DNA of 64,000 bases from positions 124,001-188,000 of the forward strand of contig NC_011832.1 in assembly GCF_000021965.1 (NCBI RefSeq), in the 5' to 3' direction. Position 1 is the stretch's first letter, and every line of letters begins with the position of its first letter. The notes beneath the pieces are model-generated. The model was not told the origin of the DNA and ran no database searches. It saw only the letters and a program-made list of their open reading frames with translations. Below are positions 1 through 64,000 of the stretch, in pieces. This stretch comes from Methanosphaerula palustris E1-9c (lineage in GTDB: Archaea; Halobacteriota; Methanomicrobia; Methanomicrobiales; Methanospirillaceae). The position numbers and the translations under genes were made by a program.

Positions 1-962
1 TACACATGATAGGGATCGTTGGGATCGGCGGCATTCGACCCGGCTTTGATATTCATAATTGCGGTTTTATCGTTAATCGGGGTGTTGTTGAATGTTCCAC
101 CAGGAGAGATGAAACTTATATTATTATACTGGAGCGACATCTGTCTCCCGGCGTTTCGAAATGCTTTGTCCCACAACTGGGCAGCGGTTGGTGAGTTCAT
201 GACCGCTATGACCGTCACATTGGAATATTGTTTGTTGGTGGTATCGACGAGATTTTCGGTCAGCCGGGTGTCCACCCGGAGAGGACCGGTCCCACCGATC
301 GATCCGCGACCCTGGATCTTAAGACCGGCGATGGAGACCTTGGGCATGATATATTTGGTGGTTTCGTTAACTGAAACAGTGACGTTGTACACCGAGATCG
401 CTGGTGCAGAGACGATAGAGACTCCGTCTGACTGATTCAGAAAGACCCCGCCCATCTGGTAGTAGTAGGTCTGCTGGATCCAGTAGTTGTTCTGAGTCTG
501 GTACGACATCGACCCCATGGGGATCGAGACATCCAGAGGTGTTGTGACTGTTCCATTGGTATCGGTCTGACTGCCGATAACCCGCAGCGTCCCGTCCAAG
601 TTCGGCTGCCCGACCGACATCAGCGCCGGCGACCCCTGCGGCTTCATGAATGACAGAAAGACCCCGCCGGCCTGGGTGTTCCCCCCCGCCGTCCCGAGGT
701 CGAACGAGGTGCTGATCATCGTCCCTGCCAGCCGGTGATCGGTCAGGTTCGAGATCGAGTTCATCCAGAGGGAGTCGAGCGTCCCCTTGTAGTCCACGAA
801 CAGATCCTTCACCTGGTTCATATGGACGATCTCGTCCTCGCGCCCCTCCGCTGGGACGACATAGAGCAGGTACAGTGTGGAAGCCACCACAATCAGCCCG
901 AGTATCAGCACAAACCCGATGATCTCAGAGAGGCCGTCCTCGTTGCGCCCGGATGTTGGCAA
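1..962 (-). CDS. Pilin-like archaeal surface protein, N-terminal part (runs off the window)
   Basis: The minus strand is open without a stop from a TTG at 962 to the window edge, about 320 codons. The N-terminus is a short polar stretch ending in NEDGLSEIIG, followed by a single hydrophobic helix (FVLILGLIVVASTLYLLYVV), the layout of archaeal type IV pilin-like proteins in which the helix follows a class III signal peptide. The rest is Ser/Thr/Asn-rich and beta-like with several N-X-S/T sites, fitting an extracellular domain. A TATA-like box lies 20-30 bases before the TTG, so the message is probably leaderless. The exact family is not identified, and the C-terminus is missing. Confidence 0.6.
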   Translation of the reverse strand, partial: MPTSGRNEDGLSEIIGFVLILGLIVVASTLYLLYVVPAEGREDEIVHMNQVKDLFVDYKGTLDSLWMNSISNLTDHRLAGTMISTSFDLGTAGGNTQAGGVFLSFMKPQGSPALMSVGQPNLDGTLRVIGSQTDTNGTVTTPLDVSIPMGSMSYQTQNNYWIQQTYYYQMGGVFLNQSDGVSIVSAPAISVYNVTVSVNETTKYIMPKVSIAGLKIQGRGSIGGTGPLRVDTRLTENLVDTTNKQYSNVTVIAVMNSPTAAQLWDKAFRNAGRQMSLQYNNISFISPGGTFNNTPINDKTAIMNIKAGSNAADPNDPYHV

Positions 963-1395
963 TAGAAGAGAGTCCGTCTGGAAATTATATAAGACAATGC
1001 GAGAGCGTCTCGACAGGAAGCCGAGAACATCGACCGTCTCTGACCATCAGAACGACCCGGTTGCTCTGGTCCCGGTGCGATTACCCGGACCAGGTCGACA
1101 ACAGGAGGGTATAGAGCAGAATGAATCTGGTGAACAACACCCCTGGGTTCCTTGCGGTATCAGGAGCGTATCATCAAAAAATGGGGGTATCGATAAAGGA
1201 GGTTATCATGCGATGTACACCCCGAGCTCACTAGGTGCTGGTAGACTCTTCATCCCCAGTCACTGCTCAGTGTTGGTGAAACAGGTATATTGTTCTTCCT
1301 GCGTAATACCGTGAGATCCAGCAATATTCTGTCGACCTGAAGACGGTGGGGTTCTCCCCACCTCGAAGAAAACCCGTCAGCATCCTCCGCGCCCT
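963..1395. other. Intergenic region, 433 bp, no gene seen
   Basis: No convincing coding sequence. It lies between two minus-strand genes. It holds the TATA-like box of the pilin-like gene, an imperfect inverted repeat at 1066-1093 (seven paired bases, one mismatch, three more pairs) and an A6 run at 1176-1181, which would be a U-run on the minus strand. The function of the hairpin is unknown. Confidence 0.4.
981..993 (-). promoter_or_regulatory. TATA-like box for the pilin-like gene
   Basis: On the minus strand this stretch reads CTTATATAATTT, about 25 bases before the TTG start of the pilin-like gene. This matches the archaeal TATA spacing for a leaderless transcript. Confidence 0.45.
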
Positions 1396-3225
1396 TCAGG
1401 GGGTTAACGTATACCGGTTTCCATCCCCTTCCTTTGTGATCGGCGAGAGGGATCCTCCGCCCGTGGTGGTGATCTCAAAGGTCGAGTGGGTCACCGGCTT
1501 CTGGTATGTCTCCTCGTCCCGGTACCACCCGAGCATCGCGAGCGTCCCCCGGGCTCCACCCGGTGAGACCTGCGTGAACCCGTTGAGGGTCAGGTCGTCC
1601 GTCGACGAAGCCCAGAGCGACCAGATCCTCGGGTGGTCGGCAGTGCAGTTCGAGAGCGTGATCCCTGACGACGACTTGATCACCAGCCAGCCGTACGTGG
1701 ACTGCTCGTCCTGACATCGATCGAAGGTCAGGTTCGAACCACTCTGCACAAAGTAGCCGGCGTTCCGGTTGTGAACCGCCCGGCAGTTGGTCAGCACCGT
1801 ATTCTTGTGCACGTAATACCCGGCCATGAAATAATGGGCCGGGTTGGTGTTCCGGTAGCCGTTGTTCTCTGAAAGACAGTTCTGGAGAACGACCCCGACG
1901 GTCCTGGTCGCCGGCCCGATCTCCTTGCCGCTGTCGTCGACCCGTTCGCCGGGCTCGAAGTGGAATCCCGACTCCCAGTTGTTGTCGGCGATGCAGTTGA
2001 GCACCTGGCAGTCGACCAGATCGTTCATCTCCTGCAGGTCGAAACCAGTGGTCCACTCAGACCGGGAGTTGCCGGCCTCGCCATAGCCGCAGAGGGCCGC
2101 ATAGCAGAAGACGAACCGGGTGTTCTGGATCGCGTGCGGCACCCGGTCGGTGAAGTCCTGGTTCATGTTGAACCCGTGGGTGGTGCAGTCGTAGGCCGTG
2201 CAGTTGTAGAATTCGATATCCGAGAGGTCCTGATGATCGGCCCAGACGAAGAACATCCCGTTCCCTGCCGACCGGTACCGGACCCCGTCGGTGCCGAGGG
2301 AGGTCGCGTAGACGTCCTGCACCCGGACATGGCTGGCCGAGATCATGATGAACCCCTGCGCTGCCGTGCTGAATCCGCGGAGGGTCACATACGGTGCCGA
2401 TACTTCGATCGGCTGGTAACCGTCGGTGCTGTTCTTCACCTCGATGATCGTCTGGAAGGTCCCGGCCCCGGCCAGGGTCGTATGGGTCGGGATGACGATC
2501 CGTCCTGAACAGTGGAAGGTTCCGTCCATCAACTGCACCGAGGCACCGGTAGCCAGTGCCCGGTTGATCACCACCTGGTCGTCGGTGCCGGTGCATCGGA
2601 ACTGGGCTTTCGAGGGATCGGCCGAGTTCGCGGCCGCCACCGTCACCATCCCCGGGGTGACGGTATCGAACCCGGGCGACGGGGTGGGTGAGGCCGGCCA
2701 GGTATAACTGTGCGCTGGCGCCTGCACCCCCTGTACCTGAGCGTTCGATTGGGTGGGGAACGCCATCGACCAGGGGGCGCCGGCGGTGGTCAGCACGAAG
2801 TCCTCGGCGTAGACCGACTGGATGATCGTCCTGTGCGAGTCGGCGGTCACCAGCGAGACCCCCTGCACCGGCGAAGTGGCGGGGATGATCATCATCGACC
2901 CCGGTGCGAAGATCCCGTTCTGTAACGGCGGGGAGTAGGTGACATTCTTCGTCTCGTCGACCCCATCGACGAGCACCAGGAACGAACTGTTCGAGAGGGA
3001 CGCCCCTCCGCTGTGGTAGAGGTGGATCGAACTGGCGTCATACCCGGCTGTCAGGTTCAACGACGGCGTGGCAGGAGCAGGTGTCAGGGCCATGAGGCCG
3101 ATGCCGGCCAGGACAGCCAGCAGCGCCATCACGGCCACGGCGACGAGGAATGCCTTTGCCATGGGGGGGAGTTCGCCTGCTGCTCTCCGCAGATCGGCGA
3201 GTATTTCGGGGATCGAAGGGGTCAT
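1396..3225 (-). CDS. Membrane-anchored parallel beta-helix surface protein
   Basis: A 609-residue protein. Residues 1-21 are polar, followed by one long hydrophobic segment at about 23-47, so it is probably held in the membrane with the rest outside. Residues from about 190 onward show the short repeating N-C and asparagine-ladder pattern of right-handed parallel beta-helix (pectate-lyase/NosD-like) proteins, with motifs such as GFNMN, FHFEPG and GYYVHKN. These are shared with the two secreted beta-helix proteins at 29.9-33.5 kb, so the three are paralogues. This copy differs in its anchor and in a 150-residue N-terminal domain, and it lacks their Gly/Phe-rich tail. The ligand is unknown; surface polysaccharide binding or cleavage is a guess. 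Confidence 0.75.
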   Translation of the reverse strand: MTPSIPEILADLRRAAGELPPMAKAFLVAVAVMALLAVLAGIGLMALTPAPATPSLNLTAGYDASSIHLYHSGGASLSNSSFLVLVDGVDETKNVTYSPPLQNGIFAPGSMMIIPATSPVQGVSLVTADSHRTIIQSVYAEDFVLTTAGAPWSMAFPTQSNAQVQGVQAPAHSYTWPASPTPSPGFDTVTPGMVTVAAANSADPSKAQFRCTGTDDQVVINRALATGASVQLMDGTFHCSGRIVIPTHTTLAGAGTFQTIIEVKNSTDGYQPIEVSAPYVTLRGFSTAAQGFIMISASHVRVQDVYATSLGTDGVRYRSAGNGMFFVWADHQDLSDIEFYNCTAYDCTTHGFNMNQDFTDRVPHAIQNTRFVFCYAALCGYGEAGNSRSEWTTGFDLQEMNDLVDCQVLNCIADNNWESGFHFEPGERVDDSGKEIGPATRTVGVVLQNCLSENNGYRNTNPAHYFMAGYYVHKNTVLTNCRAVHNRNAGYFVQSGSNLTFDRCQDEQSTYGWLVIKSSSGITLSNCTADHPRIWSLWASSTDDLTLNGFTQVSPGGARGTLAMLGWYRDEETYQKPVTHSTFEITTTGGGSLSPITKEGDGNRYTLTP

Positions 3226-3364
3226 GGTGCTTCAATTGCCCGAGAAACCCCGGACACGTATGTATCTGTTGATGGGCAGGGAATAAGAGGTTTCCTCGCC
3301 GGTCACAATGCATATCCTGATAATCCTCCATCTCCTTGATTATACAAGTGGTGATGATAGTCAG

Positions 3365-4339
3365 ATGCTGAGCCAGGGCTGTGTCCTCTGTATGGAAGGG
3401 GCGAAGATGGTCCTGTTTGTGACAGGTGAGTGTGGCCGGTCCTGCTGGTACTGTCCCCTCTCTGCAGAGCGGAAAGGGACGGACCAGGTCTATGCCAATG
3501 AGCGGCCGGTCAGCAGCGATGACCAGGTGATCGCCGAGGCAGTGATGATGAGCGCCCTCGGCACCGGGGTGACCGGCGGCGAACCGCTGCTGGTCCTCGA
3601 CCGGGTGGTCAGGTATACCTCCCTCTTAAAGGAGGCTTTCGGCCCGGAGCACCAGATCCACCTGTACACAGGAGTTGCTCCGACCGAGTCGGACCTGCAG
3701 GCGATGCAGGGGCTCGTCGATGAAATAAGGCTTCATCCCCCGCAGGAGTGCTGGAAGGAGATCCTCTCCACCCCGTTTCTGCGATCGGCGGTCAGGGCGA
3801 AGGAACTCGGGTTTGCGATCGGTGTCGAGGTGCCGGCGCTGCCGGGTCTCGAGAACCTGGCGGCTCTGCTGCCGTACCTTGACTTCATGAACATCAATGA
3901 ACTTGAATGGGGCGAGACCAACGCCACCGGGATGCGGGACCGCGGCTTCGAACTCGAGGACGATGTTCACAACGCGATCCTCGGGTCGGGGGAATGGGCT
4001 GCCGCCATCTGTGACGATGAGAAGGTCCACTGGTGTTCGTCGTCATTCAAGGACTCGGTGCAGCTGCGGGAACGGCTGAAACGGATCGCCGTCAACACGG
4101 CCAGGGATATCGACGAGGTGACGCCGGACGGCACCATCATCTATGGGGTCTGCGAGCCGAACGGTGACCCGAATCGGGTCGAATCCTGCCTGGAGGAAGG
4201 GACCTATCTCTGGTGCGAGGACCACTTCGAGGTGATCTGGTGGATGCTCGCCGAGCTGGCCCCGACCATCGACGGAAGGTGTTCGATCGTCGAGCGGTAC
4301 CCCAACAGGGGCATGATCGTCGAGGTGACGCCGCTGTGA
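3365..4339 (+). CDS. Radical SAM protein (COG2108-like)
   Basis: A 324-residue protein with the canonical radical SAM cluster motif, C23-GRS-C27-WY-C30, and a GGEP motif for SAM binding (VTGGEPLLV). A further Cys pair (C6, C9) precedes it. The family resembles the archaeal COG2108 proteins, distant relatives of pyruvate formate-lyase activating enzymes, whose substrate is not established. An earlier ATG at 3308 is in frame, but 3365 is preferred because a TATA-like stretch (GATTATAC) sits about 25 bases upstream. Its TGA overlaps the GTG start of uppS, so the two genes are probably co-translated. Confidence 0.7.
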   Translation: MLSQGCVLCMEGAKMVLFVTGECGRSCWYCPLSAERKGTDQVYANERPVSSDDQVIAEAVMMSALGTGVTGGEPLLVLDRVVRYTSLLKEAFGPEHQIHLYTGVAPTESDLQAMQGLVDEIRLHPPQECWKEILSTPFLRSAVRAKELGFAIGVEVPALPGLENLAALLPYLDFMNINELEWGETNATGMRDRGFELEDDVHNAILGSGEWAAAICDDEKVHWCSSSFKDSVQLRERLKRIAVNTARDIDEVTPDGTIIYGVCEPNGDPNRVESCLEEGTYLWCEDHFEVIWWMLAELAPTIDGRCSIVERYPNRGMIVEVTPL

Positions 4340-5106
4340 AGATCCGGTCACTGATCGACCCGATCTATGAACGGTATCTGAGACTGCAATGCCGGAACAT
4401 GCCCCGGCATATCGCCATCATTCAGGATGGCAACCGCCGGTTTGCCCGAAAGATTGGGGTCGACACCGCGGTCGGTCACCGGGCCGGTGCCGATATCACC
4501 GAACAGATGCTCGAGTGGGCCGGTGACCTGGGGGTGCAGCACATCACCCTCTACTCCTTCTCAACCGAGAACTTTCACCGGGATGCCTCAGAGGTGCAGG
4601 AACTCTTCGACCTCTTCCGCGAGAAGTTCCTCTCGATGGTCAAGAACGAACGGGTCCACCGGCGGCATATAAGAGTGCAGATGGTCGGGGACCGGACCCT
4701 GCTGCCATCAGACCTGCTCGCTGCGATCGAGCAGGCCGAGGCCTCGACCGCCGGGTACCATGATTTCTTTCTGAACATTGCCATCGCCTATGGGGGGAGG
4801 AACGAGATCGTCCAGGCCGCAAAGCGGATCCTCGCCGAGGTGAAGGATGGCACGCTCGCCCCTGAGGCGATCACCCCGGCGATGGTGGAGAACCATCTCT
4901 ATGAAGGGAACCCTCTCCCGCCGGTGGATCTGATCATCCGGACCGGCAACGAGTACCGGACCTCGAACTTTCTCCCCTGGCTGGCCAATGGAAATGAGTG
5001 TGCGGTCTACTTCTGCGCACCCTACTGGCCGCTCTTCCGAAAGATCGATCTCCTGCGGGCGATCCGGGTTTACCAGCAGCGGAACGAACCAATGGGTACG
5101 GCATGA
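4336..5106 (+). CDS. uppS: Cis-prenyltransferase (undecaprenyl/polyprenyl diphosphate synthase family)
   Basis: A 256-residue protein that condenses isopentenyl diphosphate onto an allylic primer to make the long polyprenyl diphosphate from which glycosyl carrier lipids (dolichol-type) arise. The catalytic P-loop is seen as IIQDGNRRFA near residue 28, and the C-terminal substrate-binding motif as RTGNEYRTSNFLPW. It starts at a GTG overlapping the TGA of the radical SAM gene. A second, degenerate member lies at 7649-8239. The two may form a heteromeric enzyme, as reported for Methanosarcina mazei, with this gene as the catalytic subunit. Confidence 0.9.
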   Translation: MKIRSLIDPIYERYLRLQCRNMPRHIAIIQDGNRRFARKIGVDTAVGHRAGADITEQMLEWAGDLGVQHITLYSFSTENFHRDASEVQELFDLFREKFLSMVKNERVHRRHIRVQMVGDRTLLPSDLLAAIEQAEASTAGYHDFFLNIAIAYGGRNEIVQAAKRILAEVKDGTLAPEAITPAMVENHLYEGNPLPPVDLIIRTGNEYRTSNFLPWLANGNECAVYFCAPYWPLFRKIDLLRAIRVYQQRNEPMGTA

Positions 5107-5155
5107 AGGACAGAACAGCGTTCTTTATCTGGGTGTGGGGAGATATCAGTAGCTT

Positions 5156-6550
5156 ATGATGTACTGCCATAACTGTGGTGCGCGGATCGCCGGCAGTGAG
5201 GACAAGTACTGTACGACCTGTGGGGCACGGCTGCATGCCTCCCCGGCAACCGAGACACCGGTAGCGCCTCCTGTCTCTTCCCAGGTCTCCGAGCCGGCGG
5301 TTACGGCCAGGGACGGGTTCTCTGGCGGTCTGCGTTCCCGGGCGGAAGGGACTGACGAGGTGAGGCCGGCTCCGGTGGCGAGACCGCCGGTGATCGCAGT
5401 GGATGAACACCCTCTCCAGCCGCTTTCGCCTCCCGACCGCCCGGTTCTCCCGCTCGACGACCTCCGGACACGTCAGGTTTCAGCAGAGGACCTCCGTCCT
5501 TCGTCCCGGTCTCCTCAGCCCAGACCCCTGCCCGTGGATGAGCAGCGGCAACGGCTCACTGAGGAGGAGGCACGGCGGAACGCCCGCCATCTCGAACAGG
5601 CCCGGCGAAGTACCCCGGTCAAACCCGATCCCCCGAAGCCACGCCTCCGCGAGGCGAAGGGCTGGGTCCCCTGGCCTGAAACAATTCCAGAACAGGAGAA
5701 GGAGAAAGTACAGGAGTCCCCGGTTGAGAGGCTGAACCGGATGGTTCCCGGTGCCCTCCAGCAGAAGGATCCTGAGGTCGCACCTGAAAAGATCGACAGG
5801 GAGCAGCCGGTGATCGAGCGTCATCAGGATCCCGCGGTTGAACGGCGCCCACCGGTCGCACCGCCGATTTCCCCGGTCAGAGCAACGACCTTGGAGCCTT
5901 CGCCGGAGTCGGTGGTGCCGGATGATGATCCGATCATCCCCTGGGTCACTCCCCTTCCGATCAGCATCCCTGAACCGGTGAAGAAGGTGCCCCTGTACGA
6001 GGTTCCACAGCGCCCGCCGGTTCCGCCCAGACACCCCACCCGCCCCAGAAAAGGAAAATACCGGGGTTCCAGCCTCTTTGAAGGGGACGGTCGGGGGATC
6101 AAACCCTCCTGGATCCTTGCTATCGCCGGGATGATCGTGCTGACCCTGGTGATCTTCACGATCTTTCCGGTGCAGAACTCTGCCGACCAGCAGGGGAATC
6201 ACCTGAAGATCAATCCGCTGACCGGGGGCATCGTCAACTCCACGCCAAGCCAGACCACCACTGTCAGTGCTGACAGCACCGATCTGCAGGTCACGATCAA
6301 CTACAAGGGGGCCTGGTCAGGAAAGATCGTATCGAGCGGTTCGATCTATCGTGAGATCCCGATCAGCGGCGTTGGAATCAAGGTGATCCCGGTGAACCAG
6401 CAGACCGGGACGGTGAGCGTTCAGGCCCAGAAGAAGGATGATTCGCGGGAGTCGCTGGATGTCAAGATCAGCCGGGGGACGGCCGTCCTTAAGGAGGGTT
6501 CGACCGTCGATCCCTCCGGCAGTCTGACCGTCTCTGCCTCGCTCAGTTGA
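5156..6550 (+). CDS. Zinc-ribbon, proline-rich single-pass membrane protein
   Basis: A 464-residue protein. The N-terminus is a zinc ribbon with two CxxC pairs (YCHNCGARI and YCTTCGARL). About 280 residues of Pro/Arg/Glu-rich, probably disordered sequence follow. One transmembrane segment (WILAIAGMIVLTLVIFTIF) lies at about residues 320-340, then a 120-residue Ser/Thr-rich beta-like domain that would lie outside. This plan is common in methanogens, but the function is not known. A metal- or protein-binding cytoplasmic module coupled to an outer domain is inferred only. Two adjacent ATG codons make the start uncertain by one residue. Confidence 0.65.
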   Translation: MMYCHNCGARIAGSEDKYCTTCGARLHASPATETPVAPPVSSQVSEPAVTARDGFSGGLRSRAEGTDEVRPAPVARPPVIAVDEHPLQPLSPPDRPVLPLDDLRTRQVSAEDLRPSSRSPQPRPLPVDEQRQRLTEEEARRNARHLEQARRSTPVKPDPPKPRLREAKGWVPWPETIPEQEKEKVQESPVERLNRMVPGALQQKDPEVAPEKIDREQPVIERHQDPAVERRPPVAPPISPVRATTLEPSPESVVPDDDPIIPWVTPLPISIPEPVKKVPLYEVPQRPPVPPRHPTRPRKGKYRGSSLFEGDGRGIKPSWILAIAGMIVLTLVIFTIFPVQNSADQQGNHLKINPLTGGIVNSTPSQTTTVSADSTDLQVTINYKGAWSGKIVSSGSIYREIPISGVGIKVIPVNQQTGTVSVQAQKKDDSRESLDVKISRGTAVLKEGSTVDPSGSLTVSASLS

Positions 6551-6597
6551 ACGATCGGCCAGAGATCCCCTCCATTTTTTTATAGAATCCCGATCAG

Positions 6598-7641
6598 GTG
6601 GTACCTATAGTGCTGGAGGAGTCACTGCTCTTTATTGATGATGTCGAAGCGGACCAGTTCATCAGGTTCATGAAAAGCAAGGACTGCCGTACACAGAAGA
6701 GGCGTGAGGGGCACGTGGTTGAAGATATCCTGATGAGAGGGTCTGTTGGCAATCTGATCGCAATGCTTGAAGAGATGATCGCGGCAGATCCAGAATCATA
6801 CGGTGAATCAACAGAGAATGATAAACTCCTGTTGTTCCAGACACTCATGGAACCGATAGAAGAAGAGATGACCAGCGAAGTCATGATTCCTCTGATGCTG
6901 GCTGAGACAAGACTGGCCAGGGATTACATCGCAGATGTGAATACCCGGTTCAACGAGGGAGATGTCTTCGCGACATCAGAATTCTCCATTGGTGCCGAAC
7001 TGGACAGACCCTCCCTGGAACGGATGGTTGAGGGAAAGTCCAGAGATGAACAGATATCATCTCTGGGTGAGCTATTATTTTTGGCACTTCACCTGAAGAT
7101 CATGAAACAGAATAACCTGATACAGGAGGGTCCAGATGGAGTTATTCTGCGGCAGAAGATGAACCCTGATGACGTGTCGATCGAATACAGGGTGACCGAT
7201 CTCGCGCGAATCGACATCGAGGTGCAGAACGCTCATCACCTGTCCCTGGTCAAAAGGGTCAGTTTCACTTCCAAAACCCGGGTCCTCATCGATCCCTCTC
7301 TCTACTGTATCTGTTCTGATGATGAGCTTCTGGACGCCATCGCCCCCCTCTCATCAACATAGACAGAGTCAGTTTGGAGCACCTGCTCTTCAACTTCTAT
7401 TACAAGGGCATCGTCGTCGATCAGATCCTCGATCTGATCGCCGATAAAGGGAAGCACCCTGTCAGCGATCCCCGAACAGATAGGGCCTCTGGTCCTGGAG
7501 GTGATGAATGATACCTCTGAGAATCAGTTCAAACCCATCGCCCAAATCATCCCTGAGTTTGTGACAGGTCTTGTTGCAGATCTCCGAAAGGTCGGGGTGA
7601 TCAGGGGGAATGATACAAAGATCCAGTTATCGGGAACCTGA
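6598..7641 (+). pseudogene. Frame-disrupted gene of unknown function
   Basis: The first 250 codons read through a Glu/Asp-rich helical protein of no recognised family and stop at 7362. Coding sense continues in the next frame from 7362 (DRVSLEHLLFNFYYKG) and returns to the first frame near 7465 (AIPEQIGPLVLEV), ending with a TGA at 7641. The two shifts compensate, so the ancestral gene had about 346 codons. Reading through the junction gives PLINIDRVS if the repeated CT at about 7349-7352 is removed. A sequencing error is possible. Base composition is more AT-rich than the neighbours. A TATA-like box at 6575-6585 would favour the GTG at 6610 over the one at 6598. Confidence 0.6.
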
Positions 7642-7648
7642 AAGATGA

Positions 7649-8239
7649 TCAGGCCCCGAACCGACGCACCCTGGACTGATAGTCCCGGAGAGCCCGGAGA
7701 AAGTCGACCTTTCTGAGGAACTTCCAGTTCACATCTGAGAAGAAGAGTTCAGAGTAGACCGACTGCCAGATCAGAAAATCGGTCAGGTGATCCCCGCCAG
7801 TCTTGATCATCAGGTCGGGGGTGTAATGGAAGGTCAGGTAACGTTCAAATACCGATTCGTCCACGGCCTCGGGGGCGATATGCTCCTCAGCCATCGCCCG
7901 GATGCAGGCAGTGATCTCCTCTCTGCCGCTCTTCCCGACCGCGACCGTCACCGCGATCCCCTTTCCGCTCTGCTCTTCATGCACCCCGCAGTGGAGGGTC
8001 AGTGCTGCGATCGAACTGATCCTCCGGATCGCCGGCAGCAGGGGATCCATCGATGAGGGATCCTTTGTCGAGATATGGAAGATCACCCCTTTGATCCCCA
8101 TCTCAACAGACCAGGTCACACAGTCATAGAGTTTGTCCGGGGCCTCGCGGAGATCCTTCTCATCGACCATGATGCAGATCTGCTCGGGAAGGACCGTGAT
8201 CTGCCGGGCCAGGTGCCGGGCGTAGAGCCAGTAGATCAT
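7649..8239 (-). CDS. Degenerate cis-prenyltransferase paralogue, possible non-catalytic subunit
   Basis: A 196-residue protein of the UppS family. The C-terminal region is well kept (IKTGGDHLTDFLIWQ, then the FLRKVDFLRALRDYQ helix), matching the equivalent part of the uppS at 4336. The catalytic P-loop, however, is replaced: IIQDGNRR in that protein aligns with IMVDEKDL here, losing the Gly-Asn-Arg-Arg residues. Eukaryotic NgBR/Nus1 and the partner subunit in Methanosarcina are likewise inactive relatives that pair with an active one, so the same is inferred here. The ATG overlaps the TGA of polX, so the two genes are translationally coupled. Confidence 0.75.
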   Translation of the reverse strand: MIYWLYARHLARQITVLPEQICIMVDEKDLREAPDKLYDCVTWSVEMGIKGVIFHISTKDPSSMDPLLPAIRRISSIAALTLHCGVHEEQSGKGIAVTVAVGKSGREEITACIRAMAEEHIAPEAVDESVFERYLTFHYTPDLMIKTGGDHLTDFLIWQSVYSELFFSDVNWKFLRKVDFLRALRDYQSRVRRFGA

Positions 8240-9924
8240 GCGGCCCACTCCAGCACCGACGAAAGGTCTCTGGTGTTCAGCAGGTCTGCCGGCCGGCACC
8301 ATCCGCGGCGGGCCATCAAAAGCCCGTAGGACATGTTCTCCAGTTCAGAACGCGCATGCGCATCGCTGCCGAGAGAGATGACGATCCCCCCATCACGGGC
8401 TTCTCTGACTGCGGTGTCGTCCATGTCCAACCTGAATGGGGAAGCATTGATCTCCAGGGCGGTCCGGTGGAGAGCGGCGGCCTCGATCACCCGGTGCAGG
8501 TCGACCGCGTACGGATCCCGCTGCCCGAGTACCCGCCCGGTCGGATGGCCGATGATATCCACATGTTCGTTCTCGATCGCACCGATGATCCGCCGGGTTA
8601 TCTGGTCTTCCTCCTGATGAAACCCGGAATGGATCGAGGCTACCACCAGGTCCAGGTCCTGCAGTGTCCGGTCGGGGAGGCCGAGCGACCCGTTGGAGAG
8701 GATGTCCACCTCGATCCCGGCCAGCACCTGGCAGGATGAAGTGCGGTTCACCATCTCGATCTCGTGTTGCTGATCTCTAACCTCTGCAGCAGAGAGACCG
8801 TGAGCGATCCCCAGTGAGGCCGAGTGGTCAGAACAGATGATGTACTGATACCCCCGTTCCTCTCCGGCGGTGGCCAGCTCAGCAATCGTCATCGAGCCGT
8901 CAGACCAGCGGGAGTGAACATGCAGATCTCCCTGGAGGTCGTCCGCCATCACGAGGGTGGGCAGCGTGTGTTCCCGGGCTGCCTCCACCTCGCCCCGGTC
9001 CTCCCTGAGTTCCGGCGGAACGGGATCCATTCCGAGCATCGAGAAGATCTCCTCCTCGGTCGCCGCCGTTCTGTGTGCACCGGTCGTCCGCTCCTCGACC
9101 CCGTACTCGTTCAGCCGCCAACCGGCAGAGAGTGCGATCTCGCGGAGTTTGATGTTGAAGTCCTTCGACCCGGTCAGGTAGAGGAGCATCGGGCCGCACT
9201 GGTCCGGGGTACAGAACCTGACATCGACCCGCTGCCCCATGACCCGGATCGAGGTTCGCTTTTCACCCTGATCGATCACCTCGTCTGCCAGGGAGACCAG
9301 CCGCGAGTTCACCTCGGCCGGCGCTTCGGTGGAGACGATGTCGATATCCCCGATCGTGGCCCTCCCTCGCCGATACGATCCTGCGATCGTGTAGGTCCCT
9401 TCAACCAGCAGAGCCGTCACCTCTCTGAGCACAGCCTCTGCAGCAACTCTGGTCATCCGCCCGGTCGACCGCCGGTGGCGTGCGATCGCCTTCACCAGTT
9501 CCTCCTCCTTCTTCGCCCCGAACCCCTTCAGGGTGCTGACCTGGTGGGCCAGGGCGGCCTTCTCCAGGTCTTCGATCGTCGAGATCCCGAGTTCATGCCA
9601 GAGCCGGTGGACGGTCTTCGGCCCCACCTGATCCAGTTCGAGGAGGGCGATCACCGAAGCCGGGATCGACTGCTGCAGGTCCTGAAGCAGGCTGCTCTCT
9701 TCGCCGGCGCAGAGTTCCCTGATCTGGGCCGCGGTGTGCGGCCCGATCCCCGGGACCGCCAGCACCTGTTCGGGCGCCATGCTACAGACCGGCTCCCCAA
9801 GCCCTTCGATCGCCATGGCAGCCCGTTGGAATGCCCTGACCCGGAACGGGTCCTCTCCTCTGATCTCAAGCAGCTGGCTGATGAACCGGATCGTATCGGC
9901 CGCCTGCCTGTTGGTACACCCCAT
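8236..9924 (-). CDS. polX: DNA polymerase X family protein with PHP domain
   Basis: A 562-residue protein. Helix-hairpin-helix motifs lie in the first 150 residues (AVPGIGPHTAAQIREL, LDQVGPKTVHRLW). The family X nucleotidyltransferase core follows, with GSYRRGRATIGDIDIV carrying the metal-binding DxD. The C-terminal PHP phosphoesterase domain has DLHVHSRWSDG, CSDHS, GHPTG and GSDAHA. Bacterial and archaeal PolX proteins act in base-excision and gap repair, with the PHP domain giving 3'-5' exonuclease activity. Longer in-frame versions start at 10287 inside the divergent regulator gene; the ATG at 9924 is chosen because domain homology begins there. The downstream uppS-like gene overlaps by four bases. 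Confidence 0.9.
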   Translation of the reverse strand: MGCTNRQAADTIRFISQLLEIRGEDPFRVRAFQRAAMAIEGLGEPVCSMAPEQVLAVPGIGPHTAAQIRELCAGEESSLLQDLQQSIPASVIALLELDQVGPKTVHRLWHELGISTIEDLEKAALAHQVSTLKGFGAKKEEELVKAIARHRRSTGRMTRVAAEAVLREVTALLVEGTYTIAGSYRRGRATIGDIDIVSTEAPAEVNSRLVSLADEVIDQGEKRTSIRVMGQRVDVRFCTPDQCGPMLLYLTGSKDFNIKLREIALSAGWRLNEYGVEERTTGAHRTAATEEEIFSMLGMDPVPPELREDRGEVEAAREHTLPTLVMADDLQGDLHVHSRWSDGSMTIAELATAGEERGYQYIICSDHSASLGIAHGLSAAEVRDQQHEIEMVNRTSSCQVLAGIEVDILSNGSLGLPDRTLQDLDLVVASIHSGFHQEEDQITRRIIGAIENEHVDIIGHPTGRVLGQRDPYAVDLHRVIEAAALHRTALEINASPFRLDMDDTAVREARDGGIVISLGSDAHARSELENMSYGLLMARRGWCRPADLLNTRDLSSVLEWAA

Positions 9925-10024
9925 ATATAACTTACGTAATCGGTTTTCTTTCCATAAGAGTATTCCCGGCAGGCTGAACCGACAACCAAATCCATAACCG
10001 TCCGGGAGACGTAACCTCTTGTAC

Positions 10025-10654
10025 ATGGAGAGGAGCTGCGAAGAGGACCTGCTTGAGGCGGTGCTCTGTCTTGGGGCCGGGGATGGTGCAGCCCTTGGTC
10101 CGCTGGCTTCCCGCCTCCACCTCACCCCCCAACGACTGCTCCCGTTGATTGATGATGCGGTCAGGGCCGGCACCCTGACCCGGTCGGAGGGTCTGATCGG
10201 CCTGACCGAAGAGGGACGGGAGATCGCTGTTCGGATCGATCGCCGGCACCGGACCCTGCAGTGTTTCCTGACCGAGATGCTCGGCATGGATCCCTCTTCG
10301 GCATCGGACGAGGCCTGCCAGATCGAGCATCAGATCTCGGACGAGACGATCTCCCGCCTCGGCACCTACATGGCCCGTCCGGGTGGAAATCCGGAATGCC
10401 CGAGGCGCTGCAGCAGCCGGAAACCCGCGGTCAGGACGCTGCAGTCCTTTGACGAGGGGACGGTTCTCCGGGTCAGCACGATCCGGCAGTGGGGTCATTA
10501 CACCCGGCTGCTCGATCTCGGGATCCTTCCGGGCGAGGAGATCAGTATCCGGAGGAAACTGAGTAATGGGGCCGTCGTAGTCAGGGTGAAGGGGTGTGAC
10601 ATCGCCCTCAGCCCGGAGATTGCCACCTCGATATCGGTGGAGCGGGTAACATGA
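10025..10654 (+). CDS. DtxR-family metal-dependent regulator fused to a FeoA domain
   Basis: A 209-residue protein. Residues 1-75 form a winged helix, and 75-125 form a DtxR/MntR dimerisation and metal-site region (RRHRTLQCFLTEML and the EHQISDE helix). The last 75 residues are a FeoA/SH3-like domain (VLRVSTIRQWGHYTRLLDLGILPGEE). Proteins of this kind bind Fe(II) or Mn(II) and repress uptake genes. The stop overlaps the feoB start as ATGA, so it probably controls the FeoB transporter in its own operon, and its C-terminal domain may act as FeoA. The ATG at 10025 is chosen over a TTG six bases earlier. Confidence 0.85.
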   Translation: MERSCEEDLLEAVLCLGAGDGAALGPLASRLHLTPQRLLPLIDDAVRAGTLTRSEGLIGLTEEGREIAVRIDRRHRTLQCFLTEMLGMDPSSASDEACQIEHQISDETISRLGTYMARPGGNPECPRRCSSRKPAVRTLQSFDEGTVLRVSTIRQWGHYTRLLDLGILPGEEISIRRKLSNGAVVVRVKGCDIALSPEIATSISVERVT

Positions 10655-12510
10655 AAGCAGCCCTGATCGGGAACCCCGGGGTCGGCAAGTCGCTGATCTT
10701 CATGCAGTTGACCGGGCTCGGGGTCGAGGTCGGGAACATGCCCGGTTCGTCGATAGAACTGATGTCCGGCACGGTCTGCGTGGACCGGGACCAGAAGGAG
10801 TGGCTCGACCTCGTCGACATGCCTGGCCTCTACTCGCTCGATGGGCAGGGGGAGAAGGAGGTTCTGGTCAGGCGTGTGCTTGAGGAGCCTGAGGTCGACG
10901 CCCTGATCGTGGTGCTGGACGCCACCCGGTTCGAACGGAACCTGTACCTGCTGCTGCAGATCGCTGAGTACCGGATTCCGATGATCGTCGTTGTGAACCT
11001 GACCGACGAGGCGATCAAGGAGGGGGTCTCAATCGACACCGACGCCCTCGCCACCCTCCTCGGCGTCCCGGTGATTGGAGCCGCCGCTGCTCTCGGAACC
11101 GGGATCGACCAGATCGTCCCGGCCGTGATGAAGTCGGCGAAGGTATCGACGATCGAGGTCCCCTATGACCACCAGGTCGAGGCGGCCCTCCGTTCGTTCC
11201 AGAAGACGATGGGGATCGGACGGCGGGTGGGGCTGCAGGCGATGCAGGGGATCAGCCCGGACCCTGAGATGCTCGAGGTGACCGCGATGGTCGTAGAGGA
11301 GATCGAGAACCGGCACCGGATGTCGGTGAACCAGATCATCGCGACCAACCGGCACAACTATGCTCATTCGCTCTCTGGACGGGTTCTCTCCACCGGGACC
11401 CATCACCGCCGGTTCGACCTGGACCGACTTCTTACCCGACAGTTCCCGGGGATCCCGATCCTGGTCGGGGTGATCCTCTCGATGCTGTTGATCGTCTTTG
11501 CGATCGGCGCCCGCCTCGAGGATCTGATCGTCTGGGGGTTTACGACATACCTGATGACCCCGATCCAGGGTCTCGTCCTCCCGCCCCTTGTTGCACAACT
11601 GGCCTACTCGGTGGTGCTCGCCCTCGAATCGGGGTTCGGGATCGCCTTTCCGTACATCTTCACCTTCTATATCCTCCTCTCGATCCTCGAGGACTCGGGG
11701 TACATGACCCGGGCCGCTTTCCTCGCCGACCGTGCGATGCACCGGCTCGGGATGCACGGTGAGGCGATCATCCCGCTGGTACTCGGGTTCGGCTGCAATG
11801 TCCCGGCCGTGATGGGGACAAGGCTCCTCTCCTCGCGCAGAGAACGGGTCATCGCGGCCTTTCTGATCACGATGGTCCCCTGCTCTGCACGCACCGTCGT
11901 CATTTCTGGTATCGTCGCCAAGTTCGTCGGGGTTCTACCGGCGCTGAGCATCTACCTGATCGTGCTGGTGCTGATCCTGCTCACCGGGGTGATCCTCTCC
12001 CGGGTCACCCCCGGGCCGCAGTACGGGATGATCCTGGAGATGACCCCCCTTCGCCGGCCCAAGGCCGGGATGGTGCTCCGGAAGTCCTGGCTTCGGATAC
12101 AGGAGTTCCTGGTGATCGCGATGCCGCTGCTGCTCATATCCTCGGTGATCCTCGGGCTTCTCGGGTTCTACGGGGTGATCGCTATGTTCCAGCAGGCCGC
12201 CATCCCGATCTCCGAAGGGCTGCTCGGTCTCCCGAGCTACGCATCGACGGCGCTTCTCTTCGGGATCCTCCGGAAGGAGATGGCCTTTGAGACCCTGACG
12301 GTGCTGGCCGGGACCGCCGACCTGATCACCGTGATGACAAAACTGCAGCTCTATATCTTCGCCCTGGTCTCCACCCTCTTTGTCCCCTGCATCTCCACCA
12401 TCGCGGTGCTGAACCGGGAACTCGGGGCGAAGGTGGCCGGGCTGATCACCGTCTATACGGTGCTGCTCGGCCTCGGGATCGGAGCACTTATACACCTGCT
12501 GATGGCATGA
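10651..12510 (+). CDS. feoB: Ferrous iron transport protein B
   Basis: A 619-residue membrane GTPase that imports Fe(II). The N-terminal G domain shows G1 (GNPGVGKS, residues 7-14), G3 (DMPGLYSL) and G4 as NLTD in place of the usual NxxD consensus. The C-terminal half has the two gate repeats with conserved cysteines (GFGCNVPAVMGTR, VPCSARTVV) and about eight to ten membrane helices. It lacks a long insertion between the G and membrane domains and is shorter than the E. coli protein. The four-base overlap with the DtxR-FeoA gene supports an iron-controlled operon. Confidence 0.93.
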   Translation: MKAALIGNPGVGKSLIFMQLTGLGVEVGNMPGSSIELMSGTVCVDRDQKEWLDLVDMPGLYSLDGQGEKEVLVRRVLEEPEVDALIVVLDATRFERNLYLLLQIAEYRIPMIVVVNLTDEAIKEGVSIDTDALATLLGVPVIGAAAALGTGIDQIVPAVMKSAKVSTIEVPYDHQVEAALRSFQKTMGIGRRVGLQAMQGISPDPEMLEVTAMVVEEIENRHRMSVNQIIATNRHNYAHSLSGRVLSTGTHHRRFDLDRLLTRQFPGIPILVGVILSMLLIVFAIGARLEDLIVWGFTTYLMTPIQGLVLPPLVAQLAYSVVLALESGFGIAFPYIFTFYILLSILEDSGYMTRAAFLADRAMHRLGMHGEAIIPLVLGFGCNVPAVMGTRLLSSRRERVIAAFLITMVPCSARTVVISGIVAKFVGVLPALSIYLIVLVLILLTGVILSRVTPGPQYGMILEMTPLRRPKAGMVLRKSWLRIQEFLVIAMPLLLISSVILGLLGFYGVIAMFQQAAIPISEGLLGLPSYASTALLFGILRKEMAFETLTVLAGTADLITVMTKLQLYIFALVSTLFVPCISTIAVLNRELGAKVAGLITVYTVLLGLGIGALIHLLMA

Positions 12511-12523
12511 TTCAGTACTCGAT

Positions 12524-13237
12524 ATGTACACGTTCCAGACTGGCATCCCCCTGATCGATGAAGTGGCCGGCGGTCTCCCCCAGGGATCGAATCTGCTGAT
12601 CCTCGGTCCCCCCCTGACAGAGTTGGCCAGGATTGGGTACCTGCTCGCCTGTCCGCGGCCGGGCGATTATACGCTGCTGGTCACCACCGATGACGATTAC
12701 CTGGAGGCCCTGACCACGTTCCGCTCGCTTGGGGCAGAGCGGGCCGCGATCGGACTGATCGACACGGTCACCCGGATCTCCAACCCGAACATCGCTGAGG
12801 CCGACAAGCTGAAGTTCACGGCCAGCCCGACCGATCTGACCTCGCTCGGGATCAAGTTTGGGAAGATGGTCGAGGCGATCTTCGCCGGGCAGTTCCCCGA
12901 TTATGACGAAGGTCTCTTTCCACCCCCGGTCAGGGTGATGCTCAACTCGATCTCGACGCTGTTGATGTACCGGAAGCTCGAGGAGACCTACCAGTTCCTG
13001 CATATGCTGACGACCAGGGTGAAGAAGATGGAGGGACTTGGACTCTATACGCTCACCTCGACCTCCTTCGATGAGCGGACTATCTCGGTGATCACACAGT
13101 TGATGACTCATACGCTCGAAGTGAAACGGGAGGATGATACGATGTCGATGCGTATAGTTGGACGAGGAATCAGGCAGAGCGCCTGGATCCAGTACCGGTA
13201 CCAGGATGAAGCGATCACCTTCCCAGGGGGGGACTGA
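12524..13237 (+). CDS. RecA/KaiC-like ATPase-fold protein without a recognisable P-loop
   Basis: A 237-residue protein with the start of a KaiC/RAD55 domain (TGIPLIDEVAGGLPQGSNLL), but the Walker A position reads GPPLTELA instead of GxxGxGKT/S, so ATP binding is probably lost. The Walker B-like strand is RVMLNSISTLL. Such proteins are frequent in euryarchaea, where they are linked to signalling or DNA-binding complexes, but their role is not known. The TGA is followed directly by the ATG of dphB, so it is in the same operon. Confidence 0.6.
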   Translation: MYTFQTGIPLIDEVAGGLPQGSNLLILGPPLTELARIGYLLACPRPGDYTLLVTTDDDYLEALTTFRSLGAERAAIGLIDTVTRISNPNIAEADKLKFTASPTDLTSLGIKFGKMVEAIFAGQFPDYDEGLFPPPVRVMLNSISTLLMYRKLEETYQFLHMLTTRVKKMEGLGLYTLTSTSFDERTISVITQLMTHTLEVKREDDTMSMRIVGRGIRQSAWIQYRYQDEAITFPGGD

Positions 13238-13993
13238 ATGCTCACCTTTGTGGGGCTTGGGCTCTATGACGCCGGCGACATCTCGGTGAAGGGGCTGGAG
13301 GCTGTCAGAGCAAGCGATGCGGTTTTTCTGGAGTATTACACCTCCCGGCTGATGGGGACGACGATCGAGGATCTGGTCAGGGCCTATGGGAAGGAGGTGA
13401 TCGTCCTCGCCCGGGCCGATGTCGAGCAGCACCCCGAGCCGATCCTGGACGCCGCCGCAGCCGGCGACGTGGTGGTGCTGACCGGCGGGGATCCGATGGT
13501 CTCGACCACCCATATGGACCTCCGGCTTCGGGCCGCCGCCCGCGGGATCCCGACCGGGATCATCCATGGCGCCTCGATCCAGACCGCGGTCTGTGGGTTG
13601 ACCGGGCTGCAGAACTACCGGTTCGGCAAGTCCTGCTCGGTCCCGTTCCCACAGAAGAACTGGTTCCCTCTGACCCCGTACGAGGTGGTCCGGCAGAACC
13701 TGGCTGCCGACCTCCACACGCTCGTCTACCTGGATATCCAGCAGGACCGGTACATGCGGGTCGGGGAGGCGATCGACCTGCTCGAGGAGATGGCTGTCCG
13801 GGTGGGCGGTTCCATCACCACCTATATCGGTGTCGCACGGGCGGGATCGGTCAGTCCGGTGGTTCGGGCGGGGACAGCCGATCATCTGCGCGGAATCGAC
13901 TTCGGTGGGCCACTGCATGTGCTGATCGTGCCGGCCACCCTCCACCCGGTCGAGCAGGAGTACCTCGAGGTCTTCGCCGGGCTATCGGTATGA
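13238..13993 (+). CDS. dphB: Diphthine synthase
   Basis: A 251-residue SAM-dependent methyltransferase that builds diphthine on the histidine of translation elongation factor 2. The tetrapyrrole-methylase fold is shown by [11 protein letters not shown] at the N-terminus, [12 protein letters not shown] near residue 82 (SAM-binding loop), [17 protein letters not shown] and the [10 protein letters not shown] motif characteristic of DphB. The length is normal for archaeal DphB. It directly abuts the gene before it and overlaps the DUF357 gene after it by four bases, so the operon is compact. Confidence 0.93.
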
Positions 13994-14553
13994 GGATCGC
14001 CGACGGGCTCGCTGCCCTTGGTGTCGGCCTCGAAGGGGCAGTTCCCTCCGCCCCTGAGAAGACCCCGCTCTGCTCTCTCGGTGGGGAGGTGATCGAGATG
14101 GCCCGGTCGTACAGGGAGGATGGTCTCTCCTTTTTTATACTGGGGGATCAGGTGAACGCCCTCGCCTCTGCTGCCTACGGGGCCGGCTGGCTGGACGCCG
14201 GCGGGACGCTCGGGCTGGTCAGGGGAGGAGGGCCGGTCGGGCTGCTGTTGATGGAGGGGCCGGTCGGCCCCGATCAACAGGAGCGGCTGGAGGAGAAGGC
14301 CGGGCGGTACATCCGGATGCTGGACGAGGCCCTCGGCTCGGTCGAGGTCGCCCCCGACCCCGGCTCTTCGCTCTTTCCGGTGGCGCACAGGATCGAAGCG
14401 GTCGCCACCCTCTTCTTTCGCGAGGCAATGCTCCGGCAGGGATCGTTTGAAGAGAGCCTGAGTTGCTCGAGTTACGGCTATGGCTGGCTGGACTGCGGGG
14501 CCCGGGGCGGCCTCTTCCGGGTGGTTGCGGCCAGACACCTCTTCACGCTCTGA
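13990..14553 (+). CDS. DUF357-type archaeal protein
   Basis: A 187-residue protein with two parts. The first half ([32 protein letters not shown]) and the second ([26 protein letters not shown]) resemble each other, so the gene may be an internal duplication. It matches the DUF357 family by the YGxGWLDxG pattern, and such genes often follow dphB in archaea. The function is unknown. The start overlaps the dphB stop by four bases. Confidence 0.7.
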
Positions 14554-14620
14554 TCTGGGATACACTTCGAAAGGCCGGGATCACAGAGGGCTTATGCCCG
14601 TGTACCACCAATACTCTCTC

Positions 14621-15970
14621 ATGAAATGTATCATCCTTGCAGGGGGTTCAGGGACCCGGCTCTGGCCGCTATCAAGGGTTCAGTTCCCCAAACAGTTCTT
14701 GAAGATCGGTGACCACTCGCTCTTTCAGGCCACCTGGCTGCGAGCCCGGAAGCTGGCGTCCGCCGACGAGATCTATGTGGTGACCAACGAGGCCCACCAG
14801 TACCTGGTCAACAACCAGCTCGAGGAGGTCGGGGCCACCCTCGACCCTGCTCATCTGCTCAGGGAGCCCTGCGGCAGGAACACGCTGCCGGCGATCGCCT
14901 GGGCGATGGCGACGATCCGGGCCGAATGCGGTGATGCCATCGCCGTGGTCTTCCCGAGCGATCACCATCTGGATGAGGCGGCCCTGCAGGAGATCGAGGC
15001 GGCCGTTCCGCTGGCCGAGGACCACCTGGTCACCTTCGGGGTGAAGCCGGACTGTCCGCACACCGGGTACGGGTATATCCGCCCCGGCGCCCCGCTGGTC
15101 TGCGGGTCGGCGGTCGACTCCTTCAAGGAGAAGCCCGATAAGGAGACCGCTGAGGGTTACTGCCAGGCCGGTTACCTCTGGAACTCGGGGATGTTCCTCC
15201 TCCGAACGACGATCTTCTTCGAGGAGCTTGAACGGTATCAGCCGGCGATGGCCGCGGCCTTCGCCGCCGGGGTGCCGGAGGAGTACGCTGCCCTCCAGAA
15301 CCTCTCGATCGATTACGGGCTGCTTGAGGTCTCCGAGCGGGTCGCCGTGGTCCCGCTGGACTGCGCCTGGTCGGACATGGGGGACTTCAAGGCTCTGTAT
15401 GATCATGCAGCCCACGACCCGAAAGGGAATGCAGGGAAGGCCGAGTACATCGATGCGACCGGTAACTATGTGCATGCGAAGGGGAAGGCGATCGGCCTGA
15501 TCGGCGTGAACAACCTGGCGGTCGTCGACACCGGGGATGCGCTGCTCGTCTGCGCCAAGGATCAGACCGACAAGGTCCGGGACCTGGTGGCCCGGTTCAA
15601 GGGGCAGCAGAACGCGATCACCGAGCATCACCTCGAGGAGCATCGTCCCTGGGGATCTTATAAGGTCCTTGAGACCGGGCCGTTCTACAAGATCAAGCGG
15701 GTCACGGTCAGCCCGGGCAAGTGGCTCTCGCTTCAGCTCCACTGCCACCGGTCCGAGCACTGGATCGTCGTCAGCGGGATGGCCGAGGTGCATCTGAACG
15801 GTGACACCCAATTCCTCTGCCAGGGGCAGTCCACCTTCGTCACCACCGGCTCTCGACACCGGCTCGGCAACCCGGGCCGGATTCCGCTTGAGGTGATCGA
15901 GGTGCAGATCGGCGAGTACCTGGAAGAGGATGATATCGTCCGGTTCGAGGACAAGTACGGTCGGGCCTAG
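14621..15970 (+). CDS. manC: Mannose-1-phosphate guanylyltransferase / mannose-6-phosphate isomerase
   Basis: A 449-residue bifunctional enzyme making GDP-mannose for glycans. The nucleotidyltransferase signature CIILAGGSGTRLWPLSR opens the protein, followed by FPKQF and the VFPSDHH and EKPD motifs. The C-terminal cupin (RPWGSYKVLETG, then LHCHRSEHWIVVSG) is the isomerase part. An upstream in-frame ATG at 14594 would add nine residues; 14621 is preferred because family homology starts there. GDP-mannose would feed surface glycosylation, which fits the sequon-rich protein and lipid-carrier genes nearby. Confidence 0.9.
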   Translation: MKCIILAGGSGTRLWPLSRVQFPKQFLKIGDHSLFQATWLRARKLASADEIYVVTNEAHQYLVNNQLEEVGATLDPAHLLREPCGRNTLPAIAWAMATIRAECGDAIAVVFPSDHHLDEAALQEIEAAVPLAEDHLVTFGVKPDCPHTGYGYIRPGAPLVCGSAVDSFKEKPDKETAEGYCQAGYLWNSGMFLLRTTIFFEELERYQPAMAAAFAAGVPEEYAALQNLSIDYGLLEVSERVAVVPLDCAWSDMGDFKALYDHAAHDPKGNAGKAEYIDATGNYVHAKGKAIGLIGVNNLAVVDTGDALLVCAKDQTDKVRDLVARFKGQQNAITEHHLEEHRPWGSYKVLETGPFYKIKRVTVSPGKWLSLQLHCHRSEHWIVVSGMAEVHLNGDTQFLCQGQSTFVTTGSRHRLGNPGRIPLEVIEVQIGEYLEEDDIVRFEDKYGRA

Positions 15971-16014
15971 GCAGACAGAACAATTTGCAGTTCGTTCAGG
16001 ATAGGACCAGTCTC

Positions 16015-16030
16015 TGACTCCTGTGAGTCA
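16015..16030. promoter_or_regulatory. 16-bp palindrome upstream of copA
   Basis: Six-base arms TGACTC and GAGTCA around a four-base centre, about 95 bases before the copA ATG. It could be a binding site for a metal-responsive repressor. This is inferred from symmetry and position only. Confidence 0.3.
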
Positions 16031-16074
16031 AAGATCGGTATCGGTCCGGAATGGTGCGTTCAATACGATATCCG

Positions 16075-16098
16075 GTGCAGAAATGCACACTTTTTTTA
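16075..16098 (+). terminator. Weak hairpin plus T-run between manC and copA
   Basis: A five-base stem (GTGCA/TGCAC with a four-base loop) is followed by a run of seven T. It could end manC transcription. The T-run also lies about 25 bases before the copA ATG, so it might instead be part of the copA promoter. Confidence 0.3.
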
Positions 16099-16122
16099 GG
16101 GCTGCGGCCGATAGGCATTCGT

Positions 16123-18573
16123 ATGGAGGAGACAGAGAAGGCCGAGCTGCAGATCAGCGGGATCCACTGCGCCACCTGTGCGGTCACCATCGAGGAGGCG
16201 CTGGCCGCGGTGCCGGGGGTCGAGAAGGCCGAGGTGAACATCGCGACCAACACCGCGACCGTCCACTACGATCAGGGGAAGACCGGCCTTGCCGCCCTCG
16301 AAGGGGCGGTGACTGACGCCGGGTACGAGGTCGTCCGTGCCGAGGCGGTGATCCGAATCGGCGGGATGATGTGTGCGGTCTGCGTCCAGACGATCGAGGC
16401 AGCCCTTTTGGATCTGCCGGGGGTCTCCACGGCGACGGTGAACCTGGCCAGCGAGAAGGCCTATGTCACCTATAACCCCTCCCTCACCTCGGTTGCGGTG
16501 ATGCGGGAGGCGATCGAGGGGGCCGGGTATACGTTCCTCGGCCTCGACAGGGAGGTGACCGACGAGGCGGTGGATGCTGCCCTCAAAAAGGACCTCTGGG
16601 ACAAGGTGAAGCGGTTCTCGGTCGGGTTTGTGGTGGCCGGCATCCTGATGGCCATCATGTTCCTCTTCCCGATGCTTCCGTACATGGGGCTCGTGATGCT
16701 GGTGATCAGTCTGCCGGCATTCGTCTATGTCACCGCCCCGATCTTCTCTGCGGCCGCGACGGCGCTGAAGCACGGCGCGCTGACGATGGACGTGATGTAC
16801 GCGATGGGCACCGGGGTGGCGATGGGCGCCTCGATCCTCGGCACCTTCTCGATCGTGCTGACCCCCGAGTTCATGTTCTACGACACCGCCCTGATGCTCG
16901 GTGCGTTCCTGATGCTCGGCAGGTTCCTGGAAGGACGGGCGAAGGGAGCGACCTCGCAGGCGATCCGGGCGCTCATCGCCCTCCAGCCGGAGACGGCGAC
17001 GGTGGTCCGGGAGGACGGGCCGGCCGAGATCCTCCTCTCCGAGGTGGTCGTCGGGGATCTGTTGATGGTCCGCCCAGGTGGGAGGGTCCCGGTGGATGGC
17101 ACGGTCACCGAGGGGGAGAGCAGTGTCGACGAATCGATGATCACCGGCGAGCCGATCCCAGTCCATAAACTCCCCGGGGATCAGGTGGTCGGCGGGACTC
17201 TCAACGCTACTGGTGCGCTGACCTTCCGTGCCGAGAAGGTCGGGAGCGAGACGATGCTGGCCAGGATCGTCCAGATGGTCAGCGAGGCGCAGGGCTCGAA
17301 GCCGCCGGTGCAGCAGATCGCAGATCGTGTGGTCGCCTGGTTCATCCCGGCCGTGCTGGCTGTTGCGGTCCTTGCGTTCCTGGTCTGGTTTCTCCTCCTC
17401 CACGCCCCGCTGGTCTTCGCCCTCTCGACGCTGATCGCGGTGCTGGTGGTGGCCTGCCCCTGTGCGCTTGGACTGGCCACGCCGACGGCGGTGACGGTCG
17501 GTCTCGGTCGCGGGGCGGCGATCGGAGTGCTGGTCAGGAACGGGGACGCGCTCGAGGCCGCCGAGAAGGTGACGACCGTCGTCTTCGATAAAACCGGAAC
17601 ACTGACGGTCGGGCGTCCGGAGGTGACTGCGGTCATCGCCACGGCTGGCGACGCGGCCAGGGAGAGCCTCCTCGCCATGGCGGCTGCCGTCGAACTCAAC
17701 TCGCAGCACCCGCTTGCTGGCGCTGTTATCAGGGCGGCCGAGAAGGCCGGTGCCCCCCTCCCCAAATCTACGGGGTTCACCTCGTCGAGTGGTCGCGGTG
17801 CGTCGGCCCTGATCGACGGGAGGACGGTGCTGGTCGGGAGCGGTGGATATCTGGACGAACTGGGGGTAGAGGCAGACCTGGCCCTGGTTGCTCAGGCGGC
17901 TTCGCATCAGCAGGCCGGTGAGACGGTCGTGATGGTTGCCGTCGACGGACAGATGGCCGGATTGATTGCGATCGCGGACGTGCTGAAGCCATCCGCCCCG
18001 CCAGCCGTCGCTGCCCTGAAGAAGTCCGGCCGGAGGGTCGTGATGCTGACCGGGGACGCCCGGGTCACGGCCGAGGCGGTGGCCGGGAGGGCCGGAATAG
18101 ATCTGGTGATCGCCGGGGTGCTCCCCGACCAGAAGGCCGCCGAGGTGAAGCGGCTGCAGCAGCAGGGGGAGGTGGTCGCGTTCGTTGGAGATGGGATCAA
18201 CGACGCTCCGGCCCTGGCGCAGGCTGATGTCGGGATCGCGATCGGCAGCGGGACCGATGTCGCCGTCGAGACCGGGTCGATCGTGCTGATGCATGAGGAT
18301 CTCCTGGGTGTCGTGGCCGCCCTCCAGCTCTCGGCGAAGGTGATGCAGCGGATCCGGCAGAACATCTTCTGGGCATTCGCCTACAACGGGCTGTTGATCC
18401 CGCTCGCCGCCGGCGTGCTGTACCCGTTCACCGGGTTTCTGATGCGCCCCGAGTACGGCGCCCTGGCGATGGCCCTCTCCTCGGTGACGGTCATCTCGCT
18501 CTCGCTGCTGCTCCGTACCTACACCCCGCCGGCTGTCCGGCAGAGAGGGACTGGATCAGCACTCAGCGCCTGA
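16123..18573 (+). CDS. copA: Copper-exporting P1B-type ATPase with two HMA domains
   Basis: An 816-residue P-type ATPase. Two N-terminal metal-binding domains carry CxxC motifs (GIHCATC and GMMCAVC). The membrane core has the CPC motif of Cu(I) pumps ([11 protein letters not shown]). The phosphorylation site DKTGT and the hinge [10 protein letters not shown] are intact. It should export Cu(I) using ATP. The ATG at 16123 is preferred over upstream in-frame starts because the first HMA domain begins there. It appears monocistronic, with a palindrome about 95 bases upstream that may be a regulator site. Confidence 0.93.
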
Positions 18574-18606
18574 GATCATCCCCTCTCTTTAATGCGCGGC
18601 ACATGT

Positions 18607-18647
18607 CAGGGGCTGCGCGCTGAGTAAATAACCGTTATTGGCCCCTG
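18607..18647 (+). other. Inverted repeat downstream of copA
   Basis: Seven-base perfect arms (CAGGGGC at 18607-18613, GCCCCTG at 18641-18647) are separated by 27 bases. It lies in the 265-bp gap after copA, which otherwise shows only the promoter of the next gene. It may be a transcript-end structure. Confidence 0.3.
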
Positions 18648-18809
18648 TTTCACCGAAAGGCGTGCTTGTTCGCGCCGGCTTCCGGTCCTATGGCCGAGAT
18701 AAAATCTATAGTTGTTCCTGGAAATCTATAAATGTACGGCGGGATTTGACCCCCGCATATAAACCATGCCCGCAATCTTTCGATCAGATGGGTGAATCCA
18801 GTCACAATC

Positions 18810-18817
18810 CTTTTAAA
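18810..18817 (+). promoter_or_regulatory. TATA-like box for the sequon-rich protein gene
   Basis: TTTTAAAA is centred about 25 bases before the ATG at 18839, which fits archaeal promoter spacing and a leaderless or very short-leader message. Confidence 0.45.
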
Positions 18818-18838
18818 ACCTGCTATCAGAGTATTGTT

Positions 18839-19963
18839 ATGAAGTTTGGCAAGCATCTCATAGTGCTCTTACTCCTCTCGCTCTTCTGCATTGCATCAGC
18901 AAGCGCAGTAGGGACTGGCACCTTCTCGATCTCCAATGTCGGGAACGTATCAGTCGGAGAGACAGGCGTAGCAACAGTCTCTGTAAACAACAACTGGAAC
19001 CCCAACTTTGGGGACACGTATGTCTACGTCACGTTCGATCCAACTGCGATCGAGTTCGTCAGCTCGACCATCAAGGTCCCGAGCAACACCACCGATGTAA
19101 CACTTGTCGGGAGCGGCAAGGTTCAGATCTCCCTGGGAGACTTCAAGCACGGATACCCGGCCGGCAGCTACCCACTCGCTGAGCTCACCTTCAAGCAGCT
19201 CAAGAGCGGGATCAACCCCATGACCGTCACCATCGACCATGTCCGGTACTGGTCCTCTGACCTGACGACCTTCACCGACATCACCGATTCGGCATCTGCA
19301 GTCAGCGGCGTCTTCTCCACCGGAGCAGTCGCAGCCTCGGTCATCCCCGGCATGAACAATACCACCGCGTTCCTTGCAGCCAATGGGACTGCAGTCGGTT
19401 ACGTCATCCCGAACCTGACCAACGTGACGGTGACTCCGACGTATACGATCGTGAACATCACAAACGTCACCACTCTTGTTACCGTCAACCCGAACGTGAC
19501 CTATGTGATCCCAACACCGTATTCCCAGAGCAACTATGCAGGCAGCGATGACTATACCGGTGTCGGCGCAAAGAACGCGACCGCAACCCAGACACCTGCC
19601 GTCAACGTCACCCTCAATGCAACCGCCAACAAGACAGTAATCAACGCAACTGCCAACAAGACAGCACTCAATGCAACTGCCAACGCAACTGCACTCAATG
19701 CAACCATCAACAAGACTGTGCTCAACGCAACTGCCAACGCATCTGCGCTCAATGCAACAGTCAATGCATCTGCAATCAACGCGACCATCACCACGACTGC
19801 GAACGCAACCAACGTGACCGTTCAGAAGACGATCGTCTCCAATGCGAGCACCTCAGCACCTAACGCGACTGCAACCCAGAAGTCCGGAATGGCCGGTGGC
19901 CTCCTCTCTCTGGTTGCGCTCGGTGGTGTTGGTCTGCTGCTGATTGCACGCAGAAACAACTGA
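18839..19963 (+). CDS. Secreted cohesin-like surface protein with sequon-rich stalk and C-terminal anchor
   Basis: A 374-residue protein. Residues 1-23 are a signal peptide (HLIVLLLLSLFCIASASA). About 25-165 form a beta-rich domain that resembles cohesin/dockerin-associated folds (GDTYVYVTFDPTAIEFV, AELTFKQL). Residues 170-355 are dominated by N-X-T/S sequons, including seven tandem nine-residue units. The end is a hydrophobic helix followed by RRNN (LLSLVALGGVGLLLIARRNN), similar to archaeal cell-surface sorting or anchoring tails. It is probably a heavily N-glycosylated envelope protein. The start is fixed by a TATA-like box 25 bases upstream. Confidence 0.75.
   Translation: MKFGKHLIVLLLLSLFCIASASAVGTGTFSISNVGNVSVGETGVATVSVNNNWNPNFGDTYVYVTFDPTAIEFVSSTIKVPSNTTDVTLVGSGKVQISLGDFKHGYPAGSYPLAELTFKQLKSGINPMTVTIDHVRYWSSDLTTFTDITDSASAVSGVFSTGAVAASVIPGMNNTTAFLAANGTAVGYVIPNLTNVTVTPTYTIVNITNVTTLVTVNPNVTYVIPTPYSQSNYAGSDDYTGVGAKNATATQTPAVNVTLNATANKTVINATANKTALNATANATALNATINKTVLNATANASALNATVNASAINATITTTANATNVTVQKTIVSNASTSAPNATATQKSGMAGGLLSLVALGGVGLLLIARRNN
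19613..19801 (+). repeat. Seven tandem 27-bp coding repeats (sequon array)
   Basis: Seven consecutive 27-base units each encode nine residues of the form [ALIV][LI]NAT-x-N-x-[TS]. The first six units carry two N-glycosylation sequons each; the last is degenerate. Units differ at many third positions, so the array is conserved at the protein level rather than freshly duplicated. Confidence 0.85.
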
Positions 19964-19979
19964 TCCAATCGATACTACC

Positions 19980-19992
19980 CCATTCTTTTTTC
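19980..19992 (+). terminator. Oligo-T terminator after the sequon-rich gene
   Basis: A CCCATTCTTTTTT stretch lies about 20 bases after the stop codon, the simple T-rich type of archaeal terminator. A similar CATTC-T7 string follows the next gene. Confidence 0.45.
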
Positions 19993-20041
19993 TGCTCAAC
20001 AGTTCCAGTCTGTATTGTATATCCATGATCATGTGGGGGAG

Positions 20042-20899
20042 ATGGTGAGTATCAGAGAAGTTGCCGCACGGAAGAGTCGACACCTGGTGAGAAACCGGGA
20101 GTGGGTGCAGGGTGAGCAGCTGATCGCGGTGGTCTGTAAGGATCAGGCACTCACGATTGGATCTCAGGTCCTGCTTGCAGCCAAGAACGGGGATCGGGTG
20201 ATCGTCTATGACCTGACGTCGACCGATGAGACGGCCAGGATCGCTGCTGAGGCTGGTGCAGAGGTGATCATCTGCACCAGTCCCGGGGAGGCGCTGGTCA
20301 GGGCCTCGAATGAGGCGGCCTCAGCCGGTGCTGGAGTGATCGTGGTGCTTGCAGGGCTGCTCTATCTCTTCCCTGAACAGGGGCTCGCGGTTTTGAGCAC
20401 AGCCATGTCCAGCAAAGGGGCCGACTGTGCGATGGTCGAAGGGCCGGCGCCTGCCCAGATCGAGGGATGGCGTGCGCTGATCCTCCTCTCTGCAGCCGCA
20501 GCCGCAGTGATCGGCTCCAGCGCCCCGCAACCGACCGCCCTGGCGGTCAGCAAACTGGTGGAACGGGCCGGTCTGAATGTATATCTGCACCATTCCGACG
20601 AGCAGGCGATAGGATCGTCCCGGATACCGCGGTCTGAGAAGCTGATCAAAGTCAAAATGCTCGCCCGGGACCTGCTCTTCTTCGCGCATCCAGTCCCTTC
20701 ATACCTGCTCTATGGAACGGTGATGCTGGTTGTCGGCCTCCTCTCCCTCTCTGCCGGCCGGTTCCTCTTCACCCTCCCCGGCTCTGTCGGCCTGGCCCTG
20801 CTCGGCGCCGGCCTTTTCGTCGCAGCACTTGGGCTTGTGCTGCTGACTGCGGCCCTGCTGATCAACTCGCTGGTCATGATCCCCCGGGAGTGCCGCTGA
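20042..20899 (+). CDS. GT-A-like membrane protein
   Basis: A 285-residue protein. Residues 25-200 resemble the nucleotide-binding half of family 2 glycosyltransferases (VCKDQALTIGSQVLLAAKNG, then DLTSTDETARIAAEAGAEVI), but no clear DxD or acceptor motif is visible. The C-terminal 75 residues hold two membrane helices (YLLYGTVMLVVGLLSLSAG and a long LLGAGLFVAALGLVLLTAALL). It may be an inactive or specialised relative of dolichyl-phosphate sugar transferases. A TATA-like TGTATAT at 20014-20020 supports a leaderless start at 20042. The neighbouring glycoprotein suggests a surface role, which is inference. Confidence 0.55.
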   Translation: MVSIREVAARKSRHLVRNREWVQGEQLIAVVCKDQALTIGSQVLLAAKNGDRVIVYDLTSTDETARIAAEAGAEVIICTSPGEALVRASNEAASAGAGVIVVLAGLLYLFPEQGLAVLSTAMSSKGADCAMVEGPAPAQIEGWRALILLSAAAAAVIGSSAPQPTALAVSKLVERAGLNVYLHHSDEQAIGSSRIPRSEKLIKVKMLARDLLFFAHPVPSYLLYGTVMLVVGLLSLSAGRFLFTLPGSVGLALLGAGLFVAALGLVLLTAALLINSLVMIPRECR

Positions 20900-20910
20900 C
20901 CGGCGGTGCA

Positions 20911-20922
20911 TTCTTTTTTTAT
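20911..20922 (+). terminator. Oligo-T terminator after the GT-like gene
   Basis: A CATTC followed by seven T lies just after the stop codon, an archaeal T-run terminator. Confidence 0.45.
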
Positions 20923-21033
20923 CTGGGCATTATTAGCCTGTAAACACCCGGAAACCACCCCTCTGCTTTAAAACAGGGACTTTCTGCAGGTCTTTCAAAA
21001 ACTAAAAACACCGGATGTCTGATTGAGAAAATG

Positions 21034-21041
21034 TATATAAT
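21034..21041 (+). promoter_or_regulatory. TATA box for the methyltransferase gene
   Basis: TATATAAT is centred about 25 bases before the ATG at 21062, pointing to a leaderless message and choosing that start over 21031. Confidence 0.5.
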
Positions 21042-21061
21042 CTCAGGACTTATGGAAATGG

Positions 21062-22126
21062 ATGATTGGATCAGCGATCGACTGGGCCAAAGACTGTGTC
21101 GATATTATTCTACAACGGCGCTTCCGCGCATATCTGAGGGAGGAGATGCCCAGACTCCTGCCGCTGACCACCCACTATCAGGAATTTCTGGAGAGCGACC
21201 CGTCCCTCCGGCAGTCGCGCTTCGACCACACCCTCCGGCCATCAAAGGCGCTTAAAATTTTTGCTGACCTCCGGGACCGGCTGGTCGCCACCGGGGTCAC
21301 TGTCACCGACACCGCCATCGACCTGGACGACTTCGCCCGGTGGCTGAAGGAGTTCTCCGGGCTCGAACGGTTCTACCGGACGTTTGGGGATATGCACATC
21401 GAGAAGTGCCTGGAGCATTACCTGGTCTACCGTGAGCTCCACCTGACCAAGGAGGACGTCTACATCGACATCGCCTCTGCGAAGAGCCGGTGGGCGCCGA
21501 TCCTGCGCAGGCAGGGGATGAAGGCCTACCGCCTGGATCTGATCCACAAGAAAGGGATCCATGGGATGGACATCGGGGCCAACGTCGTCGAGACCGGCCT
21601 CCCCGATGGTTTCGCCTCGGCCCTCTCGACGCAGTGTGCGTTCGAGCTCTTCTATGGGGATACCGACAAACAGTTCATCAAGGAGGCCGACCGGATCCTC
21701 AACGATCACGGACGATGTGCGATCCTCCCTCTCTACCTGGACGAGACCTACTTTGTGCTCCACAGTCCCTACACCCTCCCGCCGGTTCAGGAGATCGATG
21801 ATGACGCCACGAGGATCTGGCGGGATGACACCTTCCAGGCTTCCTACACCCGTCACTACTCCCCTGAGGCTTTTGCCCGGCATGTCCTCTCGGTGGTCCC
21901 CCCGACCCTCTCGGCGCGGGTCGTCTCCATTAACAACCTCGGGGAACTGATGGAGCGATATCCTGGCGAGCGGATCTACTGTTCGTTCATGCTGGTCCTG
22001 GAACGAAAGGCGGTCCAGCCGATGAAGAAGGCCATACCTGTGGCGACTGCAGAGTCCAGGAAGCAGCCTGTCGGGCACTCGCCCCGCACCGAGCAGCCGA
22101 TCGCTGCGAAGACCTCCTGGAAGTGA
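21062..22126 (+). CDS. SAM-dependent methyltransferase-like protein with unknown N-terminal domain
   Basis: A 354-residue protein. Residues 1-100 are a helical domain of no known family (LREEMPRLLPLTTHYQEFL). Residues about 130-225 look like a class I methyltransferase core: VYIDIASAKSRWAPILRR (motif I position, without the usual glycines), then GMDIGANVVETGLPDGFAS and CAFELFYGDTDKQFIKEADR. Residues 228-285 form a C-terminal block (ETYFVLHSPYTLPP). The substrate is unknown; polysaccharide methylation is possible given the surface genes nearby. A shortened paralogue at 22749 keeps only the first and last blocks. Confidence 0.6.
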   Translation: MIGSAIDWAKDCVDIILQRRFRAYLREEMPRLLPLTTHYQEFLESDPSLRQSRFDHTLRPSKALKIFADLRDRLVATGVTVTDTAIDLDDFARWLKEFSGLERFYRTFGDMHIEKCLEHYLVYRELHLTKEDVYIDIASAKSRWAPILRRQGMKAYRLDLIHKKGIHGMDIGANVVETGLPDGFASALSTQCAFELFYGDTDKQFIKEADRILNDHGRCAILPLYLDETYFVLHSPYTLPPVQEIDDDATRIWRDDTFQASYTRHYSPEAFARHVLSVVPPTLSARVVSINNLGELMERYPGERIYCSFMLVLERKAVQPMKKAIPVATAESRKQPVGHSPRTEQPIAAKTSWK

Positions 22127-22135
22127 ATCACTTCC
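22119..22135 (+). terminator. Hairpin overlapping the methyltransferase stop codon
   Basis: A perfect seven-base stem (GGAAGTG/CACTTCC) with a three-base loop is followed by ATTTTAT. The stop codon lies inside it. It probably serves as terminator or mRNA 3'-end protection. Confidence 0.45.
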
Positions 22136-22748
22136 ATTTTATCGTATCGATCGTTGAGTAGCCGCTCTTTTACGTTGCAGCCTGATCTCTCCTGATCCGG
22201 TATTTCTTCTAGACTTCTCCGGGTTGTTGTTGCAGGTGAACAGGTCGAAGAAGGTTATCATCGCCTCTGGAGATCTTCCAGCCGAAGACCAGTGCAGCCC
22301 TGAACCATGCCGGCGATCAGGCATCTGCCTGTTTTTGATCCTGAAATAGGACGGATCTCATCGCTCTCCTGTGAAACGGCACACTTTTTTTCGTGTATTT
22401 GCTGCCATATCTGGGCAGAAATGCCCTCAGATCAGATCCTTAGAGAAAATTATATCTCCTCTTCTGACCATATACTATACACTGAACCTCTACCGTTTGC
22501 ATCGAGACAGATGATGCGACGGTCTTCTCTGGAAACCGGAGAGATCGTCACGGCAGGTGGTGAATGGAGACTTGCATCCAACCAGGGACTGTGGTTCTGG
22601 CCCGTCAGCGGCATGACGGCAACCGACCCTCTCTCTCTGCGAACTCCAAGGACGCCGAAACGACTGGAAAAATTGCCGAGGTAAGACCTCCGGCTGTCAA
22701 TCGGATCAGCATTGCCCCTTCGGCGGCATTGCTCCTTGGATAGGATAA
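22136..22748 (+). other. Intergenic region, 613 bp, no gene seen
   Basis: No credible coding sequence: the longest open frame, 22307-22684, has an implausible composition and no start signals. The stretch is more AT-rich in its middle (22380-22500), with TATA-like strings near 22447 and 22470 that could be promoters. A T7 run at 22384 follows GCACAC, like the one before copA. It may hold an untranslated leader or a decayed gene. Confidence 0.35.
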
Positions 22749-23261
22749 ATGGAAACCATCAGGTGGATAAAAACACGGGTGTATCGGAGATTAAAGGTAC
22801 TGTTTCACGAGTTTCTTGACGAGGAACTGGAGACACTCCTCCCGATCACCCTCCATTATCAGAGATGTGTTGAGAGCGCTCCGGGGGACCGGCAGTCGCA
22901 GTATGACCGCACTCTTCCCCCCGCGGCACTCCTGCCGCTCTTTGGATCATTGAAGGACAGGCTTGGCGGAGCCGGGATCCCGGTTGGAGAGTTGAGTATC
23001 GACCTCGCCGATTTTGAAGCCTGGCGCCGATCGATCCCTGGTCTCGAAGACACCTATTTCCTGCTCCAGAGTCCCTACGTCCTGCCGCCACCAGCGACGG
23101 TCGAATTGGAGGCAACGGAGGTCTGGCGGGACGACCGCTCCCGGGCGCTGTACTCACGCCACAGCTCGCTCAAGGCCTTCTCTCAGGATCTCTCCTGCTT
23201 CTCTGTCCTTCATGCGATGAAGGGGGCAGATCAGTCCCTGGCTATGGGGGGAGGACGATGA
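22749..23261 (+). CDS. Paralogue of the 21-kb methyltransferase with the catalytic core deleted
   Basis: A 170-residue protein. Residues 1-100 align with the N-terminal domain of the gene at 21062 (LLPITLHYQRCVES, DRQSQYDRTLPP). From residue 101 (DTYFLLQSPYVLPPP, then EVWRDDRSRALYSRHS) it aligns with that protein from about residue 228. Roughly 125 residues holding the SAM-binding region are absent, and the junction is at GLE/DTYF, in frame. The last 20 residues diverge. It cannot be a methyltransferase as it stands; a regulatory partner of the full-length protein is conceivable, or it is decaying. Its stop overlaps the TPR gene start (ATGA). Confidence 0.6.
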   Translation: METIRWIKTRVYRRLKVLFHEFLDEELETLLPITLHYQRCVESAPGDRQSQYDRTLPPAALLPLFGSLKDRLGGAGIPVGELSIDLADFEAWRRSIPGLEDTYFLLQSPYVLPPPATVELEATEVWRDDRSRALYSRHSSLKAFSQDLSCFSVLHAMKGADQSLAMGGGR

Positions 23262-23707
23262 GAATTGCAGGTGGAGCAATCATTTGCCTGGTGATTACAG
23301 GGCTGTTGCTCGTCTCTCCGGCTGTGGCGGCCGAGACCGCACAGGACTACTTTGATCAGGGGATCGTCTTCGACGACCGCGGCCAGCACGAGAGAGCTCT
23401 TGAGGCCTACGAGCAGGGGCTCACGATCGAACCCACCAATGCACACCTCTGGGGGGCCAAAGGGAGGACGCTGCTGATCCTGGGACGATATCAGGAGTCA
23501 GCAGATGCGTACAACCGGTCGGTACGCCTGGACCCCTCACAGGAGTACGCCCGCAAAGGGGAACAGGACGCGCTCGACAAGATCAGCGGAGTATCAAACG
23601 CCACGCCGGAGCGAACGACGACACCAGCCGCCGGATTTCCCTGGTGGATTGCCATCCTTCTCATCACTGGAGCGGCAGCGATCGCGGCCCGCGGCCGGAG
23701 GCGCTGA
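23258..23707 (+). CDS. Small TPR protein with signal peptide and C-terminal anchor
   Basis: A 149-residue protein. A signal peptide (ICLVITGLLLVSPAVA) covers about residues 8-24. Two to three tetratricopeptide repeats follow (AQDYFDQGIVFDDRGQHERA, then EPTNAHLWGAKGRTLLILGR), then a Thr/Pro linker and a C-terminal membrane helix ending in RGRRR. It is probably displayed outside the cell, anchored by its tail, for protein-protein contact. It is translationally coupled to the deleted methyltransferase paralogue by a four-base overlap. The function is not known. Confidence 0.7.
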   Translation: MRIAGGAIICLVITGLLLVSPAVAAETAQDYFDQGIVFDDRGQHERALEAYEQGLTIEPTNAHLWGAKGRTLLILGRYQESADAYNRSVRLDPSQEYARKGEQDALDKISGVSNATPERTTTPAAGFPWWIAILLITGAAAIAARGRRR

Positions 23708-23791
23708 GGAGGAATCTTATGATAATTCAGTGGGAATGCCTCTCTGTCGATTCTGATACCGGGGGTGTGGGCCTTCTGCCAGGAGATGAAG

Positions 23792-24649
23792 ATGCGCAGG
23801 CTTGATCTCATACTCGTGGCAGACGAGCCCTTTGAGATCCCTCTTCATGAAGGGTATCAACTCTACTCAGCCCTCCTGGGACTCATGAAGGGATCGTCTC
23901 CGAACGTCAGTCAGCGGGTTCATGACTCGCCCATCTCATCCTTCTCGCTTGGAGGATTCAAAGGTCCCTTTCAACAGACTGACAGCGCGAACCGCAAACG
24001 TGTGATTCCCAACCAACCCTACCACCTCCGGATCGGCATTACAGACCCGCGCGACGAAGAGATCCTTCATCATCTGGCAATGCCGTTCATCCTGGGACAC
24101 AGGGTGCTTTCTCTCGACCAGGGCGATTTCAATGTCGTGCATATCGAAGATCAGAGCGTCTCGATCGACGACTGGGTGCATCAGAATCGGAATTATACCC
24201 GACCCCTGCTCGAGTTCAACTTTGAAACCGTGACCTGCATCCAGTACCGGAACAGCACGGTAACTGAGATGTATCCGAATCGAATCGCAGTCTTCAACTC
24301 CATCCTCTCAAAGTGGAATCGAGTTTTCCCCAACGAGAATCGACTGGATGCCAGCCGTGATGACTTCGGCAGATATCTGGTGGAACGGCCGAACTTCTTC
24401 AACCTCGCCACCTACAGCGTACTGACGAACACAGTCACAGATCAGAAAAAAAGGCTAAATAAACCCATATTTAAGCAGGGCTTCGTCGGTCCGTGCCGGT
24501 ATTCCTTCACCACAAACACCCCAGAGTGGTTCAGAACCACCATTCTCCTCCTCTCCCGCTTTGCCGAGTATTCAGGCGTCGGTTCGGGTGTGGCCCGGGG
24601 ATATGGACAGGTGAAGGTCACGGTCCAGGGTGGTGCCAATGAGGAGTGA
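23792..24649 (+). CDS. cas6: CRISPR-associated endoribonuclease Cas6
   Basis: A 285-residue protein of the RAMP superfamily that cuts the CRISPR transcript within repeats to make crRNAs. The C-terminal glycine-rich loop is clear (GVGSGVARGYGQVKV). The N-terminal RRLDLILVADEPFEIPLHEG is the first RAMP strand. The ATG at 23792 has an AGGAG six bases upstream; the one at 23786 abuts it, so 23792 is preferred. The gene is first in the cassette, before cas10d, whereas in the type I-D loci I know cas6 follows csc1. The cas10d gene follows after 13 bases. Confidence 0.88.
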   Translation: MRRLDLILVADEPFEIPLHEGYQLYSALLGLMKGSSPNVSQRVHDSPISSFSLGGFKGPFQQTDSANRKRVIPNQPYHLRIGITDPRDEEILHHLAMPFILGHRVLSLDQGDFNVVHIEDQSVSIDDWVHQNRNYTRPLLEFNFETVTCIQYRNSTVTEMYPNRIAVFNSILSKWNRVFPNENRLDASRDDFGRYLVERPNFFNLATYSVLTNTVTDQKKRLNKPIFKQGFVGPCRYSFTTNTPEWFRTTILLLSRFAEYSGVGSGVARGYGQVKVTVQGGANEE

Positions 24650-24662
24650 CGGGAGTACCTCC

Positions 24663-27600
24663 ATGCAGGAGCAGGTGGAGACACTCCAGAGGACAACCGG
24701 GCGTAGGATCCCCTCGTACCGAGCGTTGACGGATTATTTCACGATGGTCGACCTGGCGATTGCTGCTTCCCCGTACGCTCTTCTCCCTGCGAAGAACGTG
24801 GAATTCGGGAGAGTCGATCAACCGATGCTGAATCACATCCGCAACGGTGTCTGTGCTATGGTCGAACTGAACGAAGTACTTCTTACCCTCAAATCCTCTG
24901 CAGCCCTCTCTGAGGCCGGGGTGCGAGAGGCGGTCGCCCTCTTTGCGGTCCATAATCTCCACCAGTGCATCGATCGGGACCGGAAGGAGCAGACCAATAC
25001 CCCGGCTGCGTTTGTAGAGACGATCGCGGATGAGTTCGGGCTCGCTGCGTATGCTCCCACCCTGACCCCTGCAGATTATCGAGCCGTCTCTGTCGCGCTC
25101 CAAAGCGCTCGAGGCGATCCTGCCGGGATGTCGCGAAAGGGTGCTGACCTTCTCCGATGGCTCAAATTCGCGGAGACCCTGGCCGGCCAGATGAGTTCCT
25201 CGGTCACCACCTCGATGCGCACGGCGCTTGAGGCGATAGATCCCGGACTGGCCTTCTCGTATCACCGGTTCCAGGAGCCGATCGGGATCCTCACGAACCT
25301 GGTGCACACGGGAGTGTCTGCATGGATGGGGCAGAAGGGGGTATATCCCCTCCTCGTCTTCGAGACCGGCGTGCTTTACATCGGCCCCCATGATGTCGAG
25401 CCCGGTGCCCTGGACTTGGAGGCGGTGATGCAGATCTATCGCGAGTTCGAGCATGTGCTCAACTCCTGCCATGCTGCAATCTCTGATCCCAGGGAATTCT
25501 CCAGGAGTATCTCCGTTCAGGGTACCAAGGGACTCTACTCGGCGGAAGATGCCTCCTTCTTCTACTCGGGGATTCCGACGGTGATCAAGGGGTTCATGGC
25601 CGCGGCTGTACTGCGGGAAGAGGCGAAGAACAGGACGATCGAGATCGATCTGGTGGAACCCTCCCTCCTTGTCAAGAAAGCGAACCTCGAGATGCAGCAT
25701 CCGCCGGCAACGGTCATCGACATCCTCAGAGCCTTCGTCACCAGGGTTGTGATCGACGGCCAGGCCAGAGAACCTGGCGACATCCGGATCGTGTGTCGAC
25801 CGCACTCTGTGGATCAGAAGAAGTACGTGCTCCTTCCCGAATCGGTGCTGATCGATGGCCGTCCTGTCGAGGGAACGCAGTTCTCGATCGAAGGTACCGG
25901 TCTCCTGCCAAGCCAGGTGGGATATCGGCATCACCTCAAGGAGGACTTTGGGATCGATATCGGATGGGAGGCCGGCGTCATCTCCTATGCCCGGGCTGTC
26001 GCAGGGCTGCGAAGAGCGATCATCGTTCCGCTTGCAGCGGTCGGAGCGCTCTCCACGACCGACCCGGTCCTCGAGACCTGCCGGCTCTTCCAGATCGACG
26101 AGGATCTGGCCAGGCGTATGGCGGAGTACGCTCGCGACCACCGGGGCAACGACCATCATACCGTCGGGGGGTACTGGAACTACGGGTACGCCATAGCCCG
26201 TGCCCTGCTGGATCATGAGGTTAACGGCGTTCGTTTCAGGGACCTGACGCCCGACCGGAAGATTGAGTATCTGGAATCCCTGACCGATGCATTTCTCTCG
26301 GGGATCTCGACAGAAGCACTGGACTCCTTCAGGTCAAAACTTCTCTATCCCTACCAGGAGAAACTCCTCGTCTGGTTCTCTGAGAACCTGAACCTGAACG
26401 GTTCGATAGCCTATGGGATCTTCGAGAATAAGATCTCGAAATTCGGTGCGTACTGCCGTGGCAGGGGGATCTGCCGACTGACCGGGGACGCTCCCTTCGA
26501 CAATGAGGAGAAGGTTCCCTCGAGGGATGCCTCCATGCTCGGCTTCTCGTTCTCGAACAGGGGTTTGATCGGGGGAGCCGAGCCTAAACTCTCCGTATCA
26601 GTGCCGGTCGAGGTCGAACTGGGTCTGCGCGAGATCGGCCACCAGATCAGGAAAGGATCGGACAAACTCTACTTTCGGCTGATCCCGGACTCCTTTCACA
26701 CGCCCCTCATGACGCGGATCCTCTCGGACCTGCTCAGCCGGTTTAATACGGGGGCTCTGACGAATGTCCGGGCCCTGGCCCTGCGGGTGCTGGACGGTAC
26801 TGCGCTCGACCCCGCTGCACTGGCACAGGAGTTCTTCGCTGAGAGCGGCGGCCGGTCTCTCTTCAGGTATACGGCCACCGGATTCACTGGCTGCAATTCC
26901 ACCCTTTACGCAACGTACGATCTGGTCTTCAAGAAGGTGAAAGAGAACGAGACCGAGTTCTGGTTCTTCGGTGCGTACCTGGGTATGCTGCTCGCGGCCG
27001 CCACAGGGTGCCGGGTGGTGGTGGGTGACAACCCGATCTGCATGACGAGCGGCAACCAGTTCTGCGGGATGGTCCATCTCGAGGCGCTTCCTGCTGCGGT
27101 CAAGCATCTCTTTGGGGATACCATTCGGCTCTCCACGCTCCCTCTTGTTCTCAGGAGAGCTTCGCTCCTCGTGGTGCTCGGGTATGAGTACAGACCATAT
27201 AACAGAATCGAGGATAGGTACTTTTCGAAACATCTGCAGACGATTCGAAATCGGGCTTGTCCCGGGAGTACCCTTCTCAAGCAACTCTGGAGGATGAATT
27301 CGCGGAAGGATGCGAAGAAGAGGGTGCAGAGCCGGCCGACCCTGCTCCTCGAGTGGGCACTCGAACTTGATTGGATCGCAGGTGATCAGATGACAATCCA
27401 GACACTTCATGAACTGGCTCTTCTTGGGATGGACGTTGCCGTCCCGAAGGGATATGAACCGTATAAACTCGAACACCTCTTCCGGGAGGCGGTCAGGGCC
27501 ATCCTCACACGGGGAACTCAGCAGTATCAACGCGAAGACTACGTCGACGCGGTGATGGGCCGATTGTTGAAGATGATGAAGCGGGCCGGGGAGCATCAGT

Positions 27601-27851
27601 TCTACGGTCTCAATGGACAATCTCATTCAGAATCGACATTGAGGTTTGCCGAGGCCTTCGTCGACCATGTCTTCTACGGGCTCTTCGATGGCAATCCAGG
27701 AAAGTTGAAACGGGCAGAGAACGACCTCGCCGACGGGTATTATGCGGCCACGCTTCAACTGCGCAATCAGATGTACGCCGGGAAGAAGACGGGCCTGTCG
27801 GTCGAATCATCCAACGCGGGGAACCAGACCGCATCTGAGGGTGGATATTGA
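24663..27851 (+). CDS. cas10d: Type I-D CRISPR large subunit Cas10d (Csc3)
   Basis: A 1062-residue protein, the large subunit of the type I-D effector. Family identity rests on its size, the conserved block VVVGDNPICMTSGNQF in the palm-like region, and its place before csc2-csc1. The N-terminal HD nuclease domain normally has a His-Asp pair. Here the motif reads AVHNLHQ (H97-N98), so the metal-binding Asp is Asn. A first histidine is present at H58. The zinc-ribbon region (CRGRGICRLTGD) shows only one Cys pair. An ATG at 24639 is also in frame; 24663 is preferred because GGGAG lies seven bases upstream. An internal start probably yields Cas11d. Confidence 0.85.
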   Translation: MQEQVETLQRTTGRRIPSYRALTDYFTMVDLAIAASPYALLPAKNVEFGRVDQPMLNHIRNGVCAMVELNEVLLTLKSSAALSEAGVREAVALFAVHNLHQCIDRDRKEQTNTPAAFVETIADEFGLAAYAPTLTPADYRAVSVALQSARGDPAGMSRKGADLLRWLKFAETLAGQMSSSVTTSMRTALEAIDPGLAFSYHRFQEPIGILTNLVHTGVSAWMGQKGVYPLLVFETGVLYIGPHDVEPGALDLEAVMQIYREFEHVLNSCHAAISDPREFSRSISVQGTKGLYSAEDASFFYSGIPTVIKGFMAAAVLREEAKNRTIEIDLVEPSLLVKKANLEMQHPPATVIDILRAFVTRVVIDGQAREPGDIRIVCRPHSVDQKKYVLLPESVLIDGRPVEGTQFSIEGTGLLPSQVGYRHHLKEDFGIDIGWEAGVISYARAVAGLRRAIIVPLAAVGALSTTDPVLETCRLFQIDEDLARRMAEYARDHRGNDHHTVGGYWNYGYAIARALLDHEVNGVRFRDLTPDRKIEYLESLTDAFLSGISTEALDSFRSKLLYPYQEKLLVWFSENLNLNGSIAYGIFENKISKFGAYCRGRGICRLTGDAPFDNEEKVPSRDASMLGFSFSNRGLIGGAEPKLSVSVPVEVELGLREIGHQIRKGSDKLYFRLIPDSFHTPLMTRILSDLLSRFNTGALTNVRALALRVLDGTALDPAALAQEFFAESGGRSLFRYTATGFTGCNSTLYATYDLVFKKVKENETEFWFFGAYLGMLLAAATGCRVVVGDNPICMTSGNQFCGMVHLEALPAAVKHLFGDTIRLSTLPLVLRRASLLVVLGYEYRPYNRIEDRYFSKHLQTIRNRACPGSTLLKQLWRMNSRKDAKKRVQSRPTLLLEWALELDWIAGDQMTIQTLHELALLGMDVAVPKGYEPYKLEHLFREAVRAILTRGTQQYQREDYVDAVMGRLLKMMKRAGEHQFYGLNGQSHSESTLRFAEAFVDHVFYGLFDGNPGKLKRAENDLADGYYAATLQLRNQMYAGKKTGLSVESSNAGNQTASEGGY
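27390..27851 (+). CDS. Probable Cas11d small subunit from an internal start in cas10d
   Basis: An in-frame ATG (MTIQTLHELALLGMDV) at 27390 is preceded at 27380-27387 by AGGTGATC, complementary to the expected archaeal 16S 3' end, with two bases between. The product would be 153 residues, mostly helical. Internal translation of the small subunit from cas10d is established for type I-D systems; its use here is inferred from the Shine-Dalgarno and length. The same AGGTGATCC string precedes the M50 protease gene of this window. Confidence 0.6.
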   Translation: MTIQTLHELALLGMDVAVPKGYEPYKLEHLFREAVRAILTRGTQQYQREDYVDAVMGRLLKMMKRAGEHQFYGLNGQSHSESTLRFAEAFVDHVFYGLFDGNPGKLKRAENDLADGYYAATLQLRNQMYAGKKTGLSVESSNAGNQTASEGGY

Positions 27852-27852
27852 C

Positions 27853-28839
27853 ATGAACGACGACGTGATTGAACGGTTCAGGGAAGCGATCAGGAATTAT
27901 ACCCTCGAAAAACCCGAGAAGAAGCCGAAAGGCCGATATGTAACCATTCTGATTCTCCGCGAGTTGCTCTCGGCGGCCCGATTCACGACAGATGGCGTGG
28001 AGGCGAACTCTGCGATCATCCGGGTGGGGGAGGCTGATAAGATCGTGGGCAAGCTCTTCGGTCGCAAACAGGTGGCGAGCGATCGCCGGATGGCGAAGGC
28101 AATTCAGCGGGATCTGATCGATGAAGAGATGAAAGAGATCAACCGGAACTGGGACGGGTGCTCGATGGAGGTCACGAAGATGTGTCAGCAGTGCCCGGAG
28201 TGTGCTCTCTTTGGAAGCGCTGCATCCGAGGGGGGAGTCAGCATCACCTCGCGGGTGATGTACGACGAGGCGTATACCATCCGGGACCTGAACGCCGTGG
28301 TCGAAGAGTTCTTCCAGAACGCACCCGGGGACGCCTATGTCAGGAAGCCGACCCCCGGGATCCGCGAGCCGGACTTCTTCAAAGAGGGCGTGCTCTTCCC
28401 CTGTGTGATCACACTCAAGGACGTCACCCCTGAGGAGGTTCTCTTCTTCTTGAACATCACTGATCGGAATGCACGGTATGGTGCAACCGGGACCCGATTC
28501 GGGAAGACCAGGAATCATATCCTCGGGGTCTATGCCGGCAAGCGTGAGGGACCCTCGAGCCTGGAAGTGACCCGTGCGATCATCTTCGCCCTGGCTGGAG
28601 GACTGGATTCGGCGTCGATCAGAACGGTGATGACTGCCGATACTCTCGACCTTGAAGCGGTCAAAGCGGCAGCCATTCATGGGTTTGAAGAACGTGCCGC
28701 TCGGTACAGGATCACCTTCCCTGCGGCATTCGATGAGGCCGGAACGGCTGAAATTCTTGGGGAGATCCAGGATGACACCTCTTTCAAGGCCATACTCGAG
28801 GCCCAGATTAAGAATTTACACGGATTCACTACGGTATGA
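27853..28839 (+). CDS. csc2: Type I-D CRISPR backbone protein Csc2 (Cas7)
   Basis: A 328-residue RAMP protein forming the crRNA-binding backbone of the type I-D complex. The N-terminal KPKGRYVTILILRELLSAA and RVGEADKIVGKLFGRKQVA blocks, the Cys-rich stretch CQQCPECALFGSA and the glycine-rich DRNARYGATGTRFGKT loop match the Csc2 family. It starts one base after the cas10d TGA. Its stop overlaps the csc1 start (ATGA), so the four genes are one transcription and translation unit. Confidence 0.88.
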   Translation: MNDDVIERFREAIRNYTLEKPEKKPKGRYVTILILRELLSAARFTTDGVEANSAIIRVGEADKIVGKLFGRKQVASDRRMAKAIQRDLIDEEMKEINRNWDGCSMEVTKMCQQCPECALFGSAASEGGVSITSRVMYDEAYTIRDLNAVVEEFFQNAPGDAYVRKPTPGIREPDFFKEGVLFPCVITLKDVTPEEVLFFLNITDRNARYGATGTRFGKTRNHILGVYAGKREGPSSLEVTRAIIFALAGGLDSASIRTVMTADTLDLEAVKAAAIHGFEERAARYRITFPAAFDEAGTAEILGEIQDDTSFKAILEAQIKNLHGFTTV

Positions 28840-29600
28840 GGATGGAGTCCATGCAGACGATCCATGCAGGCGTGAAGATGAGGAACCTGAGGGGGTTACG
28901 GGTTTACGAAGGGGTACTCGAACTCATGGGAGAACTCTTCTTTGCCACCCTCGAACCTGGAAACCGGTACGTGACGAAACCGCTGATCCTGAACACGGCA
29001 CTCTATTATGCCCTGGGATACGCACAGGGTCTGTACGTGAACCGGACTGCGGGCCGGTCGAAGCGACAGCGACCGACCTATCGTGAGGATACGGCAGCAC
29101 TGGCAGACCGGGTCTATGTTTCGGTGGCACGGCCGATCACTCCACTTCGTCTGACAACAGAGAATGCAAACGCCTGTGGCGACGACTACGTGCAGCCGAA
29201 CCACCCAAAGAAACAGATAAACTCGCCGACAGGAAAGATGGGGACTCGAACACAGATTCAACCCGGAGCCCGGTTCCGCTTCTTCGTCATGTCGTTCGAC
29301 GGGAGTGAGCCCGGTCTCCCGGCGTACATCCGCATCGGGAAGAAGCGGACCAAGGCTCTGATCGAGTGGACAGCGCTTTCGGTGCAGCAGAAGACGGGTT
29401 TGTTCATGATGAACCATCCGGTGCTCGTCGACGACCTTGCCCGGATGCCGGTTGGGGATCTCCGGTTCTCTCGAATGATTCCCTTCGATGTGATCGAGCA
29501 GGGGTGCTTTGAGGGTCCATTCTGTTCCTTCGTCTGTTCCAATGGGGATCCGATTAAATTCCCGACTGATCTCCGGTTTTTGCAGCGGGGGCGGGTGTGA
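28836..29600 (+). CDS. csc1: Type I-D CRISPR protein Csc1 (Cas5)
   Basis: A 254-residue Cas5-type RAMP protein that caps the 5' handle of the crRNA in type I-D complexes. Recognised by the N-terminal GVLELMGELFFAT, the KPLILNTALYYALGYAQG helix and the RIGKKRTKALIEWTAL block typical of Csc1, and by synteny after csc2. The ATG at 28836 overlaps the csc2 stop; ATG codons at 28842 and 28851 are also possible, the last with a GGAG before it. It is the last gene of the cassette; 89 bases separate it from the array remnant. Confidence 0.85.
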   Translation: MRMESMQTIHAGVKMRNLRGLRVYEGVLELMGELFFATLEPGNRYVTKPLILNTALYYALGYAQGLYVNRTAGRSKRQRPTYREDTAALADRVYVSVARPITPLRLTTENANACGDDYVQPNHPKKQINSPTGKMGTRTQIQPGARFRFFVMSFDGSEPGLPAYIRIGKKRTKALIEWTALSVQQKTGLFMMNHPVLVDDLARMPVGDLRFSRMIPFDVIEQGCFEGPFCSFVCSNGDPIKFPTDLRFLQRGRV

Positions 29601-29689
29601 TCGTTGAGGAGTTCTCTCTGCGGCGATCCGATGGCAACCATCTTCTGGTTAGAGGATCAATTTGAATAATTGGGGAGATTAACCCACTC

Positions 29690-29789
29690 TTGCATCAGAG
29701 GAGAGAAAACCCGTTAGGGATTGAAATACATCTGCAGGTGCAGTAATTCATTGAGTTGGATCAGAGGAAAGAAAACCCGTTAGGGATTG
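29690..29789 (+). CRISPR. Vestigial CRISPR array: two repeats, one spacer
   Basis: Two 34-base copies (29690-29723 and 29756-29789) differ at two positions and share GAAAACCCGTTAGGGATTG. The first continues into GAAAT, close to the usual ATTGAAAC crRNA handle, giving a repeat of about 37 bases; the second diverges after ATTG, as a terminal repeat would. One spacer of about 28-32 bases lies between. The repeat orientation puts the leader on the csc1 side. No third copy is visible downstream to 29905. Confidence 0.75.
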
Positions 29790-29892
29790 TCGCCGTAGTC
29801 GGACTGGATCCAATCACCCCTGTGGTGTAGTGCATTTGGAAAGAAGACGGGATCCTCGTCTATCTCTTCATCGCCTTATTCTCAAGGAATTT

Positions 29893-29904
29893 GTCCGAAA
29901 AAAG
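29893..29904 (-). terminator. U-run terminator after the first beta-helix gene
   Basis: An A6 run at 29898-29903 reads as U6 on the minus strand just downstream of the stop of the gene ending at 29906. No strong hairpin is seen. Confidence 0.35.
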
Positions 29905-29905
29905 G

Positions 29906-31612
29906 TTAAAAAGCGTAGGATCGGCCACCGAAGCCGCCCCAGGATGAGCCGATCGCCGTGGCCCTGAATGAGGAGGTCGACGTCGTCACCTGCAGTTTGT
30001 TCAGCCCTCCACTCTGGAATGCAGATGCACCCCCAAAGGTTCCAAACCCACCGGAGGAGAACCCGGTCCCTTTTCCAATTGAACTCCAGGGATCACTGCT
30101 CGTCGAGACCTGAGTCACGACTGGAGTCGCGGTCGCCACCGGTGTTGTGGTTGCGACGATCGTCACCGGGGTGGTGCTGACCGCCACCACCGAGCCGGTC
30201 ACATAGACCGGCGGGACCGTGGCCGCGATGATATCAGCTGGCATCGTCGGTAGCTGGTCAGCGGATGCCGTCTTCAGCGAGTAGGTGTTGCCGCTGCCGT
30301 CCTTGTTGATGATCGGTAGGGATGAACCGTAGGCCGTGATGTCAAACGAGGAGCCCTCGACCGGCAGTTCGTACTGCGGCTGGCTGTAGTAGTAACCGAG
30401 ATTGTCCTGGTACCCGCTCTCTCCGGCGGCGTTCGCTTGGAAGAAGTTCTTCACCTGGAGGTTCTTGGTGAACGCAGACCACAGAGCCCATCCCTTGTCG
30501 TTCCGTGCCTGGCAGTTGTTCAGGGTGATATCGGCGCATCCCTTGACGATCTTGAACCCGTAGGTCGAGCCCTGGTCGACGCAGTTGTTGAAGGTCGTGT
30601 TCAACCCGTCGTGGACGAAGAACCCGGCGTTCTTGTTGTTGACCGAGATGCAGTTGTTGAGGATCGCATTCCGGTGTATGTAGTAGCCTGAGACGAAGAC
30701 ATCATGATAGGGCGCCTGGGCCGGGTTGCGCTGTCCGTTGTTCCTGCTGACGCAGTTGTTGAGGACGACGTTCTTGGTGTTCAGATACCCCGGCTCGAAG
30801 TGGAACCCGTTCTCCCAGTTGTCCTCGGCGAGGCAGTTGTCCATCTCGACGTTCTGCAGGTCGTTGTCCTCCTGGATGTCGAACCCGGTCGCGAACTCCG
30901 AGCTCGAGCCGTCAGGGACCCCAAACCCGCACCTGACCGCCTGACAGTTGATGAACTTCAGGTTGCTGATCGCATAACTGCCTGAACCGACTCTGGTCCC
31001 GTCCTGCATTGTGGACCGGTTGGCGTTCATGTTGAAGCCGTGGGTGTTGCAGTCGATCGCCTTGCAGTTCTGGAAGGTGATCTCCCCGGTGTGGTCGTTG
31101 TCCACCCAGATGAAGAACATCCCGTTGCCACCTGAGGGGTATCGTATGCCGTTAGCTCCGATCGAGGTGGCTGTGATGTCCTGGAGGGTGACGTGGTTAG
31201 TTCGGATCAGAAAAAACCCCTCGCCGCGGAGGGTGAACCCCTTCACCAGCACGTTGTCCTGGTAGATATGGATCGGCTGATAGGGGTCGACCGCGTTGTA
31301 GACATCGATCGTCGTTTTATCCTCGCCGGCCCCCAGGAACTGCGAGTTCGCCGTCGGATAGATCCAGCCAGAACTGTGGAAGGTCCCCTCGGTCAGTTGC
31401 ACGATCCCACCCTCTGCTGGGAGCATGTTGAAGGCATTGTTGATCTCGATCTGGTCATCGACACCATCGCAGAAGACCTGTGCGGTCTCCTTCGAGGTCT
31501 GACTGGCATCAGCCGCTGCGACGACGACCGTGGCGGTCGCTGCTACACTCTGGATCAGACAGAGCACCAGCAGCGCCCCGATGATCACCTCTATTCCCCA
31601 TTTACCTCTCAT
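29906..31612 (-). CDS. Secreted parallel beta-helix protein A with Gly/Phe-rich C-terminus
   Basis: A 568-residue protein. A signal peptide covers about residues 1-25 (VIIGALLVLCLIQSVAA). From 30 to about 420 it is a right-handed parallel beta-helix with regularly spaced cysteines and asparagine ladders (GFNMNANR, FHFEPGYLNTK, GYYIHRNAILNNC). A Val/Thr/Ala-rich linker follows, then a Ser/Gly/Phe tail ending in GSSWGGFGGRSYAF. It is closely similar to the next gene and related to the one at 1396. It is probably a surface or secreted polysaccharide-binding protein or lyase; no catalytic residue can be assigned. The start at 31612 matches that of the paralogue. Confidence 0.78.
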   Translation of the reverse strand: MRGKWGIEVIIGALLVLCLIQSVAATATVVVAAADASQTSKETAQVFCDGVDDQIEINNAFNMLPAEGGIVQLTEGTFHSSGWIYPTANSQFLGAGEDKTTIDVYNAVDPYQPIHIYQDNVLVKGFTLRGEGFFLIRTNHVTLQDITATSIGANGIRYPSGGNGMFFIWVDNDHTGEITFQNCKAIDCNTHGFNMNANRSTMQDGTRVGSGSYAISNLKFINCQAVRCGFGVPDGSSSEFATGFDIQEDNDLQNVEMDNCLAEDNWENGFHFEPGYLNTKNVVLNNCVSRNNGQRNPAQAPYHDVFVSGYYIHRNAILNNCISVNNKNAGFFVHDGLNTTFNNCVDQGSTYGFKIVKGCADITLNNCQARNDKGWALWSAFTKNLQVKNFFQANAAGESGYQDNLGYYYSQPQYELPVEGSSFDITAYGSSLPIINKDGSGNTYSLKTASADQLPTMPADIIAATVPPVYVTGSVVAVSTTPVTIVATTTPVATATPVVTQVSTSSDPWSSIGKGTGFSSGGFGTFGGASAFQSGGLNKLQVTTSTSSFRATAIGSSWGGFGGRSYAF

Positions 31613-31780
31613 CCTCTCCACCTCTCTGATTGGAAACCCGACCGGCAAGGCCGGCTGTAGGATCCTCATAATTAATTCTCTCTTTGCACTGCACCTACAT
31701 AATCTGATCGACGTATAACACTGCGCCGAAGCCCTCCTGATACTCTCGGCTATGCCGTAAGTGAGTCCATCTGAAGGATG

Positions 31781-31796
31781 GAAAAAAACTAAAAAA
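31781..31796 (-). terminator. Double U-run terminator after the second beta-helix gene
   Basis: Two A-runs (A7 at 31782-31788, A6 at 31791-31796) are U-runs on the minus strand, about 45 bases past the stop at 31841. A short CCATC/GATGG stem lies beyond them. Confidence 0.5.
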
Positions 31797-31840
31797 GGGT
31801 ATGAGAGATTTTGGTCTTGTTCTGGGGAACAGGATCCAGT

Positions 31841-33547
31841 TTAGAACCCGAAGGTTCTGCCAGTGAAGCCGCCCCACGTCGAGCCGATCGAAGCGGCAAT
31901 GGACTGGGAGGATGACACCGCGACCCCGAGTGCATTCCCTCCACTCTGGAAGGACGAGGAACTGCCGAAGGACCCGAAACCGCTTGACGTGGAGCCGAAC
32001 GACTTCCCGAATCCACTCCAGCCGTCAGAGGTCGTCGTGGTTGTCTGGGTCGCTGCCGGTGCCACAGTGGTCGCCACTGCTACAACCTGCGATACCTGGG
32101 TGGCACCCTGCGTGGTCGCCGAGTACCCGGTCACATAGACCGCTGGCACCGTGGCCGCTGTGATATCAGTCACGGTCGGCACCTGGTCAGCGGATGCTGT
32201 TTTCAGCGAGTAGGTGTTGCCATTGCCGGCCTCGTTGATGATCGGCAGAGATGAACCGAAGGCGGTGATGTCAAAGTTCGAATTCGTGGTCGAGAACTCA
32301 TACTTTGGGCTGCCATAGTAGAACCCAATGTTGTCCTGGTATCCGCTCTTACCGCCGGCATTGGCCTGGAAGAAGTTCTTGACCGTAACCTTGTCTGAGA
32401 ATGCAGTCCAGAATGCCCACGCCTTTTCGTTCCGTCCCTGGCAGTTGTTCAGGGTGATATCTGAACTCCCCTTGACGATCTTGAACCCGTACGTCGACCC
32501 GATGTCGACGCAGTTGTTGAAGGTCGTGTTGGAACCGTCGTGGGTGAAGAACCCTGCGTTCTTGTTGTTGATCGCCACGCAGTTGTTCAGGATCGCATTC
32601 CGGTGGATGTAATACCCTGATACGAAGACATCGTTGAAGGGTTCCACAGCCGGGTTGCGCTGCCCGTTGTTCCTGCTGACGCAGTTGTTGAGGACGACGT
32701 TCTTGGTCCCCAGGTAGCCGGGCTCGAAGTGGAACCCGTTCTCCCAGTTGTCCTCGGCGAGGCAGTTATCCATCTCGACGTTCTGCAGGTCGTTGTCCTC
32801 CTGGATATCGAACCCGGTTGCGAACTCCGAACTGGATCCGTCAGCAACACCGTACCCGCACCGGATCGCCTGGCAGTTGACGAACTTCAGGTTGCTGATT
32901 GCATAACTGTTGGTTCCGGTCCTGGTCCCGGTCGAATTGATACCCGTATCCCGGTTGGCGTTCATGTTGAAGCCGTGGGTGTTGCAGTCGATCGCCTTGC
33001 AGTTCTGGAAGGTGATATCCCCGGTATAATTGTTATCCACCCAGATGAAGAACATCCCGTTGCCGCCGGATGGTTTACGAACGCCGTCAGCCCCGATGGA
33101 GGTGGCTGTGATGTCCTGGAGGGTGACATGGTTGGTCCTGATCAAGAAGAACCCCTCACCACGGAGGGTGAACCCCTTGATCAGCACGTTGTCCTGCTGC
33201 ACATGGATCGGCTGGTAGGCATCGGTCGCATTATAGACATCGATGGTCGTCTTGTCCTCGCCTGAACCCAAAAACTGCGAGTTTTGACTTGGATAGATCC
33301 AGCCAGAACTGTGGAAGGTTCCCTCCGTCAGCTGCACAATTCCACCCTCCGCCGGGAGCCGGTTGAACGCTTCATTGATCCATGCCTGATCATTCGTGCC
33401 CGGACAGACGATCTGGGCGGCTGCCTTGGAGGCCGGGCTTGCATCTGCTGCTGCCACGACGATCGTCGTGGTTGCGGCCACTGTCTGGATCAGACAGAGC
33501 AACAACAGTGCCCCGATGATCATCTGTATCCCAATCTTACCTTTCAT
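31841..33547 (-). CDS. Secreted parallel beta-helix protein B with Gly/Phe-rich C-terminus
   Basis: A 568-residue protein, the same length as its neighbour and nearly identical through the beta-helix (GEGFFLIRTNHVTLQDITAT, FATGFDIQEDNDLQNVEMDN). The signal peptide is MKGKIGIQMIIGALLLLCL. Differences concentrate in the Thr/Ala linker and in the tail, which again ends in an aromatic-glycine motif (GSTWGGFTGRTFGF). The pair is a tandem duplication on the same strand, with 228 bases between. Its own promoter probably lies in 33548-33620, where a CTATAG/TATTTG TATA-like stretch is read on the minus strand. Confidence 0.78.
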   Translation of the reverse strand: MKGKIGIQMIIGALLLLCLIQTVAATTTIVVAAADASPASKAAAQIVCPGTNDQAWINEAFNRLPAEGGIVQLTEGTFHSSGWIYPSQNSQFLGSGEDKTTIDVYNATDAYQPIHVQQDNVLIKGFTLRGEGFFLIRTNHVTLQDITATSIGADGVRKPSGGNGMFFIWVDNNYTGDITFQNCKAIDCNTHGFNMNANRDTGINSTGTRTGTNSYAISNLKFVNCQAIRCGYGVADGSSSEFATGFDIQEDNDLQNVEMDNCLAEDNWENGFHFEPGYLGTKNVVLNNCVSRNNGQRNPAVEPFNDVFVSGYYIHRNAILNNCVAINNKNAGFFTHDGSNTTFNNCVDIGSTYGFKIVKGSSDITLNNCQGRNEKAWAFWTAFSDKVTVKNFFQANAGGKSGYQDNIGFYYGSPKYEFSTTNSNFDITAFGSSLPIINEAGNGNTYSLKTASADQVPTVTDITAATVPAVYVTGYSATTQGATQVSQVVAVATTVAPAATQTTTTTSDGWSGFGKSFGSTSSGFGSFGSSSSFQSGGNALGVAVSSSQSIAASIGSTWGGFTGRTFGF

Positions 33548-33752
33548 CCTTGTTTCACCTGGTAGTTTTCTGGATCGGGCTGAGGAGCAGCTCCGCCCAA
33601 CAAATACTATAGTTTAAGCGTTGGTAGTGGAACTACATAACCTCATCTCTTTCTGCATGCAGGTTATCTCACTATAAGGCATATCCGCACTGTTGACCAC
33701 CTGGCTTCTGTTATCCTTATATCCATGCGCGGGAAACCAAGTACTGACTATT

Positions 33753-34370
33753 GTGTATGACGCCATCTATGAGATCAAATATCGGGCGCGACGCCTGATC
33801 GATACTCATCCGCTGCTCTACCGGATGCTTGAGAAGAGCTGGTATGTGGCTTACTGGTCGATGATATTTGGCGCCAACATGACCGGCAAGATCCCGATTC
33901 ATCATCTGCGGGACTTTCTCTACCGGACTGTCTTTCATATCCGGCTCCCGAAGTCTTCGACGATCTATGGTGGCAGCACCTTCTTCTCGCCCTGGAAGAT
34001 GCGGGTTGGCGAACACTCGATCCTCGGGGACCATGGATTCTTCGATGCCCGCGAGAAGATCCTGATCGGGAAAAATGTGAACATCGGAAAAGAGATCCGG
34101 ATCTACACCCTTGAGCATGACATCCTCTCTCCAACCTTTGGGGAGAAGGGCGGACCGGTGACGATCGGTGACTGGGCGTACATCGGTTCCCGGGTGACGA
34201 TCCTCCCGGAGGTCACCATCGGGGAAGGTGCGGTCGTCGCCTCGGGTGCAGTCGTGACCAGGGATGTCCCCCCCTGGGTGATGGTCGGCGGTGTGCCGGC
34301 CCGGTACCTTCGGGACCGGCCCAAGGTCGATTACACTCTCGGTGAGTTCGCCAAGATTCTCTTCCAGTGA
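33753..34370 (+). CDS. Hexapeptide-repeat (left-handed beta-helix) acyltransferase
   Basis: A 205-residue protein. The C-terminal half has the imperfect hexapeptide repeats of left-handed beta-helix acyltransferases (ILIGKNVNIGKEIRIYTLEH, VTIGDWAYIGSRVTI, VTIGEGAVVASGAVVT) and the VPPWVMVGGVPARYLR ending typical of maltose/serine or sugar O-acetyltransferases. It probably transfers an acetyl group to a sugar. A TATA-like CTTATATCC at 33715-33722 lies about 33 bases before the GTG at 33753, the first plausible start; a longer version from TTG 33693 overlaps that promoter. Confidence 0.75.
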   Translation: MYDAIYEIKYRARRLIDTHPLLYRMLEKSWYVAYWSMIFGANMTGKIPIHHLRDFLYRTVFHIRLPKSSTIYGGSTFFSPWKMRVGEHSILGDHGFFDAREKILIGKNVNIGKEIRIYTLEHDILSPTFGEKGGPVTIGDWAYIGSRVTILPEVTIGEGAVVASGAVVTRDVPPWVMVGGVPARYLRDRPKVDYTLGEFAKILFQ

Positions 34371-34429
34371 CCAGGGGGACCGAACTCTTTTTCTTGTCTA
34401 TCAGTCTATGACTTGACGGAGAGATATGA

Positions 34430-34579
34430 ATGGCGATCGATCCGATCTGTAAAATGACGGTGGATGAGAAGACAGCGAAATTCACCAGCGAGTACAACGG
34501 GAAGACCTACTACTTCTGTGCGCCCGGGTGCAAGAAGACCTTTGAGAAGGACCCGGCCCGGTACGCAGATACGGTATGA
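34430..34579 (+). CDS. YHS-domain mini-protein
   Basis: A 49-residue protein consisting of a single YHS domain: MAIDPICKMTVDE at the start, then YNGKTYYFCAPGCKKTFEKD. The two Cys pockets (C7 and the CAPGC pair) fit the metal-binding pattern seen at the end of copper P-type ATPases and in heavy-metal proteins. A GGAGAG lies just before the ATG. It probably binds a soft metal such as Cu or Fe. It stands alone between the acyltransferase and tRNA-Gly. Confidence 0.8.
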   Translation: MAIDPICKMTVDEKTAKFTSEYNGKTYYFCAPGCKKTFEKDPARYADTV

Positions 34580-34658
34580 TCGGCCCGATTCCCTCTTTTT
34601 ACGGGGCCTGGACAAAAAGATACTTATCCGTGGCTGAAAATAACTGTATACCAATACT

Positions 34659-34729
34659 GCGATAGTAGTCTAGTGGTAGGACAGGAGCTTCCCAAGCTTC
34701 TAACTCGGGTTCGAATCCCGGCTATCGCA
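34659..34729 (+). tRNA. tRNA-Gly (anticodon CCC)
   Basis: The acceptor stem GCGATAG pairs with CTATCGC at 34722-34728. The D arm, an anticodon stem GGAGC/GCTTC around loop TTCCCAA, and a T arm with GGTTCGAATCC are all present. The anticodon CCC decodes GGG. The discriminator base is A; CCA is not encoded. The 3' end is only eight bases before the ATG of the ACT-domain gene. Confidence 0.95.
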
Positions 34730-34737
34730 TCGATTTT

Positions 34738-35418
34738 ATGAGCGAACCTGACGCTCCTCTCTCTGCAATCCGGATCATTGCGGAGAACAGGAAGGGTGTG
34801 CTGCGTGATATTGCTTCGGTGGTCGCTGATCATCAGGCCAATATCATGATGATCCACCAGGAGACGTTTGAGTTTGGACCATGTCGCGGACTGGCAGAAC
34901 TCTATGTCGAGTACATGGGCTCCACCGACCAGCAGCGTCTGATCACCGACCTCGCTGCAATCCCGTCGGTGAACGGGGTCCGGGGATACCACCCATTCTC
35001 TGACATCTACGGCTCCCGGGTGATCATCATCGGCGGCGGCGCTCAGGTCGGTCAGGTGGCGGTCGGAGCGATCAACGAGGCCGACCGGCACAACATCAGG
35101 GGGGAACGAATCTCGGTGGACACGATCCCGCTGGTCGGGGAGGAGACCCTGGCCCTGGCCGTCGATGCGGTCTCACGGTTGCCTCGCGCTTCGATCCTGG
35201 TGCTGGCCGGATCCCTGATGGGCGGAGCGATCAGCGATGCGGTCGATCGGGTGAAGCGGGCCGGGATCCCGGTGATCACCCTGAACATGGCCGGGAGTGT
35301 TCCGGAACATGCGGATCTGGTCGTGACCGATCCGATTCAGGCCGGGGTCTTTGCAGTGATGCACGTCTCAAAGCGGGCGGTCTTCGATATTGCACGGGTT
35401 CGAGGGAGAGTCTTCTGA
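34738..35418 (+). CDS. ACT-domain regulatory protein (DUF5612-like)
   Basis: A 226-residue protein. Residues 5-80 form an ACT domain (IRIIAENRKGVLRDIASVVADHQANI), a small-molecule sensor usually for amino acids. The remaining part (VIIIGGGAQVGQVAVGAINEADRHNIRGE, then ILVLAGSLMGGAISDAV) resembles the DUF5612 domain of methanogens. It probably senses an amino acid, but its target is unknown. Its ATG is eight bases after tRNA-Gly, leaving no room for its own promoter, and its stop overlaps the tsaC start (TGATG). Confidence 0.7.
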   Translation: MSEPDAPLSAIRIIAENRKGVLRDIASVVADHQANIMMIHQETFEFGPCRGLAELYVEYMGSTDQQRLITDLAAIPSVNGVRGYHPFSDIYGSRVIIIGGGAQVGQVAVGAINEADRHNIRGERISVDTIPLVGEETLALAVDAVSRLPRASILVLAGSLMGGAISDAVDRVKRAGIPVITLNMAGSVPEHADLVVTDPIQAGVFAVMHVSKRAVFDIARVRGRVF

Positions 35419-35999
35419 TGGACAGAATTAAAGAAGCAGTGAAGGTGTTGCACCGGGATGGACTGGTTGTCTATCCAACCGATACGATCTATGGACTCGG
35501 GGCCGACGCCCTCTCGGATGAGGCGGTTGCGGCGGTCTACGAGGCGAAACACCGGCCTCTTGCCAAGCCGATCTCGATCGCCGTCAGCGACCGGGACATG
35601 CTCGCGGCGCTGGCCGTGGTGACCCCTGTGGCGGAACAGTTCATCGAAGCGTTTCTGCCGGGGCCGTTCACGGTGGTGCTGAAGGCGAAGAAGGTTCTTC
35701 CTGAGACGCTGACCGGGGGGACCGGGATGATCGGACTCCGAATTCCGGACCACCCGATTGCGCTCGAACTGATCCGAGAGTTCGACGGCCCGATCACCGC
35801 CACCTCGGCGAACCTCTCCGGCGGCAAGGACCCGGTGACGATCAACGATGTGCATGTCCGGTACGACCTGCTGATCGATGCAGGCCGGCTCACCGGTCTC
35901 CCTTCGACGGTCGTCGATCTGGTGGATATGCGGATGATCCGCCCTGGCGAAAAATTCGACGAGGCTGCTGCGTTTCTCCGGAAGATCCGATGCGACTGA
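35418..35999 (+). CDS. tsaC: L-threonylcarbamoyladenylate synthase (Sua5/YrdC family)
   Basis: A 193-residue protein of the YrdC/Sua5 fold that makes threonylcarbamoyl-AMP, the donor for t6A37 of tRNAs decoding ANN codons. The signature VVYPTDTIYGLGADA and the KHRPLAKPISI stretch (nucleotide-binding loop) are present, along with the ITATSANLSG motif. It is the short single-domain form without the Sua5 C-terminal domain. It overlaps the ACT gene by one base and the next gene by ten, consistent with one operon. Confidence 0.88.
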   Translation: MDRIKEAVKVLHRDGLVVYPTDTIYGLGADALSDEAVAAVYEAKHRPLAKPISIAVSDRDMLAALAVVTPVAEQFIEAFLPGPFTVVLKAKKVLPETLTGGTGMIGLRIPDHPIALELIREFDGPITATSANLSGGKDPVTINDVHVRYDLLIDAGRLTGLPSTVVDLVDMRMIRPGEKFDEAAAFLRKIRCD

Positions 36000-36925
36000 G
36001 TCTGCCCCTCCGGATCCGCGATTTTCTGCTGGACCTGGATCGGTGGATCTACGCGGTCGCCGCCTACGACAACGAGGAGCGGGCCGGCTGTCTTCTCCGG
36101 TATGTCCCGGACTCTGCAGGGGACCGAGTGGACTCTGCCGGGAGGCGATACCGGAAGGTCGGGTTCGAGGAGGGTTACGAGCTCCTCCGCGACAACAAAC
36201 CTGAGTTCCTGGACCTGCTCCACCGGGTGCCCTACGACCAGGTCAGCAGGATCCTGAAGCCTGAACTCGAGTGCAAGCGGGTTGAACGCGAGGAGCCGCG
36301 GGTGAAGGCGATAGCAGATCACCTCGCTCTTGGCCCCGGCACATATGGATGCAGCGGTTCGCGCCTCTGCGGCCTCGCCAATGCCCAGTCCGACATCGAC
36401 CTGGTCGTCTATGGGCCTGCCTGGTTCACCGCTCAGCAGCACCTGCAGCAGGCCATTGCGGAGGGAAGGATCCAGGACCTGGACGAGAAACTCTGGCAGC
36501 GAGTCTATGCCAAGCGGAACCCGTCGATCTCCTATCCGATCTTCCGGGTGCATGAAGAGCGGAAGTGGAACCGTGGGCGGATCGGAGGTACCTACTTCGA
36601 CCTGCTGTACGCCCGCTCCTACGACGACCTCGCCACTGCCCTCCCTTCAGGGAAGGGGGCGGTGCTCGGCAAGGAGACGGTCGAGGGGGTCGTCACCGAT
36701 GACCGGCTCGCCTTCGACGCCCCGGCCATCTATCCGCTTGAGGGGGCGACGGTCGATAAGGTCCTCTCGTTCACCCACACCTATACCGGCCAGGTCCGGG
36801 CAGGGGAGACCCTGCGGGCGAAGGGGATGGTCGAGCAGCATGGTGACGAGCGGTGGCTGGTCGTCGGCACCACCCGCGAGGCGAAGGGCGAATATATCAT
36901 CTCCCTAACCCTGCTCGAAGCGTGA
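35990..36925 (+). CDS. Predicted nucleotidyltransferase (COG1665-like)
   Basis: A 311-residue protein. The polymerase-beta type nucleotidyltransferase motif GSRLCGLANAQSDIDLVVYG lies at about residue 122, with the DxD pair needed for metal binding. A helical N-terminal half precedes it and a small beta-rich domain follows (TGQVRAGETLRAKGMVEQHG). The archaeal COG1665 family fits, with no known substrate. It overlaps tsaC by ten bases, so a tRNA-linked role is possible but not shown. Its end overlaps the convergent Cas4-like gene by 21 bases. Confidence 0.7.
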   Translation: MRLSLPLRIRDFLLDLDRWIYAVAAYDNEERAGCLLRYVPDSAGDRVDSAGRRYRKVGFEEGYELLRDNKPEFLDLLHRVPYDQVSRILKPELECKRVEREEPRVKAIADHLALGPGTYGCSGSRLCGLANAQSDIDLVVYGPAWFTAQQHLQQAIAEGRIQDLDEKLWQRVYAKRNPSISYPIFRVHEERKWNRGRIGGTYFDLLYARSYDDLATALPSGKGAVLGKETVEGVVTDDRLAFDAPAIYPLEGATVDKVLSFTHTYTGQVRAGETLRAKGMVEQHGDERWLVVGTTREAKGEYIISLTLLEA

Positions 36926-37600
36926 CGAGGCCCCCTGCCGGCAGCGGTCGGCAACCGGGCAGTTCGTGCAGGGCGGGTTCAGCGGCCGTTTTGGGACTTC
37001 ACCGCTGATCACCCGTGCTGCGGTGTCTCGTCCCGTTAAAGCGGCCCGCCGATCCCGGGGTGAGATCGGGCAGGTCCGGATCACGCCATCCGGGAGATAG
37101 ACGACGACCCCTTCCCTGATCGGCATGTGGTAAAGTTCCTCCAGGCAGAGGGCATAGGCCGTGACCCTGATCCGGTCGGTGGTATAAATCCCTTCATTCG
37201 GTGCCGACGAGGACCTGATCACCCCGAAGAGACCATGAGGCCCGCCGGCCAGGTCGACGGTGCCCAGGATCCGGTGCTTTTCTGACCGAACAGGTACGTC
37301 CTGCTCGGTGAAGGGCGGCCAGACCATCGTCCTGCAGGCGAGGAGAGAGGTCGAAAGAAAGATCTTCATCGCCGGGTCGATCTCTGGCATCACCGCCTGT
37401 ACCTCCTTCCAGAGCAGGTCCGGGTCAGTGGACGCTCCACGATGGCAGGCGATCTCTTTTGCAATCACGTACCTGGCCGATGGAGGTTGGTCCAGACCCT
37501 GAAGATGATAGAGTCGGAGCGGGCAGCGGTGGGCTGTCACCAGTTCAGAGACCCTGACCGGCCGTGACCGATCAGAACCGTCCCGGGTCAGTGGCCACAT
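36905..37600 (-). CDS. Cas4-like iron-sulfur protein with degenerate nuclease motifs
   Basis: A 231-residue protein with the Cas4/AddB-like cysteine pattern: one Cys near the N-terminus (TAHRCPLRLYH) and three at the end (CTNCPVADRC), which would hold a 4Fe-4S cluster. The PD-(D/E)XK core is only partly kept. The Asp is present (GTVDLAGG), but the E-x-K strand is replaced by FGVIRSS, and the later Gln motif reads RIRVTAYALCLEE. Nuclease activity is therefore doubtful. It lies 7 kb from the CRISPR remnant, on the other strand and in a housekeeping context, so it is probably not part of that system. It overlaps the upstream TPP-enzyme gene by 29 bases. Confidence 0.6.
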   Translation of the reverse strand: MWPLTRDGSDRSRPVRVSELVTAHRCPLRLYHLQGLDQPPSARYVIAKEIACHRGASTDPDLLWKEVQAVMPEIDPAMKIFLSTSLLACRTMVWPPFTEQDVPVRSEKHRILGTVDLAGGPHGLFGVIRSSSAPNEGIYTTDRIRVTAYALCLEELYHMPIREGVVVYLPDGVIRTCPISPRDRRAALTGRDTAARVISGEVPKRPLNPPCTNCPVADRCRQGASSRFEQG

Positions 37601-39353
37601 CGATCACCACCACCTCCTTTGATGCGAGCCCGGCCGTGACCGCCGGACCGAGGTCCTCCGGCTTCTCCACCCTGACCCCGACAGCCCCGCAGGCCTCTGC
37701 ATACGCGGCAAAGTCCGGGTTGACGAGGTCGGTTCCGTAGTTTTCGTAGTTCTCCATCATCTGCTCGACCCGGATCATCCCGTACTGCCGATTGTTCATC
37801 ACGACGATCACCATCGGCAGGTGGTACTTCACCGCCGTCACCAGATCCCCCATCGCCATCACGAACCCGCCGTCCCCGGTGATGCAGACCGTCGGCCGGT
37901 CCGGATAGGCCAGTCTGGCTGCGATCGCCCCGGGAAAGCCGGCCCCCATCGTGGCCAGGTAGCCCGACATCACGAAGACCTGCCCGCGACTCTGGAAGTT
38001 TCGACCAAACCACCAGCAGTTCTCCCCGACGTCCACCGAGATGACGGCCTCCTGCGGGACTGCCCCGGAGAGGATCTTCATGATCGTGGGGCCCGGAATC
38101 GGGCTCTGCATCACCGCTTCGCTATCGATCTGGTCGGTCCAGCGCTGCTGCATTGCCCTGATCTCCCTGGTCTGCCCGGTCTCTTCTCGCTCCCGAACCA
38201 GCCGCGTGAGCTCCTCAATGATGAGAGCACAGTCCCCGAGCAGGGGGATAGTTTGGCTGTTCTTGCCGAGTTTCAGGGGGTCGCGATCCACCTGTACGAT
38301 CGGCCGATCCAGAGGGACGTTCGTCATCGAGGAGAACCCGACCCCGAGGGTGATCAGCAGGTCGGCACCGTTCACCAGGGTTCGTGCATCCGGCGAACCG
38401 ACGTTGCCGAGGATCCCGATCACCTGCCCGGTCCCTTCCGGAAGGATCCCCTTGGCCCGGAACGTGGTCAGGATCGGGGCCTTGAGACGTTTCGCGAGTT
38501 CGGCTACGGCTTCTCCATCCCGATAGGCTCCAAACCCGGCGATGATCACCGGTCTTTTCGCCTGATCGATCGCCCTGGCGGCCTGCTGCAGGTCATCTTG
38601 TTGGGGCATCACCTTCAGGTCCATGAGACACCCCGGCCCGCTGCAGAACCTGACATCCAGAGGCTGCTTCTGGATGTTGTTCGGGACCGAGACCTGGGCA
38701 ACCCCATGCTGGAGGATCGCACTCTTTAGTGCCGTCGTCATGATCTGGACGGTCTTTGAACGGTCATGGATCGTGGTGTTGTAGACGGTGATCGGCCGGA
38801 AGAAGGCGTCCTGATCGATCTCCTGGAACCCGCCCGGCCCGGTATACTGATGCTCGACCTGCCCGTTCAATGCGATCAGGGGGGCGTGATCCTCCTTCGC
38901 GTCATAGAGGCCGGTCGCCAGGTTGGTCGCCCCGGGGCCGCCGATCGTCAGACAGACGGCCGGCAGACCGGTCAGCTTCCCATAGGCCGCTGCGGCCATC
39001 GCCCCGTTCGCCTCGTGCCTGACGATGATGTACTCGATCCCCTCCTTCTTTCTGATCGCGTCGACGAGGCCGAGCGAGGAGGTGCCCGGGATCCCGAAGA
39101 CGTACCTGATCCCTGATGCAGCGAGGTGGTCGATGATCACCTCGCCGACGGTGGTCGTCGCAGAACTGTGCGGGTCAGCATCCGGGACCCGGAGAAAGGC
39201 ATCCTTTCCCGCCCTGCAGATCGGGCATCGCCAGTCTTCGGGCAGGTCAGTGAAGCGGGTACCTGCCGGGGTTCCGGTCTTTGCTTCTCCATCCTTCTCG
39301 TCATAGATATATCCACAGATCCTGCATCGCCACGCCGTCATCAGTGATCTCAC
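37572..39353 (-). CDS. Rubredoxin domain fused to an acetolactate synthase-like TPP enzyme
   Basis: A 593-residue protein. Residues 8-54 are a rubredoxin (C10-RI-C13 and C43-PI-C46, with GYIYDEKDGEAKTGTP). The rest is a three-domain thiamine diphosphate enzyme: the catalytic Glu lies in VRHEANGAMAAAAYGKLTG, and the TPP-binding loop is ITGDGGFVMAMGDL with NN after 25 residues. Relatives include acetolactate synthase and pyruvate oxidase. The product of this fused form is unknown; the rubredoxin may pass electrons from the TPP reaction. A TATA-like stretch at 39376-39383 points to the GTG at 39353 as a leaderless start; an ATG at 39341 is the alternative. Confidence 0.82.
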   Translation of the reverse strand: MRSLMTAWRCRICGYIYDEKDGEAKTGTPAGTRFTDLPEDWRCPICRAGKDAFLRVPDADPHSSATTTVGEVIIDHLAASGIRYVFGIPGTSSLGLVDAIRKKEGIEYIIVRHEANGAMAAAAYGKLTGLPAVCLTIGGPGATNLATGLYDAKEDHAPLIALNGQVEHQYTGPGGFQEIDQDAFFRPITVYNTTIHDRSKTVQIMTTALKSAILQHGVAQVSVPNNIQKQPLDVRFCSGPGCLMDLKVMPQQDDLQQAARAIDQAKRPVIIAGFGAYRDGEAVAELAKRLKAPILTTFRAKGILPEGTGQVIGILGNVGSPDARTLVNGADLLITLGVGFSSMTNVPLDRPIVQVDRDPLKLGKNSQTIPLLGDCALIIEELTRLVREREETGQTREIRAMQQRWTDQIDSEAVMQSPIPGPTIMKILSGAVPQEAVISVDVGENCWWFGRNFQSRGQVFVMSGYLATMGAGFPGAIAARLAYPDRPTVCITGDGGFVMAMGDLVTAVKYHLPMVIVVMNNRQYGMIRVEQMMENYENYGTDLVNPDFAAYAEACGAVGVRVEKPEDLGPAVTAGLASKEVVVIDVATDPGRF

Positions 39354-39375
39354 GATCTATCCTGCACCACCCTTC

Positions 39376-39383
39376 ATATAAAA
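39376..39383 (-). promoter_or_regulatory. TATA box for the rubredoxin-TPP gene
   Basis: TTTATATA on the minus strand is centred about 27 bases before the GTG at 39353, fitting leaderless transcription from that codon. Confidence 0.45.
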
Positions 39384-39556
39384 AACAGACCGTCTGGCAG
39401 CTGGCCAGGCTGTGTCTTTATTCAGGGAAATATTAGTTCATTATGGGCTTATATGCCGGGTTGGAACGATGTCTGCCCCTTCAATGAGTAGAAATATATT
39501 CTCGTAATGCATAGATCGGGATCGATGAGTCGGAGTGAGCGGAAGGGGCGTGTGCT

Positions 39557-39865
39557 GTGACCGGGAAGAAGCCGGCTCCACCTCAAGGTGAGGAGATCGT
39601 CAGGGCCAGGCTGCCTCAGAAACGGAATAGTGAGATCTTTGGACGAGCCGAGATGATGATGGGAGCCAACCATATCCGCGTTCGGGGGGAGGACGGGGTG
39701 ACCAGGACTGGGCGGATCAAGGGCAAGATCAAGAAGAAGGTCTGGATCCGCGAGGGTGACATCCTGGTCGTCGTCCCCTGGTCGTTTCAGGACGATAAGT
39801 GCGACATCGTCTACCGGTACACCGCTCCTCAGGTGGACTGGCTCCGCCGGACCGGGCACCTCTGA
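39557..39865 (+). CDS. eif1A: Translation initiation factor aIF-1A
   Basis: A 102-residue OB-fold protein that helps bind initiator tRNA and scan for start codons on the small subunit. The family pattern is seen in EEIVRARLPQKRNSEIFGRA, the ANHIRVRGEDGVTRTGRIKG strand pair, KKKVWIREGDILVVVPWSFQ and the DKCDIVYRY end. It starts at a GTG. A TATA-like AAATATATT at about 39490 leaves a leader of some 35 bases with a GGAAGGGG purine stretch before the start. Confidence 0.92.
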   Translation: MTGKKPAPPQGEEIVRARLPQKRNSEIFGRAEMMMGANHIRVRGEDGVTRTGRIKGKIKKKVWIREGDILVVVPWSFQDDKCDIVYRYTAPQVDWLRRTGHL

Positions 39866-39921
39866 CCTCCCGCTTCTCGATTTGGGGCAATGCTTTTGCC
39901 CCTGGTGCAGTACAACTGATC

Positions 39922-40353
39922 ATGGTGACCGTGACCGTACGCGAACTATCGACCGATGAATTTCCACTCGTCGAGGCCCTCTGGGTTCACTACCATGGAC
40001 AGAAGACCGACAGAACCATTGACCGGATCGTCGGGGCCTTTGTCGACGGAGACCTCGCGGCGGTGGCCCGGTGCCGTCGCCATCCTGACGGGCTTGAGGT
40101 GGACGGGGTCTTTACCTCAGAAGAGCACCGTGGTCAGGGGCTGGCCCGCCTGGTGATGAAAAAACTCCTTTCGATCGTTGGAGACCATCTGCTCTACCTC
40201 CACTCCACGCTCGTCCTGACCCGGTTCTATGGCTCGCTCGGGTTCGTTGCAATCCCAGAACATGACCTTCCTCCCACGATAAAAGAGCGACTTGCGTTCT
40301 GCTTTGGCGAGATGAAGGGGTGTGGGGTCACCCCGATGCGGCGAAACCCCTGA
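39922..40353 (+). CDS. GNAT-family N-acetyltransferase
   Basis: A 143-residue protein of the GNAT fold. The acetyl-CoA binding loop is EEHRGQGLARLVMKKLL (R/Q-x-x-G-x-G/A pattern), preceded by the DGVFTSEEHRG strand. The C-terminus has FYGSLGFVAIPEHDLP, typical of GNAT proteins that acetylate amino acids or small amines. The substrate is not identifiable. It starts at an ATG 56 bases after aIF-1A and is followed by a hairpin terminator. Confidence 0.8.
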   Translation: MVTVTVRELSTDEFPLVEALWVHYHGQKTDRTIDRIVGAFVDGDLAAVARCRRHPDGLEVDGVFTSEEHRGQGLARLVMKKLLSIVGDHLLYLHSTLVLTRFYGSLGFVAIPEHDLPPTIKERLAFCFGEMKGCGVTPMRRNP

Positions 40354-40359
40354 ACCTCT

Positions 40360-40381
40360 CCTTCGTTGAAGGCCTCTTTTT
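40360..40381 (+). terminator. Hairpin-T terminator after the GNAT gene
   Basis: A CCTTC/GAAGG stem with a three-base loop is followed by CCTCTTTTT, starting just after the stop codon. Confidence 0.5.
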
Positions 40382-40449
40382 GGCGATCTCGTTCGCCCTG
40401 ACCCTGTCGATCAATCCGGGGGATCTGCTTAAGATCGGTTGATGGGGGG

Positions 40450-41295
40450 TCAGACCCGGGATCGGTAGTAGGCGAACGCTGCTGCATGCGGCAGAAATAC
40501 CGCTGCCAGGCGGTCTGCTTCCTCTATTTCAAGCGGACCAGCCCTGCCGGCCGTGACGAGTGCCAAAACCTCCTCTTCGGTGCCGCAGCCGACGATCACC
40601 TGATCCACCTGCTGGGCGAGGGCGAACCGGATCAGCACATCAGCGGTGATCCCCGCCTCTGGGAAGAGGTAGTGGCCGGCGCCGAGGGTCTTCATTCCGA
40701 TCACCCGGATCCCATGGTTTCTGGCCGGCTCCATGATCGTCTCCAGGAATCCGCCTGGCCCCACTTCGTTTGGGTTCACCGGCATCAGCACCGTGTCGAT
40801 CGGCCAGTACTCCACCGCATGGGCAAGGATCCCGGGATCTGCATGACCGGTCGCCCCGATATACCTGGTGACCCCGGTCTCCTTCGCCTCCATAAAGGCA
40901 CGGAGTGCCCCTCCGGGTTTCTCCATCTCCAGCAGGTCATGGTCTGTCCGAATATCATGCACCTGCCAGAGGTCGAGGTGGTCGGTGTTGAGCGCAGTGA
41001 GGGAGCGTTCCAGATCGGTCATCGCCCCGCTATAGGTACGGGCTGCCGACTTGCTGGTCAGAAAAGACTGGTTCCGCTGCTGCTGATGATCCCGCCAGAA
41101 CTCACCATAATACTCCTGGCTCCCGGCATAGGCGACGGCCGAGTCGAAGTACCGGATCCCCTCTCTATAGGCGGCCTCGATCACTGTGCGGGCGGCTGCA
41201 TGCCGGCCGGTTGACCTGAGTACCCCTTCGCCCCCGAGCCCGACCCGCAATTTTCCGGGAAAAGGGAGATCTGGAGTGGGATTTTTTTTGGGCAT
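40450..41295 (-). CDS. Aldo/keto reductase family protein
   Basis: A 281-residue TIM-barrel oxidoreductase. The catalytic Asp-Tyr region is YFDSAVAYAGSQEYYGEF, the Lys is in TSKSAARTYSG, and HDIRTD carries the His position. The barrel end VDQVIVGCGTEEEV fits NAD(P)H binding. It lacks the C-terminal ferredoxin domain of some methanogen relatives. The substrate is unknown. Its promoter region contains an 11-base inverted repeat spanning the TATA box, so it is probably under repressor control. Confidence 0.8.
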   Translation of the reverse strand: MPKKNPTPDLPFPGKLRVGLGGEGVLRSTGRHAAARTVIEAAYREGIRYFDSAVAYAGSQEYYGEFWRDHQQQRNQSFLTSKSAARTYSGAMTDLERSLTALNTDHLDLWQVHDIRTDHDLLEMEKPGGALRAFMEAKETGVTRYIGATGHADPGILAHAVEYWPIDTVLMPVNPNEVGPGGFLETIMEPARNHGIRVIGMKTLGAGHYLFPEAGITADVLIRFALAQQVDQVIVGCGTEEEVLALVTAGRAGPLEIEEADRLAAVFLPHAAAFAYYRSRV

Positions 41296-41314
41296 ATGGA
41301 TCGGTATTCTTCTA

Positions 41315-41351
41315 CAGATGGTTCAAGGTAATAAATATTGTGAACCATCTG
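41315..41351 (-). promoter_or_regulatory. Palindromic operator around the aldo/keto reductase TATA box
   Basis: Perfect 11-base arms (CAGATGGTTCA at 41315-41325, TGAACCATCTG at 41341-41351) flank an AT-rich 15-base centre that reads AATATTTATTA on the minus strand at 41329-41339, a TATA-like box 35-40 bases before the ATG. A dimeric repressor bound here would block TBP. Confidence 0.55.
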
Positions 41352-41398
41352 ACCCGGGGAACATCAGTTCAGATCGCCATTTCTCCCTGTTTTATTCT

Positions 41399-43912
41399 CT
41401 ACCGGATACTTCCCTGTATCCTGGTGGACCTGCCTTCTTCGATGATCGGGGATGCGTTCACCTCCGCGGTGCACTGGCTGCCATCGATCCGCAGCACTCC
41501 GATCCCGAGTGCCTCCCCCTGTGAGGAGGTCCCACCATCGATCAATCTTCTGATGTATGCACCGACCCATTCCCGATCACTGGTGACGATATACCTGAGG
41601 AATGACTGTCCGATGATATCATCCGGCACCACCTGACCAAAGAGGCGGGCGAGCGTCCGGTTGGCGAAGGTGATGATCCCTGCAGTATCGAGGATGAAGA
41701 GACCATCGCGGCTCTCGTCGATCAGGGATCGGAGCTGCAGTTCGTTCTCTCTGAGCATCTCGATCCGGGTGCGGAGTTCCTTCTCCTGTGCGGCCAGGTG
41801 CTGATGTGCTGCACGAATCACCTCTTCGGCATCTTTGCGCCCGGTGATATCCCAGTATGTGGTGATCCTAAGTATCTCGCCGTCGACGGTGATCTGGTGG
41901 GTGTGCATATCAGCCCAGAACCTCGAGCCGTCTCTGCGCAGTCTCTGCGCCTCGTACGGTTCGTACGAGGCGATAGCCACCTTCTCCCGGATCAGTTCAA
42001 CAAACTCTGGGGCGACCAGGGTGAGCATGTCTCTGCCGATCATCTCATCATGCGAGAACCCGAAGAGTTCGCAGGCCCGTTCATTGAGGTCTCTGACGAT
42101 GCCTGATTCGTGGATGACGATCCCTTCAACTGTCGCTTCGGCCAGTTGTCGGAACCTGGTCTCACTCTCGCGGAGTACCCGATCGTGTTTGGCCAGTATC
42201 TCATTCTGGGCACGGAGTTCCTTATTTCTCTGCCGCAGGGCTTCTCTTGTCCTCTTTCGTTGAATGATCCGCCACATACCACCCATCAACAGCGTCAGCT
42301 GGCGGACATCCGCGTCATCGTAGTCAGATGGTTTGTTGCCGACCCCGACCACGATCACGATCCGATCCCCATCGAAGATCGGTACGTTCATGTGACAGGT
42401 CAGGGGAACGTGACCCCTGGGCAGCCCCTTCTTCAGACTGCTCTCTGCCTGGTAATCGTTGGTGATGACCGGAGACCGCTGCCTGACCGCCTCCCCCCAG
42501 AGGCCGGTTTCATCGATCGGGTACCGGATCGGTCGCTCTGCAACTCTGCACTCCTCCATCGCAGACTTTGACCATGCATACATCGTCAGGATCCGCTCGT
42601 CCTCATCGTAGAATGCGATATAGCCGATGGTGCTCCTGGTAAGACGGACCGCCTCATCCATCGCAAAGGTTACCAGTTCATGGATCGTGGCCGTCTCCTG
42701 TTCGTTGAGCCGGACCAGTGCTTCGAGCCGTTTCTCGTCGAGGATGAGTGCTTCCTGTGCCAGCTTCTGTTCGGTGATGTCGAGCAGAGAGACGACACTC
42801 TTTCCGGTGCCCGGGATGCTCCCGAAATGGATGAGAACGTTGCGGATGCTCCCCTGACTGGTGACGAACCGGAACCCGTATTTAGCAGGGATCTTATCGG
42901 GGCTGACTCTGCGGTGGTGGTGGTGGTGAAGATCCTTTACAAGCTCCAGGTCATCCAGGGCGATGAACTCAGTCCACCTGAGGGTTCCTTCTATCGCATG
43001 GGAAGGCTCACCCCAGAGATCTGCAAAGGCTTCGTTGGCCCGCGAGATGATGCCGTCCTCTTCGATGATGACCGTCGCCGCCTCGGTATACTGAAAGAGA
43101 GCACGGTAATACTCCTCTGACAGTCTACGAGCTTCTTCGGCCCTCTTCCGCTCTGTATTGTTGAATATGACGCCATCGAAGACAAGCCGGCCCATCTCGA
43201 CCAATGGGTTGGAGACGGCACTTATCCAGATCTTCTTCCCTGAGGGCTTGATATACTGCCCTTCAAACTCCCAGATGGTTCTGGTGCTGATGGCGTGCCG
43301 AACTGAACTTATAAACCGTTCCTGGTCCCCCTGCACGATCTGTTCAGTGAGCTGGTCAAAGAAGGTGGTGGGTTCGTTCTCAAGGCCGAGGATCTGCCGG
43401 CTTCGCTCACTGATATAATTGAAACTGATCGTCCCGTCAGGGTTCACCGAGAGTCGGTAGACGACGCCGGGGATGTTGGTGGCCATCGCGTTCAGCTGTT
43501 GTTCCCGCCGCTTCAGGGCATCCTCGGCCCTCCGGCGTCGGATAGCCTGGCGGACCTTCTGGATGAGTTCGGCGAACTGGGCCAGGGGGTCCCCTCCCTT
43601 CTGAAGGTAGAAGTCCGCCCCCAGGTCAAAGGCCCTGATCGCCACCTCCTCGCGTCCCCGCCCGGTGAAGAGGATGAACGGGAGGTCAGGATACCTGCTC
43701 CGGATCTCCTGTAGCAGTTCGATACCGTCCCGCTCTGGCATCTGGTAGTCGGAGATGACCAGATCACACGAAGTGCTCTCCAGAGATCTCAGTGCCTCCT
43801 CGACCCCTGTGGCAGTGGTAACTGAAAATTCTCCTGTCCGTTCGAGGAAGATCGTACCGATCTCAAGCAGGGTCGGCTCGTCATCCACATACAGGAGGGA
43901 GTCCATTGTCAT
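41399..43912 (-). CDS. Response regulator with several PAS domains and a GAF domain, no kinase
   Basis: An 837-residue signalling protein. A receiver domain opens it (LLYVDDEP, DLVISDYQMPERDG with the phospho-Asp, and FTGRGREE). Then come a PAS domain after residue 140 (NIPGVVYRLS), a second (ALFQYTEAATVIIEEDG), a GAF-like domain (AMDEAVRLTRSTIGYIAFYDEDE) and two further PAS domains near the C-terminus (FRQLAEATVEGIVIHESG, SLIDESRDGLFILDTAG). No H-box or ATPase domain is present, and the protein ends within the last PAS domain. It probably relays redox or ligand signals to a separate partner. Such architectures are common in Methanomicrobiales. Confidence 0.8.
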   Translation of the reverse strand: MTMDSLLYVDDEPTLLEIGTIFLERTGEFSVTTATGVEEALRSLESTSCDLVISDYQMPERDGIELLQEIRSRYPDLPFILFTGRGREEVAIRAFDLGADFYLQKGGDPLAQFAELIQKVRQAIRRRRAEDALKRREQQLNAMATNIPGVVYRLSVNPDGTISFNYISERSRQILGLENEPTTFFDQLTEQIVQGDQERFISSVRHAISTRTIWEFEGQYIKPSGKKIWISAVSNPLVEMGRLVFDGVIFNNTERKRAEEARRLSEEYYRALFQYTEAATVIIEEDGIISRANEAFADLWGEPSHAIEGTLRWTEFIALDDLELVKDLHHHHHRRVSPDKIPAKYGFRFVTSQGSIRNVLIHFGSIPGTGKSVVSLLDITEQKLAQEALILDEKRLEALVRLNEQETATIHELVTFAMDEAVRLTRSTIGYIAFYDEDERILTMYAWSKSAMEECRVAERPIRYPIDETGLWGEAVRQRSPVITNDYQAESSLKKGLPRGHVPLTCHMNVPIFDGDRIVIVVGVGNKPSDYDDADVRQLTLLMGGMWRIIQRKRTREALRQRNKELRAQNEILAKHDRVLRESETRFRQLAEATVEGIVIHESGIVRDLNERACELFGFSHDEMIGRDMLTLVAPEFVELIREKVAIASYEPYEAQRLRRDGSRFWADMHTHQITVDGEILRITTYWDITGRKDAEEVIRAAHQHLAAQEKELRTRIEMLRENELQLRSLIDESRDGLFILDTAGIITFANRTLARLFGQVVPDDIIGQSFLRYIVTSDREWVGAYIRRLIDGGTSSQGEALGIGVLRIDGSQCTAEVNASPIIEEGRSTRIQGSIR

Positions 43913-44091
43913 GATATCTGGATGAAGAAGAAGGAAATAGGTTTCTATCCCGGTTTTCCAGGGATAATGGAGGATTATCCACTACTGATTGTCAGAGATA
44001 CGATATTCCAGATGGACTGCACGCATTTGGATGATCATCATGAGATGAGGAAAGGATGACGGATGGTCAATCATGTTCCCGGGTCATTATC

Positions 44092-44352
44092 TTACTGCCC
44101 GGTCTTTTCAGATTGGGACGCCCAGTCCTTGTTTTCGGTCAGAAATGCCTTCTCCTTCTCTGCGGCTACCTGCGGATCCATCGTCGCCGGCATACAGATG
44201 CATCGGTGTTCGACGAACCTTCCCTGGACGAAATGGCCGGGTTCGCCACCCTTTTTGCAGGTGCCGAAGGTATCGGTATCAAAGTCATGATACATCAGTT
44301 CGTGCCCCAGTGCGGTGCACTCCTGCTGTGCCTTCTCCCAGTTCTCTGCCAT
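44092..44352 (-). CDS. Small Cys/His-containing protein of unknown function
   Basis: An 86-residue protein with several cysteines and histidines (HELMYHDFDTDTFGTCKKGG, HRCICMPATMD). It resembles small methanogen proteins that might bind a metal, but no family is recognised. It stands alone on the minus strand between the PAS regulator and the ABC permeases, with flanking gaps of about 180 and 58 bases. It is probably a real gene because composition and length are coherent. Confidence 0.5.
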   Translation of the reverse strand: MAENWEKAQQECTALGHELMYHDFDTDTFGTCKKGGEPGHFVQGRFVEHRCICMPATMDPQVAAEKEKAFLTENKDWASQSEKTGQ

Positions 44353-44410
44353 ATGCGAAACTGGTCGTACAGGTATATAGTGGTTCTGGAAGGTTATGAT
44401 CCTCCTGGGA

Positions 44411-45499
44411 TCATCCCTCGATGAACCGCCTGGTGATGATCCCAGCGTACTTCGTCGTCAGCATCGAGAGGAGAACGATCGCCGCTAGCACACCGGCCAG
44501 GATGATCCAGTGCTCGTCTCCAATCGCCCCGATGCTCAGCCGTGCGATCAGGTTCAGGGGGTTCAGCGGGAAGGCCAGGGCCCCGAGCATCACGATCACC
44601 AGCGCCGTCGAGAAGATGAACTGTGCTGAGGTCCGTTCCCGATAGTGAAGGGCCGTCAACGCTCCGAGCAGCACCAGCAGAAATGACCCGGCCGTGACAT
44701 GGAAGAGGATCTCTGGTCCGTGCAGGATCCCGATCCCGTTCATCTGCAGCAACACCATCCAGGCGCCGGCCTGGATTGGAACCAGTACCAGGCAGGCCGC
44801 GATCTTGCCCCAGATCACCTCGGCGAACGAGACCGGGGCGGTGAGCAGCACCTCGAGGGTTCGGTGCTCGTACTCCTCAGTGATCAGATCGATGATCATC
44901 GCCGACGAGATGATCGCCGGCATGAAGACCAGCAGGGGGATGAGCAGCCCGTAGACGAACTCAAAGAAGTCGGTACCTTCGGTCTGGGCAGGGAACTTGA
45001 GGGGGATCGGCACCTCGGTGATCCTGGCCGCCCGGACCTGCCGGAGCTCCTTCTCGTAGGCGACGAAGGCGTCCTTCAGTCGGACATTGACGACGGCCGA
45101 TTGGAGATCGTTCTGCTGGGTGTACAGCGTGACCCTGATCGGATCGATCGCATCCGGTCGGGTATCGGGGACATAGACCACTGCAGAGAGTTTTCGCTCA
45201 GAGAGGGCTGCGAGGCCGGTGGAGAGGTCCATCGGGTAGACCTTGAGGTCCTTTGCCTGGTCGATGTACGACGCGAGCGTTGAATCGTTCCCTGCGTAGC
45301 CGATCCCGTATTCGGCATGCGAGTACCGGGAGATCGCCGCAGGGTCGTACATCGAGGTGAGCCCGACCATCAGGAATGAGGAGAAGAGAGCGATGAAGAC
45401 CTGGAGCATGATCGCAAGGATCAGCGTCCGCTCGTTCAACAGGCTCTGTATCTCCTTTTTGCAAATAATATAAACCGTCCGGAATTTCACAGTGACCAC
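44411..45499 (-). CDS. ABC-2 type transporter permease
   Basis: A 362-residue membrane protein. One N-terminal helix (LILAIMLQVFIALFSSFLMV) is followed by an extracellular domain of about 140 residues and then five to six helices (LLIPLLVFMPAIISSAMII and after). The EEYEHRTLEVLLTAPVS stretch is the usual ABC-2 coupling motif. It is the second permease of an exporter: the first overlaps it by 13 bases, and the ATPase lies divergently at 47378. The substrate is unknown. Confidence 0.82.
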   Translation of the reverse strand: MVTVKFRTVYIICKKEIQSLLNERTLILAIMLQVFIALFSSFLMVGLTSMYDPAAISRYSHAEYGIGYAGNDSTLASYIDQAKDLKVYPMDLSTGLAALSERKLSAVVYVPDTRPDAIDPIRVTLYTQQNDLQSAVVNVRLKDAFVAYEKELRQVRAARITEVPIPLKFPAQTEGTDFFEFVYGLLIPLLVFMPAIISSAMIIDLITEEYEHRTLEVLLTAPVSFAEVIWGKIAACLVLVPIQAGAWMVLLQMNGIGILHGPEILFHVTAGSFLLVLLGALTALHYRERTSAQFIFSTALVIVMLGALAFPLNPLNLIARLSIGAIGDEHWIILAGVLAAIVLLSMLTTKYAGIITRRFIEG

Positions 45500-47298
45500 C
45501 CCATGATCAGTACCAGGTTATAGAGGGTATGGACTGCGGTCGCCAGCACCAGTCCGGGGATGTACCCACGTTTTCCACCCACCTTCAGCGATACTCCGAC
45601 GATCAACACCCCTGCGAAGTGGAGGAGAAACGGCATCCAGAGCACCTGCAGCGAGGTGAAGAGGACCGACCCGAAGACCGACTCGGTGATCTGGGTCAGC
45701 GTCACCAGCAGCAGCAGTTTCTCGCCGACCAGGAAGCCGATGGCTGTGACAGCCGCGGCCGGGATGAGCCGTCTCCAGGTGAAGAGGTCCGGGAGGACGG
45801 TCCGGAACGCCACGAGCCCGATCGATTTTACCAGTTCCTCGATGAAGGCCGCGGCGATGATCAACAGCACCAGCGAGTACGGCATCGGGAGGTTGAAGAA
45901 GAGGACGAGCGTCATCATCTGCGCCATGAAGACGAACGGGATCAGGAGCAGGTTCAGCAGGAAGAGCGAGAGGAACGGCCGTTTCTTTGAGAGTGCGGTT
46001 CCGATGAACTCTCTGACCCGCGGGACCAACCGGTGCTGCGAGAAGAGCTGCTCCTCGCCGAAGTTCACGACCCCGATGTAGAAGAGGACCAGGCTGGTCA
46101 GGTAGAAGAGGATCGTCGAGTAGCCGTAGTCTGCCAGCGTGAACCCATCCCCCTGCATCGAGAGGACGATCAGCGTCAGCGGCGAAATGAGCGAGACGAC
46201 ATGGACGTTTGCGAAGATCGAGGGGAAGAAGAGGTATGACGTCGCGATCGTCGAGAAGAAGATTGAGATGAACGAGAGTTCCTTGTAACTCCGTGCGATC
46301 ATCCCGATGATCATCGCGCTGGCCAGGAAGAAGAGGATCACCGGGAAGAGGGCGGCCAGGATCACGAGGGAGGCGTGCAGTATGAGCAGGAGCACGGTCG
46401 CCGCCAGGAACATCAGGAGCAGGTAGGGCAGCGCCTTGCCAAGGATGATCGCCACCGGGTGGATCGGTGTCGAGAGGAGCGGTTCCCCCCGCCGCTCCAC
46501 CCGTTCGTTCATGATGCTCATCATGAAGAACTGGGAGGTGAAGTACAGCGGGAAGATGAAGACGAAGATCAGGATGATCGAGTCGAACGGCAGGGGCGGG
46601 GAGATCTGCGAGGGTATCTTGACGTTCGCCTCCTGCTGCACTCCCTTCGATGTGAGGATGTTCGAGTACCTGGCCACCTGATCGTTCTGGTCGGAACTGC
46701 TGGCCACCTGCTGCCGAAGCTGGTCCGGGGCGATATCGATCGCTGCCGGCGGGGTGGCGACCTGCACCACGGTCCCTTCAGGCACCGGCTGACCTGCGGG
46801 GGGTGGTGCAGCCACCTGCTGCCCGGACTGGGTGGCGACAAAGTCGAGTTCACTCTTCACATTCTGCAGGTCGATCCAGAGCGGGTATGCGGCGAAGAGG
46901 TCCGGCTGACTGGTGTAGACTGCGTTCACGTACCGACTGTAATCCCGGGACAGGGTCAGCAGCGCAGCCCGGCCACGCTGAGTCGGGGCTGAGGTCGCCT
47001 GCCCGTGGGTGACGACCAGGTCGTACCCCCCGGTGCCCGTCAGCACGGTATCGGTCGGCAGCGTTGCAACTGTGAACCGGGTATCCCCGGCGAAGACACT
47101 GGCCAGCACGGGGTCGTCGACCCCGATCGTGTACAGTTTGTCCTGCAGGTGCATTCCGTTCTGGGCGGCGAACCCGGTGACGGCGATCAGCAGGATGAAG
47201 AGCACGATTGAGAGGGGAAGCACATCCCTTCTCATCATCGTCAGCGATCGCTTCACCTCCCAGCGGGCGATGGTCAGGGTCTGAGCGAGCAGGTGCAT
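45487..47298 (-). CDS. ABC-2 permease fused to a PrsW-like intramembrane protease domain
   Basis: A 603-residue protein. The first 430 residues are an ABC-2 permease: one helix, a large outer domain (residues 45-230), then about six helices with ERVERRGEPLLSTPIHPVAI as coupling motif. Residues about 438-603 are a separate multi-helix domain with the motifs of the PrsW/CPBP membrane protease superfamily: EELVK at 487-491, FLVGE at 522-526, H560 and HTLYN at 590-594. The fusion suggests that the transporter is coupled to cutting of a membrane or exported substrate. It overlaps the second permease by 13 bases. Confidence 0.8.
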   Translation of the reverse strand: MHLLAQTLTIARWEVKRSLTMMRRDVLPLSIVLFILLIAVTGFAAQNGMHLQDKLYTIGVDDPVLASVFAGDTRFTVATLPTDTVLTGTGGYDLVVTHGQATSAPTQRGRAALLTLSRDYSRYVNAVYTSQPDLFAAYPLWIDLQNVKSELDFVATQSGQQVAAPPPAGQPVPEGTVVQVATPPAAIDIAPDQLRQQVASSSDQNDQVARYSNILTSKGVQQEANVKIPSQISPPLPFDSIILIFVFIFPLYFTSQFFMMSIMNERVERRGEPLLSTPIHPVAIILGKALPYLLLMFLAATVLLLILHASLVILAALFPVILFFLASAMIIGMIARSYKELSFISIFFSTIATSYLFFPSIFANVHVVSLISPLTLIVLSMQGDGFTLADYGYSTILFYLTSLVLFYIGVVNFGEEQLFSQHRLVPRVREFIGTALSKKRPFLSLFLLNLLLIPFVFMAQMMTLVLFFNLPMPYSLVLLIIAAAFIEELVKSIGLVAFRTVLPDLFTWRRLIPAAAVTAIGFLVGEKLLLLVTLTQITESVFGSVLFTSLQVLWMPFLLHFAGVLIVGVSLKVGGKRGYIPGLVLATAVHTLYNLVLIMGWSL

Positions 47299-47343
47299 GA
47301 TAGGGTCCGATTATTCTCTAATTGAGGTGGTATGCACCATGAT

Positions 47344-47352
47344 AAAATATAA
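47344..47352 (+). promoter_or_regulatory. TATA-like box for the ABC ATPase
   Basis: AAAATATAA lies about 30 bases before the ATG at 47378, in the 79-bp gap between the divergent permease and ATPase genes. Confidence 0.4.
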
Positions 47353-47377
47353 CTGGTGTCTGGGGCAATAGCGAAGT

Positions 47378-48265
47378 ATGATAACTGCCCGGTCGCTGGT
47401 CAAGGACTATGACGGGTTCATGGCACTGAAGGGGATCAGTTTTGAACTGCAGAAGGGTGAGATCTTCGGTGTGATCGGGCACAACGGGGCCGGCAAGACC
47501 ACGCTCTTAAAGATTATGGCCGGTCTGGTGAAGCCGACCTCCGGTGAACTGTCCATCAACGGGGTGGACGTGATCCGGGACCCCGGCACCCTGAAGGCCA
47601 GCCTCGGGTACCTCCCCGAGGAGTCGCGGGTCTATGAGACGATGACCGTCCCCGACTATCTCCGGTTCTTCGGCGAGCTCTACGGGCTCGACCTTGCGAC
47701 GATCCGGTCCCGACAGAAGACGCTCCTCACTGCTCTCTCCCTTGAGGACGAGGGAAAGAAGATCGGCGAGCTCTCCAAGGGGATGCGCCGGAAGGTGGCG
47801 ATCGCCCGTTCCCTGATCCATGATCCCGATCTGCTGATCTATGACGAGCCGACCTCCGGTCTCGATCCGATGACCTCCCGGTATATCAGTGACTACCTTC
47901 GTTCGCTCCGAGACCAGCAGAAGACGATCGTGATGTCTGCACACAACCTCTTTCAGGTGGAGGCGCTCTGCGACCATGTGATGATCCTCCGCCGGGGCGA
48001 GATCATCGCATTCGGTTCGATGCACGAACTCCGCGAGCAGTTCGGCTCGCTCACCTACCACCTCTTCTTCTCGCTTCCGCCGGGGATCAGTCTGGATCCG
48101 ATCTGGGAGGCGGTGGTCGAGGGGGCTGGGTATATGACCGCTGCCACCGACCTCGCTGCTATGAATCGGCAGACCGAAGTGATCACTGCTGCCGGCGGCC
48201 GGGTGGAACGGATTGAGTCCCATTACCCCTCGCTTGAGGAGATGCTGGTGAAGATCGGAAAATGA
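47378..48265 (+). CDS. ABC transporter ATP-binding protein
   Basis: A 295-residue ATPase. Walker A is GHNGAGKTTL, the ABC signature is LSKGMRRKVAIARSL, and Walker B is LLIYDEPTSGLD, all intact. The C-terminal 70 residues are a short extra domain (LTYHLFFSLPPG) as in the CcmA/NatA group. It powers the ABC-2 permeases encoded divergently at 44411 and 45487. It is probably transcribed from the shared gap and ends with a hairpin-T terminator. Confidence 0.88.
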   Translation: MITARSLVKDYDGFMALKGISFELQKGEIFGVIGHNGAGKTTLLKIMAGLVKPTSGELSINGVDVIRDPGTLKASLGYLPEESRVYETMTVPDYLRFFGELYGLDLATIRSRQKTLLTALSLEDEGKKIGELSKGMRRKVAIARSLIHDPDLLIYDEPTSGLDPMTSRYISDYLRSLRDQQKTIVMSAHNLFQVEALCDHVMILRRGEIIAFGSMHELREQFGSLTYHLFFSLPPGISLDPIWEAVVEGAGYMTAATDLAAMNRQTEVITAAGGRVERIESHYPSLEEMLVKIGK

Positions 48266-48273
48266 ATGTCGGC

Positions 48274-48307
48274 GCCCGTTGACAACCGGGCTCTCCCTCT
48301 CTTTTTT
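48274..48307 (+). terminator. Hairpin-T terminator after the ABC ATPase gene
   Basis: A GCCCG/CGGGC stem with a TT/AA extension and one bulge is followed by TCTCCCTCTC and six T. Confidence 0.5.
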
Positions 48308-48415
48308 CAGCGGATATGGATCATCAGAGGAGTACCTGCCGTCCTTCGCATTGTACCAGAAGAAACGTAACCGTCGGGGGGCATGACATGAGAAGAATCG
48401 ACAATCAAATGATAG

Positions 48416-48489
48416 CGGGCCTGAAGGGATTTGAACCCTTGGCCTACGGATTAAGAGTCCGTCGCTCTACCGAACTAAGCTACAAGCCC
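48416..48489 (-). tRNA. tRNA-Lys (anticodon CTT)
   Basis: On the minus strand the acceptor stem GGGCTTG pairs with CAGGCCC with one G-U. The D arm has AGCTTAGTTCGGTAGAGC, the anticodon stem GACGGACTCTTAATCCGT gives CTT, and the T arm GGGTTCAAATCCC is intact. The discriminator base is G; CCA is not encoded. The DHH gene starts 92 bases away in the opposite direction. Confidence 0.95.
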
Positions 48490-48548
48490 ACCAGTTGACC
48501 TACTATGATTGATCACCCAATGGTATAAGCCTATCGGATTCCCCTACC

Positions 48549-48556
48549 TTAATATC
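48549..48556 (+). promoter_or_regulatory. TATA-like box for the TrkA-N/DHH gene
   Basis: TTAATATC is centred about 28 bases before the ATG at 48581, consistent with a leaderless message. Confidence 0.4.
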
Positions 48557-48580
48557 CTGACAGATACCACCTCTCATCAT

Positions 48581-50050
48581 ATGCCTGAACCTGACCAGCG
48601 AGACGACCCGGGTGAGGTACAGTATATGATACTCGGGTGCGGGAGTATTGGCTACAATGTGATTGAGGAACTGGCCAAGGAGACCTCCAGCATCAGGGTC
48701 GTCGACAGGGACGAGAAGAGGGTCAAGGATCTGCTCGATCAGAAATATGAGGCTGAAGTTCGGGATCTGAAGGGCCCGGGACTGCTCGACGGGTTGCCGG
48801 TCCCTGACGTGGTCTTTGTCCTCTCGAACGAAAAAGATGCCAACCTTGCGGCGGTTCAGGCCATCAAGGCACGCTATCCTGGCACTGAGATCATTGCGCG
48901 GGCGATGGATCCGACCTCGGTCGGGGTGCTTCAGAACGCCGGCGCCGAGTTCGTCCTCTACCCGCAGGAGGTGGTGGCCAAGGCGGCGGTGCACCAGATC
49001 CGCAGGCTCCATGCGACGCGGATCGCACAGCGGTTGCAGCATCTCTTTGTGGGCTGGGAGGGGACGCTTGGGATCGTCACCCATAACAATCCGGACCCGG
49101 ATGCGATCTCCAGTGCGATGGCGCTCGCAGCGATCGCGCGGGTCTCCAGCGATAAGAAGGTGACCTGTCGGATCCTGTACGAGGGGAACATCGGTCATCA
49201 GGAGAACCGGGCGTTTGTGAACCTGCTCGACATCAAGATGGAGCGGCTCACCCCGGAGGTGCTTCGGGAGTGCAAGTATCTGGCGCTGGTCGACTCGTCC
49301 ATCCCCGGGGTCAACAACAGTCTCCCCAAGGGGACGCACGTGCACATTATCATCGATCACCACCGGGCCGAGGAGAGTGAATCGGTACATGCCGACTTCA
49401 TCGATATCCGTCCAGGTATGGGGGCCACCGCCTCGATGATGACCCAGTACCTGCAGGAGATGGATATCACCATCGATAAGAAGCTCGCCACCGGGCTGCT
49501 CTATGGGATCCGAGCCGATACTCGTGATTTCCGTAGGAATGTGACTCCACAGGACCTCAACTATGTCGCTTTTCTCCTTCCCCTGACCGATTCCGATCTG
49601 CTCGACCGGATCATGTCCCCGTCTCTCTCCAAGGAGACGCTGGACATCCTCGGCAATGCGATCATGAACCGGGTGATCCGGAGCGGGTACCTCTTCTCCA
49701 ATGTCGGGTATATCCGGAACCGCGATGCCCTTCCCCAGGCCGCCGACTATCTGATCAACCTCGAAGGGGTGAACACGGCGCTGATCTACGGTATCGGGGA
49801 TACCGGTATCCTCGTATCAGCGCGGAGCCGGGATGTCCGGATCAACCTAGGAAACGTGATCAGCGAGGCGTTCGGTGAGATCGGGGATGCCGGCGGGCAT
49901 CCGAACATGGCCGCAGCTGTCATTCCGCTCACCTACTTTGCGATGGTCGAGAACAAGGAGGCGCTCCTGGCGTTGATCATCGATCCGATCCTGAAGAGGT
50001 TCGAGAACATTGTCGGGCTGGAGAAGCAAGAGGGGAGAAATGATCTTTAG
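48581..50050 (+). CDS. TrkA-N (Rossmann) domain fused to a DHH phosphoesterase
   Basis: A 489-residue protein. Residues 15-135 are a TrkA-N/RCK Rossmann fold (YMILGCGSIGYNVIEELAK, GCGSIG loop) that would bind NAD or a nucleotide. Residues 165-340 form a DHH domain (VTHNNPDPDAISSAMALAAI, IIIDHHRAEE), and the end has a DHHA1-type GGHPNMAAAVIP motif. DHH proteins of this kind cut cyclic dinucleotides, nanoRNA or pAp. The combination suggests regulated nucleotide turnover, and it occurs in methanogens. It overlaps mptE by 11 bases. Confidence 0.78.
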   Translation: MPEPDQRDDPGEVQYMILGCGSIGYNVIEELAKETSSIRVVDRDEKRVKDLLDQKYEAEVRDLKGPGLLDGLPVPDVVFVLSNEKDANLAAVQAIKARYPGTEIIARAMDPTSVGVLQNAGAEFVLYPQEVVAKAAVHQIRRLHATRIAQRLQHLFVGWEGTLGIVTHNNPDPDAISSAMALAAIARVSSDKKVTCRILYEGNIGHQENRAFVNLLDIKMERLTPEVLRECKYLALVDSSIPGVNNSLPKGTHVHIIIDHHRAEESESVHADFIDIRPGMGATASMMTQYLQEMDITIDKKLATGLLYGIRADTRDFRRNVTPQDLNYVAFLLPLTDSDLLDRIMSPSLSKETLDILGNAIMNRVIRSGYLFSNVGYIRNRDALPQAADYLINLEGVNTALIYGIGDTGILVSARSRDVRINLGNVISEAFGEIGDAGGHPNMAAAVIPLTYFAMVENKEALLALIIDPILKRFENIVGLEKQEGRNDL

Positions 50051-50660
50051 GGACTGGGAACCCCTGTACCTGGAGATCCTGGACTATTTTTCATTTTCAC
50101 GCGAAGAGGACGAAGAGGCCGCCCGACTGCTCGCCTCGCTGGTCGCCGTCGACGCCCTCCCTGACTTAAAAAAACTGATCCTGGGGCGGACCGTCACCGT
50201 CTGTGGGAACGCCCCGTGCCTGCTCGATCAGATCGATCAGGTGGAGGGGACGATCCTTGCCGCCGATGCCGCCGCCGAGGTGCTGTACACGCATGGAATC
50301 CGGCCTGACGCGGTCTTCACCGACCTGGACGGTGCGACCGACTGTTTCCTCTCGATGAACGAGGAGGGGACCGTGATGGTCGTCCATGCGCATGGCGACA
50401 ACATGCCGCTCCTCTCCCACTGGGTTCCCCGGTTCAGAGGGCCTATGGTGACCACTACCCAGGCGACGCCCTTCGCCGCGGTCCACAACTTCGGAGGATT
50501 CAGCGACGGCGACCGGGCGGTCTTCACCGCCGATGCACTCGGGGCGACGAGCATCCGGATCCTCGGGTTCGACCTCGACGATCCCTCCGTCGACCCGGTC
50601 AAGCGGGGGAAACTCTTCTGGGCACGCAGGCTGCTCGCCATCCTTGGGTACAACCTCTGA
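50040..50660 (+). CDS. mptE: 6-hydroxymethyl-7,8-dihydropterin pyrophosphokinase (MptE-like)
   Basis: A 206-residue protein of the DUF115 family that activates the pterin for tetrahydromethanopterin, the C1 carrier of methanogens. The family motifs are TVTVCGNAPCLLDQI, ILAADAAAEVLYTHGIRPDA, VFTDLDG and VVHAHGDNM near residues 110-125. It starts inside the end of the DHH gene behind a GAGGGGAG Shine-Dalgarno, so it is co-translated. Its presence supports a methanogen or a related H4MPT-using archaeon. Confidence 0.88.
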   Translation: MIFRDWEPLYLEILDYFSFSREEDEEAARLLASLVAVDALPDLKKLILGRTVTVCGNAPCLLDQIDQVEGTILAADAAAEVLYTHGIRPDAVFTDLDGATDCFLSMNEEGTVMVVHAHGDNMPLLSHWVPRFRGPMVTTTQATPFAAVHNFGGFSDGDRAVFTADALGATSIRILGFDLDDPSVDPVKRGKLFWARRLLAILGYNL

Positions 50661-50662
50661 TC

Positions 50663-52306
50663 ATGACCTCAAAGGCCGTGCTGCTGGACGGGTACGTGGA
50701 CGAGCCGGCCTGTCTAGGTGTACCGCCGTACCTCTCTCCCGATGTCAGGGCCGCTGCAGGGGTGCTCTCTCAGCACGGCTACCAGGTCCGGTACCTGACG
50801 ATCGACCAGCTCCGGACCGACCCGGCCATGGCCAGGGTCCTGACCAGCGCCGATCTGCTCGTGATGATCGCGGGAGTGACGGTGCCCGGGAAGTACCTGG
50901 GCGGAACGCCGGCGACCCTGAACGAGATTCAGCAGATCGGGGCGATGACCGGTGCGGCCGAGAAGGTGATCGCCGGACCGATCGGGTTCGGGTTCTCCGG
51001 GCAGGGAGGGGAGCGGGCCGTGAAGGCCACGGTCAGGGGGTTCGATACCCTGCTGCCGGGATCGCCCTCAGCCGCGCTTGATGCCCATCTGCAGGGGCTG
51101 ACCCCCGACGGGACGATGCATTACCTGGATTATGATCGATGGGCTGCTGCAGGGGCTGGCATCATCCCCCAGCACCCGTCGTTCCCAAACCTGGTCTGCG
51201 AACTCGAGACGGCCAGGGGGTGTGCTCGGCAGGTGACCGGCGGGTGCTCGTTCTGTACCGAGCCGTTCTACGGGCCCCCCCAGTACCGGTCCGTCGCCGG
51301 GGTGCAGGCAGAGGTTGCGGCCCTCGCGAAGGCCGGCGCCCGCCACTTCCGGCTCGGCAGGCAGCCCGACCTGCTGGCCTATCAGAGCGGTAGCGGGGAG
51401 TACCCTGAGCCGGATCCCGCGGCGATCGAGGCCCTCTTCTCTGCGATTCGGGAGGCGGCCCCCGACCTGGCCACCCTCCATATCGACAATATGAACCCAG
51501 GGACCATCGCCCGTCACCCGGAGGCGTCGGCCGCGGCTCTGGCAGCGATCATCAGCCGTCACACCCCCGGGGACGTGGCCGCGTTCGGGATGGAGACGGC
51601 CGATCCGGCGGTGGTCAGGGCCAACAACCTCAAGGCAGCGCCTGAGGAGGTGCTGGAGGCGATCAGGATTGTAAACGCTCTCGGAGCGGTCAGGAACCAG
51701 GGGATCCCGGAACTGCTCCCTGGACTGAACTTCGTCTTCGGTCTGGCCGGGGAGACGGCCGCGACCTTCGACCTGGACCGCCGGTTTCTGCGGCAGGTGC
51801 TCGACGAGGGGCTGCTCGTGCGGAGGATCAACATCAGGCAGCTGATGCCGTTCGAAGGGACCAGGGCCTATGCCGAGAACACGCTCGGCCTCCACCAGCC
51901 CCTCTTCAAAAAGTTCAAGGAGGAGGTCCGGACGACGATCGATCTGCCGATACTCGAAGGGGTCTTCCCACTAGGAACCATCCTCTCAAACCTGATCATC
52001 GAGCAGTCGGGCTCCCCCTCGTTCGGGCGGCAGATGGGGACCTATCCGATCCTCGCCGGCGTCCCGCTGCCGTTGCCGGTCGGGACTGTGCTGGACGTGG
52101 TGGTGGTCGGCCATGGGATGCGGTCGCTGACGGTTCTGCCCTGCCCGGTTCCGGTGAACACGTTGCCGGCTTCGGCGCTGGTCTCGATCCCCGGGATCGG
52201 CAGGAAGCGGGCCCGATCGATCGCCGGGATGAGACCGTTTCGGGACCTCGCCGCCTTCTCAGCGGTGGCCGGCTCGACCCCGATCGATCACCTGCTCCTC
52301 TTTTAG
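50663..52306 (+). CDS. Radical SAM protein with C-terminal helix-hairpin-helix (COG1031-like)
   Basis: A 547-residue protein. The cluster motif is unusual, C187-x7-C195-xx-C198 ([13 protein letters not shown]), as in the COG1031 archaeal family. A B12-binding-like Rossmann region precedes it. The C-terminal stretch [19 protein letters not shown] is a helix-hairpin-helix, suggesting nucleic acid contact. The substrate is not known; tRNA modification is a reasonable guess. It starts three bases after mptE and is probably in the same operon. Confidence 0.75.
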
Positions 52307-52321
52307 AATCAGAGCCCCGGG

Positions 52322-53455
52322 TCAGACTTCACGGAGCTGCATCACTTTGATGATATCGGTCCTGGTTACAAGCCCGACCAGTTCGGTGTTCTCCAGCACC
52401 GGGATCCGCCCGATGTTCCGCTCGGACATCACTCTGAGCGCCTCTGCCACTGGTGCCTGTGGCGGCAGTGAGACCACCTCCCTGGTCATCAGGTCCCGCA
52501 CCTGCAGGGCGTCCCGGTCGATCGGCGAGGCCCGGTGCAGGTCGGAGAGGGTGATCATCCCGACCACGATCCCCCGGTCGACCACCGGGAACCCGAGATG
52601 CTTGGTGGCATACATCTGGTCGAGCATCTCCAGGACCGGGGTCTGTGGAGAGACCGTCATCACTGCAGTGGACATCACGGCCCCGAGGGTCAGGTCCTGC
52701 AGCAGGGAGGTGTAGCGGACGGCTGACGACTCCTGGCTGGCTCCGATATAGATGAAGAACGCGATGATGATCAGGATCGGGTTGAATGCCAGAAACCCGA
52801 AGATCCCGAAGAAGACCGCAAAACCTTTGCCGACCTCGCTGGCGATCCTGGTCGCCCTGGTCGCCGGCATCCGCTGGGCAAGGAAGGCCCGCAGTACCCG
52901 GCCGCCGTCCATGGGGAAGGCCGGCAGCAGGTTGAACGCGAAGAGGATCACATTGAGCAGCCCGGTGTAAGCGAAGAGGAAGATCAGCACCCCGGCGATC
53001 GCCGGCGACTCGACGATCAGCGGGATCAGGTAGATGATCCCGATCGAGAGGATCCCGAGACCGAGGGAGGTGAGTGGCCCGGCCAGGGCCATCGGGAGTT
53101 CGACCTTCGGGTCGGGCGTCCCCTCCTCCATCGATGAGACTCCGCCGAAGAGGAAGAGGGTGATGTTGTTGATCCGGATCCCCCGCTTCTTTGCGATCAC
53201 TGAGTGGGCGACTTCATGGACCAGCACCCCGGCAAAGAGACCGAGGGCGATCAGGGCCCCGAGCAGGTACGGGGCCGGCCCCGTCGTGATCAGGGATGAA
53301 TCGATCGTGACCGAGAAGATCTGGGCCAGGAGCTGGACGGTCGTTTCGATCTGGCTGCCGATGATCCAGGCGAAGAGGGGGATAACCAGCAGAAATGTGA
53401 AGTGAAGATAGATCGGAATTCCTAAAATACGTCCGATTTTGAGCGATCCTTCCAT
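52322..53455 (-). CDS. Site-2 protease (M50) with two CBS domains
   Basis: A 377-residue membrane metalloprotease. The zinc site HEVAH lies at about residue 81 (GVLVHEVAHSVIAKKRG), and the second motif is NLLPAFPMDGGRVLRA, which gives the third metal ligand. Around five to six helices form the core, and the C-terminal 120 residues hold two CBS domains (AVMTVSPQTPVLEMLDQMYA, DLMTREVVSLPPQAPVAEAL) that sense adenine nucleotides. Such S2Ps cut membrane-bound regulators. An AGGTGATCC Shine-Dalgarno precedes the ATG, and the promoter lies in the shared gap with the PRC-barrel gene. Confidence 0.88.
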   Translation of the reverse strand: MEGSLKIGRILGIPIYLHFTFLLVIPLFAWIIGSQIETTVQLLAQIFSVTIDSSLITTGPAPYLLGALIALGLFAGVLVHEVAHSVIAKKRGIRINNITLFLFGGVSSMEEGTPDPKVELPMALAGPLTSLGLGILSIGIIYLIPLIVESPAIAGVLIFLFAYTGLLNVILFAFNLLPAFPMDGGRVLRAFLAQRMPATRATRIASEVGKGFAVFFGIFGFLAFNPILIIIAFFIYIGASQESSAVRYTSLLQDLTLGAVMSTAVMTVSPQTPVLEMLDQMYATKHLGFPVVDRGIVVGMITLSDLHRASPIDRDALQVRDLMTREVVSLPPQAPVAEALRVMSERNIGRIPVLENTELVGLVTRTDIIKVMQLREV

Positions 53456-53507
53456 GTGAAAGGATCACCTTTTTTACTTTTATAGTATATACCTTCAACC
53501 GATAGTG

Positions 53508-53765
53508 ATGAAGACCCAAGTCACCGAAGTTCTAGGATTGAGCGTATATACCGATAAGGCTGTTTTTGTAGGGGATGTTGATGATGTGGTGATCGATCTC
53601 GATGGAAAGAAGATCAAGGCGCTCGCCCTCGGCAATCTGAACCTGGATATCGTCGATATCAAGGGGTACAAGGGGCTTCAGATCCCGTACCGGATGATCC
53701 GTTCCATCGGTGACATCATTCTGATCAGACATATGTCAGGGGTCTTCAAACAGACACCGAAATGA
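53508..53765 (+). CDS. PRC-barrel domain protein
   Basis: An 85-residue protein consisting of one PRC-barrel (EVLGLSVYTDKAVFVGDVDDVVIDL, then LQIPYRMIRSIGDIILI). The family includes the photosynthetic reaction-centre H subunit and RimM; small archaeal members such as those near cell-division or membrane genes may bind RNA or protein. A TATA-like TTTATAGTATA at 53478-53489 fixes the ATG at 53508 as a leaderless start, and the same box may serve the divergent protease gene. Confidence 0.8.
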   Translation: MKTQVTEVLGLSVYTDKAVFVGDVDDVVIDLDGKKIKALALGNLNLDIVDIKGYKGLQIPYRMIRSIGDIILIRHMSGVFKQTPK

Positions 53766-53839
53766 ACGGGGCCGGGTGGCAGGACTCATCACAGACGACG
53801 TTCCTGTTGAACGTACCTTCCCTGACCGATTATAGACTC

Positions 53840-53863
53840 AAATAGGTCAAAACCGGTCTATTT
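53840..53863 (+). other. Hairpin in the gap before the Thg1-like gene
   Basis: Nine-base arms (AAATAGGTC/GGTCTATTT, with two G-U pairs) around a six-base loop, about 75 bases after the PRC-barrel stop. The role is unknown; terminator or regulatory RNA structure. Confidence 0.35.
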
Positions 53864-53888
53864 GGGAAATAACTGCGTTTAACTCTTC

Positions 53889-53909
53889 GAAGAATCCAGT
53901 GGATTCTTC
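53889..53909 (+). other. Perfect 9-bp palindrome before the Thg1-like gene
   Basis: GAAGAATCC and GGATTCTTC are separated by three bases. It is about 80 bases before the ATG at 53988, so it may be an operator or the second of a pair of RNA hairpins. Confidence 0.4.
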
Positions 53910-53987
53910 TCATGTCTGCTTCCCTTCAGATGGGTGAACCAGACAGGTATCAATCAGTAGATCTTCGACTTATCTGTGCATTGTTCT

Positions 53988-54719
53988 ATGAATGATAACC
54001 GGGAGATCTTCAGTACCCTCGCCGCCATCCCCCCGCTCTGGGTCCGGCTCGACGGACGGGCGTTTCACAGCCTGACGGCAGACCTCGCTCTTGAGCGGCC
54101 GTTCGACCTTCGTTTCTCAGAGGCGATGGCGACGACAGCTTCGGCGCTGGTCGGGAGCAGCGGTCTCTCCCCCTGTTTTGCCTATACCTTCTCAGATGAG
54201 ATCAGCCTCTATTTTACGGGTCTTCCGTTCGGTGGCAGGGTCGAAAAGATCGATTCTGTGGCCGCTTCCTACGCAGCCAGCGCTCTTACGCTGGCCCTCG
54301 GGGTGACCTCCCCGCTGTCCTTCGATGCGCGCGTGGTCTTTGCGACCCCGACCTCGGCCCGGGAATACCTGATCAACCGGCAGCAGGAGGCCTGGCGGAA
54401 CCATATCAATGCCTACTGTCAGCATGCACTGATCAGTGAGGGACTCTCCTCACGGGAGGCGGCATCCCGGCTACGGGGGTTACCGGGGAAGGCCCTGCAC
54501 GACCTGATGCATGAGCGGGGGGTGAACCTCGCCGAGACGCCGGCCTGGCACCGGCGGGGGCTGATGGCCAGGACTGCGGACGTGACCGTGTCGGGTTATA
54601 ATCCGATCAAAAAAGAGAAGGTGACGACCATTCGGCATCGGGTCGTCATCGACCGCGACCTGCCGCTCTTCTCGTCACCAGAGGGAGAGGTTTTCCTCTC
54701 CTCAGTTCTCGGCCTTTGA
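53988..54719 (+). CDS. tRNA-His guanylyltransferase-like protein (Thg1/TLP)
   Basis: A 243-residue protein with the Thg1 core. The palm metal-binding sites are VRLDGRAFHSLT and the AYTFSDEISLYF (SDE) motif. The later AYCQHALISEGLS and YNPIKKEKVTTIRHR regions match archaeal Thg1-like proteins. These add nucleotides in the 3'-5' direction, either repairing truncated tRNA 5' ends or adding G-1 to tRNA-His. The ATG at 53988 is preferred over an in-frame GTG at 53976. It overlaps the convergent ileS by 18 bases. Confidence 0.85.
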   Translation: MNDNREIFSTLAAIPPLWVRLDGRAFHSLTADLALERPFDLRFSEAMATTASALVGSSGLSPCFAYTFSDEISLYFTGLPFGGRVEKIDSVAASYAASALTLALGVTSPLSFDARVVFATPTSAREYLINRQQEAWRNHINAYCQHALISEGLSSREAASRLRGLPGKALHDLMHERGVNLAETPAWHRRGLMARTADVTVSGYNPIKKEKVTTIRHRVVIDRDLPLFSSPEGEVFLSSVLGL

Positions 54720-57700
54720 GAGGCCCATCGTCATAGTGACCTCTTCGACCTCCCAGGTCTGGGAGGCCAGCCAGGTCTGCTCAGCGAGAGGACCGTCATG
54801 GATCATCAGGGCCGTCGCCCGGACGTCATCGCTGATCCGACTGATCCACGGCTGGACCAGGTCGACGACCTGCTGGTCGGCGATGGCGACCTCGGCGGTG
54901 ATCAGATCTTCGACCTTCAGCCCGGCCTGTCTGCGCATCTCCTGCAGCCGGCGGGTCACCTCCCGTCCATAGCCCTCTCCTTCGAGTTCTGGCGAGAGGG
55001 TCACGTCCACGTAGACGGTTGCATCCTGCATCGGGGCAGTGAAGACATTCTCTGGCAGGTGTTCGGCGAAGGTCACCTCTGCGCCGGTGATCGTGTAGGA
55101 GTTTCCGGCGGCATCGGTCAGCACCACCTTGCGGCCGGCGTCCATCTCACCCTTCAGCCAGGCCGCGTCCGCCTGCTCGATCAATCCCTTGACAACCGGT
55201 CCGTTCCTGCCGTAGGTCGGGCCGATCTTCTTCATCACCGGTTCAGCCTGCCAGCCGATCCGATCCCAGCGACCCCTGGCCACCGCCACGATCCGACTGT
55301 TCGCACGGGACCTGCAGATCTTGTTGTTCGCCTCGATGGCTGATGCGACTGTTTCACTTTCCGTCACGACCACGCACTCGGCCACCGGCCACCGGAGCTT
55401 CCGCTTGCCGGCCTGCCGGGCGTTGGCGACCCCGTCATCGAACGACCTGATGATCGCCGTCGCCTCCTCGAGGTTCCTGTCGATCAGTCCCTGGTCTCCA
55501 CTCTCCCAGTCGAGCATATGGACACTCTCCGGATCCCCCTGTTGTTTCAGGTTCTGGTAACAGGTCTCGGCGATATGAGGGGCGAACGGGGCGATCAGCA
55601 CCAGCAGTTTCCGCATCACGTAATACATCGTCTCATAGGCGTCCTGCTTACCCTGATCCTCCCCTTCCAGCCACATCCTGGGCCTGACCAGCTGCACATA
55701 CCAGCGGGAGAGGTCCTCGAGGATGAACGAGAGGATCGCCCTGGTCGCCCGATGGAGCGTGCATTCGTTCATCGCCTGGGTCACCGTCACGGCCAGCGAG
55801 TTGACCGTCGATATGATCCAGCGGTCCTCTGATGGCATCGCTGCGTATCGCCTGGTGATATACTCCCCGTTCCATATCTCTTCATTAGATTCGGGAACGA
55901 ACCCATCGAGGCTCATATAGGTGAGTGGGAACCGGTAGACGTTCCAGAGCACATTGATCGTCCGGTGGACCGTCTTGACCCCGTCCCAGTTGAACTTCAG
56001 GTCGTCCCAGGGCGCGTTGGCCGAAAGGACATAGAACCTGAGTACATCAACCCCGTACTTCGCGACGACCTCCTCGGGGGTGATCATGTTGCCGAGGCTC
56101 TTGCTCATCTTTTTACTGTCCGCGTCCAGGGCGAACCCGTGCATCAGCACTCGTTTGTACGGGGCCTTGTCAAACGCACAGGTCGACGCCCCGAGCTGCG
56201 AGTAGAACCATCCGCGGGTCTGGTCCTGCCCCTCAATGATCAGGTCGGCCGGCCAGAGGCGGTCGAACTGATCATGCTCGGCAGGGAAGTCCAGAGTGGC
56301 CCAGGATGCCACCGCCGAGTCGAACCAGACATCGAAGATGTCCTTGACCCGGTGCATCGCTCCCCCGCATTCACAGGGGATCGTGATCTGGTCCACGTAC
56401 GGGCGGTGTGGGTTCGGCACCGGGACGCCGCCGGCCTCCTCGAGTTCATGGATCGTGCCGATAACCCGCCGCTTTCTACAGGAATTGCACTGCCAGACCG
56501 GGATAGGGATCCCCCAGTACCGCTGCCGGGAGATACACCAGTCGCGGGCCTCCCCAACCCAGTCTGCGAACCGTGCACTTCCTGCCCAGTCGGGATACCA
56601 GGTGACCTGCTTGATCTCCTCGAGCATCTGCTCCTTCACCTGAACGATCTTCAAAAACCACTGTTCGGTGGCCCTGAAGATGATCGGGGTCTTGCAACGC
56701 CAGCAGTGGCCGTACCGGTGGACGACCTCCTGCTCGGCGAGCAGGTGATCCCCGAGCGCCTCGAGCACCTGTCCGTTCGCCTCCCTGACCGGGAGCCCGG
56801 CGAAGATTCCTGCTTCGGGGGTGAACTGGCCTGCACCGTCCACCGGGCAGAGCATCGCGAGCTTTTCCCGCACCCCGACCAGGTAATCGTCCCAGCCGTG
56901 GCCTGGTGCGATATGGACCAGCCCGGTGTTCTCAAGCGCGACATAGTCGGCGGTCACGACCCGGTGTTCGACCGTCGCCTGCACCGGCACCTGCTCGACC
57001 AGCGGCGAGGTGTAGGTGAGCCCGACCAGTTCGGTCCCTTTCTGCGTGGAGATGATCGAGAAGTCCTGGTATCGCCCCTTCTTCAACACCGGTTTCACCA
57101 GATCCTCGGCGATCCAGAGCACCTCCTCGACCCCGTTCCTGACGGCCCTGACCCGGGCATAGATGATCTCCGGGTGGACGGCGACGGCGACGTTGGCCGG
57201 GAGCGTCCAGGGGGTCGTGGTCCAGATCACCAGGTATTCATGCTCCTTTCCGGTCACCGGGAACTTCACAAAGACTGAAGGGTCGTGCTCGTCCCAGTAT
57301 TCCACCTCTGCGTCGGCTATGGCGGTCCCGCACCGAGGGCACCAGTTCACGACCCTGTGTCCGATCTCCAGCATCCCCCGCTTGTCGGCCTGCTGTAAGG
57401 CCCACCAGGCCGCCTCGATGTACGAGGGTTTCAGGGTCTGGTACGGGTTGTCGAAGTCCATCCAGATCCCGAGCTTCTTGAACTGGGCGCTCATCACGTC
57501 CCGGTTTGTCTCTGCAAAGCTCCGGCACTCCTCGATGAACCGCTCGATCCCGAACTGCTCGATATCCTTCTTGGAGACGAACCCGAGTTTCTTCTCCACC
57601 TGCACCTCGATTGGGAGGCCGTGCATGTCGTAACCTGCCCGGGCGATCACGTTCCTGCCGGTCATCCGGTGGAACCGGAGGAGGCTGTCCTTGATGATCT

Positions 57701-57884
57701 TGTTCCAGGCGGTACCGAGATGGATATGACCAGTGGTGTACGGCGGACCGTCGACGAAGAAGAACGGCCGGTCACAGGCATGGCGCTGCAACACCTGCCG
57801 GAAGGTCTCATGTGTATGCCAGTATCCCTGCACCCGCTCCTCGAGTTCAGCGGGGTTGTAACTCCCGGTGACTTCCTTCACCAT
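54702..57884 (-). CDS. ileS: Isoleucyl-tRNA synthetase
   Basis: A 1060-residue class I synthetase. The HIGH motif is seen as GHIHLGTAWN in PPYTTGHIHLGTAWN, the KMSKS motif is KKMSKSLGNM, and the editing CP1 domain contains TTPWTLPANVAVAVHPE. Zinc-binding cysteines appear in CNSCRKRRV. The C-terminal part carries the archaeal/eukaryal-type extension. It charges tRNA-Ile and edits valine. It is monocistronic and divergent from the LOG-like gene. Confidence 0.96.
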   Translation of the reverse strand: MVKEVTGSYNPAELEERVQGYWHTHETFRQVLQRHACDRPFFFVDGPPYTTGHIHLGTAWNKIIKDSLLRFHRMTGRNVIARAGYDMHGLPIEVQVEKKLGFVSKKDIEQFGIERFIEECRSFAETNRDVMSAQFKKLGIWMDFDNPYQTLKPSYIEAAWWALQQADKRGMLEIGHRVVNWCPRCGTAIADAEVEYWDEHDPSVFVKFPVTGKEHEYLVIWTTTPWTLPANVAVAVHPEIIYARVRAVRNGVEEVLWIAEDLVKPVLKKGRYQDFSIISTQKGTELVGLTYTSPLVEQVPVQATVEHRVVTADYVALENTGLVHIAPGHGWDDYLVGVREKLAMLCPVDGAGQFTPEAGIFAGLPVREANGQVLEALGDHLLAEQEVVHRYGHCWRCKTPIIFRATEQWFLKIVQVKEQMLEEIKQVTWYPDWAGSARFADWVGEARDWCISRQRYWGIPIPVWQCNSCRKRRVIGTIHELEEAGGVPVPNPHRPYVDQITIPCECGGAMHRVKDIFDVWFDSAVASWATLDFPAEHDQFDRLWPADLIIEGQDQTRGWFYSQLGASTCAFDKAPYKRVLMHGFALDADSKKMSKSLGNMITPEEVVAKYGVDVLRFYVLSANAPWDDLKFNWDGVKTVHRTINVLWNVYRFPLTYMSLDGFVPESNEEIWNGEYITRRYAAMPSEDRWIISTVNSLAVTVTQAMNECTLHRATRAILSFILEDLSRWYVQLVRPRMWLEGEDQGKQDAYETMYYVMRKLLVLIAPFAPHIAETCYQNLKQQGDPESVHMLDWESGDQGLIDRNLEEATAIIRSFDDGVANARQAGKRKLRWPVAECVVVTESETVASAIEANNKICRSRANSRIVAVARGRWDRIGWQAEPVMKKIGPTYGRNGPVVKGLIEQADAAWLKGEMDAGRKVVLTDAAGNSYTITGAEVTFAEHLPENVFTAPMQDATVYVDVTLSPELEGEGYGREVTRRLQEMRRQAGLKVEDLITAEVAIADQQVVDLVQPWISRISDDVRATALMIHDGPLAEQTWLASQTWEVEEVTMTMGLSKAEN

Positions 57885-57974
57885 GTTCTCTCACGATCCA
57901 TAGAATGAAGATACGTAGTATCTGAGAGTGAAAGTAGTTTTTTGCCTGCAGGCCTCCTATCACAGCAGGATAGT

Positions 57975-58445
57975 ATGCAGATCGCAGTGATTGGGGCAGC
58001 CCAGTGCAGTGACGATGAGGAGGAGGCGGCCGTCCGTGTCGGCCGGGCGATCGCTACAGGCGGGGCCGTCCTCCTCTGCGGTGGGGGCGGGGGCGTGATG
58101 GAAGCGGCATCCCGGGGCGCCGCCGGGTGCGGAGGGCTGGTGATCGGGATCCTCCCGGACACCGGTGATGGAAACCCGTATCTCTCGGTGGCGATCAGGA
58201 CCGGTCTTGGACACGCACGAAACGTGGTGCTGGTCCAGTCGGCCGATGCCGTGGTGGCGATCGGGGGGTCGTACGGCACGCTCAGCGAGATCGCGATCGC
58301 GGCCAAGACGAAAAAAGAGGTGTTCGGGTACCGGACCTGGGACCTGCCCTGTGTGATCAGATGCGAGGGTCCGGAAGAGGCTGTGGACGGGGCACTTCGC
58401 GCAGCACGCCTGTCTCCGCGGTCCGATATCCCCCCATCCGGGTGA
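57975..58445 (+). CDS. LOG-like nucleotide-binding protein (TIGR00725 type)
   Basis: A 156-residue Rossmann-fold protein. The loop LLCGGGGGVMEAASRGA is the PGGxGTxxE-like nucleotide site of the lysine decarboxylase/LOG family, and GGSYGTLSEIAIAAK is the second signature. Family members cut nucleoside monophosphates or are uncharacterised. The ATG at 57975 follows a short purine run. Its end overlaps the convergent MoeA-PBP gene by 89 bases, which is unusually long. Confidence 0.75.
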   Translation: MQIAVIGAAQCSDDEEEAAVRVGRAIATGGAVLLCGGGGGVMEAASRGAAGCGGLVIGILPDTGDGNPYLSVAIRTGLGHARNVVLVQSADAVVAIGGSYGTLSEIAIAAKTKKEVFGYRTWDLPCVIRCEGPEEAVDGALRAARLSPRSDIPPSG

Positions 58446-60243
58446 GCACCGAGAGGAAGGCCGGTGACCTGACCGCCCGGATCAGGGTCTGGACACGGGG
58501 ATCGTCGAGCATCCGCTTCTCGATGGCCAGTTCGTACCGCTCGGTGGCCAGGGGCTGGAACTTCAGGTCCAGGGCTGCGGCGGCACTGTAGACGCAGAGG
58601 CCGAGATCGGCCTCGCCTGACCTGACGGCGACTGCAACCGCCAGATGGGTGGTCACCTCATGATCGTAGCCCCGGATCGTGGCCGGATCGATCTGATGTT
58701 CGTGCAGGTAGTGGTCGAGGAGCATCCTGGTCCCTGACCCCTGCTGACGGTTCACAAAAGTATACTTCCCGATATCCTCGATCGAGAGGCCAGTCGTCGA
58801 GACGAACCCCTGCTCCCGCTCCGCCACGCAGAGGAGGACCAGGTCGTCCTCTGGCAGGTACTGCTGCAGGTAGGGGATGTTGTAGGTCCCGTCCGGGGCC
58901 AGGAGGTGCATCGGAGCGGCATGGCACTGGTGCTGCCGCAGGGTCAACAGGCCGCCCATCGAGCCGACATGGGTAGAGTGGATGATCACCCCCTCGCCGC
59001 TGACCAGCGAGGCCAGGTGGTCGATCGCAGGGTCGTGGCTGCCGATGATCAGCAGCGCCCGTTCAGCCAGGGCCTCGGAGACAGTCAGCTGCACCCGAAC
59101 CTCGTCGCCGGCCATGATCCCTTCCTGGTCGGCGGCGAGCTGCAGATAACCGTTCGAGCGGACCATGCTCATCTGGACGCCCGCACCCCGGGACTGGGGG
59201 ACGGCCACCCACCGACCATCGATCTCGCCTGCCGAGACGAGCACGAACTCGTCAGATCCGACTTCCTTCTGCACGGTCCTGGTGAGCGAGGCCTGGATCG
59301 CCGGGTACTCGGGCGGTTGCAGCCCATAATCCTGCAGGGCAGGGATCACCAGTTCGCGCATCACCGTCAGCGCGGAGAGCGGGTATCCCGGGAGACCGAT
59401 CACCGGCTTTCCCTGAATACTGCCGATGATCACCGGCTTCCCCGGCTTGATGGCGACCCCATGGACCAGCACCTCCCCCAGGTCCCCAATCACCTCGGCT
59501 GTGAAGTCCTTGGTCCCGGCCGATGATCCGGCCGAGATGATCAGGAGGTCGTTCTCGCCAACCCCGCGGACGATCGCCTCCCGGATCAGATCCTGGTCGT
59601 CGATCGTGATTGGGTACAGGTGCGTGGAGACCTCCATCGATCGCAGCCAGGCGGCGGCAAAGAAGCAGTTGCTTTCGACCACCTGGCCGGGTTTTGGCCT
59701 CTGTCCGTGCTCGATCACCTCACTGCCCGTCGGAATCAATCCGATCTGAAATTCGAGCACCTCGATCCCGGTCACCCCATAGCCTGCCAGAGCCCCCAGG
59801 TCGGTCGGGACGATCAGGTGTGCGGCCGGCAGGATCATCTCGGTCTCGCTGATCTCCTCGCCGGCCGGGCGGATGTGCTGCCAGGGCGCCGCCGCTTTTC
59901 TGATCGTGTAGGTTTCGCCCTCGATCCAGACGTCCTCGATCATGATCACGGCATCGTACCTCGGGGGGACCACGTTGCCAGTGTTCACCCTGAGAGCATC
60001 GGGGAGCGTCACCGGATGCTGTTCGCTCGCTTTGACAGTATCGGCACTCCTGACTGCGATCCCGTCCATCGCTGAAAGGTGGATCTGCGGCACCGAATAG
60101 GCGGCCATGATCGGCTCGGCCGTCACCCGTCCGACGGCCTCTTCGAGCGGAACGACCTCGGTCTTTTTGGTGGCCGGCATCAGGGTCGCCAGAACCCTGC
60201 GGGCCTCTGCCAGCGAGACCACCTGCAGGTATCGGGTCACCAC
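58357..60243 (-). CDS. moeA: Molybdopterin molybdotransferase MoeA fused to a periplasmic-binding-like domain
   Basis: A 628-residue protein. Residues 1-400 match MoeA, which inserts molybdenum or tungsten into the cofactor: LSAMDGIAVR near residue 55, GAGVQM, and the SAGSSAGTKDF and GLPGYPLSAL loops. Residues about 410-628 form a PBP-like substrate-binding domain (LLIIGSHDPAIDHLASLVSG), related to LysR or molybdate-binding proteins. The fusion is common in methanogens and may sense cofactor precursor. It overlaps the next moeA by seven bases and LOG by 89. Confidence 0.88.
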   Translation of the reverse strand: MVTRYLQVVSLAEARRVLATLMPATKKTEVVPLEEAVGRVTAEPIMAAYSVPQIHLSAMDGIAVRSADTVKASEQHPVTLPDALRVNTGNVVPPRYDAVIMIEDVWIEGETYTIRKAAAPWQHIRPAGEEISETEMILPAAHLIVPTDLGALAGYGVTGIEVLEFQIGLIPTGSEVIEHGQRPKPGQVVESNCFFAAAWLRSMEVSTHLYPITIDDQDLIREAIVRGVGENDLLIISAGSSAGTKDFTAEVIGDLGEVLVHGVAIKPGKPVIIGSIQGKPVIGLPGYPLSALTVMRELVIPALQDYGLQPPEYPAIQASLTRTVQKEVGSDEFVLVSAGEIDGRWVAVPQSRGAGVQMSMVRSNGYLQLAADQEGIMAGDEVRVQLTVSEALAERALLIIGSHDPAIDHLASLVSGEGVIIHSTHVGSMGGLLTLRQHQCHAAPMHLLAPDGTYNIPYLQQYLPEDDLVLLCVAEREQGFVSTTGLSIEDIGKYTFVNRQQGSGTRMLLDHYLHEHQIDPATIRGYDHEVTTHLAVAVAVRSGEADLGLCVYSAAAALDLKFQPLATERYELAIEKRMLDDPRVQTLIRAVRSPAFLSVLTRMGGYRTAETGVLREVPRPQPLPDPRI

Positions 60244-61457
60244 AGCAGCACCTCCACCGGTGTGCCGGCCTCCATCCCTTCAGCCCCTGCCGGGATCCTG
60301 ATCAGCCCGTCGGACCTGACCAGCGTGTTCAGCAGCCCGGACTTTCCGAAGAGTGGAGTGGCGACGGTTTTCTTCCCATCATCCCGGTCGAGGCTGACCC
60401 TGATATAGTCCTCCCGCCCCCGGGTGGAGGGGATGTTCACATTCAGCACGGCTGTCTCCACCCTGGACGGCCGGGGACCTCCCCCGGTAAGCCCGCCGAA
60501 GAGGTGGATACCGAGGACCATCAGCACTACATAGGCCGAGGCCGGGTGGCCGGGGAGGCCGATCACCGGGACGGCGCCGGCCTTCCCGATGATCGTCGGT
60601 TTTCCTGGAGCAAGGGCAACCCCATGCACCAGCACCGATCCTGCCCTGGCGATGACCGTCGCGCCATGGTCTCGGGCATCCTTGGAGGATCCTCCTGAGA
60701 TCAGCACCCCGTCCGTCTCGACGGCTGCCCGGTTCAGCACCTCTGCGAGCGCCTCCTCCTCGTCCCTGACGATTCCGTACGATCGTGTCCTGCATCCACA
60801 ACTCTCAGCGACCGTCCTGCAGAGATAACTGTTCACGTCCCGCACCTGACTTCCCGAAGGCGTGGTCCCGACCGGTACCACCTCGTTGCCGGTGGAGATG
60901 ATCCCGATCAGGGGCCTTCTGTAGACCTCGACCCGGGTCCGACCGACCGCGGCCAGGGCACCGACATCCTGCGGTGAGAGGCGTGTCCCGCCAGGGAGAA
61001 CCTGTTCTCCTGCTTTGAAGTCCTCCCCCTGCAGGATCAGGTTCTCGCCTGGGGCCACCGGCTTCTGAACCAGTACCTGGTCGCCGAGCTCCTCGGTGTA
61101 CTCGATCATCACCATCGCATCGGCCCCTGGAGGGATCATCCCGCCGGTCGGGACATAGACACACTCCCCGCGCCTGATCGGAGCGGTGGTTCCCTCCCCC
61201 ATCAGCACGCGGCCGGTGCACCGGAGTATCGTCGGTAATGCTTCGCCCGCTCCGCTCGTCTCCGCCGCGATGACGGCGTATCCATCCATCACGGATCTGG
61301 TGAACCCCGGGATGTCCAGGTCAGCCGTCACATCCTCTGCGAGCACCCGGCCTCCGGCCTCTTCCAGGGGGATAGTCTCTGTGGAAACAGGCCTGGCGAT
61401 CGAGGTTATAGTCTGCACCGCCTCCTGTACGCTGACCACCTGCAGAAATTTTGGCAT
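60237..61457 (-). CDS. moeA: Molybdopterin molybdotransferase MoeA (single-domain form)
   Basis: A 406-residue MoeA-family protein. Seen are TRSVMDGYAV near residue 60, GECVYVPTGGMIPPGADAMV, the SGGSSKDARDHG motif, and GLPGHPASAYVV in the catalytic domain. It is probably specific to molybdenum or tungsten, or partner to the fused copy before it. A longer in-frame start at 61571 is rejected because it overlaps the small gene upstream; the ATG at 61457 overlaps that gene's TGA by one base. Confidence 0.9.
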   Translation of the reverse strand: MPKFLQVVSVQEAVQTITSIARPVSTETIPLEEAGGRVLAEDVTADLDIPGFTRSVMDGYAVIAAETSGAGEALPTILRCTGRVLMGEGTTAPIRRGECVYVPTGGMIPPGADAMVMIEYTEELGDQVLVQKPVAPGENLILQGEDFKAGEQVLPGGTRLSPQDVGALAAVGRTRVEVYRRPLIGIISTGNEVVPVGTTPSGSQVRDVNSYLCRTVAESCGCRTRSYGIVRDEEEALAEVLNRAAVETDGVLISGGSSKDARDHGATVIARAGSVLVHGVALAPGKPTIIGKAGAVPVIGLPGHPASAYVVLMVLGIHLFGGLTGGGPRPSRVETAVLNVNIPSTRGREDYIRVSLDRDDGKKTVATPLFGKSGLLNTLVRSDGLIRIPAGAEGMEAGTPVEVLLW

Positions 61458-61630
61458 CAGAAACAGCCCAGCTGGCACCCTCTGATCTTCACCCCGTGTT
61501 CGTTGCAGTAGGCCCCCAGGTCCGCCCTGCTGATACCGTACTCTTCGGCGATCCGAAAAGCCTCCGGACACCTGATCTCGGTTGTGATTCCCATCTCTTT
61601 GAGGATCTCTTCGATCTTGTTTGCATCCAT
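61457..61630 (-). CDS. 57-residue protein upstream of moeA
   Basis: A 57-residue protein with two halves: an acidic helical start (MDANKIEEILKEMG) and a Cys/Gly end (EHGVKIRGCQLGCF). The tail C53-x3-C57 pattern (GCQLGCF) and C21 and C43 suggest metal or sulfur binding. No family is recognised with certainty. It shares the operon with both moeA genes by a one-base overlap, so a role in Mo/W cofactor work is plausible but unproven. Confidence 0.6.
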   Translation of the reverse strand: MDANKIEEILKEMGITTEIRCPEAFRIAEEYGISRADLGAYCNEHGVKIRGCQLGCF

Positions 61631-61756
61631 ACTACCAATCGTACAGGCAGTTCAGGAACATAGGTTTTACGGAGGGTCGAGGGTGAAAGGTTCATCATCG
61701 CTGAAGATAAATTATTAATAAATAGTATTGGCCGTTTTTCCGGCAGGACGTACAGT

Positions 61757-63193
61757 ATGTTTATTCACACCCATCGTCGCCGCAGTCCCCGGTCCCGGGG
61801 GCCAATTGATGATGGTTCAGTCTCCGAGCTTTATCTCTTTGATCAGGCGCCAGCGGCGATGCTGATCGTCGATCTCCTGAACTGGAGGATCGCCCGGGCC
61901 AACCGGGCTGCAGCTGTCCTGCTCGGGTACACCAGCGATCATCTCGCCGGCATGCGGGCAGGTCTTCTCTTCACCGTCGATACTACCCAGCTCAAGCGGT
62001 TGCTGGCCGGCACCGACGGCAGTACACGCGAGGTATCGGTCATTCGGGGTGACGGTACCCCCGGTCTGCTCTGGCTCTCATCGACCAAGGTCACCCGGGT
62101 CGGATTGAATGAGGCAATGGTCGCTCTGAACGCCCCGCTCTGTGACCCCGGGTTCCGGCAGCAGCTCGACCTTGCAGATTTCAAGGAGTTTGCCGCAGGG
62201 CTCCCTCAGGGGGTCTATGAGATGGACACCCGGTTCATCTTGACCTTTATCAATCGGGCGGCGCTGGTGATGTTCGGTCTCACTGTCGAGGATGTGAACC
62301 AGGGAATCTGCGTGGTAGATTGGTTGGTTCCTGAACAGCGGGAGGAGGTTATCGCGGTGCTGAGTGGGAGTCTTAACGGGATCCGGACCCCTCGACATGA
62401 CTGGCTGGCCAGGCGGAAGGACGGGTCCACCTTCCCGGTGATGATCTATGCGACGCCCATCGTGCAGCATGGTCGAATCGTCGGCAACCGGGGGCTGGTG
62501 ATCGACATCTCTGAACTGAAGCAGTCACAGGAGGCGCTTGAGACGGCCAACCGGAAACTGAACCTGCTCTCCCGTGTGACCAGGCATGACATCCAGAATC
62601 AGGTGACCTCCCTGCTTGGCTACCTGACCCTCGTCGAGGAGTCGGTCGGCGATCCGGGGCAGATCAGTCACCTTAAAAAAGGGAGAACCGCCGCAGAGGC
62701 GATCGGCAGGCAGATCGCGTTCGCCAGGGATTATCAGGAGATCGGGGTGAACGCCCCTGAGTGGCAGCACCTCGGCACCGTCCTCGCCCGAGCCAGAACA
62801 GGATGGACATCGGGGGATGTTGCGATCACCATCGAGGACGCCGACCTGCAGGTCTACGCAGATCCGATGCTCGAGAAGATCTTCTCGAACCTGATCGACA
62901 ATGCGCTTAGATACGGAGGGTCGATCACCAGGATCCGGTTCTCTGCCGCCGTCACTGATGCCGGCTGCCAGATCCTCTGCGCTGACGACGGCCAGGGGGT
63001 TCCGGAGGATCAGAAGGAACTGATCTTTCTGGAAGGGGTTGGCCATCACACCGGTTTCGGCCTCTTTCTTGCGCGCGAGATCCTGCAGTTGACTGGGATC
63101 ACCATCGCCGAGACTGGGACCTTTGGGGAAGGGGCCGTCTTCACCATCAGTGTACCTGATGGGGGATACCGCACAACAGTACAGGAATTATGA
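61757..63193 (+). CDS. PAS-domain sensor histidine kinase
   Basis: A 478-residue protein. Two PAS-like domains lie at about residues 25-130 (LYLFDQAPAAMLIVDLL) and 145-260 (LPQGVYEMDTRFILTFINRAA). The H-box is SRVTRHDIQNQVTSLLGYL near residue 275. The ATPase domain has the N-box FSNLIDNALRYGG and DDGQGVPEDQKELIF. No receiver domain or membrane helix is present, so it is cytosolic. An AT-rich stretch at 61707-61730 gives a TATA-like box. Its stop overlaps the dtdA start. Confidence 0.88.
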   Translation: MFIHTHRRRSPRSRGPIDDGSVSELYLFDQAPAAMLIVDLLNWRIARANRAAAVLLGYTSDHLAGMRAGLLFTVDTTQLKRLLAGTDGSTREVSVIRGDGTPGLLWLSSTKVTRVGLNEAMVALNAPLCDPGFRQQLDLADFKEFAAGLPQGVYEMDTRFILTFINRAALVMFGLTVEDVNQGICVVDWLVPEQREEVIAVLSGSLNGIRTPRHDWLARRKDGSTFPVMIYATPIVQHGRIVGNRGLVIDISELKQSQEALETANRKLNLLSRVTRHDIQNQVTSLLGYLTLVEESVGDPGQISHLKKGRTAAEAIGRQIAFARDYQEIGVNAPEWQHLGTVLARARTGWTSGDVAITIEDADLQVYADPMLEKIFSNLIDNALRYGGSITRIRFSAAVTDAGCQILCADDGQGVPEDQKELIFLEGVGHHTGFGLFLAREILQLTGITIAETGTFGEGAVFTISVPDGGYRTTVQEL

Positions 63194-64000
63194 AGATAAC
63201 ACTGGTCAACTCGCGGCTGGACCCGGCTGGAGTGACGATACGAGAACAGATTCAGGTGCTGCTGGCCGATCCTGAGTACCAGCGGGAGGGGATAGACTGG
63301 GAGTTTCTGGAGATCGATGGGAGGTTGATCCATCAGGAACGGATCGATACGGGCCTCAACAGTGACCTGCTGATCTTTCTCTCGCGCCACACCTCCAGGC
63401 GGCCGGTCCCCGTGCTGACAGTCCATCCGACCGGGAATCCGGGCGAGGCGCTGCTCGGGGGTGAAGCGGGATCGTTCGCCCCGGCCGCTCCTGGATGGAT
63501 GCAGGCGGTCCTTCAAAACCTGGTCCGGCTGGTCCCGGATGGCTATCAGGCTTCGTACGAGGTGACACATCACGGTCCGACCACCCTATCGACACCCTCG
63601 TTCTTTGTGGAGATTGGCTCCACTGATCATGAATGGTCAGACCCGGTGGCAGGGGCAGCGGTGGCAGAGGCCGTGCTGACTGCCGCACCGGTCGATCCGA
63701 TCAGCCTGATCGGGTTTGGGGGGACGCACTATGCCCCCCGGGAGACGGCGGTGGCCCTGGAGACCCGCGGGGCCTTCGGGCATATCCTCCACTCACGAGA
63801 GATCGGCGGACTGACCGGATCGCTGCTCGCAAAGATCGCTACGGCCGCAGAAGCGGAGGCGGTCTATATCGACCGGAAGGCGATCGATCGTCCCGCCCTC
63901 GATCATCTGTATGCCCTCCTCGAGGAGACCGATCTCCCGGTGCTCGGTGAGAAGGAACTCCATCAGATTGGATCCCTCTCCTGGCAGGAGTACCGTTCCC
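63190..64000 (+). CDS. dtdA: D-aminoacyl-tRNA deacylase, archaeal type (partial at window end)
   Basis: About 270 residues are visible. The archaeal/plant DtdA (GEK1-like) fold is shown by LLIFLSRHTSRRPVPVLTVHPTGNPGEALLGGE, read in shorter parts as SRHTS, TVHPTGNPG and VTHHGPT, and by FVEIGSTDHEW and LIGFGGTHYAPR. These histidines bind zinc and hydrolyse D-amino acids from tRNA. It starts within the stop of the kinase gene (ATGA), and the C-terminus runs off the window. Confidence 0.88.
   Translation, partial: MKITLVNSRLDPAGVTIREQIQVLLADPEYQREGIDWEFLEIDGRLIHQERIDTGLNSDLLIFLSRHTSRRPVPVLTVHPTGNPGEALLGGEAGSFAPAAPGWMQAVLQNLVRLVPDGYQASYEVTHHGPTTLSTPSFFVEIGSTDHEWSDPVAGAAVAEAVLTAAPVDPISLIGFGGTHYAPRETAVALETRGAFGHILHSREIGGLTGSLLAKIATAAEAEAVYIDRKAIDRPALDHLYALLEETDLPVLGEKELHQIGSLSWQEYRS

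Follow-up and report, generated by a model that had tools for sequence, protein, structure and literature searches.

The gene described here probably specifies a receptor that serves as an anchor at the cell surface in a non-cellulosomal cohesin/dockerin system. It lies in a stretch of 64,000 nucleotides from Methanosphaerula palustris E1-9c, which is called the window below. Its product belongs to the known cohesin proteins but has an unusual stalk, in which potential N-glycosylation sites (sequons) follow each other at very short distances. The features of the gene and of the encoded protein are collected in Table 1.

Table 1. Features of the cohesin gene and its product, in window coordinates
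Feature	Position	Strand	Basis or remark
Whole gene, ATG start, 374 aa + stop	18839..19963	+	putative membrane-anchored cohesin receptor
Predicted signal peptide, residues 1-24	18839..18910	+	sequence; AlphaFold helix 4-16
Cohesin domain, residues 26-166	18914..19336	+	AlphaFold pLDDT ~80-94; VIA; sub-threshold PF00963 match
NTT sequon at residue 83, within the cohesin domain	19085..19093	+	invariant in the subgroup's compared domains
Disordered stalk, residues 167-353 (~187 residues), 27 sequons	19337..19897	+	pLDDT ~30
DDYTGV motif inside the stalk, common to other cohesin-family members	19547..19564	+	sequence
Tandem sequon array, 7 x 27 bp, 13 sequons	19613..19801	+	repeat units read in frame
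Hydrophobic membrane-anchor helix at the C-terminus, residues 355-372, followed by RRNN (Arg/Asn tail)	19901..19954	+	AlphaFold helix

AlphaFold, run with ten family members, predicts a confident beta domain (residues 26-166), a disordered segment (167-354) and a C-terminal helix (355-372), with the disorder of the middle segment being weak evidence given 10 input sequences whose stalks are not homologous. This layout agrees with the initial annotation, which had placed a dense sequon stalk between a cohesin-like domain and a C-terminal anchor. The open reading frame list offers a TTG start at 18638, which is less likely than the ATG at 18839 because the signal peptide (MKFGKHLIVLLLLSLFCIASASA) begins at the ATG. 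Direct Pfam and NCBIfam scans of the 374-aa protein matched no family. A PGF-CTERM motif was sought before the C-terminal helix, with no match to PF18204 or TIGR04126 at E values up to 1; archaeosortase A is nevertheless encoded in the genome. A TATA-box-like element (CATATAAA) was spotted by eye at 18755-18763, ~80 bp before the start codon. Many such anchored proteins carry the short conserved motif (D/E)xYTG(V/A) in a disordered segment before the stalk, among them this protein (19547-19564) and those of L002, L003, L018, L020, L028, L030, L041, L042, L049, L050 and L054:3478-4464.

With VIA, the predicted N-terminal domain aligns to a Clostridium acetobutylicum cohesin of type I (6kgc) over 128 residues at 1.7 A with a Z score of 17.2, and to the archaeal cohesin of Archaeoglobus fulgidus (2xdh) with a Z score of 15.9. 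Nearly all rows of the VIA alignment are cohesin modules and Foldseek agrees, so that the "cohesin-like domain" of the initial annotation is borne out: the modelled residues 26-166 form a cohesin fold, a jelly-roll beta-sandwich. The best structural matches share only 11-20% sequence identity with the domain. A sequence search against the PDB returned Neurotrimin (E 0.4), a chance match, and the cohesin fold is seen by structure only. The Pfam cohesin profile PF00963 matches the domain with an E value of 0.005 and 18.2 bits, under the curated cut-off of 24.1, which is a recognition threshold rather than a defining property of the fold. Over the whole genome, this profile matches only the window gene and its paralogues, one of which (L005) passes with 34 bits. 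The residues N83, T84 and T85 are invariant in the 7 compared cohesin-domain sequences of the subgroup. With one cohesin the window protein is not a multi-cohesin scaffoldin; its paralogue L003 has two.

Since the tip of the protein is a cohesin, the genomes were searched for dockerins. The M. palustris genome holds 32 Dockerin_1 matches, most of them over the cut-off, and the sister-genus genomes G004, G019, G027 and G035 hold 31, 16, 18 and 22, respectively, as against 0-13 in 42 other genomes. At least 15 matches are thus found in 5/5 genomes with the cohesin family and in 0/42 of the others (P 6.5e-7, ignoring kinship), a co-occurrence that does not amount to five independent events, as four of the five genomes come from one genus. 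Twenty-five dockerin frames were read, one of which is a short fragment after start choice; in 23 of the remaining 24, the tag forms the last 52-54 residues. Nearly all of the tagged proteins read display an N-terminal hydrophobic segment and none a C-terminal helix. A common pattern, YEDxNGxGxxDFxDVVLFFNQMDWIxxNEPxxxFDFNxNGxIDFxDxxxLF, is followed by 22 tags, and the payloads include CBM6/CBM35, a GDSL lipase, NHL propellers, PKD domains and beta-helices. Searching with a profile built from the tags recovers isolated relatives where the window cohesin family is missing as well; hence, judged from these sequences, the pairing of cohesin and dockerin is not exclusive. Many dockerin and cohesin proteins occur in ANME archaea, and binding between archaeal cohesins and dockerins has reportedly been verified. 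Presence in genomes alone leaves the implications of archaeal dockerins and cohesins not clear (PMC9012536).

The stalked domain might instead act as a surface adhesin that binds an external ligand, such as a partner cell or a polymer, rather than dockerins. The CLIPPER domain of a fibrillar adhesin (9ifr) does match the fold with a Z score of 12.2, which is a weaker match than that of true cohesins (Z 16-17). Together with the abundance of dockerins in the same genome, this makes the adhesin reading unlikely.

The initial annotation had placed seven 27-bp tandem units at 19613-19801; the position proves exact and the units lie in the frame of the plus-strand open reading frame, with Tandem Repeats Finder reporting periods of 27, 54 and 81 bp over the array. 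The units read LNATANKTV, INATANKTA, LNATANATA, LNATINKTV, LNATANASA, LNATVNASA and INATITTTA. Two sequons per nine residues, as originally described, hold for six of the seven units, which follow the pattern [LI]NAT-x-N-x-[TS]; the seventh has lost its second Asn and retains one sequon, leaving 13 rather than 14 in the 63 array residues. Of these, 11 are NxT and 2 are NxS, and their spacing alternates between 4 and 5 residues (~1 per 4.8 residues). When the 63 residues were shuffled 10,000 times, 3.3 +/- 1.4 sequons were obtained with a maximum of 9; the sequon density of the array is not due to chance. The same excess extends over the tail as a whole (residues 167-352), where shuffling leaves 7.3 +/- 2.1 sequons against the 27 observed. 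Within residues 173-352, 27 of 29 Asn belong to sequons, and the non-repeated stalk on both sides of the array is likewise filled with them. In comparison with the dense O-glycosylated Ser/Thr/Pro repeats of a mucin-like domain, the repeats are rich in Thr, but the stalk contains only 7 Pro among 180 residues. An antisense open reading frame of 86 aa, rich in Ala, Val and Leu (19552-19812, minus strand), is most likely a by-product of the repeat codon pattern.

The array repeats strictly every 9 residues and places a hydrophobic residue between its sequons, as might also be expected of an ordered repeat stalk (a helix or solenoid), in which the Asn/Thr pattern would be structural and not directed at glycosylation. 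The low AlphaFold confidence over the stalk, with the weakness already described, points away from such order. Moreover, the period is not common to all other sequon stalks of the genome, a propeller protein having a period of 17 residues, and an ordered stalk is therefore considered very improbable.

Comparison of the repeat units with each other offers a further level of detail. Among units 1-6, pairwise differences in the Asn codons are 13 synonymous and 0 nonsynonymous. The T/S codons display a dN/dS of 0.21, with changes that are silent or from Thr to Ser only, and the remaining codons a dN/dS of 1.13; such unit-against-unit figures are descriptive, as repeat units are not independent lineages, but the columns differ clearly from each other. 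When the consensus was mutated at random and without constraint, with as many changes as observed, ~5.8 of 14 sequons survived, and 13 were never reached in 5,000 runs. Because the Asn codons differ silently only and other positions drift freely, the sequons of the array appear to be kept by purifying selection, as the initial annotation had proposed from the silent-site variation.

These figures also bear on another account of the array, namely that replication slippage expanded a NAT-encoding 27-bp unit by chance and left sequons without function. The array is indeed a tandem DNA repeat, and low-complexity linkers diverge fast in the cohesin family. However, the Asn codons of units 1-6 differ by many silent changes and by zero replacements. 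Sequons dominate the non-repeated stalk just as much, and other stalks of the genome, built from different repeats and without convincing DNA similarity in their arrays, share the same property. Functionless slippage is thus regarded as highly unlikely.

The relatives of the cohesin domain display quite different linkers. Ten cohesin-family loci were found in GTDB contigs. Further members in the same genome (G000:C1) lie at 1570761, 205522-206784 (two domains), 2725406 and 1067587, and the four sister-genus genomes named above hold several members each. Nearly all family members whose C-termini were read finish in a hydrophobic helix that carries Arg/Lys. In the domain tree, the window domain falls near the paralogues L002 and L003, and no strict orthologue of the window protein was identified in this tree. 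The linkers of nearly all these relatives, among them two close paralogues and the sister-genus proteins, are Thr/Pro-rich, with 0-9 sequons over the whole protein. The array itself was sought in 232 genomes of the class, with a match to the window gene only. A scan of 61 genomes for sequons in the strict 4/5/4 pattern gave a match in the M. palustris genome only. As far as the sequences of the relatives go, the array therefore belongs to the window gene and not to the cohesin family and, being absent from all relatives, its sequons are not essential to the function of that family. The conservation of sequons among orthologues, on which the initial annotation had staked its proposal, accordingly fails for every family member found. 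In one sister-genus genome, a cohesin-like domain is fused directly to a DUF3821 S-layer domain (L022, G027:C18:1-2129); the S-layer itself may display cohesins in that case, a fusion that supports surface display.

Sequon-rich stalks are found elsewhere in the M. palustris genome. In 464 kb sampled from it, exported-like open reading frames carry 1.82 sequons per 100 aa, ~6 times the 0.31 of the others, and eight frames, including the window gene, reach at least 6 sequons per 63 aa. Among them are a lipoprotein phosphatase (12 per 63 aa, in a stalk after the lipobox whose array likewise repeats every 27 bp), a beta-propeller protein (11 per 63 aa, in a stalk of 51-bp period before the C-terminal helix), a MEMAR_RS02690-type S-layer glycoprotein (9 per 63 aa, dense at both ends) and a solute-binding lipoprotein (8 per 63 aa). 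The DNA of the array was compared with that of the other sequon stalks, with no convincing match within the arrays. Such frames number six over 320 kb of this genome, whereas four related genomes yield three over 1,600 kb (P ~0.001); two pairs of frames lie together in a 20-kb stretch, so that the frames are not fully independent. The window was left out of this rate comparison, as were L059, L062, L063 and L071, four of the twenty stretches sampled from this genome, which had been chosen in the knowledge that a paralogue or the second sequon site lay inside. Dockerin-tagged proteins of the same genome, for which no membrane stalk is needed, in contrast reach at most 6 sequons per 63 aa, and this difference between anchored and tagged proteins supports a juxtamembrane spacer role of the sequon stalks. 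As other anchored proteins of the genome have sequon-dense stalks of their own, these stalks look like a lineage habit. One further exported protein (L066:5148-5969), with repeats of ~72/153 bp, holds 20 sequons per 273 aa and combines His-rich (GHGHAHG), possibly metal-binding, segments with sequon segments.

The initial annotation had suggested a mucin-like coat, that is, a protein that mainly carries a dense shielding glycan layer and to which the cohesin is incidental. Very dense sequons under selection would suit such a coat, as would the dense sequons of several other exported proteins. However, a stalk, here just one part of a single-domain receptor, does not amount to a coat, the paralogues keep the cohesin and change the type of stalk, and a dockerin repertoire is present in the genome. 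The separately encoded S-layer glycoprotein of the MEMAR_RS02690 family is also the likelier coat. As originally worded, this interpretation finds no support here and is held to be quite unlikely.

The genome encodes a single AglB/STT3 oligosaccharyltransferase (PF02516, over the cut-off) with a WWDYG motif. For the preferred reading, a cohesin receptor, we hypothesize that this one enzyme glycosylates many of the stalk sequons and that the crowded glycans would stiffen, extend and protect the stalk as an N-linked bottlebrush. The stalk would lift the cohesin through or beyond the S-layer, where the cohesin would hold dockerin-tagged exoproteins at the cell surface. Duplications of 27 bp might offer a cheap way of stalk lengthening, in which Asn and Thr/Ser are kept and the residues between them drift. 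One mammalian oligosaccharyltransferase skips closely spaced NXS sites (PMC4750078) and, by analogy, some of the sequons here, which lie 4-5 residues apart, may be passed over. A bolder proposal is that this lineage has swapped the Thr/Pro-rich juxtamembrane spacer usual in archaeal surface proteins for N-glycan bottlebrush stalks, the N-linked equivalent of stalks in mucins. These would be made of tandem hNxT units, occupied by AglB at 4-5-residue spacing, that have expanded independently in several anchored proteins unrelated to one another. We hold this to be a tentative idea, with the balance somewhat against it. No direct precedent for archaeal tandem stalks of such sequon density came up in a search of the literature. 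If glycosylated at the spacing of the array, the stalk would rank with the densest N-glycan arrays of which we are aware and would test the limit of an archaeal oligosaccharyltransferase on neighbouring sites. The cohesin and the dockerins would together form a compact archaeal display system in a methanogen lineage, with a uniform tag on >20 exported proteins and a handful of receptors.

Several neighbouring genes of the window were read along with the cohesin gene. The product of the downstream gene (20039-20899) is GT2-like and has two hydrophobic segments at its C-terminal end. It appears to lack a normal DxD motif, and its similarity to AglJ and glucosyl-3-phosphoglycerate synthase is only weak (E 0.0003-0.07). 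A fusion of mannose-1-phosphate guanylyltransferase and mannose-6-phosphate isomerase, possibly supplying glycan precursors, is encoded 3 kb upstream (14600-15970). Further along lie a Cas6 gene (PF10040) followed by a gene for a 1073-aa protein without a Pfam match (23765-27851) and, on the minus strand, two adjoining genes for similar exported right-handed beta-helix proteins (29906-33547).

The closest known systems are the archaeal non-cellulosomal cohesins, namely that of Archaeoglobus fulgidus and the ANME cohesin/dockerin proteins (PMC9012536), which resemble the window protein in fold, in archaeal host, in the many dockerin proteins per genome and in having no link to a cellulosome. 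They differ from the window protein, which presents a membrane-anchored single cohesin on a sequon-saturated stalk in a genome with uniform C-terminal dockerin tags. The anchoring scaffoldins of bacteria, surface proteins of clostridial cellulosomes, share the type I cohesin fold, the stalk and the surface anchor; there the anchor is an SLH or sortase anchor, whereas here it is a C-terminal membrane helix and the payloads, as far as read, are not cellulases. Archaeal S-layer glycoproteins with PGF-CTERM (Methanospirillum hungatei, haloarchaea) also place a disordered spacer between folded extracellular domains and a C-terminal membrane anchor. In M. hungatei, a Pro-rich spacer of 50 residues and a PGF-CTERM domain tie the S-layer protein to the membrane (PMC11641113), and a disordered region rich in Thr takes up the spacer position in many S-layer proteins of archaea (PMC8559796). 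The window protein, in contrast, has an N-x-T-rich spacer with neither PGF-CTERM nor DUF3821. Finally, SlaA of Sulfolobus acidocaldarius is a heavily N-glycosylated archaeal surface protein, with confirmed glycans at 27/31 predicted sites (PMC10903991), a property that the window stalk would share if glycosylated as proposed. Its predicted sites are spread over folded domains at one per ~46 residues, as compared with one per ~4.8 in the disordered array described here.
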